Shown here one piece after another: positions 1 through 34,870 of a DNA stretch of 34,870 nucleotides. Origin of the DNA: a virus; IMG/VR virus record IMGVR_UViG_3300035666_000095, positions 1-34,870 of that record; one strand, written 5' to 3'. Below the pieces are notes generated by a model, which saw only the letters and a program-made list of their open reading frames with translations, had not been told where the DNA came from and made no database searches. Numbering within the stretch: the first letter of the stretch is position 1; every line of letters starts with the position of its first letter. Both the position numbers and the translations under genes were made by a program.

Positions 1-127
1 CCAGCGGAGCCGGTGGTTGAGACCGAGGCGAGTGAACCAAGCGAAACCGAGGCTGCGACAGGTGAAAAGAAGCAAAACCCAAAACTTGAGAAGCGGTTTT
101 CAGAACTGACTAAGCAGCGTGAAGCGG
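1..127. repeat. Terminal direct repeat, left copy (assembly overlap of a circular genome)
   Basis: Bases 1-127 are identical to 34744-34870; both copies end in GTGAAGCGG. The repeat lies inside one open reading frame, the scaffolding gene, which is complete only when the two ends are joined. A length of exactly 127 matches the largest k-mer of commonly used assemblers, so this is most simply the overlap left when a circular sequence is cut open, not a biological terminal repeat. Confidence 0.95.
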
Positions 128-795
128 CCCGCCAAGAAGCGGAACGTGAGCGCCAAGCCCGTCAAGAACTGGAGAATCGGATTAAGGAACTGGAGACTAA
201 GGCTAACCCTGCGAAAGCAGCACCGGCAGATCCAGACCCTAAACCCGATCCAAGCCAGTTTAATGATGCGCTGGAATATGCTGAAGCTCTGGCTGAGTGG
301 ACTACTGACAAGCGGTTGCGGGAGCGTGATGAACAAGAGATGTCTCGCAAGGCGCAAGAAGAACAGAGCCGTAAACAGGTCGAGTTCCAAAAGCGCGTAG
401 AAAGTGCGAAGGCAAATCTACCGGATTACGAGGACACAATCGCGGCTGCTGGGGACATACCAGTTAGCGCACCGGTTGGTGAATCGATTGTCGATAGTGA
501 GTTTGGGCCTGAAATCCTTTACTACCTAGCCGACAACCCGGACTACGCACGTTCCCTAGCGGAGAAGTCATTGACCGCGCAATTGCGTGAGATTGGGAAG
601 TTGGAGGCCAAGTTTGAGAAAACTGCGACTCCTAGCAAAAAGGAACCTGTAGCTAAGAAATCGAACGCCCCTGCGCCGATTTCGCCTATCAAGGCAAGCA
701 GTAGCTCCGTGGACACCGGTTTGGATTCAAATCGTGTGTGGCATGGAACTTTTGAGCAATGGAAGAATGCTCGCCTTGCTGGGAAGATTCGGTAA
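1..795 (+). CDS. Scaffolding protein, 3' part (joined to 34621-34743)
   Basis: These 264 codons plus stop continue the gene that starts at ATG 34621; joined, the protein has 305 residues. It is rich in Glu, Lys, Arg and Gln with long heptad-like stretches (for example EKRFSELTKQREAARQEAER), as expected of an elongated helical scaffold. It lies between portal and coat genes, the place of scaffold gene 8 in P22, which directs coat assembly and leaves before DNA packaging. The basic C-terminus (HGTFEQWKNARLAGKIR) fits the coat-binding tail of such scaffolds. The call rests on position and composition, because scaffold sequences diverge quickly. No protease domain is visible. Confidence 0.8.
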   Translation, partial: PAEPVVETEASEPSETEAATGEKKQNPKLEKRFSELTKQREAARQEAERERQARQELENRIKELETKANPAKAAPADPDPKPDPSQFNDALEYAEALAEWTTDKRLRERDEQEMSRKAQEEQSRKQVEFQKRVESAKANLPDYEDTIAAAGDIPVSAPVGESIVDSEFGPEILYYLADNPDYARSLAEKSLTAQLREIGKLEAKFEKTATPSKKEPVAKKSNAPAPISPIKASSSSVDTGLDSNRVWHGTFEQWKNARLAGKIR

Positions 796-828
796 TAGGG
801 CAACCTTAACCTTTTTGGAGAATTAAAA

Positions 829-2076
829 ATGGCAAATAATTTGCTAACCATCTCCATGATCACCAACGAAGCGTTGATGGTCTTGGAAAACGAACTTACG
901 TTCACGGCCCGCGTTGACCGTTCTTATGACGAGCAATTTGCGGTTACTGGCGCTAAGATTGGTAACACCGTAAACGTCCGCCGTCCCGGTCGTTTTATCG
1001 GTACTACTGGCCCTGCGCTTAACGTAGAGGACTTTAACGAGACATCCGTCCCCGTTACCCTCTCAACCCAGTTCCACGTTGATACCCAGTTCACCACACA
1101 GGATCTGGCTCTGTCGTTGGATATGTTCTCTGACCGCGTTCTGAAGCCCGCAATCGCTGCTATCGCCAACAAAATGGACTTTGATGGCACGACAATGGCT
1201 ACCGACAACACCGCTAACACGGTGGGAACGGCTGGAGTTGTACCTTCTGACATCGCTACGTTCTTGACCGCACAGGCTTATCTGGACGGTGAAGGCTCAC
1301 CCCGTGATGGCAAGCGTTCTTGCGTTGTTGACCCCTTTACCGGTGCGTCAATCGTTGGCTCGCTCAAGGGTCTCTTTAACCCACAAGGCACTATCTCTGG
1401 TCAGTACGAGAAGGGCATGATGGGCAAAGACACCATTGGTATGAACTGGTACATGGATCAGAACATTGTGTCGCACACATACGGTTCTTATTCGACCGCA
1501 ACCCTTTCAACCAACACAACGACCTTTACCGGCTCGCTGACAACTGGTTGGGCTTCTACATCCACGATCACAATCGCGGCTGCTACCGCTAACGCTGGCT
1601 TAAAGCAAGGCGATACCATCCAGATTGCTGGCGTGTATGCAGTCAACCCACAGAACCGTCAGCCATACGGCGGTAATGTTCTGCGTAACTTTGTTGTGAC
1701 CGCTGACGTGACGATTACTTCCGGTGGCTCTGCTTCCGTGACCGTATCGCCCGCCATCATCACGGCTGGTCAGTTCCAAAACGTATCCGTTCTCGCAACA
1801 TCATCGACCGCAGTTGTTACACCGTTTAACAAGACCGGTGTTGTCAGCCCGCAGAACTTGGTGTTCCACAAGAACGCGTTCACGTTAGCGACTGCCGACC
1901 TTGAGTTGCCAGACGGTGTTCACTTTGCCGGTCGTGCGAGCGACAAGCAGTTGGGTCTCTCAATCCGCGTTGTTCGTCAATACACGATCAACAACGACTC
2001 GATCCCCACCCGCTTAGACGTTCTCTACGGTTGGGCTCCCCTCTACCCCGAACTCGCTTGCCGAGTTGCGGCTTAA
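829..2076 (+). CDS. Major capsid (coat) protein, P22 gp5-like
   Basis: A 415-residue protein that would form the icosahedral shell. The N-terminal part (MANNLLTISMITNEAL, then NTVNVRRPGRF and the FTTQDLALSLD region) matches the P22-type coat layout. Residues of about 220-320 hold a beta-rich insert with GDTIQIAGVYAVNPQNRQP followed by VTADVTITSGGSASVTVSP, which corresponds to the I-domain of P22 coat (there GDKISFAGVKF). The C-terminus (VLYGWAPLYPELACRVAA) also fits the family, as does the length (P22 coat is 430). The start follows the SD sequence TTGGAG at 813-818. It is directly downstream of the scaffold gene. Confidence 0.92.
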   Translation: MANNLLTISMITNEALMVLENELTFTARVDRSYDEQFAVTGAKIGNTVNVRRPGRFIGTTGPALNVEDFNETSVPVTLSTQFHVDTQFTTQDLALSLDMFSDRVLKPAIAAIANKMDFDGTTMATDNTANTVGTAGVVPSDIATFLTAQAYLDGEGSPRDGKRSCVVDPFTGASIVGSLKGLFNPQGTISGQYEKGMMGKDTIGMNWYMDQNIVSHTYGSYSTATLSTNTTTFTGSLTTGWASTSTITIAAATANAGLKQGDTIQIAGVYAVNPQNRQPYGGNVLRNFVVTADVTITSGGSASVTVSPAIITAGQFQNVSVLATSSTAVVTPFNKTGVVSPQNLVFHKNAFTLATADLELPDGVHFAGRASDKQLGLSIRVVRQYTINNDSIPTRLDVLYGWAPLYPELACRVAA

Positions 2077-2096
2077 TTAGGAAAGGAACCTAAATC

Positions 2097-2333
2097 ATGG
2101 CAAATCCCGGCCCAGCAAGTACCCAAACCTCCAACTACCTACTAAACGGTAGTGCAGCCGATGGCGTTCTCATCGGTATCGCTGGAGGTGAGGTTGGTTT
2201 TTACGGCGAGACCCCTGTGGTTCAAGCCTCTGCTATTACCCCGCTAGTCTCGACAACGGCCTCCACGGCTGACATCGCGGCTGCGGTCAATAGCATCATC
2301 ACCGCAATCAAAAACATTGGCATTACCGCCTAA
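2097..2333 (+). CDS. Small structural-region protein, unknown function
   Basis: A 78-residue protein rich in Ala, Thr, Ser and Gly. It contains GFYGETPVVQ followed by an Ala/Thr-rich helical tail ending in AAVNSIITAIKNIG. I have seen similar small proteins after coat genes of environmental phages, where decoration or head-fibre roles are suspected, but I cannot assign one. The SD sequence GGAAAGGAA lies just upstream. It is the last gene before a terminator, so it is probably made in quantity with the coat protein. Confidence 0.7.
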   Translation: MANPGPASTQTSNYLLNGSAADGVLIGIAGGEVGFYGETPVVQASAITPLVSTTASTADIAAAVNSIITAIKNIGITA

Positions 2334-2353
2334 GATGTTTTGAAGCTACGGAG

Positions 2354-2386
2354 AAGCCGCCCTCAAAAGGGGTGGCTTTTCTCATT
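2354..2386 (+). terminator. Intrinsic terminator after the coat operon
   Basis: AAGCCGCCC (2354-2362) pairs with GGGTGGCTT (2370-2378) as a 9-bp stem with one G-U pair and a 7-base loop, followed by a T-rich run (TTTTCTCATTTTT). It separates the abundant coat transcript from the tail genes and probably lets some polymerase through, because no clear new promoter follows. Confidence 0.8.
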
Positions 2387-2398
2387 TTTAGGAACCGC

Positions 2399-3121
2399 AT
2401 GAAGCACATAATGTTGGCAATGCCCGCCTACACAGGCGTGGTTCACATGGGAACAATGCGCTCCCTGATGACGGACTGCATCACCCTGATTAAACGTGGT
2501 GACCGGTTCACATTCGTGGATGACGTAGGTAACGCCATGATTGCCGACTGCCGAGGCGTAATAACAACCAATTTCTACCACTCCGACTGCGATGAACTGG
2601 TCTTTATCGACTCAGACGTTGCGTGGGAGGCGGGCGCTTTATGTAAGCTAATCGACCACCCAGTAGACTTTGTGGCTGGGGCGTACCCTGCAAGGGTTGA
2701 TCCGCTAAAGTTCAACGTGGGTTGGATTGAGGAGCGTCAATACCTAAGAGCTGACCCTGAAACGGGACTTTTAGAGGTGGATCGCGTCCCCACAGGCTTT
2801 CTGAAGATCACAAAGAACTGCGTAGCCAAGATGATTGAGGCTTACCCAGACACGTTTTATCACGATGCCGCAGTTAACAACCAGTTCTATCCCCTGTACG
2901 AATCGTTTATCGACCCTGAAAAGAAGTGGAAGTACGGGGAGGACTTTTCGTTCTGTAAGCGGTGGAGAGAGATAGGCGGTCAGGTCTGGTTAGACCCAGA
3001 AATCAACATGGGTCACATAGGCAATAAAATCTTTGAAGGACATATTGGAAATTGGCTTAAAAGTAGGATAATTTCACAACTAACATCTGAGGTGACCAAT
3101 GAACCAAATCAAAATTCTTAG
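2399..3121 (+). CDS. GT-A fold glycosyltransferase-like protein
   Basis: A 240-residue protein. The N-terminal MKHIMLAMPAYTGVVH and the acidic motif LVFIDSDV (DSD at residues 71-73, the metal/nucleotide-sugar DxD site) followed by AGAYPARV are typical of GT-A glycosyltransferases. The C-terminal YGEDFSFCKRWREIGG with a later acidic residue and His (DPEINMGHIG) fits the catalytic-base and metal-His region. Such proteins may modify virion proteins or host surface sugars; the target is not visible here. ATG 2399 is chosen over an in-frame GTG at 2372 because the GTG lies inside the terminator stem, while AGGAA at 2390-2394 serves the ATG. Confidence 0.75.
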   Translation: MKHIMLAMPAYTGVVHMGTMRSLMTDCITLIKRGDRFTFVDDVGNAMIADCRGVITTNFYHSDCDELVFIDSDVAWEAGALCKLIDHPVDFVAGAYPARVDPLKFNVGWIEERQYLRADPETGLLEVDRVPTGFLKITKNCVAKMIEAYPDTFYHDAAVNNQFYPLYESFIDPEKKWKYGEDFSFCKRWREIGGQVWLDPEINMGHIGNKIFEGHIGNWLKSRIISQLTSEVTNEPNQNS

Positions 3122-3431
3122 CGCAACCTTTGCGTTGGATCTAACAACTGCGGCATCGTCTGCCCTACAAATCGTTCCCAACACCCCGACCCGCGCCTAC
3201 CGCGTGGCTCTTTTGAACACCGGGACGGGCAAGGCTGGCGTAACTTTTGGCACGAGCTCAACAAACATGGACACCCCCGCGATTGCGGCTACGGGTGGCT
3301 CTGGGGCGCTAGTTCTACCCGGAAACATGATTTACCCAATGATTGTTGATTGCGGAGCCCCGGATCTGTACATCAAGGCTATATCATCAGGCACTAACAC
3401 CTTATACATTACGTTGGTGGCTACCGAATAA
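3099..3431 (+). CDS. Small beta-rich virion-region protein, unknown
   Basis: A 110-residue protein, predicted mostly beta by its alternating Thr/Ala/Val pattern (YRVALLNTGTGKAGVTFG, then YIKAISSGTNTLYITLVATE). It overlaps the end of the glycosyltransferase gene by 23 bases and has its own SD (GAGGTGA at 3090-3096). It directly precedes the long fibre gene, which suggests a head or tail decoration or fibre-accessory role, but I cannot name a family. Confidence 0.65.
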   Translation: MNQIKILSATFALDLTTAASSALQIVPNTPTRAYRVALLNTGTGKAGVTFGTSSTNMDTPAIAATGGSGALVLPGNMIYPMIVDCGAPDLYIKAISSGTNTLYITLVATE

Positions 3432-3440
3432 GGATTCACC

Positions 3441-6251
3441 ATGTCTAACCAGACCGCCAAGACCATAACGACCAACATCGTTCCGGTTCAGGGGACTTTT
3501 GAGCCCCTCTATCCGTATGACATTATTTCGTTCATTGGGCCAGCAGGGTTACCGTTTTACGCCCCCGTAAACCCCAATTTGGACGGGGTGACGATTACCA
3601 ACAGTACGATTAACAGTACGACTATTGGTGTCACAACCCCGGCTGCGGGTGCGTTTACCACGGCGAGCGCAACTAACCAGCCGGTCAGCAACAACGACTT
3701 GACAACCAAGCTCTACGTTGACTCCCTTGCCTTGGGAATCTCTTGGAAGCAACCGGTAATTGCGGCTACAACTGCAAATATCACCCTTTCAGGCGCTCAG
3801 ACCATCGATACCGTCCCCGTAGTTGCGGGTGACAGGGTACTAGTCAAAAACCAAAACGACACTTATGACAACGGTATTTATATCGTAGGGACACCTTGGA
3901 CGCGGTCACCAGACACTAATTCTTGGGATGAGCTGATCTCAGCCCTAGTGTTTGTAACTGAAGGCGGTTTAGCTGGATCTGCTTGGTATTGCACCGCACA
4001 ACCCGGAGGCACTCTTGGGGTAACTGCGGTCAACTGGAACAACTTCTCTGTTGGTGGCGTTTACTTTGCTGGCACAGGGCTAACCCTGACCACCGGTGAC
4101 ACGTTTAACATCGATAACACGGGTGTAACGGCTGCAACTTATGGTTCCGCTTCAGCGGTTCCTGTGATTGCGGTCAACGCCCAAGGCCAGATTACAAGCG
4201 CAAGCAACTCAAATATCGCTATTGCGGCCTCCCAAATTACTTCTGGAACCATTGATTCTGCGCGGATTTCTGGCTCTTACACCGGAATTACCGAGGTAGG
4301 AACCCTGTCCGGTTTGACGGTCAGCGCAACGATAGTTGGGTCAATTTCTGGCAATGCCGCGACAGCTACTAATGCAACCAACGCGGTAACGTCTACAAAC
4401 CTAGCTGGCGGGGCCACAGGGAGCGTTCCGTACCAAACAGGGGCTGGGGCAACAACTTTTGTTGGAATCGGCTCTACGGGTCAGGTTTTGACCGTTGCGG
4501 GCGGTGTACCGACTTGGGCTACGCCAACAACTTACGGTGACGTAACCGGCCCAGCATCATCCACGGATAATGCGATTGCAAGGTTTGACCTAACGACCGG
4601 CAAAGTTATTCAGAACTCTACGATTACCCTGTCGGACGCTGGTGCGTTGCAAAACGTCAACGAGGTCAACTTTGATGTCACTCCCACAAGCGTAGTTGGC
4701 GGGGCTGGGTCTTTGGCTTGGAATAGCGATGACAACTCCCAGACCTTAGAAGTCATTGGCATAAACAATATCCCCATCTTGGTTGGCGAGGAACTGTACT
4801 ACCGCATCAAGGCATCAAGTGCGATTACCAAGGGTCAGGTGGTTATGTTTACCGGAACCTTGGGCGCTTCGGGCGGTTTAACAGGCGCTCCAGCCACGGG
4901 TTTGACTGCCGCAACTGGTTCCTACATCTTGGGTATAGCGACTGAGAGCATCGCGCTAAACGGCTGGGGCTATGTGACATCGTTTGGTGAGGTACGCGGA
5001 TTTGACACCACCGGATCAGCCTCTAGCGAGACTTGGGCTAACGGGGACGTTCTTTATTACAACCCTGCGGTTACTGGCGGTCTAACCAAGACCATCCCGG
5101 TTGCGCCGAACGCCAAGGTTCAGGTAGCGGCGGTGGTCTACGCGGATGCCAACGGTTCCGTATTTGTGCGTCCTACCTACGAGCCAAGGCTTAATGACCT
5201 GTCGGATGTCTACGTTTTGACCCCGACCAACGGCGATGTCATTGTCTGGAATAACTCTAACTCACGCTGGCAAAACGCTACCCAATCTACGCTAACCGCT
5301 GGTTTGGCTACTAGCCTTGCTGGCGGTGCGACCGGTTCTCTGCCGTATCAGTCAGCAACAAATACGACCACGTTCCTTGCGGCTGGCACAGACGGTCAGG
5401 TTCTAAAGCTGGCCTCTGGGGTTCCTACTTGGTCAAGCGATGTCTCTGGGGTCACGATTACAGACGATACGACCACCAACGCCACGCGGTACATCACGTT
5501 CTCAAACGTCACGACCGGCAACGAAACCACCCTAGACGTATCGTCTACCAAGCTCCAATTTAACCCAAGCACAGGTGCGCTAACGGCTACAAGCCTGACC
5601 CCGACCAATGCGCTTGGAGCTGCTTACGGTGGTACGGGACTGACATCTCTTGGGACTGGTGTAGCAACTTGGCTCGGAACCCCGTCATCTGCAAATCTAG
5701 CTGCGGCAGTAACAGACGAAACGGGAACTGGATCTTTGGTGTTTGCAACCAGCCCGTCGCTGACCACGCCCAATATCGGAGCTGCGACCGCAACTAGCGT
5801 CAACGGTCTGACAATCTCTAGCAGTACGGGAACCCTAACGGTCACTAACGGTAAGACCTTATCGGTTAGCAATACGCTGACCCTTGCGGGTACGGATAGC
5901 ACGACCATGACTTTCCCTTCAACTAGCTCAAGTATTGGTTATCTCAACATTCCGCAGTCAGGATCAGACAAGACAACCTCATACACATTAGCTCTCGGTG
6001 ACATTGGTGAGTTTGTTGGCGTAGGGTCGGGCGGGTCGATTACGATTCCTGACGCAACCTTTGCGGCTGGTGACGCGGTTTCAATCTTTAATAACACAAC
6101 AGGCGCAATCACAATCACCTGTACCATTACCACGGCTTATATTGCTGGGACTAATACCGATAAGGCTACTGTCAGTTTAGCAACCCGTGGCGTAGCAACA
6201 ATCCTATTTATCTCTGGAACCGTCTGTGTAATCACAGGGAACGTGTCATAA
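3441..6251 (+). CDS. Long tail fibre protein
   Basis: A 936-residue protein, the longest in the genome, low in charge and rich in Thr, Gly, Ala and Ser. Residues of about 80-220 (LTTKLYVDSLALGISWKQPV, then VLVKNQNDTYDNGIY) are a segment I know from tail fibres of many environmental phages. Two diverged copies of a repeat follow (LAGGATGSVPYQ...GGVPTWA near 4402-4525 and LAGGATGSLPYQ...SGVPTWS near 5318-5440). The C-terminal part has short Thr/Ser repeats as in fibrous beta structures. Expected role: first contact with the host surface. No chaperone domain or catalytic site is seen. The tip may be supplied by the next gene. Confidence 0.85.
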   Translation: MSNQTAKTITTNIVPVQGTFEPLYPYDIISFIGPAGLPFYAPVNPNLDGVTITNSTINSTTIGVTTPAAGAFTTASATNQPVSNNDLTTKLYVDSLALGISWKQPVIAATTANITLSGAQTIDTVPVVAGDRVLVKNQNDTYDNGIYIVGTPWTRSPDTNSWDELISALVFVTEGGLAGSAWYCTAQPGGTLGVTAVNWNNFSVGGVYFAGTGLTLTTGDTFNIDNTGVTAATYGSASAVPVIAVNAQGQITSASNSNIAIAASQITSGTIDSARISGSYTGITEVGTLSGLTVSATIVGSISGNAATATNATNAVTSTNLAGGATGSVPYQTGAGATTFVGIGSTGQVLTVAGGVPTWATPTTYGDVTGPASSTDNAIARFDLTTGKVIQNSTITLSDAGALQNVNEVNFDVTPTSVVGGAGSLAWNSDDNSQTLEVIGINNIPILVGEELYYRIKASSAITKGQVVMFTGTLGASGGLTGAPATGLTAATGSYILGIATESIALNGWGYVTSFGEVRGFDTTGSASSETWANGDVLYYNPAVTGGLTKTIPVAPNAKVQVAAVVYADANGSVFVRPTYEPRLNDLSDVYVLTPTNGDVIVWNNSNSRWQNATQSTLTAGLATSLAGGATGSLPYQSATNTTTFLAAGTDGQVLKLASGVPTWSSDVSGVTITDDTTTNATRYITFSNVTTGNETTLDVSSTKLQFNPSTGALTATSLTPTNALGAAYGGTGLTSLGTGVATWLGTPSSANLAAAVTDETGTGSLVFATSPSLTTPNIGAATATSVNGLTISSSTGTLTVTNGKTLSVSNTLTLAGTDSTTMTFPSTSSSIGYLNIPQSGSDKTTSYTLALGDIGEFVGVGSGGSITIPDATFAAGDAVSIFNNTTGAITITCTITTAYIAGTNTDKATVSLATRGVATILFISGTVCVITGNVS

Positions 6252-7133
6252 ATGACGGGCATATTTCAGATCCTGTTGGCTAGTGGAAGTGGTGGCGCTG
6301 CCGGTATTACTGCTGACTACCTAGTAGTAGCGGGTGGTGGTGGGGCTGGTAATAGGCGTTCTGGTGGCGGCGGCGCTGGTGGTTACAGAGAATTTACATC
6401 TCAAACTCTCGCATTAGGAACTGCATATACAGTAACTGTTGGCGGTGGGGGCGCTGGTGGTTCGGGAAGTTTTAGCGGCAACCCAGGATCAACTGGCTCA
6501 AACTCAGTTTTTAGCACAATTACTTCTAATGGCGGCGGGGGAGGCGGCGGGCTTACTGCGCCAAGAAATGGGGCTAATGGTGGCTCTGGAGGTGGTACTG
6601 GAGGTGGATCAGGTACTGCGGGTACTGTTGGCTCTGGAAATACTCCTTCGACATCACCGAGCCAAGGAAACAATGGCGGTTTAGGTCAAAATGCCGCAAA
6701 CCCAAATAATGGCGGCGGTGGTGGAGGCGGCTCTGGTGGTGTGGGTGGAGATATGGCTTCGCCCGGCAGCACAGGTGGAACAGGCGGGGCTGGAACATCG
6801 TCATCAATTACGGGTTCAGCGGTTACAAGAGCATGGGGTGGGGTTGGCGGCGGCTTTAATAGCATGGGAACTGCCGCTACCGGAAGCCAAGGAAACGGAA
6901 ACGGCGCAAGTGCAGGTGCCAATACTGGCGGCGGCGGCAATGGGACAACAGAAGCAGGGGCTGGGTCTGCTGGCGGCACAGGCGGCTCTGGTGTCGTTAT
7001 CATTAAGATTCCAGATAATTATACTGCTACTTTCTCAGGCGGTGTAACACAATCTTCTTCAACTTCTGGAGGATTCAAAACTTATACCGTGACAGCGACA
7101 TCTACAACTTCTGAAACGGTTACATTTTCGTGA
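6252..7133 (+). CDS. Glycine-rich receptor-binding/tail tip protein
   Basis: A 293-residue protein with ATG directly after the fibre gene's stop codon. Residues of about 27-250 are dominated by poly-Gly stretches (VVAGGGGAGN, GGSGGGTGGGSG), flanked by the conserved pieces GGYREFTSQTLALGTAYTVTVGGGG near the start and GGSGVVIIKIP near the end, then a Ser/Thr-rich tail. This is the layout of phage glycine-rich domain proteins; in the T4-like adhesin gp38 such runs form polyglycine-II helices that carry receptor-binding loops. I infer that it determines host range. The variable linkers between Gly runs (RNRRSG, TAPRNGANG, SPGSTGGTG) are where specificity would lie. Confidence 0.75.
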   Translation: MTGIFQILLASGSGGAAGITADYLVVAGGGGAGNRRSGGGGAGGYREFTSQTLALGTAYTVTVGGGGAGGSGSFSGNPGSTGSNSVFSTITSNGGGGGGGLTAPRNGANGGSGGGTGGGSGTAGTVGSGNTPSTSPSQGNNGGLGQNAANPNNGGGGGGGSGGVGGDMASPGSTGGTGGAGTSSSITGSAVTRAWGGVGGGFNSMGTAATGSQGNGNGASAGANTGGGGNGTTEAGAGSAGGTGGSGVVIIKIPDNYTATFSGGVTQSSSTSGGFKTYTVTATSTTSETVTFS

Positions 7134-7744
7134 TTCATAATTTATTTCCAACTCCGGTTGCAATTTACAAGTTAGACCGCAAACTAATGGAGGAGGAACT
7201 TGTGTTCATTAAGGGTCAAGAGACACGGCCTAACATGGGAAACGTAACTTCTATTGACAATACAATTCTTCAAAATCACTCAATGACAAAGTTGCGTGAC
7301 TTTATTGAGTCAAATGTTTCAGAATATTTTAAGACCGTTTACAGCCCAAAGCATGACGTAAGCCTAAGAATTACTCAATCTTGGATTAACTACACCGAGC
7401 CGGGGCAGTACCATCACAAACACGCTCACCCTAATTCATTTGTATCTGGCGTGTTTTACCCACAGGCAAATCGTGAGACAGATAAAATCTACTTTTATCG
7501 TGACGGGTTTCAACAGATTAAATTTCCACCAAACAATTGGAATGTTTGGAACTCTGAGAGTTGGTGGTTTGAAGTTGGAACGGGAGATTTAGTTTTATTT
7601 CCATCAAGCCTGACTCATATGGTTGAAACTGTTAAAGGTGAGGACACAAGAATTAGCCTTTCTTTTAATACTTTCCCTGTTGGTTTAGTTGGAGAAGAAA
7701 TGGACTTAACTGGTCTTAAAGTTGAATCTATTAAGGAAATTTAG
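7130..7744 (+). CDS. 2-oxoglutarate/Fe(II)-dependent oxygenase family protein
   Basis: A 204-residue protein of the phage 2OG-Fe(II) oxygenase family (the type with MIHNLFPTPVA at its start). The His cluster GQYHHKHAHPNSFVSGVFY (His95, 96, 98, 100) supplies the proximal metal ligands, DLVLFPSSLTHMVE holds the distal ligand His163, and Arg174 in TRISLSFN would bind 2-oxoglutarate. The substrate is unknown; hydroxylation of a virion protein or nucleic acid is possible. It starts at GTG within the GTGA overlap with the glycine-rich gene. Its codons are clearly more A+T-rich than those of the neighbouring fibre and hub genes, a sign of separate acquisition. Confidence 0.8.
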   Translation: MIHNLFPTPVAIYKLDRKLMEEELVFIKGQETRPNMGNVTSIDNTILQNHSMTKLRDFIESNVSEYFKTVYSPKHDVSLRITQSWINYTEPGQYHHKHAHPNSFVSGVFYPQANRETDKIYFYRDGFQQIKFPPNNWNVWNSESWWFEVGTGDLVLFPSSLTHMVETVKGEDTRISLSFNTFPVGLVGEEMDLTGLKVESIKEI

Positions 7745-8116
7745 ATGGCGCACTTTGCCAAGTTAGATGAAAACAATGTCGTAATCTTTGTCACGGTAGG
7801 TCGTGACGAGGACAACGGCAAAGAGGTAGAACTGTCTGCCCGTACAGGCAATGTCTACAAGCAGACTTCTTACAATACCAACGGTGGCGTACACGCAATA
7901 GGTGGAATTCCGTTCCGCAAGAATTATGCTGGCCTTGGATACATCTATGATGAGGGGCGTGATGCGTTTATACCTCCCAAACCCTATGCGTCTTGGTTGT
8001 TAAACGAGACCACTTGCCTGTGGGAATCGCCAGTACCATACCCAACGGATGACAAGTGTTACATATGGGATGAAGCCACAACCTCTTGGGTTCTTGATGA
8101 AACGGTGATTGCGTGA
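7745..8116 (+). CDS. Conserved tail-region protein, unknown
   Basis: A 123-residue protein starting MAHFAKLDENNVVIFV. It contains GGIPFRKNYAGLGYIYDEGRDAFIPPKPY and WLLNETTCLWESPVPYP, a pattern I recognise from small proteins near fibre genes of cyanophages and pelagiphages. The many Trp and Tyr residues suggest a compact beta fold. The function is not known; a virion or fibre-associated role is inferred from position. The SD AAGGAA precedes the ATG, and the end overlaps the next gene at GTGA. Confidence 0.7.
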   Translation: MAHFAKLDENNVVIFVTVGRDEDNGKEVELSARTGNVYKQTSYNTNGGVHAIGGIPFRKNYAGLGYIYDEGRDAFIPPKPYASWLLNETTCLWESPVPYPTDDKCYIWDEATTSWVLDETVIA

Positions 8117-8316
8117 AACTAATCAAACTAACTAACGCCGCCAAAAAGCGCATCGGTGAGGGTCTGATCCTGAACACAGACCTGATTGCGTCAATCTTTG
8201 AACATACCCAAGAAGATGGGTCAAAGGTGCGGGTTGCCTACGGTATAAACGGCAACTCTTGGGAGGTGGCAAAAAGTTTTGATGAGATTATGGAGAAGAT
8301 AAGTGCCGACCTATAA
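8113..8316 (+). CDS. Small unknown protein
   Basis: A 67-residue protein (MKLIKLTNAAKKRIGEGLIL...) starting at GTG in a GTGA overlap with the previous gene. It contains SIFEHTQEDGSKVRVAYGINGNSWEV and looks like a small mixed alpha/beta domain. I recognise no family. Coupled start and shared reading direction make it a real gene of the tail operon. Confidence 0.6.
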   Translation: MKLIKLTNAAKKRIGEGLILNTDLIASIFEHTQEDGSKVRVAYGINGNSWEVAKSFDEIMEKISADL

Positions 8317-8614
8317 TTGGAAGGTAACAGAGCTGCGGGTCGATGACGGCTTAGTTTGCCAAGTCAAATACCATTGCGAGGCATCCGAAAACGATAAAAA
8401 GGTAGCTACTGAGGGCTACTGGAAGTTTCGTAAACCGTACCAAATAGCCGATAACTTGACTGAGCATCAGGTCTCGCATTGGCTTGATTTAGACGCTCAA
8501 GAGGGTGAAAAGCACCTCATTAAAGACAGACTTGCCGAACAACTCAAGGCACTAGACAATACTGAAAGTATTGACCCACCTTGGAAGGTGGAAACATTTA
8601 AGGTGAAGTTATGA
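8303..8614 (+). CDS. Conserved phage protein, unknown function
   Basis: A 103-residue protein beginning [20 protein letters not shown] and continuing into [20 protein letters not shown]; similar small proteins occur in tail operons of other phages. It reads as a beta sheet followed by helices ([27 protein letters not shown]). It starts at GTG, overlaps the previous gene by 14 bases and ends in an ATGA overlap with the gp4-like gene, so all three are probably translated together. No function is assigned. Confidence 0.65.
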
Positions 8615-9579
8615 CCCAGCCAATCGACATTATTAGTCGCGCCATGAAAGACATTGGCGCTCTAGCCGCTGGCGAGACCCCAGCCCCTGCGGAAGCCCAA
8701 GACGCTTTCGATATGCTCAACGACATGATTGACCAATGGTCAAACGAGCAGATGATGGTCTACTACAAGACCGAGATCATCTTCACTTTGACTGCGGGAC
8801 AGACCCAATACACGATTGGCCCGACTGGTCAGGTGAACTCTACCTTTACAGGTTCTATATCAGGAAATACCCTAACAGTCACTAATATCACCGAGGGCGG
8901 TATCGCTTTGGGTATGGTCATATCCGGGTCGGGTATTACTGCGGGAACCAAAATCACAGGCTTTGGAACCGGAGCCGGTGGGAACGTCAACTACGCCGGT
9001 ACTTACACGGTGAACAACACCCAAACCGTAGCCTCGACCACAATAACTGCTTACTACGAGCGCCCCCTGTCGGTGAACTCAGCTTTTGTGCGAGTAAACA
9101 CTAACTCCAACGGTCAGCCTATTGTCAACGGCGGTCTGGACTACCCAGTAGCTATTTTGAACCTAGAGAACTACGAGCTGATTGGGCTTAAGACCCAAAA
9201 CGGCCCGTGGCCTAAAGCTCTGTACTACCAGCCGTCTGAAGTTATGGGTACGTTCTACTTCTGGCCTAACCCGTCTCAGGGCGAGATGCACATATTCTGC
9301 GACACCATATTTCAGCGGTTTAATAGCATCAACGACACGATTGTGATCCCGCAGGGTTACCTAATGTGCTTGCGGTGGTGCTTGGCTGAGAGGCTAATGC
9401 CCATGTACGGCAAGAACGACCCCCAGCAGATTGCGGTCATAAATTCCTACGCCATGCAAGCCAAGGCAACTATCAAGCGCACCAACATGAAACCCATGCA
9501 GTCCGCTAGGTACGATGACGTTTTGGTGGTTGGTAAACGTGCGGATGCCGGTTGGATTTTGACGGGTGGCTTCCAATAA
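8611..9579 (+). CDS. Head-tail connector, P22 gp4-like
   Basis: A 322-residue protein. Residues 1-75 ([18 protein letters not shown], then [24 protein letters not shown]) match the tail accessory factor gp4 family, which binds below the portal ring. Residues of about 78-146 are an extra beta-rich domain ([16 protein letters not shown] to [14 protein letters not shown]) also found twice in the gp10-like protein. The gp4 core resumes at [13 protein letters not shown] and includes [17 protein letters not shown]. It is longer than P22 gp4 (166), largely because of the insert and a C-terminal extension. A homing endonuclease gene directly follows, splitting the gp4-gp10 pair. Confidence 0.85.
8842..9048 (+). 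repeat. Inserted beta-rich domain, copy 1 (in gp4-like gene)
   Basis: Codes for residues 78-146 of the gp4-like protein. It shares the frame FTGSxSGxTLTVT...GTGxGG...YTVxNxQT(V/A)AS with copies at 10486-10671 and 10699-10887. See the finding on domain spread. Confidence 0.75.
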
Positions 9580-9592
9580 ACTGTTTATAAAT

Positions 9593-10090
9593 ATGGCACA
9601 GAGAAAAACTTTTACAGACGCTTGGGATTTGGTTGATAAAACAACCAATGATCAATGTTGGCTATGGAAAGGCTGCAAAACAAATACTGGATATGGCTCA
9701 ATGACAGTAAGTCAAAAAAGCTATTCGGCACACAGAATTATTTACGGATTGTCATTTCCAAACACTATTTCTATGCAAGCCCCAAAAAACAAACAATTGA
9801 AAGAGTTTGTGCTGCACAAATGCGATAATCGTTTATGTTGCAATCCAAATCATTTGTTTTTGGGTAATTACGATGACAACAACAAAGACGCAAAACAAAA
9901 AAATCGATCAAGAGCGCCTCGTGGATCAAAACACAAAAAAGCAAAACTTACATTTGAACAAGCAAATGAAGTTAGAAAATTAGCAAAAAATGGAATGACT
10001 TACGTTCAAATTTCAAAACAATTTGGACTTCATGCCAATAATGTGTCTCGCATAGCTAGAAATCTTGGCTATGTGGAACAAGGAGCATAA
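9593..10090 (+). CDS. HNH homing endonuclease
   Basis: A 165-residue free-standing nuclease. The N-terminal [18 protein letters not shown] is typical of HNH_3-type endonucleases, followed by SAHRIIYGL, then [20 protein letters not shown], which holds the HNH core (His, Cys-Asn-Arg-x-Cys-Cys-Asn-Pro-x-His). The C-terminal [20 protein letters not shown] with a [17 protein letters not shown] helix-turn-helix reads target DNA. ATG 9593 is taken; GTG 9566 is in frame but overlaps the gp4-like gene. Codon use is much more A+T-rich than the flanking hub genes, which marks it as a selfish insertion between the gp4-like and gp10-like genes. The 9-mer AAACTGTTT lies at 9578-9586. Confidence 0.85.
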
Positions 10091-10092
10091 GC

Positions 10093-11961
10093 ATGGATTT
10101 TGGATTCGTAGGCGCGGCTTACGAAGCACCCTCCATCACTCAGGACGCACAGGAGTGCATCAATTTTTACCCTGAGATAGACCCTACCAAACCCCAAGGG
10201 GACAGGGGGGTGATTGCGTTATATCCAACGCCCGGACTGAATACGGTAGCCATTTTCCCCAATCAAGATGAAGTTAGAGGTATCAGAGCGTTGTCTGGCG
10301 GCAATTATTTATTAGCCGTTTGCGGAGCTTTTGCATACATATTAGAAAGCGACTACAACCCTAAAATGGTTGGTCAGTTAAATACCAGCACAGGGTTGGT
10401 AGATATTGTAGACAACGGGGTCGATGCCTATATTGTTGACGGAGCTGACCGATACGGCTGGAGGATATCTGACCCTGCGGCGGCTATTTTTACTGCCTCA
10501 ATTAGCGGCACAACAATGACCGTGACCGAGCTATTTTCGGGAACGATTGCGGTTGGGCAACAGGTATTTGGGGTTGGCGTAGAACAAGAAACGGTCATTA
10601 CGGCCTTGGGAACTGGAACCGGCGGGACTGGTACATATACGGTCAGCAACAGTCAGACAGCGGCTTCAGGGCGGTATAACTCAGCCCAAGTAAATGCCGT
10701 GTTTACCGGATCAACGTCAGGCACAACCCTAACCGTTACTTCTGTTGCGTCAGGAGTTCTTCACGCCGGGATGACAATTACAAACTCTACTCTGACCACA
10801 AAGACGGTAATCACCGCCCTTGGAACTGGTACAGGCGGGGCTGGGGACTACACAATTAGCAACTCCCAGACCGTTGGCTCATCCACAATGTACGGCCTAA
10901 ACTGGACAGTATTACCGTCCTCAGACGGGGCGTTTGTAGGCGGGTCTACCGTTGAAGTGGTAGATAACTATTTTATTTACAATAAGCCAGATAGCCAGCT
11001 TTGGGGCGCAACCGACATCTTAAGCATTATTTCAAACCCCTTGTCTTACGGAACCAAGGACGGTTCCCCAGACGATTTAGTAACCATTATTGTTGACCGC
11101 CGAGAGGTCTATCTATTGGGTGAGATGTCATCCGAGGTTTGGATTGACGTTGGGGCGTTCCCTTTTCCATTCCAAAGGATTCCGGGTACTTCAACCCAGC
11201 AGGGTATTGCGGCAAGGTTTTCTGCTGCGCGGGTAGGTAATTCTTTTGCTTACGTCTCAAAAAATAACCGAGGCGAGGCCACAGTAGTCCGTATGAACGG
11301 CTACATCCCAGAGAGGATCTCTACCCACGCGGTTGAGAACACCTTGGTAGGCCAAAATGTCTCAGATGCCCTTGCGTGGACTTACCAGCTAAACGGGCAC
11401 GAGGTCTATGTAGTGACTTTCCCCTCAATCGGTGAAAATGGCCTAACTTGGGCCTTTGATAACACCACAGGGCTCTGGCACAAGTGGCTTTACACCAATA
11501 ATCAAAATGAATATGAACGCCACCGTGGAAACTGTTGCTCATTTTTTAACCAAGAAGTATTAGTTGGTGACTATGAAAACGGCAAACTTTATAAAGTTTC
11601 TTTATCGGACTACACCGATGACGGTCAATTGGTGCGCCGCGTCAGAAGATGCCCGCACATAACCACAGATTTGCAAAGGCAGTATTTCCATGAGCTTCAG
11701 ATCCAGTTTGAACCCGGAGTAGGTCTATCGACCGGTCAAGGTGATAACCCCCAAGCAATGCTCCGTTGGTCAAATGACGGTGGTTTTACTTGGTCTAACG
11801 AGAACTGGGTAACGATTGGAGCCCAAGGCCAATATTACAACCGAGCCATGTGGAGGCGATTGGGTTGGGCGCGGGACAGGATCTTTGAGGTGGTGGTCAC
11901 CGACCCAATTAAGGCGGTTATTGTGTCTGCGAACCTAAAGGCAGAAGCTGGGACTAACTAA
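10093..11961 (+). CDS. Tail hub / packaged DNA stabilisation protein, P22 gp10-like
   Basis: A 622-residue protein. The start ([20 protein letters not shown], then CINFYPEID) and the region [22 protein letters not shown] match the gp10 family, which plugs the portal-gp4 stack and carries the tail needle and spikes in P22. Later segments ([57 protein letters not shown]) also fit. Residues of about 132-193 and 203-265 are two tandem copies of a beta-rich insert shared with the gp4-like protein. They make it longer than P22 gp10 (472). SD AAGGAG precedes the ATG. The next gene starts on the last base of its stop (TAATG). Confidence 0.85.
10486..10887 (+). repeat. Tandem inserted beta-rich domains, copies 2 and 3 (in gp10-like gene)
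   Basis: Copy 2 (10486-10671) and copy 3 (10699-10887) code for about 62 residues each. They share FTxSxSGTTxTVT...[23 protein letters not shown]. At DNA level they are similar but not identical (for example GGAACTGGAACCGGCGGG versus GGAACTGGTACAGGCGGG), so the duplication is old or under selection. Confidence 0.8.
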
Positions 11962-12179
11962 TGGCAACCCCTCAGAATCAAAGTATTCCGACCTCTCCCT
12001 TGTCAGACCAAGCGGGTCGGCCCACGCGGGCGTGGCAATTATTCTTTTTGAATCTTCTAAACTTTACAAGTAGCTCCACGGCTACGGCTGGGTCTGAAAC
12101 CCTACCGGCAAACCCTGCGGGGTTTATAAATGTCACGGTCAACGGGGAATCTAAAAAGGTTCCGTACTACGATGTCTGA
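11961..12179 (+). CDS. Small virion-region protein, unknown
   Basis: A 72-residue protein ([20 protein letters not shown], then PTRAWQLFFLNLLNF) starting in a TAATG overlap with the gp10-like gene. Similar short proteins with TRAWQxFFxxL occur beside tail genes of other phages. The C-terminus (PAGFINVTVNGESKKVPYYDV) resembles the tail of short beta-rich fibre or decoration proteins. No confident function. Confidence 0.65.
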   Translation: MATPQNQSIPTSPLSDQAGRPTRAWQLFFLNLLNFTSSSTATAGSETLPANPAGFINVTVNGESKKVPYYDV

Positions 12180-12648
12180 GCTTTTAGAACTTGCCCCATT
12201 TATTGAGAGCGTTCCAACAAAAGAACAGATAGACCGCCTCCAAAAAGAAGTAATGCTTTTCCCCCAAGCGGAACTAGAGACCGAGCATTACTTTTCAGAC
12301 GGTATGTATTGTAGAAAACTGATCCGACCGGCGGGGACGCTGATTGTTGGCAAGGTTCACAAAAAAGACCACTTTTTTCTTTGTGCCTCTGGTGAGATAA
12401 TCGCGTGGACTGAAAAGGGTATGAAACACCTAAAGGCTGGGGACGTAATTGAGTCCAAGCCGGGGACTAAAAGGGTTACTTTAGCGGTAACTGACGCAAT
12501 AGGAATTACGGTTCATAAGACCGAACACACAAATTTAGACGAGATTGAAAAGGAACTAATTGAGCCAGACGAACTAGCTTTGTTCGATTCCAGCAACAAA
12601 TTAAAACCTTTGGAAGATATTGAACGCATTATGAGGGCTATAACATGA
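12172..12648 (+). CDS. Cupin-like small protein
   Basis: A 158-residue protein. The central part (GTLIVGKVHKKDHFFLCASG, EIIAWTEKGMKHLKAGDV, GTKRVTLAVTDAIGITVHKT) follows the beta-barrel layout of cupins, with His residues (VHKKDHF and TVHKTEH) that could hold a metal, although the classical two-motif signature is imperfect. ATG 12172 overlaps the previous gene's stop and is preferred over the in-frame ATG at 12130, which would overlap by 50 bases. It is a conserved kind of phage protein in this position; its role is unknown. Confidence 0.65.
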   Translation: MSELLELAPFIESVPTKEQIDRLQKEVMLFPQAELETEHYFSDGMYCRKLIRPAGTLIVGKVHKKDHFFLCASGEIIAWTEKGMKHLKAGDVIESKPGTKRVTLAVTDAIGITVHKTEHTNLDEIEKELIEPDELALFDSSNKLKPLEDIERIMRAIT

Positions 12649-13349
12649 GTTGGGTGACGGCATCATTAATAATGGGTGGCTCTAGCATTGCTAGTGGCCT
12701 AATTGGATCTAGAGCGTCAAAAAAGGCGGCAGAGCAACAAGCAGCTGCAATAAGACAGGCCGCAGAGATCCAAGAGCGTATGTACCAGCAACAACGCGCG
12801 GATCTGGCTCCCTATCGTGATATTGGCTACCAATCACTAAAAGACATCACCGCTCAGAAGCCTTACCTAACAGGCAAGTTTGAGGACTACCGAAGCGAGT
12901 ACCTAGACCCCAGCATGGCGTTTAGGCTAGGGATTGGTGAGCAGACCACCCAGCGGGCGGCTAACGTAGGGGGCGGGGCTATAAGCGGGAACACCCTGCG
13001 GGCTCTCCAAGACTACTCCCAAGGATTAGCCTCAACCGAATATTCCAACGCATTTAACCGGTTCCAGACCGAGCGAGGGAACATTTACAACACACTAGCC
13101 AACATAGCCGGTATGGGCCAGAACGCGGTTAACACGGGCGTTCAAGCGGGTCAGGCCACGGCTCAAAGTCTTGGGCAGTTAGCGGTAGGTGGCGGTCAGG
13201 CTCAAGCTGCGGGAACAATCGGATCAGCCAACGCAATCGCTGGTGCGTTAGGTGGTGTAGGAAATGCGGGACAAATGTACGGGCTTGGGCAAAGCGGGTT
13301 CTTTAACAGACCCGGAACTCCAGCAACAGTAGTAGACCCAAAACGGTAA
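12645..13349 (+). CDS. DNA transfer/ejection protein, P22 gp7/gp20-like
   Basis: A 234-residue protein. The hydrophobic Gly/Ser start (SLIMGGSSIASGLIGSRASK) is followed by a long Gln/Ala coiled coil (KKAAEQQAAAIRQAAEIQER). Then come LAPYRDIGYQSLKDI and an Ala/Gly/Gln-rich half. The QQRADLAPYRxxG segment is characteristic of phage internal virion/DNA transfer proteins, which leave the head and form a conduit through the cell envelope. It is the first of three consecutive genes in the place of P22's 7-20-16 ejection genes. ATGA overlap with the cupin-like gene. Confidence 0.75.
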   Translation: MSWVTASLIMGGSSIASGLIGSRASKKAAEQQAAAIRQAAEIQERMYQQQRADLAPYRDIGYQSLKDITAQKPYLTGKFEDYRSEYLDPSMAFRLGIGEQTTQRAANVGGGAISGNTLRALQDYSQGLASTEYSNAFNRFQTERGNIYNTLANIAGMGQNAVNTGVQAGQATAQSLGQLAVGGGQAQAAGTIGSANAIAGALGGVGNAGQMYGLGQSGFFNRPGTPATVVDPKR

Positions 13350-13358
13350 GAGGTTGAA

Positions 13359-14810
13359 ATGGCAGACTTTGGCATAAATCCAAACATAGCGATGGGCTTT
13401 CAGGGCAGTCCAGCCAATAAGCCTATGACCCTAAATGAATTAGTCAGTATGAGCCGAAACGTGATGGAGACATCACGGCTGGCTGAGTTGTATCCAGAAC
13501 TGATCAAAAAAACCAAAGCAGAAACAAGTTCCGCAGAAACTGGCGCGGCTAAATCTGCGATGGATTTAAGGCTTGCCAAGGTCAAGTCAATCTCTGACGG
13601 TCAGATTTCAATGATTATGAACCCCCTGATTCAACAGGCTGAAGCTGATCCTAATAGCGTAGACCGCAATGCTTTAGTTGATTTAGTTACCCAAAACGCC
13701 ATAATGCAATCCAAAAATCTTGGGATTGACTACGAAACAGAAGGCAAAGAATTAGCCCGCCCGTACATTGAAATGGCACAAAACAACCCCGGCAACCTAA
13801 TGCAGTTCTTTAAGGAACGGCACATGGCAGGGTTGGATGCCGCGTCACGGGCTACTGCGTTTGCCGAAGGCAAGGGTATTGGCGTATCAACACTTCCACG
13901 CAGGGGTGCAACGTCTGGTGGTGTAACGTCTGAGCAGATGACCGCCCCAATACGAGGCCAAGACCTAATGGTTGCCCCAGTAACAGAAAATCAAGTAGGC
14001 ATTTCTGCTATTCCGGGTGGGACAACTCAGATGGCTCAAGGGCCAACTCAAGCTCAAGCTCCAGCAAATATGCCCGTTGGTCAAATGGTTCAACCTGAAA
14101 TGACTAACTACCCGTTAATGTTTGAGCCACCATCAAGGGCTGGCATACAACGTCCTAAACGTGAAGGCGAAGATAAAGCTATTGAGTTTGGAACAACATT
14201 GCGTGGAAACTTGGCTAAACGTCAACTAGACCTGACCAAGTCAAGAAACGATTTAGATGAGGTAATTCGTACCGCAACAAAAATTGACAAAGAAGCAATT
14301 CTTCCGGAAACAGGTTTAATTGGGGCAGGAAAAAGAAAAATTTACGAAACTATTGGTGACCCAACGTACCAAAAATTACGCAAAGATATTGCCAATGTGG
14401 TCAAGTCTAATCAAGACGCATTGTCGGTCGGTGGAAACTCTGTTGCCGGTTTAGAACTAACTAAAGAGGCGGCTGGAGATATTACATACGATCCAAAGGT
14501 AATTATTGATATTGCTAGAAGGGCAAAAGCAGACCTAACTAACTTAGACATGATGGCAACCGGTATGCAAAAGCACTTCCAAAGGTATGGAGACGCAAAC
14601 GCACAACGGTTTACTCAAATGTGGTCTGCAAACGCCGATAGCAAAATATTCCAGATAATGGACATTAACAGAGACATTACTGATCCAAAGTTGCGACAGG
14701 CCGCAGCCGCCAAAGTTATGGAAGGTATGAGCCAAGCCCAGCGCGAAGCCCTTGACCAAAAATATAAGCGGATAGTTAGACTAACCAATACTGGGGACAT
14801 AGCGCAATGA
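13359..14810 (+). CDS. Internal virion / ejection protein (putative)
   Basis: A 483-residue protein, helical and Ala/Gln/Met-rich, with no transmembrane segment. It starts MADFGINPNIAMGFQ after a GAGGT SD. The N-terminal two-thirds contains an AELYPELIKKTKAETSSAE coiled coil, then a Pro/Gln/Thr-rich linker (MAQGPTQAQAPANMPVGQM), and the C-terminal third is charged helix (LRGNLAKRQLDLTKSRNDL). The call rests on its place between the gp7/20-like protein and the next large protein and on its composition. I recognise no enzymatic motif. Confidence 0.6.
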   Translation: MADFGINPNIAMGFQGSPANKPMTLNELVSMSRNVMETSRLAELYPELIKKTKAETSSAETGAAKSAMDLRLAKVKSISDGQISMIMNPLIQQAEADPNSVDRNALVDLVTQNAIMQSKNLGIDYETEGKELARPYIEMAQNNPGNLMQFFKERHMAGLDAASRATAFAEGKGIGVSTLPRRGATSGGVTSEQMTAPIRGQDLMVAPVTENQVGISAIPGGTTQMAQGPTQAQAPANMPVGQMVQPEMTNYPLMFEPPSRAGIQRPKREGEDKAIEFGTTLRGNLAKRQLDLTKSRNDLDEVIRTATKIDKEAILPETGLIGAGKRKIYETIGDPTYQKLRKDIANVVKSNQDALSVGGNSVAGLELTKEAAGDITYDPKVIIDIARRAKADLTNLDMMATGMQKHFQRYGDANAQRFTQMWSANADSKIFQIMDINRDITDPKLRQAAAAKVMEGMSQAQREALDQKYKRIVRLTNTGDIAQ

Positions 14811-17392
14811 ACGCCCGCGACCCGTATCTCCACGAAAATCTGACACCAGATCAAATAGCTTTGATTGAAGAAGGTATGAGGAATACCGTAATTGATGGTA
14901 TTGCTCTAAACCCCAGAGATACAGTTAGCAACCCTGAAAAGTTCAATTCTTATCCGTTTGAAATGCGGAAAAGAGCGTTTGAAATGTTGCCTAAACTGGT
15001 TTCCGGTAGGGATCAGTATGTGGACATGGCTACCGGTCAAGACGTAGGAACTGTCCGTCAGGCAGGGATGCGTGGTAGCGATCCAATAAGTAGTTTGATC
15101 TTGGGCGCGGGAACCCAACAGGCAGCGCCTCAAGCCGCAACGCCAACAAATACTATGGCACAAGGCCAAGTAAGCCCACAATCGCCTAGAGAACAACAAA
15201 TTCTAGAAACAGCAGTTCCAAAAGTTAGTTTAGACAGAACAAAAGTACAGGCTGATCCAATAAGCGGTTTAATTATGAACGCCGGTATTTCCACGGTAGA
15301 AGCCCAACCTCCTGCAAAAGCTCAGCCAAAGTCATTTACAGACTACTTAAAAGGTACTGGCGAGGCGGCATTGAGCATGGCCAGTTCTGGGGTTGTCGCT
15401 CCGATTGCGGCTGCGGAACAACTTGTTCGTGGCGGGGCAAAACCCGGAGCGCCAGACTATTTTAGTAAGCGCATGGAAGCGGCAACGTACCAGCCAAAAA
15501 CAGAAGCTGGTCAGGAAATACTGCAAGGTGCGGCTAAAGTATTTGAGGAATCAAAACTCCCACCAGTATTGACCCCTGAATTTGCTGCGCTATCAAGGAC
15601 TAGGGTTCGTCCGTTGCCGGGGGTCAAAGTATCACCGCAAGCCGGGGTTGAGGCAGGGCTTCCTCCGGGCGTTCCAGCCAGCGCGGTACAGGGTGCAGCA
15701 CAGGCCGCTGGCAGAGCTGAACCTACGTTTGGAAAACCAAAAGTTAGCTACGCTGAGTTTCAACAACAATTACAAGAAAAACGTGGTGGCGCAACCGCAG
15801 ATTTACAAAGTGCTTTTGAAGCAACAAAAATGCCCTCAATGGAACAAACGGGTGCTAATCCGTATTTTGGAAAGTTTACCGGCGAGGAAAGAGTTAGGGG
15901 TCAATTTCCTCAAATAAAAGAATCCAAAATGGCTAATGATGTTCCAGAATCGGAACAGTCTTTTAGGGCTCAAGTAGTTACGGAAATTTTAGGCGATCAA
16001 AATGTTCGTCCGGGCGTCATTACTGGAAACGAACAAACCCTACGAAATGAGTATGCAATTGCTAAAAAAGCCGGAGATACTCCTGCCGGTGTAATTTTGA
16101 GAGATAAAATTGCTCAAGAACAAAACGCATTGTCCAACTATGCTTTGGCTAGAGTTGAGCAAAGCGGAGCAAACCCAAACCTTATTTCTCCCAATGAGCG
16201 CGGAGCCGTAATCAATAACTTTTTTTCTGGAAAAACAGAACCCGGACAAACTCCTACAAGTTTAACTGGATTTTTTTCGGCAGAAAAACGGCGGTTGTAT
16301 GACGAAGCGCAAGCCAAAGTTGGTGCTAACCCAATTACCACAAAAAACGTAGATCAATTACTTGCAAATCCTCAATTCCAAGCCGGTCTGAAATTAACTG
16401 GTAACGAAAAAGTTGCGTCTGGCGCAAAAGATTTAATTCAATTAGCTAGAACTGTAGGATTCCAAGATGAGTTTGGTCAATTTCATGCTCCAAATACTAT
16501 TGGGGCTTGGGATGCGGTACGCAAATCGTTAAACTCAAATTGGACAAAAGAAAACGCCAAGGTTATTAGAACTATCAATAAAGCTATTGATGATGATATT
16601 GCATCTGCTGGTGGTCAAGGTTTAATTAAACGGGCTGACCAGCTTCACCAAATGGAAAAAGATATTTTAGGTTCTAAAGGAATTAAAACTATTTTTGGTG
16701 AAATAGATTCTAACGGTGTTGAAACTGGTAGGTCGTTAGACGCTCTACCTAAAAATCTTAATGAGTTGCCATTTTCTCAATGGAAACACATTTATGACAC
16801 CGCCGATAAACTTACCAAAGGTACGTTAACTGGGCCAATAGATCCAAAAACTAAGCAACCAAAATGGACAATTACTGTTCCAGAAGAAGTAAAAATTGCT
16901 GCTCAACAAGCCAAAAATGAAATGCTCGGCAGTATTGCGCGTGAAGTATATGAGTCTGGCGCTGGAAAAGCTGGAGCATGGAATCAAAATTCCACAAACA
17001 AAGTATTAAATGCTAGGGCAGATAAAATTCGTTATGCCTTTCCTATTGAAGAACAAAAAGCATTTAACAAATTAAACTATGGTGGGTATTTTATGCCCGG
17101 AGTTCATAGTTATGAGGGCGCAGCCTTACAAGAGCGCAGACTTGGTTTGATTGAAAAAAACTTGCCGCGAATTGGAATGGCTGTTGGAGGCACAGTTGGA
17201 ACGGCAATAAGCGGCCCCGGCGCAGGATCTGCAATAGGCGCTTATATTGGCGAACAAATTGGCACAAGAAAACAAACCAAAAAAGCAATAAAAGCCGAAC
17301 AGAAACGAGCCCAACAGCTAGAATCAGAAATGAAAAAATCTGGCGCTAAAGCCAAAACTATACCTTTAAGTGAAATTGGGAAGGAAAAATAA
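14807..17392 (+). CDS. Large internal virion / ejection protein with C-terminal glycine zipper
   Basis: An 861-residue protein, ATGA-coupled to the previous gene. The first 300 residues are low-complexity (Ala, Pro, Gln linkers), the middle is helical, and near the C-terminus a glycine-zipper segment (MAVGGTVGTAISGPGAGSAI, then GAYIGEQIG) could insert in a membrane, followed by Lys/Ala-rich helices (QTKKAIKAEQKRAQQLESEM). This layout suits an ejected protein that crosses the envelope, as P22 gp16 does; no transglycosylase motif is seen. From about 15700 on the DNA is noticeably more A+T-rich than the first part and the neighbouring genes, so the gene may be a mosaic. Confidence 0.6.
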   Translation: MNARDPYLHENLTPDQIALIEEGMRNTVIDGIALNPRDTVSNPEKFNSYPFEMRKRAFEMLPKLVSGRDQYVDMATGQDVGTVRQAGMRGSDPISSLILGAGTQQAAPQAATPTNTMAQGQVSPQSPREQQILETAVPKVSLDRTKVQADPISGLIMNAGISTVEAQPPAKAQPKSFTDYLKGTGEAALSMASSGVVAPIAAAEQLVRGGAKPGAPDYFSKRMEAATYQPKTEAGQEILQGAAKVFEESKLPPVLTPEFAALSRTRVRPLPGVKVSPQAGVEAGLPPGVPASAVQGAAQAAGRAEPTFGKPKVSYAEFQQQLQEKRGGATADLQSAFEATKMPSMEQTGANPYFGKFTGEERVRGQFPQIKESKMANDVPESEQSFRAQVVTEILGDQNVRPGVITGNEQTLRNEYAIAKKAGDTPAGVILRDKIAQEQNALSNYALARVEQSGANPNLISPNERGAVINNFFSGKTEPGQTPTSLTGFFSAEKRRLYDEAQAKVGANPITTKNVDQLLANPQFQAGLKLTGNEKVASGAKDLIQLARTVGFQDEFGQFHAPNTIGAWDAVRKSLNSNWTKENAKVIRTINKAIDDDIASAGGQGLIKRADQLHQMEKDILGSKGIKTIFGEIDSNGVETGRSLDALPKNLNELPFSQWKHIYDTADKLTKGTLTGPIDPKTKQPKWTITVPEEVKIAAQQAKNEMLGSIAREVYESGAGKAGAWNQNSTNKVLNARADKIRYAFPIEEQKAFNKLNYGGYFMPGVHSYEGAALQERRLGLIEKNLPRIGMAVGGTVGTAISGPGAGSAIGAYIGEQIGTRKQTKKAIKAEQKRAQQLESEMKKSGAKAKTIPLSEIGKEK

Positions 17393-18123
17393 TGGCAGTC
17401 AATCTTTCGCCAATCGGCAACGGATTTCAGTTTTTTGATAACAATGGCGCACCGCTAAACGCCGGTAAGATTTATACCTATCAGGCTGGGTCGAGTACGC
17501 CTTTGGCTACTTACACCGACAATTCCGGTCTAGTTGCGAATACCAATCCCATCATATTGGGAACAAGCGGCAGACCGCCAAACGAAATTTGGTTGACTGA
17601 CGGATTCTTTTATAAGTTCATCTTGAAAGACTCATCAGACGTAACCATTCAGACCTACGACAACTTATACGGAATCCTTGGGGTAATTCCATCAGTTGCG
17701 CCGTCATCTGTACCGTCTGGGTGTATTTTGCTTTGGTCTGGATCGATTGGATCTATCCCCGCAGGGTTTGTGCTTTGTAACGGATTAAATAGCACCCCTG
17801 ACTTGCGTGACCGGTTTGTGGTTGGCGCTGGATCTGGTTATTCCGTAGACGCTACCGGGGGTTCTGCTAACGCTATTGTAGTGACCCATAACCATACGGC
17901 AACGTCAGTCGTTACCGATCCGAGCCATTCGCACACAATGGGTAGTTCTAGTGTTACTGGTGGTGTAGATACTACTGTCGCTAATAATCCGGGCACGGGT
18001 GAGACTACATCTTCAGCAGTAACTGGCATTACTGTGGCAACAACTGTTGCATCGTCAGGAACGTCAGGAACCAACGCTAATCTGCCCCCGTACTATGCCC
18101 TGTGCTACATAATGAAAACATAA
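17392..18123 (+). CDS. Tail fibre with phage tail-collar domain
   Basis: A 243-residue protein. Residues 1-100 (NLSPIGNGFQFFDNNGAPLN, then AGKIYTYQAGSSTPLATYTD) match the virion-binding head domain of podovirus tailspikes and fibres. Residues 105-165 (PSGCILLWSGSIGSIPAGFV, LCNG, TPDLRDRFVVGAG) are a tail-collar domain. The C-terminal part has His repeats (THNHTATS, PSHSHTM) that in related fibres hold metal along the trimer axis, and it ends NLPPYYALCYIMKT, typical of the family. Probably a second, short receptor-binding fibre, with the collar domain as the tip. TAATG overlap with the gene before. Confidence 0.85.
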   Translation: MAVNLSPIGNGFQFFDNNGAPLNAGKIYTYQAGSSTPLATYTDNSGLVANTNPIILGTSGRPPNEIWLTDGFFYKFILKDSSDVTIQTYDNLYGILGVIPSVAPSSVPSGCILLWSGSIGSIPAGFVLCNGLNSTPDLRDRFVVGAGSGYSVDATGGSANAIVVTHNHTATSVVTDPSHSHTMGSSSVTGGVDTTVANNPGTGETTSSAVTGITVATTVASSGTSGTNANLPPYYALCYIMKT

Positions 18124-18124
18124 T

Positions 18125-18379
18125 ATGGATTGGCAGACCGTCATCAATATCGGGTTGGGTGGTGTCTTGGCTGCGTTGGGCTGGTTTGCCCGCGAGATAT
18201 GGGACTCACTCAAAGAGTTGCGTAAGAACACCCATGAAATAGAAAAAGAACTGCGTGAGCTTTATGTCCGCAGGGATGACTTGCGAGAGGTTAGGGTTGA
18301 GATGAGCGCAAGGTTTGACAAGATAGAGAGTTTAATCGGGTCGCTATATGATCGCTTAAACGACAAGGCAGACAAATGA
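18125..18379 (+). CDS. Small membrane-anchored coiled-coil protein of the lysis region
   Basis: An 84-residue protein. Residues 5-22 (TVINIGLGGVLAALGWFA) form one transmembrane segment, followed by a charged coiled coil (ELRKNTHEIEKELRELYVRR). Membrane anchor plus periplasmic coiled coil is the plan of inner-membrane spanin subunits, though this one is short; haemolysin XhlA-like accessory proteins are an alternative. It opens the cassette that ends in holin and endolysin. I am sure of the gene, not of the role. Confidence 0.6.
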   Translation: MDWQTVINIGLGGVLAALGWFAREIWDSLKELRKNTHEIEKELRELYVRRDDLREVRVEMSARFDKIESLIGSLYDRLNDKADK

Positions 18380-18382
18380 ATT

Positions 18383-18841
18383 ATGAGCGACTTAGACCCA
18401 ATCATTACGGCAGCTCAACAGGCTACCCAAGGCATAAAGTCTGCCATCAAGTCTGGTCGTGAGATCAGCCAAGCAGTAGAGTCAATCCAAAACTTTGGAG
18501 TTGCGGAACTAAAAGCCCGCCAAGCCTACAAGCTAAAGACCAAGACCAAGACTGACGAGGTTACGATTATGACCGCCATGAGTGAGTGGAGACGGTTATA
18601 TCGGATCAAGCAAATGGAAGATGAGGTCAAAGAATTACTCTGTCAGCAGTTTGGCGAGGACGAGGGCCGTATTCAGTTTGGCAAGGTTTTAGACCTAAAA
18701 GAAAAGATGCAAAACGAGGTTAGAACCAATAAACAAGAACTGACCGATGACCTGAAACGCTGGCGGTCAGTCCAAGTCTACGCGGTAGGCATGGCTACCC
18801 TATTGGTCACCCTTTACTACATCTACAAGGGTCACCTGTGA
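18383..18841 (+). CDS. C-terminally anchored helical protein of the lysis region
   Basis: A 152-residue protein. The first 125 residues are charged helix (VTIMTAMSEWRRLYRIKQME, then DEVKELLCQQFGEDEG). Residues of about 131-148 (VQVYAVGMATLLVTLYYI) form a single membrane span close to the end. ATG 18383 follows the previous stop by three bases. The function is unknown; a lysis or membrane-remodelling accessory is inferred from the neighbours. Confidence 0.6.
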   Translation: MSDLDPIITAAQQATQGIKSAIKSGREISQAVESIQNFGVAELKARQAYKLKTKTKTDEVTIMTAMSEWRRLYRIKQMEDEVKELLCQQFGEDEGRIQFGKVLDLKEKMQNEVRTNKQELTDDLKRWRSVQVYAVGMATLLVTLYYIYKGHL

Positions 18842-19443
18842 GCGAGCAACAAGACACCCTATCAAAGGTCTTAGCTTATGTGGATAGCCCGTTTAAGCTA
18901 TTTGCGTTGATCCTAATGGCAATCCTAGCCTTTGCTGGGTACATCGTCTACGACCACCGAGAACTGATTGTTGGGACGTACAAGGAACACCAGAAGCTCC
19001 CCCAGATAGCCGAGGGGCGGGTCGATGACGCGGCTACCCATTTATTCAAGCATACCAACGCCCAAGTGGTCGCTATCTTCAAAGTCAACCCCCTGATTGG
19101 CTCGCGGGTGTTGTACCGCGCCTACACAAAAGAGGGCAGAGATAAGACTATGGAGGGTTTAGACGTTGGCCTATTTACCAACAACGTCAACAATAATAAG
19201 GACGTAGTTGCGCTCATGGCTAACGAGATCCCCTGCGGGGAGTACAAAGCAGCTCAGTCTGAGGTAGGGCTTTGGTATATCGAAAAGGGCATGACCTTTG
19301 GGTGTAGGGTGAGCGTCCCCCCTGACCATAGCCGGTTTATAGGCCAGATTACCGTGGGCTGGGCTACACCGCCAGCTAACTTAGACCAAGCAAAAACCAT
19401 GTTGCAGATTGCCTCAACCATCCTAGCAAAGGAGAAAAAATGA
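18838..19443 (+). CDS. Membrane-anchored protein of the lysis region, unknown
   Basis: A 201-residue protein starting at GTG (GTGA overlap). Residues 17-38 (PFKLFALILMAILAFAGYIV) are a membrane span, followed by a globular domain of about 150 residues (AQVVAIFKVNPLIGSRVLYR, then GLWYIEKGMTFGCRVSVPPD) whose order suggests a GAF-like alpha/beta fold. It lies directly before the holin gene and ends in an overlap with it. A regulator or inhibitor of lysis is one guess, but nothing in the sequence proves it. Confidence 0.6.
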   Translation: MSEQQDTLSKVLAYVDSPFKLFALILMAILAFAGYIVYDHRELIVGTYKEHQKLPQIAEGRVDDAATHLFKHTNAQVVAIFKVNPLIGSRVLYRAYTKEGRDKTMEGLDVGLFTNNVNNNKDVVALMANEIPCGEYKAAQSEVGLWYIEKGMTFGCRVSVPPDHSRFIGQITVGWATPPANLDQAKTMLQIASTILAKEKK

Positions 19444-19895
19444 TTGGCTTAGATACCATCCTAAAGATTGGCGAGAAAGTTTTAGACCGCGTACTGCCCG
19501 ACCCTGCCGCCAAAGCTGAAGCCCAGACCAAACTTTTGGAACTGGCTCAAAAGGGTGAGCTTGCCCACCTAGAGGCTGACGTTAAAAAGATGGAGATTGA
19601 AGCCAAAGACCGGGACTCAGCTCGCGGTCGAGAGGCGGCAATGGCCTCTGCGGATGTCCACCCTATTACCAAGAACATCAACTCAATACTGAGCTTGGGG
19701 GTCATTACCCTGTCGTTTATCCTTTTTGCAATCCTGATTTTTATTGAGGTCAAGCCAGCCGCCAAGGACATCTTGATCTACATTTTGGGCGTTTTATCGG
19801 CTGCGGTTACCCAGATCCTTTCCTACTACTTTGGGTCTAGCGCCGGTTCCAAGGAAAAGAGCAAACAGTTAGATGATCTTTTGGAGAAGAAATGA
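19440..19895 (+). CDS. Holin, GTA/3TM holin type
   Basis: A 151-residue protein. The N-terminal amphipathic part (ILKIGEKVLDRVLPDPAAKA, then EAQTKLLELAQ) is characteristic of the 3TM holin family first described for gene-transfer agents. A coiled coil and two clear membrane spans follow (residues of about 83-103, SILSLGVITLSFILFAILIF, and about 110-131, ILIYILGVLSAAVTQILSYY), with a basic tail. It would open the inner membrane and release the endolysin encoded next. SD GGAG precedes the ATG; ATGA overlap with the endolysin gene. Confidence 0.8.
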   Translation: MIGLDTILKIGEKVLDRVLPDPAAKAEAQTKLLELAQKGELAHLEADVKKMEIEAKDRDSARGREAAMASADVHPITKNINSILSLGVITLSFILFAILIFIEVKPAAKDILIYILGVLSAAVTQILSYYFGSSAGSKEKSKQLDDLLEKK

Positions 19896-20329
19896 ACCTA
19901 TCCGAACACTTTACCTACGACGAGCTGGTGCGGTCTGAGACCGCCGAACGTAACGGCTGGCTCAATATCCCCTCAAATGCGGAAAAAGAAAACCTGATCC
20001 GTCTTGCGGAGCTATTGGAAAAGGTTAAGTCTGCGGTTGGAGGGAAACCCGTAATGATCAACTCAGCCTACCGGTCAAAACAAGTTAATGATTCCGTGGG
20101 CTCCAAAGACACCTCCCAGCACCGGCTAGGCTGTGCGGCAGACCTACGGGTTCCCGGCATGAAGCCACGGGAGGTCGTAGAGGCTTGTATAGCGGCCTCT
20201 GTGCCTTTTGACCAGATCATCCTAGAGTTCGACTCATGGACTCACATCAGCGTCCCAAACACCCCGGAAACGTCCCCACGCGGTCAGAGTCTAATCATTG
20301 ACCGGCAGGGGACTAGGACTTACAGTTAA
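19892..20329 (+). CDS. Endolysin, M15-family peptidase
   Basis: A 145-residue peptidase of the M15_3 type, which cuts peptide cross-links of peptidoglycan. The family signatures are present: INSAYRSKQVN (residues 56-66), SQHRLGCAADLRV with zinc ligands His77 and Asp84, a catalytic acid in ILEFDSW (Glu111 the likely residue) and the third ligand His117 in THISV. There is no signal peptide, so it depends on the upstream holin. The N-terminal LSEHFTYDELVRSETA is also typical. It is the last gene of the plus-strand arm. Confidence 0.9.
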   Translation: MNLSEHFTYDELVRSETAERNGWLNIPSNAEKENLIRLAELLEKVKSAVGGKPVMINSAYRSKQVNDSVGSKDTSQHRLGCAADLRVPGMKPREVVEACIAASVPFDQIILEFDSWTHISVPNTPETSPRGQSLIIDRQGTRTYS

Positions 20330-20360
20330 GACGCTTTCTCTTTGCCCTTACGGGCCTTAC

Positions 20361-20386
20361 GACCCCCTTTTTGGGGGTTCTTTTTT
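20361..20386 (+). terminator. Terminator at the end of the late plus-strand arm
   Basis: GACCCCC (20361-20367) and GGGGGTT (20373-20379) form a 7-bp stem, the outermost pair G-U, with a T5 loop, then C and six T (20381-20386). It lies between the endolysin and the convergent minus-strand lipoprotein gene and closes the late transcript. Confidence 0.85.
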
Positions 20387-20636
20387 AGTACAGCGGGGCG
20401 CAAGTTACATCGATAACCACGTCCCTAGTCACCCCTCCCACAGCCCTGCGACCGTAGATCACCACAGCCCTAGTCCTAGCCGCCTGACAGTCTTGGATGG
20501 CGTTGGCGGTCTCCAAGCGGGTCATGGCGTGGACTTCCTTATCCACGATGAGCTTCTGGGCCGGTGGCGGTACGGAGTAGTCAGCGGGGTTTGTGGCGCA
20601 CCCAGTTAGGGCGAGAACTATCAGTAGTCTTTTCAT
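20385..20636 (-). CDS. Small lipoprotein (outer-membrane spanin candidate)
   Basis: An 83-residue protein with a lipoprotein signal (MKRLLIVLALTGCATNPADY): short basic start, hydrophobic core and the lipobox LTGC with Cys13 to be lipidated. A VPPPAQK segment and a two-cysteine domain (AIQDC ... VIDVTC) follow. ATG 20636 starts the signal; an in-frame GTG at 20663 would add nine residues in front of it. It begins inside the preceding small membrane protein gene (56-base overlap), an arrangement used by Rz/Rz1 spanin pairs, but the sequence is not proline-rich like Rz1, so the spanin role is an inference. Confidence 0.7.
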   Translation of the reverse strand: MKRLLIVLALTGCATNPADYSVPPPAQKLIVDKEVHAMTRLETANAIQDCQAARTRAVVIYGRRAVGGVTRDVVIDVTCAPLY

Positions 20637-20745
20637 CTTTTTTTTCCTTTTGTGAACAAACAAAGCAGACCATCGCGATCATCGCAATCATCCACAGAAT
20701 AAAGAACCAAATGTCAGCGGCAACTAAATGAGAAATAAAAGTCAT
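20581..20745 (-). CDS. Small single-span membrane protein
   Basis: A 54-residue protein, MTFISHLVAADIWFFILWMI and onward, with a hydrophobic span at about residues 9-31 (including MIAMIAMVCFVCSQ) and a charged tail (KEKKDEKTTDSSRPNWVRHK). The ATG is in a 4-base ATGA overlap with the previous gene's stop and follows a strong SD (GGAGGT then GGTGAG), so it is very probably translated. The lipoprotein gene starts inside its 3' end in another frame. It is short for an inner-membrane spanin but has the right order of parts. Confidence 0.6.
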   Translation of the reverse strand: MTFISHLVAADIWFFILWMIAMIAMVCFVCSQKEKKDEKTTDSSRPNWVRHKPR

Positions 20746-20954
20746 GGCTCACCTACCTCCTTTATATTGACTATTACTTGAACTGGTTTGGCCTTGTAGT
20801 ACCAGTACAAGTTCCTAGCCAGCCACTCATTAGCCGCCCGCTGGGTTCTAAATGTCAAGTTCTTGAAGGCTTCTTGTGGCATCGCACCATGTTCTATCTG
20901 AACGTAGCGGCCTCTTGAATCCTTAAGAGCCCAGCACTTAATCCTGTCCGGCAT
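20742..20954 (-). CDS. Small unknown protein
   Basis: A 70-residue protein, MPDRIKCWALKDSRGRYVQI followed by EHGAMPQEAFKNLTFRTQRA and ANEWLARN. The pattern (beta strands, then a helix with RTQRAANEWL) suggests a small alpha/beta fold; I know no family. Its ATG overlaps the end of the preceding gene by 17 bases and its stop overlaps the next start (ATGA). It is part of the minus-strand operon. Confidence 0.6.
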   Translation of the reverse strand: MPDRIKCWALKDSRGRYVQIEHGAMPQEAFKNLTFRTQRAANEWLARNLYWYYKAKPVQVIVNIKEVGEP

Positions 20955-21117
20955 CTGACTTACCTATTGAGGTCAGGGCTTGCGATAACTGCCAGCGCAT
21001 ATCCAAAATGATCTGCGTAATTTTTTCGTTATCGGAAAACGCCGGGGTTCTGGTCAGACGTTTTAGTTCTGACAGGTTCAGGTCGAGCTTAATAATTAGT
21101 GACGAAATATCTTCCAT
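20938..21117 (-). CDS. Small unknown protein (59 aa)
   Basis: A 59-residue protein, MEDISSLIIKLDLNLSELKR followed by LTRTPAFSDNEKITQIILDM and RWQLSQALTSIGKSDAGQD. It is entirely helical in pattern, likely a two-helix hairpin. The SD AGGGGGA lies just before ATG 21117, between it and the SSB stop. It fills what would otherwise be a 170-base gap in the operon. The function is unknown. Confidence 0.65.
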   Translation of the reverse strand: MEDISSLIIKLDLNLSELKRLTRTPAFSDNEKITQIILDMRWQLSQALTSIGKSDAGQD

Positions 21118-21125
21118 AAGTCCCC

Positions 21126-21512
21126 CTAGAAAGGAATGTCATCAATTAGGCCGGTGGAGTCAAAGTTTTCTTTTGGCTCCTCGCGTACCTTGTCCTTTGG
21201 AGCCCCGGCAAACTCCAGCTCATTTAACCGCGCTCTGAGCGAAGTACCCGTGGTTCCGTCCTTGCGCTTGTATTCCTCAAGGTGGGGCTCAGATAAGGTC
21301 ACAAAGAGGCTTTGACCCTTGATTAGGTGAGATTGGAGCTTCTCCACGCGGTCACCCCACATGGTCGCGCTAATCCATTGCGTAGGCCGCTTGCCGTCCG
21401 CGCCTTTCTTGCCGTAGTCCATAGCCAGCGATAGATCCATCACAGGTTTTCCATCACCGGTGTAGCGAATTGCTGGGTCTTTACCTATACGAGCTAATCC
21501 AATTAGTAACAT
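21126..21512 (-). CDS. ssb: Single-stranded DNA-binding protein
   Basis: A 128-residue SSB. OB-fold features are present: MLLIGLARIGKDPAIRYTGD, VMDLSLAMDYGKK, QWISATMWGDRVEKLQSHLI, KGQSLFVTLSEPHLEEYKRK. The C-terminus is the acidic tip DDIPF that recruits partner proteins. It would protect single-stranded DNA in replication and in the recombination made by the neighbouring exonuclease and annealing protein. SD AAGGAT precedes the ATG; three bases separate it from the exonuclease gene. Confidence 0.92.
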   Translation of the reverse strand: MLLIGLARIGKDPAIRYTGDGKPVMDLSLAMDYGKKGADGKRPTQWISATMWGDRVEKLQSHLIKGQSLFVTLSEPHLEEYKRKDGTTGTSLRARLNELEFAGAPKDKVREEPKENFDSTGLIDDIPF

Positions 21513-21514
21513 TT

Positions 21515-22156
21515 TTAATCCTTATCGAAATAAACTGCTTTGTTGTTGTAGAAATCAAAGAGCGCATCACACTCAGCTAAGAACTGCTCGGCTGCGTCCT
21601 CGACCACCTTGATCTCCTCTGGGGTGGGTTTGAACTTCTTAATGAACAAGTCCTTGCCCTCACCCATGCGCGGGTCGTAGGAAACGAACCAGACCGCCTT
21701 ACCCGTGACCGCCGCTTGTAAAGTCATCTGAGGTTTGTATTCCGCAGGGACTTCTTGGTTGGCGATGTACTTCATGTGGGTCTTGGTCTTGGGGCATTTC
21801 ACTTCTATGAGCGAGCCGTCAGACACGAACCCGTCAGGGGAGCAGCCTAAAAACAATATGCGCGGGTGGTCTATGAACCGAGTGTCCGTGACTATCAAAC
21901 CGGTTACAGACTCAAACCTTTCCTTTGCAGCGGCTTCTTGTTCCACCCCCCATTGCATATCAGAGGTCGTGTACTTATCCGCAAAGGTATTGGTAATTCG
22001 CTCCGCAACAATCTCATAGCGTAGGTTCTCGCGTTCCGTGGACTCCTTGCCAGACTTTAAGAAGTTCATGGCCGCCGCCATCCGAGAAGCGGTGAGCTTG
22101 CCCAGACGGTCGTTCCACCAGTTGCCATCAAGCTGGAATGGATTGGCCTCACGCAT
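21515..22156 (-). CDS. YqaJ/lambda-exonuclease family recombinase nuclease
   Basis: A 213-residue nuclease. Family signatures in order: LGKLTASRMAAAM (residues 18-30), the MQWGVEQEAAAKERFESVTG helix, then CSPDGFVSDGSLIEVKCPKT with the catalytic Asp and the Glu-x-Lys pair, and EYKPQMTLQAAVTG. It would resect double-strand ends 5' to 3' and hand the strand to the adjacent annealing protein, as in lambda Red. Its start overlaps the annealing-protein gene by 8 bases. It may serve homologous recombination and concatemer formation during replication. Confidence 0.9.
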   Translation of the reverse strand: MREANPFQLDGNWWNDRLGKLTASRMAAAMNFLKSGKESTERENLRYEIVAERITNTFADKYTTSDMQWGVEQEAAAKERFESVTGLIVTDTRFIDHPRILFLGCSPDGFVSDGSLIEVKCPKTKTHMKYIANQEVPAEYKPQMTLQAAVTGKAVWFVSYDPRMGEGKDLFIKKFKPTPEEIKVVEDAAEQFLAECDALFDFYNNKAVYFDKD

Positions 22157-22694
22157 CTCTTGGCTCCCCTATTTTCAGAACACCTTTGGACTCTTTGAGT
22201 TCTGCGCCCTTGTGCGCGGCCTCAGTCCTGACCAGCTCACGTTCCTCTGGGCTCAGAGCTTTCCAAAAGACCGAGAGGATCTCAGGGCTCGATGCCTCAT
22301 TGATCAGCTTGACCAGTTCCTCTTTAGTCTTGGTCGCACGTTTCTTAGGCGTAGCTTGCTGGTGGATTGCGTTTTGAACCTCATTCGCAGAACCGAACTC
22401 CATGCCACCCCAACCCGCAGCCGCCAAGCACCGACCGATTGCGCTGGTCTCTGCGTTTTCTAAAGCGGATGTTGAGTTGATCTGGCTAGAGGCTCTGAAC
22501 TCCTCTGCGTGGCCCGTAGCGATGCACTTGCCCAAGTCTGTGTAGATCCGAGCTTGCATGATCACCACGGTATCGTCTGCCTTGATTATTTCGGTAGAAA
22601 GTTCCCAATTCGGGTGAGCCTCGCGGAACTTCTGAACCCGCAACGCTACTGTTTGGTATTCCTTGCCTTTAATATTAACTATGCCTGTGTTCAA
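22149..22694 (-). CDS. Putative single-strand annealing / recombination mediator protein
   Basis: A 181-residue protein. Residues of about 17-110 (ALRVQKFREAHPNWELSTEI, then SALENAETSAIGRCLAAAGW) carry the ENAETSAIGRxLAxxG motif that I know from phage Rad52/Erf-like annealing proteins. The C-terminal part is a charged helical tail (KKRATKTKEELVKLINEASS). Position between exonuclease and small operon genes supports the role, as exonuclease-annealase pairs are the rule. Start is TTG 22694 with SD AAGGAG; no ATG fits as well. A specific family name would need a profile search. Confidence 0.65.
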   Translation of the reverse strand: MNTGIVNIKGKEYQTVALRVQKFREAHPNWELSTEIIKADDTVVIMQARIYTDLGKCIATGHAEEFRASSQINSTSALENAETSAIGRCLAAAGWGGMEFGSANEVQNAIHQQATPKKRATKTKEELVKLINEASSPEILSVFWKALSPEERELVRTEAAHKGAELKESKGVLKIGEPRDA

Positions 22695-22704
22695 GTTATT
22701 CTCC

Positions 22705-22782
22705 TTAGATAAACATTGCCATTATTGCTACTAGCGCAAGTAGAGCGCCACCTATTAAATCACCAATCTGGTCTTTAGTCAT
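22705..22782 (-). CDS. Tiny membrane peptide (25 aa)
   Basis: A 25-residue reading frame, MTKDQIGDLIGGALLALVAI followed by MAMFI, with one membrane span covering residues 7-25. Its ATG is in a 4-base ATGA overlap with the stop of the helix-turn-helix gene, and its stop TAA adjoins the SD of the annealing-protein gene. Coupled start and a clean hydrophobic span argue that it is real, although such a short frame can also occur by chance. The function is unknown. Confidence 0.5.
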   Translation of the reverse strand: MTKDQIGDLIGGALLALVAIMAMFI

Positions 22783-22982
22783 GGTTTTTTTCCCATATAA
22801 ACGTAGCGGGCGTAGCGTTCTTTATTACGCACACACATGACCGTGTTGATTGCCATACCCTTGGAGCGCAGATTAAAAATAATGTCTGCAAGGCGTGTAG
22901 CGCGATACTTTTGAATTGCTTCCCACGATGTAATGTGGCCGCGTGTTTTTAAGTGCTTAACTACTAGATCAGTTTTGCTCAT
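22779..22982 (-). CDS. Small helix-turn-helix protein
   Basis: A 67-residue protein starting MSKTDLVVKHLKTRGHITSW and continuing EAIQKYRATRLADIIFNLRS KGMAINT, the pattern of HTH_39-type winged-helix domains (vvxHLxxxgxITSxEAixxYxxtRLAxxIxxLRxxG). It probably binds DNA and may control one of the two arms. ATG 22982 has SD AAGGAG eight bases upstream; an in-frame start at 23024 would overlap the previous gene further and lacks such a site. Confidence 0.7.
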   Translation of the reverse strand: MSKTDLVVKHLKTRGHITSWEAIQKYRATRLADIIFNLRSKGMAINTVMCVRNKERYARYVYMGKKP

Positions 22983-23199
22983 CGTACTTTCTCCTTGTGG
23001 TTTCAAATTCAATTGCAAGTTCAATCAATCGGGCTTTCATGTTGTCAAACGACTCCGGGTCACGCATAAAACTCAGGTCACGAACTGCTTGGGCTACACC
23101 TAAACATCTGTAAGCAATAAGGTCTAGGTGCTGGATAGTTATCTTTTCCTCTTGTTCCTGTTGTTCAAGTTCTTGCTGGTGGTGTTCTGCGTCAGTCAT
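22969..23199 (-). CDS. Small coiled-coil protein, unknown
   Basis: A 76-residue protein, MTDAEHHQQELEQQEQEEKI followed by TIQHLDLIAYRCLGVAQAVR. The N-terminal third is a Glu/Gln-rich coiled coil and the rest is helical (NMKARLIELAIEFETTRRKY). It overlaps the gene before by 4 bases and the gene after by 14. No family recognised. Confidence 0.6.
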   Translation of the reverse strand: MTDAEHHQQELEQQEQEEKITIQHLDLIAYRCLGVAQAVRDLSFMRDPESFDNMKARLIELAIEFETTRRKYDEQN

Positions 23200-23378
23200 T
23201 TTGTTACCTCACAGTCTTGGTGGTTGGTTATAAAACGCTCAAGGCAGTCATGGTCAGACGTAAAGATGCGACCCTTGCAATGAACGCATTGGTGGTAATA
23301 GCCTTGGGGTGTTGTAACTCTGAGGACGTGGTCAACTGGATCGTCTCTGTATATTGACCAAGCGGGTGATGTTGTCAT
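23196..23378 (-). CDS. Small Cys/His protein, possible zinc binder
   Basis: A 60-residue protein with HQCVHCKGRIF and later Cys and His residues (DHDCLERFITNHQDCEV), which together could hold one zinc ion. It starts right behind the SD cassette CGGAGAGAATAA, identical to the one before the 23806 gene. No family recognised. Confidence 0.6.
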   Translation of the reverse strand: MTTSPAWSIYRDDPVDHVLRVTTPQGYYHQCVHCKGRIFTSDHDCLERFITNHQDCEVTK

Positions 23379-23396
23379 TTATTCTCTCCGAAGGTT

Positions 23397-23410
23397 GGGG
23401 CCGAAGCCCC
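23397..23410 (-). other. UUCG-tetraloop hairpin between two genes
   Basis: Read on the minus strand the sequence is GGGGC-TTCG-GCCCC: a 5-bp G/C stem with the extra-stable UUCG loop. No T-run follows, so it is not a standard terminator. It lies between the first and second genes of the minus operon, where it could block exonucleases, slow polymerase or mark a processing site and so set a different level for the first gene. Confidence 0.55.
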
Positions 23411-23416
23411 CGTTAA

Positions 23417-23806
23417 TTATGCGGCGTGTAACTTGTTTTGATTAGCGGAACGCAATTCATTTGCAAAGTGCCGTGTATCGCCTTCAATACCATGAATTAC
23501 AAAACCACCGTAAGAAGTGTCGCTATACAAAATAACTGCGACAACCGAGTCTTTTCTGGTTTCAACATAACCGGGGGCGGGTTCATCTTGAAAAACCCGG
23601 TAGTTTGTAGGAACCCAACCGGGGCGGGTAATTTTAATCCACTCGATGGAAGCGTTAAAACGGCCTTTGTACTTACCACGTTTTTTAACCGGCAAAGCGT
23701 CAACAATTGCATCGCCAAATTTTTTGCGAGCATATTGTTCGCCAAACTCTCCACCAACCCAAGCGATTTTGCGTTCAAAAACTGCGTGTTGTTGAAATTT
23801 GCCCAT
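23417..23806 (-). CDS. First gene of minus operon, unknown function
   Basis: A 129-residue protein, basic and aromatic, MGKFQQHAVFERKIAWVGGE followed by FGEQYARKKFGDAIVDALPV. The second half is beta-rich (DSVVAVILYSDTSYGGFVIH). No signal peptide, no metal site and no known motif. Being promoter-proximal in the early minus operon it may take over host functions, but this is only inference. SD GGAG within CGGAGAGAATAAATG. Confidence 0.6.
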   Translation of the reverse strand: MGKFQQHAVFERKIAWVGGEFGEQYARKKFGDAIVDALPVKKRGKYKGRFNASIEWIKITRPGWVPTNYRVFQDEPAPGYVETRKDSVVAVILYSDTSYGGFVIHGIEGDTRHFANELRSANQNKLHAA

Positions 23807-23847
23807 TTATTCTCTCCGGTTAGTACGATCAAAGTGACCGTAGGAGA

Positions 23848-23875
23848 ATAGTAAACTGTTTACTGCCCATGTCAA
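23848..23875 (-). promoter_or_regulatory. Early promoter of the minus operon with overlapping operator
   Basis: Read on the minus strand: -35 TTGACA (23875-23870), a 16-base spacer, -10 TACTAT (23853-23848). The 15-base palindrome AGTAAAC-T-GTTTACT (plus strand 23850-23864) covers the -10 and part of the spacer, the classic place for a repressor. The first start codon lies about 40 bases downstream. Confidence 0.75.
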
Positions 23876-23894
23876 CACCTTTTATCAATTATTT

Positions 23895-23922
23895 TTAATT
23901 CCCCTACAATTTGTGGGGTTAA
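23895..23922. other. Dyad symmetry between the divergent promoters
   Basis: TTAA (23895-23898) and TTAA (23919-23922) flank CCCC-T-ACA-ATT-TGT-GGGG (23901-23918), a stem of 4 plus 3 pairs with one bulged T. It sits between the minus-operon promoter and the promoter of the putative RNA. It may be a protein-binding site or a weak terminator against read-through in either direction. Confidence 0.4.
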
Positions 23923-23928
23923 TCTATC

Positions 23929-23956
23929 TTGGACGTTATTGGAAACCGTATACAAT
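23929..23956 (+). promoter_or_regulatory. Promoter of the putative non-coding RNA
   Basis: -35 TTGGAC (23929-23934), a 16-base spacer, -10 TACAAT (23951-23956). Transcription would begin near 23962-23964. No reading frame of useful length with an SD starts in the next 380 bases, which points to a non-coding product. Confidence 0.6.
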
Positions 23957-23962
23957 TTAGTG

Positions 23963-24280
23963 GTCGGAAGTGACGCTCCGGTGTTTGGCAGAGACCTAGT
24001 ACCCAGAACCCTTTAGTGGGGGCTTGTAGTCATCGTTTGGTCTCCGCCCGATGCTGGCCTGTCAAGCCCAAGTCTCCACTAAAGGGTTTTTCCATTTCCG
24101 ACTGCGCGAAACGCCAGCAAATGGAAAAGGCGGGGATGGGATAGAGGCCGTGGAATAAGTAGCCACGGAGCCGGGGTCGACACCCGCTATATCCGTTCAG
24201 AAGTGGGCACGGCTACCTGATAGAGCGTTGTTACGCAATACATCTCCGTGTAAGGCTGGCAAAAACCTGTTTTTGCTAGT
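23963..24280 (+). ncRNA. Putative structured RNA of about 320 nt between divergent operons
   Basis: This is the only gap of more than 300 bases in the genome. Stems I can read directly: AACCCTTTAGTGG (24007-24019) with CCACTAAAGGGTT (24076-24088), 13 perfect pairs; nested GGGCTTG (24020-24026) with CAAGCCC (24063-24069); nested CATCG (24031-24035) with CGATG (24049-24053); TTTTCCATTT (24088-24097) with AAATGGAAAA (24119-24128), capped by CTG-c-GCG-AAA-CGC-CAG; GGATA (24139-24143) with TATCC (24190-24194), enclosing CCGTGG/CCACGG and CGGG/CCCG hairpins; CACGG (24208-24212) with CCGTG (24246-24250), enclosing GCGT/ACGC. A closing hairpin is at 24256-24279. GAGACC (23991-23996) could form a pseudoknot with GGTCTC (24039-24044). 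I see no match to tRNA, tmRNA, RNase P, 6S or group I intron cores. It could instead be a leader of the 24353 gene or a replication origin. Confidence 0.55.
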
Positions 24281-24292
24281 TGGTCGTTCTTT
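24256..24292 (+). terminator. Closing hairpin of the putative RNA, likely terminator
   Basis: CTGGCAAAAA (24256-24265) and TTTTTGCTAG (24270-24279) form a 10-bp stem with one G-U pair around the loop CCTG. The following TTGGTCGTTCTTT is only moderately T-rich, so termination may be partial. Confidence 0.5.
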
Positions 24293-24305
24293 GGGCATTT
24301 AGGGA

Positions 24306-24334
24306 TTGCAAACAGTTTCTAAAACAGATAATCT
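24306..24334 (+). promoter_or_regulatory. Early promoter of the plus arm
   Basis: -35 TTGCAA (24306-24311), 17 bases, -10 TAATCT (24329-24334). AAACAGTTT (24310-24318) overlaps the -35, so a protein bound there could block it. The expected start near 24341 leaves a short leader with the SD CGGAG before ATG 24353. Confidence 0.6.
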
Positions 24335-24352
24335 ACCCAAAACGGAGATTTT

Positions 24353-24559
24353 ATGAATACTGAAGATGTAGGCAATTTGATCGCCAAAGTCCCGCAGGGC
24401 TTGAGTCCTGACGAGTTCCTGATGGCTCTGGCTAACCTAGTCGAGACCACGACCCGCGAGGCTTGCGCCCGTGAGATTGAGGTTGAGGTTGCGGACTACG
24501 ACCGGGACTACCGCGAGGTAGGTCTGGAACTGGCAGCTCAAATTAAGGTGAAAAAATGA
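24353..24559 (+). CDS. Small early protein, unknown
   Basis: A 68-residue acidic helical protein, MNTEDVGNLIAKVPQGLSPD followed by EFLMALANLVETTTREACAR. The TREACAREIEVE helix resembles EREACAK/YERAECAK in the two following genes. Good SD (CGGAG, six bases before ATG). First gene of the plus arm, so probably expressed early. Function unknown. Confidence 0.65.
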   Translation: MNTEDVGNLIAKVPQGLSPDEFLMALANLVETTTREACAREIEVEVADYDRDYREVGLELAAQIKVKK

Positions 24560-24825
24560 ACCGCGAAGATATAGAGAACTTGGCCTTGGGTGTAGGAATG
24601 ATCCGCACCCAAGGAGACCTGATTAAACCCCTGTGGACGGCCTCGGACGCTCAACTGGGTAAGCTGGTTGAGACCGTGGTCTCCGAGGTCAAGCAAAGCG
24701 CCTCAGAGTACGTTGTGCGGGCCATTAAGAAGGCTGTCGAGTACGAGAGAGCCGAGTGCGCCAAACTTGCAGGGTATGTGAGTAAGGAAGCCGCCAAGTC
24801 AATTAGGGAGCGTGAGAATGACTGA
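24556..24825 (+). CDS. Small early protein, unknown
   Basis: An 89-residue helical protein, MNREDIENLALGVGMIRTQG, with KKAVEYERAECAKLAGYVSK near the C-terminus. Its start (MNxEDxxNL) resembles the previous gene's MNTEDVGNL, which suggests an old duplication. ATGA overlap with the previous gene. No domain recognised. Confidence 0.65.
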   Translation: MNREDIENLALGVGMIRTQGDLIKPLWTASDAQLGKLVETVVSEVKQSASEYVVRAIKKAVEYERAECAKLAGYVSKEAAKSIREREND

Positions 24826-25432
24826 CCTACGCAAAGCAGCAGAGGACTTACTAGAAGACGTTGAAGCAGCAATCAAGGCTGGTGACTGGAAGGTAGATGG
24901 GGCTTGTGACCCAGACTCAGCAATCCATGCACTCCGCACCGCACTAGCGCAGCCGGATGAAGTATTAGCAGAGCGTGAGGCGTGTGCGAAAATTTGTGAT
25001 GAGCAAGCAGAAAAAGATAAGTTTGAGGGGTGCTACGCAAACGCCTGTGCTGAAGCAATCCGAGCAAGGTCAGAAAAGCGGCCAGTCAAGTCTTACTGCG
25101 GGGGTAAGCCTAACTATTGCACACCTGAACAGGGTAACAGCAGTCCAAATTACCCCATTTCTGAATCTAGTACCCCATTTGTCGATACCGTAAACACATC
25201 GCAAGCAAGAGTAGAGTACGACCGGCAAGGAAACATTGCGCGGTTGTTTGGGCCAATAGAGCCTGACGGAACATTGCTCTACGCCGCACCACCAAAACGT
25301 GAATGGGTTGGGCTGACGGATGCTCAGGTTGAGGAGATTGCCGAGTATCACGGCATTGATTGTCTATATGAAACCTCTCGTATTGACTTCTATCGTGCCA
25401 TAGAAGTCAAACTAAAGGAGAAGAACATTTGA
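24818..25432 (+). CDS. Early protein with EREACAK helix and C-terminal helical domain, unknown
   Basis: A 204-residue protein. The N-terminal half (LRKAAEDLLEDVEAAIKAGD, then VLAEREACAKICDEQAEKDK) is a type seen in many environmental phages. The middle (SYCGGKPNYCTPEQGNSSPN) is loop-like, then VEYDRQGNIARLFGPIEPDG, and the end EWVGLTDAQVEEIAEYHGID is a second small helical domain. It looks assembled from exchangeable pieces. ATG 24818 is preferred to GTG 24812; the overlap with the previous gene is 8 bases. Function unknown. Confidence 0.65.
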   Translation: MTDLRKAAEDLLEDVEAAIKAGDWKVDGACDPDSAIHALRTALAQPDEVLAEREACAKICDEQAEKDKFEGCYANACAEAIRARSEKRPVKSYCGGKPNYCTPEQGNSSPNYPISESSTPFVDTVNTSQARVEYDRQGNIARLFGPIEPDGTLLYAAPPKREWVGLTDAQVEEIAEYHGIDCLYETSRIDFYRAIEVKLKEKNI

Positions 25433-25809
25433 CTGACTTTGAGACCTTTTGGAAGGCTTACCCTAAGAAGGTAGCCAAGGGTGACGCCAGGAAGGCTTGG
25501 AAGCAGACTGACCAGATCCGTCCAGAGTTAACCGAGCTACTAGAGGCCATAGAAGCCCAATGCCGGTCAGACCAATGGCGTAAGAACGATGGTCAGTTCA
25601 TCCCCTACCCTGCGACATGGCTACGCCAAGAGAGGTGGTCTGACGAGCTCAAGGTCACCCTGCCGGGGGTAGTTCAGGGCAAGGAGTGGCATGAGACTTG
25701 GGCAGGGATTCAGGCTAAAGGCCGAGAACTGGGCATTGATGAGAGCCAGTTCACCCACCCGCAAGACTTTAAGAGCGCGGTGATGCGCGGAACGGTCAAG
25801 GTCGCATGA
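25429..25809 (+). CDS. Replication-protein-like (C-terminal domain of O-type initiators)
   Basis: A 126-residue protein: FETFWKAYPKKVAKGDARKA, WKQTDQIRPELTELLEAIEA and GQFIPYPATWLRQERWSDEL. This segment is commonly the C-terminal part of phage replication initiators of the lambda O type, here standing alone without the origin-binding N-terminal domain. It might recruit host helicase to a nearby origin. Start is TTG 25429 with SD AAGGAG. The stop TGA overlaps the methyltransferase ATG and is followed directly by ATG 25810 of the second frame. Confidence 0.65.
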   Translation: MTDFETFWKAYPKKVAKGDARKAWKQTDQIRPELTELLEAIEAQCRSDQWRKNDGQFIPYPATWLRQERWSDELKVTLPGVVQGKEWHETWAGIQAKGRELGIDESQFTHPQDFKSAVMRGTVKVA

Positions 25810-26738
25810 ATGAGTTGGCTCTTTTCGCGGGTGCTGGTGGAGGAATACTTGGGGGACATCTCCTCGGATGGAGAACAGTCTGTGCAGTCGAATGGGAGCC
25901 CTACCCCGCAAGCGTACTGTGCGCCAGACAAAATGACGGGCTTCTCCCGCCTTTCCCGGTTTGGGATGACGTACAAACCTTTGACGGAAAGCCTTGGCGA
26001 GGAATTGTTGATGTCGTATCTGGGGGCTTTCCATGCCAAGACATCTCAGCCGCCGGAAAGGGAGCAGGGATTGACGGAGAACGGTCAGGAATGTGGCGAG
26101 AAATGGCAAGGATCATTCACGAAGTACGACCAAGATTCGTGTTCGTGGAAAACTCACCAATGCTCACTTCTAGGGGACTTGGAGTCGTTCTTGGAGACTT
26201 GGCCCAGATGGGGTTTGATGCGAAGTGGGGAGTGTTGGGAGCAGCAGATGTTGGAGCAAACCATAAAAGGGACAGAATTTGGATTGTTGGAAAAATGGGC
26301 AACACCAACAACGATGGACAAATTGCCACCAAAATCCGAAAAAGCATTGCACAAAGAAGCGACACAAGCTCGGCCCGGCCGAAGCAAGCCAGCGAATTTA
26401 AGGGATCAAGTGAGCAATATGCACAAATGGCCCACCCCATGTACTCGGGATTGGAAAGACACAGGGGAAAATGTGAACTGGGAAGCTGTGGCAAAGAAGG
26501 GGAAATTAGCGGGTGCGGTCATGTGGACAACACCAGTTGCGGACGATACAACCCACAGGAAAAACAAGTATGCCCAAGGGGGGACTGCTCTCAGTACACA
26601 AGCTGGTGGGCAGTTGAACCCGACGTGGGTCGAGTGGCTGATGGGGTGGCCTCTAGGGTGGACAGACTTAAAGCCATTGGAAACGGACAAGTTTCAGAAG
26701 TGGCTAGACGCGCATGGGAAAGTCTAAGTGACCTGTGA
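25806..26738 (+). CDS. DNA (cytosine-5) methyltransferase
   Basis: A 310-residue C5 methyltransferase. Motif I is LALFAGAGGGILGGHLLGW (residues 4-22), then the cofactor acid in AVEWEPYPA. Motif IV is GGFPCQDIS with the nucleophile Cys77, motif VI is FVENSPML (residues 113-120), and motif VIII is NHKRDRIWIVG (152-162). The final part (GRVADGVASRVDRLKAIGNG) is motif X. Between VIII and X are short pieces such as MGNTNNDGQ and MAHPMYSGLERHRG, as in related phage enzymes. It would methylate phage DNA against restriction; the target site is not readable. The gene is also open in a second frame for nearly its whole length (next entry). It starts in an ATGA overlap. Confidence 0.9.
   Translation: MNELALFAGAGGGILGGHLLGWRTVCAVEWEPYPASVLCARQNDGLLPPFPVWDDVQTFDGKPWRGIVDVVSGGFPCQDISAAGKGAGIDGERSGMWREMARIIHEVRPRFVFVENSPMLTSRGLGVVLGDLAQMGFDAKWGVLGAADVGANHKRDRIWIVGKMGNTNNDGQIATKIRKSIAQRSDTSSARPKQASEFKGSSEQYAQMAHPMYSGLERHRGKCELGSCGKEGEISGCGHVDNTSCGRYNPQEKQVCPRGDCSQYTSWWAVEPDVGRVADGVASRVDRLKAIGNGQVSEVARRAWESLSDL
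26011..26727 (+). CDS. Overprinted gene inside the methyltransferase gene (putative)
   Basis: This frame is open from 25810 to 26727 (305 codons). The likely start is ATG 26011, seven bases behind the SD GAGGA (25999-26003), giving 238 residues. Motifs in order: LGAFHAKTSQPPEREQGL, SWKTHQCSLLGDLESF, LETWPRWGLMRSGE, KWATPTTMDK, KWPTPCTRDWKDTG and GGQLNPTWVEWLMG followed by WPLGWTDL. I recognise this ordered set from proteins annotated as unknown or methyltransferase-associated in phages and bacteria. LNPxWVEWLMGxP resembles the LxPRExxRLMGFP stretch of C5 methyltransferases. Its stop TAA directly adjoins GTG 26728 of the next gene. Function unknown; a partner of the methyltransferase is a guess. 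Confidence 0.6.
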   Translation: MSYLGAFHAKTSQPPEREQGLTENGQECGEKWQGSFTKYDQDSCSWKTHQCSLLGDLESFLETWPRWGLMRSGECWEQQMLEQTIKGTEFGLLEKWATPTTMDKLPPKSEKALHKEATQARPGRSKPANLRDQVSNMHKWPTPCTRDWKDTGENVNWEAVAKKGKLAGAVMWTTPVADDTTHRKNKYAQGGTALSTQAGGQLNPTWVEWLMGWPLGWTDLKPLETDKFQKWLDAHGKV

Positions 26739-26946
26739 GAAGTGCGAAAAGGACTCCCGGATCTTTGATCTGCAATGCCACGGTTGCCGCGATAGGCTGG
26801 TCATGGGCATAGACTGTAAGGTTCTCCGGGAGATAGAGGCCAAGTACCTAGACATGAAGTTTGGGTTCCTACCTGACTACAAGAAGGAGCCCCATTGCGG
26901 TTGCACCAAGGTCTGCCTTAGAAAGTCTAGGTTGCGTGAACAATAA
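26728..26946 (+). CDS. Cysteine-rich zinc-binding protein (putative)
   Basis: A 72-residue protein with CEKCEKDSRIFDLQCHGCRD near the start and HCGCTKVC near the end, enough Cys for one or two zinc sites. The GTG start follows the overprinted frame's stop without a gap and overlaps the methyltransferase end by 11 bases. The small size suggests a nucleic-acid-binding or adaptor role. No family name. Confidence 0.6.
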   Translation: MTCEKCEKDSRIFDLQCHGCRDRLVMGIDCKVLREIEAKYLDMKFGFLPDYKKEPHCGCTKVCLRKSRLREQ

Positions 26947-27193
26947 GCTCACCGCCCCCCAGAGACGGCACTTGGCTGCGGTTAAATCCTTGCCCTGCGG
27001 GGTCTGCGGAGCCTCAGAACCCTCGGATGCCCACCACATAGAGCAGGGGCTCCAGTACACCTGTATACCGCTGTGTAAGGACTGCCATCAAGGTTCCCAC
27101 AATGGCATCCACGGTCGCAAGGCTATTTGGAACGTATTCAAAAAGACTGAACTGAGCGTACTGAATGACACAATTGAAAAGCTCACCCGCTAG
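26936..27193 (+). CDS. Ref-like HNH nuclease
   Basis: An 85-residue protein with LPCGVCGASEPSDAHHIEQG, CIPLCKDCHQGSHNG and IHGRKAIWNVFKK. This is the core of the phage P1 Ref family, an HNH-type nuclease that cuts at RecA-bound displaced strands; His-His and the two CxxC pairs are present. Start is taken as GTG 26936, since the frame upstream (from 26861) has no family similarity and lies wholly within the previous gene. With SSB, exonuclease and RusA it completes a recombination set. Confidence 0.75.
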   Translation: MNNKLTAPQRRHLAAVKSLPCGVCGASEPSDAHHIEQGLQYTCIPLCKDCHQGSHNGIHGRKAIWNVFKKTELSVLNDTIEKLTR

Positions 27194-27536
27194 GCTTACC
27201 CTGCCGTGGCCCCCCAAGGAACTGAGTCCTAACTACTCAGGCCATTGGGCTCCACAGGCATCAGCCAAGAAAAAGTACCGGTTTGCGGTCAGGATGCTGG
27301 CTCTGCAAGAGAGGTGGGAGATCCCAGAGGAAGGGCCAATCTATCTGGAGGTGGAGTTCTACCCCCCGGACAGACGGCCACGGGATAAGGACAACATGGT
27401 TGGTGCTTTCAAGGCGGGGCAAGACGGACTTGCGGACGCTTGGAAAATCAACGATAAAAGGATTGATTGCACATACAAAGTGAGCGATCAAGTAAGCGGT
27501 ATGGTCAAAGTTAAACTTTTAGGAGAAAAACCATGA
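27165..27536 (+). CDS. RusA-like Holliday junction resolvase
   Basis: A 123-residue protein. TLPWPPKELSPNYSGHWAPQ and the acidic core EFYPPDRRPRDKDNMVGAFK with QDGLADA are RusA family marks; the Asp residues of RPRDKDN and DGLADA would bind the catalytic metal. It would resolve four-way junctions made during replication and recombination, before packaging. It overlaps the Ref-like gene by 29 bases, and its stop overlaps the next start (ATGA). Confidence 0.88.
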   Translation: MTQLKSSPARLTLPWPPKELSPNYSGHWAPQASAKKKYRFAVRMLALQERWEIPEEGPIYLEVEFYPPDRRPRDKDNMVGAFKAGQDGLADAWKINDKRIDCTYKVSDQVSGMVKVKLLGEKP

Positions 27537-27664
27537 AAAAGGTATTAGCAGCAGCAATCCTGATGAGCGCCAGCGTAGCTTTTGCGGCTTGTCCCACTTA
27601 TGCCCCGTATGGTTGCGTACAAACTTACGGTGGAAAGATGAAATGTGGCTGCGGTGTACGATAA
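27533..27664 (+). CDS. Small secreted cysteine-rich peptide (43 aa)
   Basis: MKKVLAAAILMSASVAFAAC followed by PTYAPYGCVQTYGGKMKCGC GVR. A clear signal peptide ends in AFA|A, leaving a mature peptide of about 25 residues with four Cys (20, 28, 38, 40), enough for two disulfides. The SD AGGAG lies at 27521-27525 before ATG 27533, which is in an ATGA overlap with the RusA gene. A periplasmic target such as superinfection exclusion or envelope stress is possible. The gene falls below a 60-codon cut-off but is well supported. Confidence 0.7.
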   Translation: MKKVLAAAILMSASVAFAACPTYAPYGCVQTYGGKMKCGCGVR

Positions 27665-27671
27665 TTAGACC

Positions 27672-27729
27672 GGGAGGCGTAACGGCTGGATGCAACGTGA
27701 GATCCGGTTGTTGTACACAAACGCCTCCC
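27672..27729 (+). other. Long-range stem between the peptide and regulator genes
   Basis: GGGAGGCGT (27672-27680) pairs perfectly with ACGCCTCCC (27721-27729), enclosing 40 bases in which GGAT/ATCC and TTGT/ACAA can also pair. No T-run follows. It could be an RNA 3'-end stabiliser, a processing site or a small structured RNA just before the promoter of the winged-helix gene. Confidence 0.55.
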
Positions 27730-27731
27730 AT

Positions 27732-27745
27732 TAACAGTTTATAAT
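27732..27745 (+). promoter_or_regulatory. -10 element and operator-like word upstream of the winged-helix gene
   Basis: TATAAT (27740-27745) is a perfect -10 box, preceded by TAACAGTTT (27732-27740), one base off the AAACAGTTT word of the other promoters. No good -35 is visible. The start codon 27752 is only seven bases beyond the -10, so the transcript would be leaderless or nearly so. Confidence 0.5.
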
Positions 27746-27751
27746 AGCGTG

Positions 27752-28018
27752 ATGGAACCCCAAAAGCGCACCCGTAGGCCGTTTCTGAGCCGAGACATCC
27801 TGAAGGTCTTAAGAAAGCACCCGAACTTAACAAGGCGGGAGATTTCTATTAAGACCCATGCAAAGAACCACTCGGTCAAGGCGGTGTTATTTAAGCTGGT
27901 GGCAACGAACAAGATCCGGTGCGAAAAGGGTAAGGAAACCAACGCCAAGACAGGGCCACGGCTAGTAAATGTCTATTGCGTGAACCTTGAGGAAAGTGCA
28001 GAATCTAGTCATGGGTGA
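27752..28018 (+). CDS. Winged helix-turn-helix DNA-binding protein (putative regulator)
   Basis: An 88-residue basic protein, MEPQKRTRRPFLSRDILKVL followed by RKHPNLTRREISIKTHAKNH and SVKAVLFKLVATNKIRCEKG: three helices and a wing as in small wHTH regulators. ATG 27752 lacks an SD and lies seven bases after a perfect -10, which suggests leaderless translation. It is the best candidate in this genome to bind the AAACAGTTT words, including the one in its own promoter. Confidence 0.65.
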   Translation: MEPQKRTRRPFLSRDILKVLRKHPNLTRREISIKTHAKNHSVKAVLFKLVATNKIRCEKGKETNAKTGPRLVNVYCVNLEESAESSHG

Positions 28019-28373
28019 AATGGAATCTTTCGCGCTAAACCTCTTGCACTCTGCAAGTTGCGCTCATGTCTATCATTGGCAGACTACTAGCTACTCTGCC
28101 CATAAGGCATTGGGTAAGTTCTACGGGACTATGCCCGACCTAGTGGATGGTCTGGTTGAGACCTATATGGGGCGCAACGGGATATTTGGCGAGGTGGATA
28201 AGGAGCAAGAGGTCTACATGGATAAAGACCCTCTTGCGTATATGAAGGCCCTGCGGAGCTATGTGGATGACACCCGCAAGGACTTACCACAGGATTCAGA
28301 GATCCAGAACCTAATCGACGGGATTACGGATCTGATCAATACAACGATTTACAAGCTGGAAAACTTGAAGTGA
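28011..28373 (+). CDS. DUF5856-like helical protein (ferritin/Dps-like pattern)
   Basis: A 120-residue protein. MESFALNLLHSASCAHVYHW followed by QTTSYSAHKALGKFYGTMPD and LVDGLVETYMG is a pattern I know from phage DUF5856 proteins, whose helix layout with His and Glu residues resembles Dps/ferritin-like bundles. The role in phages is unknown; DNA protection or metal handling is speculative. ATG 28011 overlaps the previous gene by 8 bases. Confidence 0.65.
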   Translation: MGEMESFALNLLHSASCAHVYHWQTTSYSAHKALGKFYGTMPDLVDGLVETYMGRNGIFGEVDKEQEVYMDKDPLAYMKALRSYVDDTRKDLPQDSEIQNLIDGITDLINTTIYKLENLK

Positions 28374-28570
28374 ATTGCGGGACTTGTAGGTTTTTCTTAG
28401 CAAACCAGAAGTTTGGAATGTGCCAACGGTATCCTGAATACGTTATGAAACAGGACGCTCAATGGTGCGGAGAGTTTCAAAAGAAGCAAGAAGCAATCAT
28501 TGACGAGCCTAAAAAACGGAGAAAAAATGATCCAGCCCCTGCGCGACCGGATTCTAGTCAAGCCGATTGA
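28370..28570 (+). CDS. Small zinc-ribbon-like protein
   Basis: A 66-residue protein with CGTCRFFLANQKFGMCQRYP and a later QWCGEF (Cys3, 6, 18, 33), a four-Cys zinc site. The C-terminal half is charged and disordered (DEPKKRRKNDPAPARPDSSQ). It starts at GTG in a GTGA overlap, and its end overlaps the GroES-like gene by 44 bases. Similar CxxCxxF proteins are common in phages; function unknown. Confidence 0.6.
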   Translation: MNCGTCRFFLANQKFGMCQRYPEYVMKQDAQWCGEFQKKQEAIIDEPKKRRKNDPAPARPDSSQAD

Positions 28571-28823
28571 GCGAACAAAAAGCGACATTCTTGCGGTCAT
28601 CATGCAAGAGAACTTCAATATGGGTGAAGTGGTCGCGGTCGGGCCGGGGGAGTACGACAAGAAGGGTCGTAGAGTCCCGAATCCTTGCGAGGTGGGCCAG
28701 AAGATAAGATACGGAACGACAGGCGAGTACCTGACGTTCCAAGAAGTAGACCACGAAGGCGAGAAGTTCCTTATGATGTCTTGGAAGGATGTCTGCTGGG
28801 TGGAAAATGAAAACAACCAATAA
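28527..28823 (+). CDS. GroES-like co-chaperonin
   Basis: A 98-residue protein: MIQPLRDRILVKPIERTKSD, then GEVVAVGPGEYDKKGRRVPN and VGQKIRYGTTGEYL. These match Cpn10/GroES in order and spacing (GroES has 97 residues), including the mobile-loop region near residues 17-32 that contacts GroEL. Like gp31 of T4 it may replace host GroES to fold the coat protein. ATG 28527 is preferred over 28500 because of SD CGGAG and the family start. Confidence 0.85.
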   Translation: MIQPLRDRILVKPIERTKSDILAVIMQENFNMGEVVAVGPGEYDKKGRRVPNPCEVGQKIRYGTTGEYLTFQEVDHEGEKFLMMSWKDVCWVENENNQ

Positions 28824-29085
28824 ACCAATCCCGAAAACCACGGTAGGTAAGGGCAAGAACTACAAGCCCACCGAGCAGGGTGCGGGAATGACTGCAAAAG
28901 GAAGGGCAGCATACAATGCGAAAAATAATTCAAACCTTAAAGCTCCAGCTCCAAACCCTAAAACAAAAGCTGACGAAGGCCGTAAAAAGTCTTTTTGTGC
29001 GAGAATGAACCCTATTGCAGAAAAGAGCGAAAAGGGAAGCCGTGCAAGAGCATCAATGCGTTCATGGAAATGCCCCGGTTATTGA
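28807..29085 (+). CDS. Basic conserved phage protein (DUF6321-like)
   Basis: A 92-residue, very basic protein. MKTTNKPIPKTTVGKGKNYK with PTEQGAGMTAKGRAAYNAKN at the start and GRKKSFCARMNP with SMRSWKCPGY at the end match a small phage protein family, seen often near terminase and head genes. The function is unknown; the charge suggests a DNA or RNA partner. The gene is complete although a homing endonuclease gene follows immediately. Confidence 0.7.
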   Translation: MKTTNKPIPKTTVGKGKNYKPTEQGAGMTAKGRAAYNAKNNSNLKAPAPNPKTKADEGRKKSFCARMNPIAEKSEKGSRARASMRSWKCPGY

Positions 29086-29086
29086 A

Positions 29087-29527
29087 ATGTGGGCTGATAT
29101 TGCTGGTTACGAAGGTCGTTATCAGGTAAGCACGTTGGGCCGCGTAAAGTCTTTGGCAAGGTTTAGACAAACCAAAGGCGGTGGAAAAACTTGGATGCCT
29201 GAAAGAATCATGGCTTTAAACATTAAAAAAGAAACCGCAAGAATTAAGCCGTATGCGGAAGTTCGGTTAAGAAATGGTGGCCCAAGAACAGAAAAATGCA
29301 AATCTTTTCTAGTTCATCGACTTGTTGCCGGAACTTTTATAAAAAACTTGGAAAAAGATGAGCAAGTTGACCATAGAAACGGTCATCACAACGATAATAG
29401 AGTAGAAAATTTGAGGGTGATGCACTATGTCGAACACGGCAGAGAGCATCCGTTAATCAAAAGCGGGCAATTATTTAAAATGGGAACCGCCGCTTTAATG
29501 GCAAAAACTGGAATTGTTAATGGATGA
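29087..29527 (+). CDS. NUMOD4/HNH homing endonuclease
   Basis: A 146-residue nuclease. MWADIAGYEGRYQVSTLGRV and KSLARF are NUMOD4, a DNA-binding module. HRLVAGTFIKNLEKDEQVDH with NGHHNDNRVENLRVM is the HNH core. ATG 29087 comes one base after the previous stop; the frame is open upstream but that part is only a shadow. It is more A+T-rich than the genes on both sides. It is the second free-standing homing nuclease here, unrelated in its DNA-binding module to the one at 9593. Confidence 0.85.
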   Translation: MWADIAGYEGRYQVSTLGRVKSLARFRQTKGGGKTWMPERIMALNIKKETARIKPYAEVRLRNGGPRTEKCKSFLVHRLVAGTFIKNLEKDEQVDHRNGHHNDNRVENLRVMHYVEHGREHPLIKSGQLFKMGTAALMAKTGIVNG

Positions 29528-29687
29528 GCAATCAATACAAGTCAGAGTTGCGGAACTTAATCAACAACGTGCCCTCACTTTGGCTAATCTTCAAGCTCTG
29601 GATGGGGCGATTGCGGACTGCAATTGGTGGCTTGCGAAGATCAAGGCAGATACCGTCAAGATTAACGAAAACGAGGGGAATGACTGA
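29520..29687 (+). CDS. Small helical protein (55 aa)
   Basis: MDEQSIQVRVAELNQQRALT followed by LANLQALDGAIADCNWWLAK and IKADTVKINENEGND: one or two long amphipathic helices, likely a coiled coil. The ATG overlaps the endonuclease stop (ATGGATGA). In the same stretch a different frame stays open, but this one gives a typical phage-protein composition and clean junctions on both sides. Confidence 0.65.
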   Translation: MDEQSIQVRVAELNQQRALTLANLQALDGAIADCNWWLAKIKADTVKINENEGND

Positions 29688-29845
29688 TGGCTACCGGACT
29701 TTACGCGAACATCCACGCCAAGCGCGAAAGGATCAAGGCCCAAAAGGCAGCGGGCAAGACCCCAGAGAAGATGCGAGCCCCCGGAGCCAAGGGCGCTCCC
29801 ACGGCAAAGGCGTTCAAAGAATCAGCAAAGACGGCGAAGAAATAA
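29687..29845 (+). CDS. Small basic phage protein (52 aa)
   Basis: MATGLYANIHAKRERIKAQK followed by AAGKTPEKMRAPGAKGAPTA and KAFKESAKTAKK. I know this family (MATGLYANIxAKRxRI...GSGEKMRxPGxKGAPTAxxFxxSAKTAKK) from many phages, always near terminase genes. It is strongly basic. Start and stop overlap the neighbours by one base each (TGATG and TAATG). Function unknown. Confidence 0.75.
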   Translation: MATGLYANIHAKRERIKAQKAAGKTPEKMRAPGAKGAPTAKAFKESAKTAKK

Positions 29846-29988
29846 TGCTAAAAAAATCTATGTCCGACAAGGCGTTCAAGCAGAACATCAAGACCGAGGT
29901 GAAGGCTGGGAAACCGGTCAAACAGGCGGTTGCGATAGCTTATTCTGTGAAACAGGAAGCCAAAAAGGGTACTAAAGGTAAGAAGTAA
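29845..29988 (+). CDS. Small basic phage protein (47 aa)
   Basis: MLKKSMSDKAFKQNIKTEVK followed by AGKPVKQAVAIAYSVKQEAK KGTKGKK. Family resemblance to short phage proteins with the pattern NIxTExxxGKPxKQAVAIAxSV. The frame is open further upstream, but that part only shadows the two genes before. Overlaps the next gene by one base. Confidence 0.7.
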   Translation: MLKKSMSDKAFKQNIKTEVKAGKPVKQAVAIAYSVKQEAKKGTKGKK

Positions 29989-30755
29989 TGCCAGTTCTTG
30001 CGGACATCTTTAGTGCTGGCAACACCTTAAAGCGCCGCATGAAGGACTTTGTGGCTAATCCGGGTGCGTTTCTAGAGACCGAGGTCAACTACCGCAACCA
30101 AAAGGCGGGGGAGTTCAACACCCTACAAGACCTAGCCACGCAGGGTGACATCAACAAGATGCGTGGGCTACCCGTAACTCAAGAACAACAGGCCGCCGAG
30201 CTGCGGTTACGAGACATTGTTGCGGGCGCATATAACCCAGTAGGGATGACTGCACCCTCTAATTTGTTAAAACCGATGAAAAGGTCAGAACTACAAGCCG
30301 AAGCAAAAAACTTAGGTTTGCCGTCAACGGGTAAGACCGAAGAAATAAAGCAATTGATACAAATTATTAAGTCTGACCCTAAGTCTTGGACGGAAGAACA
30401 ATATCAATTGATCCGTCCCCATCTCTCAATCCATCAAGATTTCCGTCCAAATAGCGCAGAAAGAGTTGAATCGATTATGCGGGAAGGATTGAACTCAGGG
30501 ATGGTGGACGCTCTAGAACGCATGGAAAAGGGTCAATACAGTTATGCTGGAGGCTTAGTTGGGTCAGATGCGTACCTATTTCCAAGCCGAGGTTTGAAGT
30601 ATCGAAGCCAAACCGATCCGCATCTTGCGCCCGGAAATAAACCTTTATTCAGAATTAAACCTGAAGAAGGTCAAAACATATATGAAGCCATAACAAAAAC
30701 CGCCGAAAGAGCAAAAACTGATGATCCTTTGATGCAGTTCTTAGGACAGAAATAG
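29988..30755 (+). CDS. SAP-domain protein with possible ADP-ribosyltransferase-like C-terminus
   Basis: A 255-residue protein. Residues 1-85 (VLADIFSAGNTLKRRMKDFV, then NPGAFLETEV) are of a type seen in phage virion-associated proteins. Residues of about 93-125 (LKPMKRSELQAEAKNLGLPS with TGKTEEIKQLIQ) match the SAP DNA-binding motif. The C-terminal SIHQDFRPNSAERVESIMRE with GL and later YAGGLVGSDAYLFPSRG recalls the H...sI..eGL opening of small ADP-ribosyl- or phosphotransferases, but no full active site is visible. It lies directly before the terminase promoter. Confidence 0.5.
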   Translation: MPVLADIFSAGNTLKRRMKDFVANPGAFLETEVNYRNQKAGEFNTLQDLATQGDINKMRGLPVTQEQQAAELRLRDIVAGAYNPVGMTAPSNLLKPMKRSELQAEAKNLGLPSTGKTEEIKQLIQIIKSDPKSWTEEQYQLIRPHLSIHQDFRPNSAERVESIMREGLNSGMVDALERMEKGQYSYAGGLVGSDAYLFPSRGLKYRSQTDPHLAPGNKPLFRIKPEEGQNIYEAITKTAERAKTDDPLMQFLGQK

Positions 30756-30756
30756 G

Positions 30757-30785
30757 TTGCAATCTAAACGAGAATAGTTTACATT
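30757..30785 (+). promoter_or_regulatory. Promoter of the packaging operon
   Basis: -35 TTGCAA (30757-30762), 17 bases, -10 TACATT (30780-30785). Within the spacer GAATAGTTT (30772-30780) is a 7-of-9 match to AAACAGTTT in the same place relative to the -10 as in other promoters. The gap before small terminase (30756-30826) is otherwise empty. Confidence 0.6.
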
Positions 30786-30826
30786 TCCAATTCCGTGTCA
30801 GGAACTTATAGATTGAGTTAATCAAT

Positions 30827-31105
30827 ATGGCCGCACCGATAGGTAATACAAATGCTGTAAAGGGAAAGATGTTCCATGATGCTTTGCGTAAAGCGTTGGT
30901 ACAGAACCCTCAGAGACTACCCAAGATAGTAGAGACGCTACTGACTGCGGCTGAGATTGGAGAGGCTTGGGCTGTCAAGGAAGTCATAGACAGGCTAGAC
31001 GGCAAGGCGATCCAGATTAACCAAATGGAGAACGCTGACGGGTCACCGATACTGAACGCCATTCAGGTCACGTTCATTAAACCGCCAGAAACCATAGATG
31101 TCTGA
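30827..31105 (+). CDS. Small terminase subunit (putative)
   Basis: A 92-residue protein, MAAPIGNTNAVKGKMFHDAL followed by RKALVQNPQRLPKIVETLLT and AAEIGEAWAVKEVIDRLDGK. The MAAPxGNxNAxKG start and the VKEVIDRLDGKAxQ end are common in small proteins before TerL genes that serve as the packaging recognition subunit. Shorter than most TerS proteins, without a clear N-terminal HTH, so the role rests mainly on its position. ATGTCTGA overlap with TerL. Confidence 0.7.
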   Translation: MAAPIGNTNAVKGKMFHDALRKALVQNPQRLPKIVETLLTAAEIGEAWAVKEVIDRLDGKAIQINQMENADGSPILNAIQVTFIKPPETIDV

Positions 31106-32384
31106 CCGCGAGCTGCTGGAACAGGCGGTAGCCAAGGCAGAGTTCCCGGTAAAACTTGCGTGCCTATTTGAGCCCAAGCGGTACAAGGTTCTCTACGGAG
31201 GCCGAGGGGGAGCTAAGTCTTGGGGAGTAGCCAGAGCCCTATTGATCAAGGGAGCCAAAGACCCCCTCCGGATTCTTTGCGCCCGTGAGTTTCAGGTCTC
31301 GATTAAGGACTCAGTCCACAAGCTCCTAGCCGACCAGATTGAAGCTCTAGGTTTGGCTGAGTTCTACGAGGTAACCAACACCTCGATTAAGGGTAAGAAC
31401 GGAACCGAGTTCTTCTTTGCGGGGCTCAAGAACAACATCATGTCTATCAAGTCCTTTGAGGGCGTAGACATCTGCTGGTGCGAGGAAGCCCAGACCATCT
31501 CCAAGACTAGCTGGAACGTCCTGATCCCAACCATCCGAAGGGACAACTCAGAGATATGGGTCACCTTTAACCCAGAGCTAGAGACTGACGAAACCTACCA
31601 GCGTTTTGTCATAAGCCCGCCTGAGAACGCGATAGTCCAGAAGATTACATGGCGCGACAACCCGTGGTTTCCCCAGACCCTGCGGGAGGAAAAAGAGAAC
31701 CTAGAGATCCACGACCATAACGCCTACCTAAACGTCTGGGAAGGCTTATGTCGTAGGACTGTAGACGGGGCGGTATTTGCCCAAGAGATGAACATGGCAG
31801 AGATGGACGGTCGGATCACCAAAGTCCCCTACGATGCTATCAAGCCCGTCCACGCGGTATTCGACTTGGGCTGGGCAGACAACACGGCCATCTGGTTTGT
31901 ACAGTTCATAGGCTTTGAGATCCGGTTGATCCGCTACCTTGAGGACAACCAAAAGACCATGAGCTACTACTTGGCTCAGCTTCAGTCCTTGGGCTACGTT
32001 TACGACACCATCTGGTTACCCCATGACGCGGAGAACACGACTTTAGCGGCTGCCGGTCGGTCGATTGCGGACATAGTTAGGGGGGCAAACTATAAGGTTC
32101 AGATCCTACCCAGAGTCCCGGTCACGGACTCAATCAACGCGGCCCGCACGATTTTCCAGAAGTGCTACTTTGATAAAGAAAATTGCTATCAGGGGCTACA
32201 ATGTCTGAGGCACTATCGGTATGATGTTGATCCAGATACAAAACAGTTCTCGAAATCGCCTCTGCATGACATCTATTCGCATGGTGCGGATGCGTTTCGG
32301 TACATTGGATTGGTGGTAAACGAACCCCGGAAGGCAGGGCCAAAGAAGCCGGTCTACCAAATTCCGGGCTCATGGATGGGCTAA
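31098..32384 (+). CDS. terL: Large terminase subunit
   Basis: A 428-residue packaging motor of the PBSX/Terminase_3 type. Walker A is GGRGGAKS (residues 34-41), Walker B VDICWCEE (123-130) with Glu129 or Glu130 as the catalytic acid, and VTFNP (155-159) is the coupling motif. The nuclease half has VFDLGWADNTAI with Asp256, then LPHDAENTT, and SHGADAFRY near the end, the three acidic sites that cut concatemers. It would translocate DNA through the portal encoded next. Whether packaging is headful or site-specific cannot be told from the sequence alone. Confidence 0.95.
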   Translation: MSDRELLEQAVAKAEFPVKLACLFEPKRYKVLYGGRGGAKSWGVARALLIKGAKDPLRILCAREFQVSIKDSVHKLLADQIEALGLAEFYEVTNTSIKGKNGTEFFFAGLKNNIMSIKSFEGVDICWCEEAQTISKTSWNVLIPTIRRDNSEIWVTFNPELETDETYQRFVISPPENAIVQKITWRDNPWFPQTLREEKENLEIHDHNAYLNVWEGLCRRTVDGAVFAQEMNMAEMDGRITKVPYDAIKPVHAVFDLGWADNTAIWFVQFIGFEIRLIRYLEDNQKTMSYYLAQLQSLGYVYDTIWLPHDAENTTLAAAGRSIADIVRGANYKVQILPRVPVTDSINAARTIFQKCYFDKENCYQGLQCLRHYRYDVDPDTKQFSKSPLHDIYSHGADAFRYIGLVVNEPRKAGPKKPVYQIPGSWMG

Positions 32385-32387
32385 AAC

Positions 32388-34547
32388 ATGGCAAAAGTAG
32401 ACGTTCCGAGTGCTATCCCTGCGGATTCCCGCATACAGGAAGCCATAGACTTTCTCAAATTTTCTAACGAGGCCGACACCGAAAACCGGCAAAAGGGTCT
32501 CGATGACCTAAAGTTTTCCTCTGGTGACCAATGGCCCATCGAGGTTCAGAACTCACGACACCTTGAAGCCAGACCTTGCCTGACCATCAATAAGCTAGAC
32601 GCTTACGTCAGACAGATTGTTAACCAGATGCGTCAGTCCCGCCCACGGATGCGGGCTCACTCAATGAACTCCGAGGCCAACGCAAAAGTTGCGGATGTCA
32701 TCACCGGGATATTCAAACACATAGAAGTCAACTCAGACGCTGACACGGCCTACGATACCGCCGGTGAGTACGCGGTGCGGATTGGCTGGGGCTACTGGCG
32801 GGTCATAACTGACTACGTCCGTGAGGATTCCTTTGATCAGGAAATCTACATCCGTCCTATCGACAACCCATTTTCGGTCTACTTTGACCCCAACTCCATT
32901 CAGCCTGACGGTTCGGACGCTGAGAAGGTCTTGATTACTACCTTGATGTCGAAGGATGACTTCAAGATCCAGTACCCCGGAGCCGATGACGGCGGTGACT
33001 TTAACCAGCGCGGAACGGGTGACTTTGACCCCGATTGGGTACAGAAAGAGGACATCCGGGTTGCCGAGTATTTCTACGTTGAGCGCAAAAAGACCAAGTT
33101 ACTGCTCCTGTCTGACGGCACAAAGGTTTACAAGGACGAGGCTCCGAGCCCTGAGATCCTAGCTGCGGCAGGGATTATGGTGGTAGGCGAGCGCGAGACC
33201 ATGCGTAAGCAGATCAAGTGGTGCAAGCTCACAGGCCTTGAGATCCTTGAGGAGCGCGATTGGTCAGGGCGTTATATCCCGGTGGTTCCGGTCTACGGTC
33301 AGCAACTCACGGTTGAGGACAAGCGCAAGAAGTACGGCTTGGTGCGAAACGCCAAAGACGCTCAGCGTATGTACAACTACTGGCAGACCAGCTTGACCGA
33401 GAGTATAGCTCTGGCTCCCAAGGCCAAGTGGCTCTTGGCTGAAGGTCAGGACGAAGGCCATGAGAACGAGTGGGCACAAGCTAACATCAAGTCCATGCCG
33501 GTCTTACGCTACAAGCAGACAGACATCAATGGCAAGGAAGCGCCAGCCCCACAGCGACTTCAGCCCGAACCACCGCCCGCCGGTGTTATTGCGGCTGCGA
33601 TGTCCATCGATAAGGACTTACAGTCAGTAGTCGGTATCTTTGATCCGTCCCAGTTGCCCCAAGGCAATATGTCTGGCAAGGCCATCCGTGGTCAGCAGAT
33701 GCAACAGGACATGACCAACTTCCACTACTACGACAACCTTGTTCGGTCGATGAAGCACACGGGTCGGATCATCCTAGACCTAATCCCCAAGATTTACGAC
33801 CGGGAGCGCGTTCTGCGGATTATTGGCTACGATGGGAAGCCTGAGATGGTTACCCTAAACCAACGGACTCAGGACGAGATGGGCGTAGAAAAGGTTCTTA
33901 ATGACGTAACCGTGGGCGAATACGATGTCTACATGGACACCGGCCCCGGCTACCAAAGCAAGCGTCAGGAGGCGGTCGAGGCCATGATGCCCATGATCTC
34001 TACCAATCAGGAACTCTTTAACCTTGCGGGTGACTTGGTGTTCCGCAACATGGACTTTCCGGGTGCGGAGGTCATTGCAGACCGTCTGGCGGCTAACAAC
34101 CCGTTGGCCCAGATTGACGAGAAGTCCGAGATCCCGCCACAGATCCAGATGCAACTCATGCAAGCTCAAAAGCAGATTGCCGATATGCAACAGATGATTG
34201 CGGCTATGGAGCTTGAGAAGCAGTACCGAAGTGACGTTGAGATGATGAAACAAGAGGGCGAGACCAAGCGTAAGCTCATGGATGTCACCTCGCGGGCGTA
34301 CAACACCGACACCATCAACGAGGCCAAGGTCAACCAGCAGATTCTTAACTCTCAGGCCAATCAGAACAAGGCCGAGCTCGATGCGGTCACCAAGATGCTC
34401 TTAAAGCGGATGGATACTAGCGAGCTACGTCAGGTCATAGCCGAGAAGGATGCGGAACAGGCTCAAGTAGCCGCGTTTGCGGAAGCTGAAGTCAATCAGT
34501 CATCGAACCCGTTCTTGCAACAGGAGCAACAAATAGCAAATAGTTGA
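32388..34547 (+). CDS. Portal protein, P22 type
   Basis: A 719-residue protein, close to P22 gp1 (725). The start (AIDFLKFSNEADTENRQKGL, DDLKFSSGDQWP, RPCLTINKLDAYVRQIVNQM) is diagnostic of P22-type portals, as are IRPIDNPFSVYFDPNS and DPSQLPQGNMSGKAIRGQQM. The C-terminal 130 residues are Gln/Met/Ala-rich helices (IQMQLMQAQKQIADMQQMIA), the counterpart of the P22 barrel domain that senses DNA pressure. It docks TerL and, later, the gp4-like ring. The stop codon overlaps the -35 of the scaffold promoter. Confidence 0.95.
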   Translation: MAKVDVPSAIPADSRIQEAIDFLKFSNEADTENRQKGLDDLKFSSGDQWPIEVQNSRHLEARPCLTINKLDAYVRQIVNQMRQSRPRMRAHSMNSEANAKVADVITGIFKHIEVNSDADTAYDTAGEYAVRIGWGYWRVITDYVREDSFDQEIYIRPIDNPFSVYFDPNSIQPDGSDAEKVLITTLMSKDDFKIQYPGADDGGDFNQRGTGDFDPDWVQKEDIRVAEYFYVERKKTKLLLLSDGTKVYKDEAPSPEILAAAGIMVVGERETMRKQIKWCKLTGLEILEERDWSGRYIPVVPVYGQQLTVEDKRKKYGLVRNAKDAQRMYNYWQTSLTESIALAPKAKWLLAEGQDEGHENEWAQANIKSMPVLRYKQTDINGKEAPAPQRLQPEPPPAGVIAAAMSIDKDLQSVVGIFDPSQLPQGNMSGKAIRGQQMQQDMTNFHYYDNLVRSMKHTGRIILDLIPKIYDRERVLRIIGYDGKPEMVTLNQRTQDEMGVEKVLNDVTVGEYDVYMDTGPGYQSKRQEAVEAMMPMISTNQELFNLAGDLVFRNMDFPGAEVIADRLAANNPLAQIDEKSEIPPQIQMQLMQAQKQIADMQQMIAAMELEKQYRSDVEMMKQEGETKRKLMDVTSRAYNTDTINEAKVNQQILNSQANQNKAELDAVTKMLLKRMDTSELRQVIAEKDAEQAQVAAFAEAEVNQSSNPFLQQEQQIANS

Positions 34548-34572
34548 CAACTATTGGGAAACAGTTTGTAAT
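34540..34572 (+). promoter_or_regulatory. Promoter of scaffold-coat operon with palindromic operator
   Basis: -35 TTGACA (34544-34549), 17 bases, -10 TGTAAT (34567-34572). The palindrome ATAGTTG-A-CAACTAT (34540-34554) covers the -35, and AAACAGTTT (34559-34567) runs into the -10. A strong, separately controlled promoter fits the high need for coat protein. Confidence 0.75.
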
Positions 34573-34620
34573 ACTAATTACCTACCAATGGGTTCATTGG
34601 GTTTATTCTTGGAGTAATCC

Positions 34621-34870
34621 ATGTCTGAAGCAACACAAGAAGCCCGGAAACAGGCTTCAACAGTTGTAACGAGTGAGAATTTAGCTGAGTTTTCGTTAGC
34701 AAAATTAGGTTTAGCGTCAGATGGAACTCCCATTGAGGCCGCGCCAGCGGAGCCGGTGGTTGAGACCGAGGCGAGTGAACCAAGCGAAACCGAGGCTGCG
34801 ACAGGTGAAAAGAAGCAAAACCCAAAACTTGAGAAGCGGTTTTCAGAACTGACTAAGCAGCGTGAAGCGG
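34621..34870 (+). CDS. Scaffolding protein, 5' part (continues at position 1)
   Basis: ATG 34621 follows the SD GGAG (34611-34614) at good distance. The first residues are MSEATQEARKQASTVVTSEN and LAEFSLAKLGLASDG, then Glu/Pro-rich sequence; 41 codons lie before the repeat at 34744, and the frame continues at position 1 of the window. Joined length 305 residues. See the 1-795 entry for the role. Confidence 0.85.
   Translation, partial: MSEATQEARKQASTVVTSENLAEFSLAKLGLASDGTPIEAAPAEPVVETEASEPSETEAATGEKKQNPKLEKRFSELTKQREA
34744..34870. repeat. Terminal direct repeat, right copy
   Basis: Identical to bases 1-127. When the circle is closed this copy should be removed, leaving 34,743 bp. Confidence 0.95.

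Follow-up and report, generated by a model that had tools for sequence, protein, structure and literature searches.

Genomic context of the RNA locus

The window (the whole stretch of 34,870 nt analysed here) is an IMG/VR record of a freshwater bacterial virus, a tailed-phage genome of ~34.7 kb that looks complete because it carries an exact 127-bp direct terminal repeat (1-127 and 34744-34870). Portal, coat and terminase genes are present, and comparison of terminases places uncultured Manatee Spring phages nearest among the named relatives (72%). The RNA locus occupies a non-coding gap between two divergent operons. The leftward operon includes a YqaJ exonuclease gene and, judged by sequence, probably codes for an annealing protein as well, and the rightward operon encodes a replication-initiation-like protein (25429-25809) and a DNA methyltransferase. 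A NUMOD4/HNH homing-type endonuclease is also found within the rightward operon (29015-29527). As a preliminary description of this DNA had stated, the gap contains no credible frame (no ORF of ≥60 aa lies inside it), and the promoter, stems, bulge, junctions and closing hairpin listed there are all present on the + strand (Table 1). A tRNA search of the window returned none.

Searches with the terminase and with the genes at 24556 and 25429 gathered ~200 IMG/VR loci, many of which contain the same non-coding gap. Once these relatives were aligned, the left part of the gap and its right part, here termed RNA1 and RNA2, proved to be inherited separately. RNA1 faces the replication genes, and in most relatives the locus stands at the head of the replication-gene side, with a replication-initiator-like gene ≤2.8 kb downstream in 71 of 98 RNA1 copies, many of the copies without it ending early; other replication-type genes stand behind some copies, such as a primase-like ORF recognized by eye in L275. 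This position ahead of replication genes in most lineages would suit a replication primer or origin RNA resembling ColE1 RNA II or lambda oop. Such a role is highly improbable, since the RNA1 terminator described below would stop a primer and the second modules are replaced wholesale, with an HNH gene in their place in L005; nor does the skew change at ~23.5 kb favor a primer, as the switch in gene strand accounts for it. A packaging RNA, raised in the preliminary description, gained no support.

DNA similarity searches against named phages and plasmids gave no related region; with standard blastn, the region matched named phages only in short AT-rich stretches attributable to chance. MW202674 and MW202520, the closest in terminase among named phages, contained no convincing RNA1 (E 0.12, inside a gene). 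One of them, the related uncultured phage MW202520 (L357), has an int-alpA RNA (RF02996) at 2423-2489. No RNA1 was found in 393 Burkholderiaceae genomes in a search run without a positive control, and a pattern search in genome contigs gave two matches, one real (L276) and one due to chance (L277). The former (L276 1880-2056) is a type II RNA1 (see below) that lies next to YqaJ- and Erf-like ORFs in an Akkermansiaceae MAG, within a contig of 582 kb, and belongs to either a prophage or a mis-binned piece.

Table 1. Features of the RNA locus, with positions in the window and the evidence for each.
Feature	Position	Strand	Evidence
Palindromic operator-like site GTAAACTGTTTAC at the leftward operon promoter	23851-23863	.	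sequence; conserved in relatives
Near-palindrome CCCCTACAATTTGTGGGG immediately before the RNA promoter	23901-23918	.	sequence
RNA1 promoter, TTGGAC (23929-23934), N16, TACAAT (23951-23956)	23929-23956	+	sequence
RNA1 type I, ~129 nt, pseudoknotted, terminator-ended	23963-24091	+	alignment A1, pair counts, fold z -3.4
Possible 5' hairpin P1, GUCGG (23963-23967) with CCGGU (23978-23982), alternative to P0	23963-23982	+	A1 consensus fold
RNA1 pseudoknot 5' arm, GGCAGAGACC	23987-23996	+	cognate complementarity
P2/P3/P4 hairpin	24007-24088	+	alignment pair counts (type I)
P2, perfect 13-bp stem	24007-24019/24076-24088	+	four pairs changed on both sides
P3, 7-bp stem	24020-24026/24063-24069	+	invariant
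P4	24031-24035/24049-24053	+	three pairs changed on both sides
RNA1 pseudoknot 3' arm, GGTCTCCGCC, in the P4 apical loop	24039-24048	+	cognate complementarity
Bulge AAGTCT offsetting P3	24070-24075	+	sequence
U tract (TTTTT) of the RNA1 intrinsic terminator	24087-24091	+	sequence
P0 3' strand UUCCGAC, pairing with the RNA1 5' end GUCGGAA (23963-23969)	24096-24102	+	compensatory changes
RNA2 type A, ~190-nt multi-junction RNA, 3' end inferred	24096-24290	+	alignment A2, 24 sequences
RNA2 arm	24148-24153/24163-24168	+	three both-side-changed pairs (C-G/U-A, G-C/U-A, U-A/G-C)
RNA2 pseudoknot 5' arm CACGG	24208-24212	+	three both-side-changed pairs
RNA2 pseudoknot 3' arm CCGTG	24246-24250	+	three both-side-changed pairs with the CACGG arm
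RNA2 closing hairpin, weak terminator-like	24256-24265/24270-24279	+	alignment A2 pair counts; terminator scan
TTGCAAACAGTTT in the promoter belonging to the rightward operon, -35 and operator-like site	24306-24318	+	sequence; conserved in relatives

Promoters and operator-like sites

The RNA had been given a promoter of its own in the preliminary description, and the placement of its -10 element proved to be conserved, lying 6 nt before GUC in 83 of 104 distinct upstream regions, while the TTGGAC -35 is weak (9/12 for the best-matching hexamer pair). Over the same 104 regions the best promoter match upstream of RNA1 copies averaged 8.2/12 against 6.0 in shuffles. The promoter is of the sigma70 type, and since the -10 placement is conserved, G23963 can be inferred with good reason as the +1 position. 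An automated scan for terminators and promoters flagged neither the RNA1 terminator nor the RNA1 promoter, which fall outside the loop lengths and -35 matches that it accepts.

The flanking operons have promoter-like elements of their own. On the - strand, a TTGACA-N16-TACTAT promoter overlaps the operator-like site at 23851-23863, and copies of a motif containing ACAGTTT occur in opposite orientation at this site and at 24306-24318, that is, at the promoters of both divergent operons; the shared core suggests that one regulator may serve both. The palindrome at the RNA promoter (23901-23918), probably a regulator site, differs from this ACAGTTT motif. In close relatives CCCTACAA-TGTRGGG is kept there whichever RNA1 type they carry.

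Structure and covariation of RNA1

The 13-bp stem followed by TTTTT has the architecture of an intrinsic terminator, and the region was therefore divided into two modules, RNA1 and RNA2. The U tract after the hairpin is kept in both RNA1 types described below, and RNA1 very probably terminates at ~24091. The single RNA of ~320 nt envisaged in the preliminary description was accordingly abandoned, RNA1 having its own terminator and RNA2 being exchangeable and probably made by read-through.

Two forms of RNA1 were recognized among the relatives, type I, as in the window, and type II (GUCAGC NNN GUGGCA N'N'N' GUUGGAA...), with pattern searches locating the left module in 58 and 81 viral stretches, respectively. 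Both have a promoter of their own, a +1 GUC, a pseudoknot arm, P2, an arm in the P4 loop and a terminator made up of a GC-rich hairpin and a U tract. A covariance model of type II found three type I copies end to end at the expected position, its scores being weak (E ~0.005), which suggests, without proving it, a common origin of the two types. The invariant GUGGCA loop of type II and a second loop, UGCCA, in another hairpin are complementary and likely to form a kissing contact.

In comparisons with shuffled sequences, RNA1 alone gave a fold z score of -3.4, the whole region -2.8 and RNA2 alone only -1.1. Thermodynamics alone is therefore insufficient for a claim of structured RNA, which is carried instead by covariation, judged here by shuffles, slid controls and the cognate-arm test described below, controls that do not fully remove the effect of relatedness. 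In the type I alignment (A1, 17 sequences) 97.7% of cells pair and 12 pairs are changed on both sides, against 2-6 when partners are slid. The type II alignment (A3, 46 sequences) has 26 such pairs against 6-11. Together with the RNA2 alignment given below, these are the compensatory stem changes whose absence, according to the preliminary description, would have spoken against an RNA, and they make a real structured RNA of two-module architecture practically certain. An ordinary terminator followed by intergenic filler with chance folds would fit the folding of RNA2, hardly better than that of shuffles, and is refuted by the controlled covariation and the cognate-arm test, so that its probability is close to nil.

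A hypervariable pseudoknot

The core of the RNA1 pseudoknot, already proposed in the preliminary description, is formed by GAGACC at 23991-23996 and GGTCTC at 24039-24044. Because the arms of type II vary in length and column scoring is therefore poor, preference was given to a cognate-arm test, in which the pairing of each 5' arm with its own 3' arm is compared with its pairing with the others. The duplex energies averaged -17.1 kcal/mol for own arms and -7.8 kcal/mol for other arms in type I, and -15.9 and -6.4 kcal/mol, respectively, in type II; none of 20,000 partner shuffles reached the observed sum in either type. An extended type I set (41 sequences) left the outcome unchanged (-17.5 for own against -10.3 for other arms). 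The GAGACC/GGTCTC pseudoknot is thus strongly supported as a predicted pairing.

The arms diverge 14.5-fold (type I) and 7.2-fold (type II) more than the rest of RNA1, with pairing kept. RNA1s that are identical outside the arms are only 45-87% identical within them, the lowest value being seen between L156 and L157. Matches to the arms elsewhere in their own loci, which for most phages covered only a few kb, showed no excess (253, 67 and 17 for 9-, 10- and 11-mers, against 248, 59 and 15 in shuffled sequences), and this argues against ordinary antisense targets. Divergence of this extent with pairing intact is what would be seen if RNA1 were a decoy or anti-defense RNA, whose arm sequence is recognized by a host or satellite defense while the phage needs the structure only. 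This explanation is quite unlikely: no defense partner was identified, and divergence confined to the arms is also expected if complementarity alone matters.

RNA2 and the helix across the terminator

RNA2 of the window belongs to a type (A) that was aligned from 24 sequences (A2), the number of RNA2-A copies being a lower bound. Fifty-eight pairs in ten helices are paired in 99.8% of cells, and 15 pairs are changed on both sides against 0-1 in the slid controls, including those of a pseudoknot CAYGG/CCRUG. Several conserved pairs are G-U when read on the + strand; the opposite strand would have A-C in their place, so RNA2 is assigned to the + strand. In one relative (L092) a 26-nt tandem duplication lies inside RNA2. 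No promoter-like site was found for RNA2, and it is therefore probably made by read-through past the RNA1 terminator from the RNA1 promoter.

The two modules appear to be joined by helix P0, which spans the terminator and shows compensation among individual relatives (AUCGGAA/UUCCGAU in L305, GUUGGAA/UUCCAAC in L326, GUCAUC/GAUGAC in L047) and between the RNA1 types (GUCGG/CCGAC versus GUCAGC/GCUGAC); within type II the test is weak because most copies are invariant there. L307 and L352, in which RNA2 has given way to an ORF, lack P0. This compensation, and the loss of P0 where RNA2 is missing, argue that a transcript spanning both modules matters. The minimum-energy fold of the window does not pick P0, which competes with the local 5' hairpin P1, itself a weakly supported candidate with one-sided G-U changes only. 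In both L307 and L352 the replacing ORF, of 73 aa, begins directly at the RNA1 U tract, with a Shine-Dalgarno-like AAGGGG inside the terminator arm.

These features could also belong to a cis-acting leader of the replication operon, in which RNA1 would be a regulated attenuator, or a polymerase-modifying RNA like put of HK022, gating the passage of polymerase into RNA2 and the genes that follow. RNA1 is terminator-ended and transcribed toward the replication genes, an ORF starts right at its U tract in the two relatives just described, and the P1/P0 alternatives resemble a switch. A leader is nevertheless unlikely, since a promoter-like site belonging to the rightward operon itself lies beyond RNA2, the elaborate conservation of RNA2 would be needless for an attenuator, and an RNA found at the RNA2 position in relatives stands alone in bacteria (see below); put, with ~70 nt and two stem-loops at an early promoter, is also unlike RNA1 (PMC9378689).

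Exchange of the second module and Betaproteobacteria-1 RNA

Other relatives have different RNAs at the RNA2 position, several types being swapped behind RNA1. In L005 an HNH endonuclease gene (2163-2696) occupies this position. One of the alternative RNAs is Betaproteobacteria-1 RNA (RF02932, gathering score 49.4 bits), which follows RNA1 and its terminator, in the place of RNA2, in, for example, L069, L203, L222, L303, L308 and L336. It was found behind both RNA1 types, the relatives scoring 65-91 bits.

The window itself has no match to RF02932 at the gathering score, nor at E up to 5 over 23800-24360, and its RNA2 was for this reason not assigned to Betaproteobacteria-1; the two share the place directly behind RNA1, a likeness of position that does not define a family. 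No other Rfam family was found under either threshold, the gathering score (whole window) or E up to 5 (23800-24360), so that the RNA remains without an Rfam assignment, as first described. The phage location, the ornate fold and the RF02932 copies of relatives would suit a member of a known large ornate class (GOLLD, ROOL), named for comparison in the preliminary description, or of Betaproteobacteria-1. The window matches none of these Rfam models at the same thresholds; at the level of these models such an identity is refuted, and membership is barely credible.

In Burkholderiaceae, RF02932 was above the cut-off in 13 of 294 genomes. Unlike the RNA2 of the phages, the copies inspected stand without RNA1, from which it follows that this kind of second module can stand alone. 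In Herbaspirillum (L297, 9087-9205) RF02932 adjoins genes for TnsA-like (below cut-off), Mu-transposase-C-like, TniB and TniQ proteins, and near other copies a HipA-like ORF (L283) and XRE-type regulator-like ORFs (L283, L284, L291) were noted by eye. A literature search found no open paper on Betaproteobacteria-1 RNA; the original motif paper lies outside the literature covered, and a prior description of part of the locus is possible.

Proposed function

The reading proposed as the best explanation of the whole, with a rough probability of 35%, is a two-module RNA with two products that would act in trans early in infection and carry self-recognition arms. RNA1, with a presumed start at G23963, folds into a hairpin with an interlocking pseudoknot and has a terminator architecture at ~24091; RNA2 follows and can pair back to the 5' end of RNA1 via P0. 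One promoter is likely to yield two products, RNA1 alone, short and terminated, and, in smaller amount, an RNA1-RNA2 transcript made by read-through. RNA1 would be the constant module, and RNA2 the exchangeable effector module, of an early trans-acting phage RNA. The pseudoknot arms would serve as a lock by which RNA1 pairs with itself, in one molecule or as a homodimer, and would not pair with the RNA1 of a related co-infecting phage. This self-recognition function is put forward tentatively. Such a lock would explain why the arms diverge fast and yet remain complementary; their fast divergence could equally result from escape from host defense or from relaxed constraint, with only complementarity mattering.

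In broader terms, it is possible, at odds well short of even, that the locus represents a new modular class in which a pseudoknotted, terminator-ended small RNA with a self-complementary hypervariable code for self-recognition is coupled, through read-through and P0, to exchangeable effectors that include Betaproteobacteria-1 RNA. The RNA class is absent from Rfam 15 and is present in over a hundred uncultivated viral contigs. Betaproteobacteria-1, annotated but unexplained, becomes one of the alternatives in a phage module whose partner and location are defined, and a helix that changes wholesale and remains complementary offers a natural experiment on a phage specificity code, an arms race or unusually free drift.

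Comparison with known systems

GOLLD and ROOL are likewise phage-encoded and ornate RNAs of unknown role; many GOLLD RNAs exceed 800 nt, residue numbers in ROOL go beyond 460, and the two are often found close to tRNA islands (PMC12286853). In contrast, the modules described here are far smaller (~129 and ~190 nt) and lie in a replication region of a window without tRNA genes. The put RNA of HK022 acts on downstream terminators (PMC9378689) and resembles RNA1 in being a structured RNA that starts an early phage transcription unit, whereas RNA1 is pseudoknotted, is itself terminator-ended and lacks the two-stem-loop architecture of put.

In comparison with regulatory RNAs of phages and satellites, the arms of RNA1 pair with each other and have no excess of targets in the same loci. 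Antisense RNAs of the P4, P1, P7 and N15 type also carry specificity arms. These are small phage or satellite regulatory RNAs complementary to leader sequences (PMC7567579). Other phages also make abundant non-coding transcripts, non-coding RNAs being predicted to top the transcript levels of ICP1 and its satellites (PMC7567579). The present locus adds a new class, with an unusual modular and hypervariable design, to the known kind of orphan structured phage RNAs.
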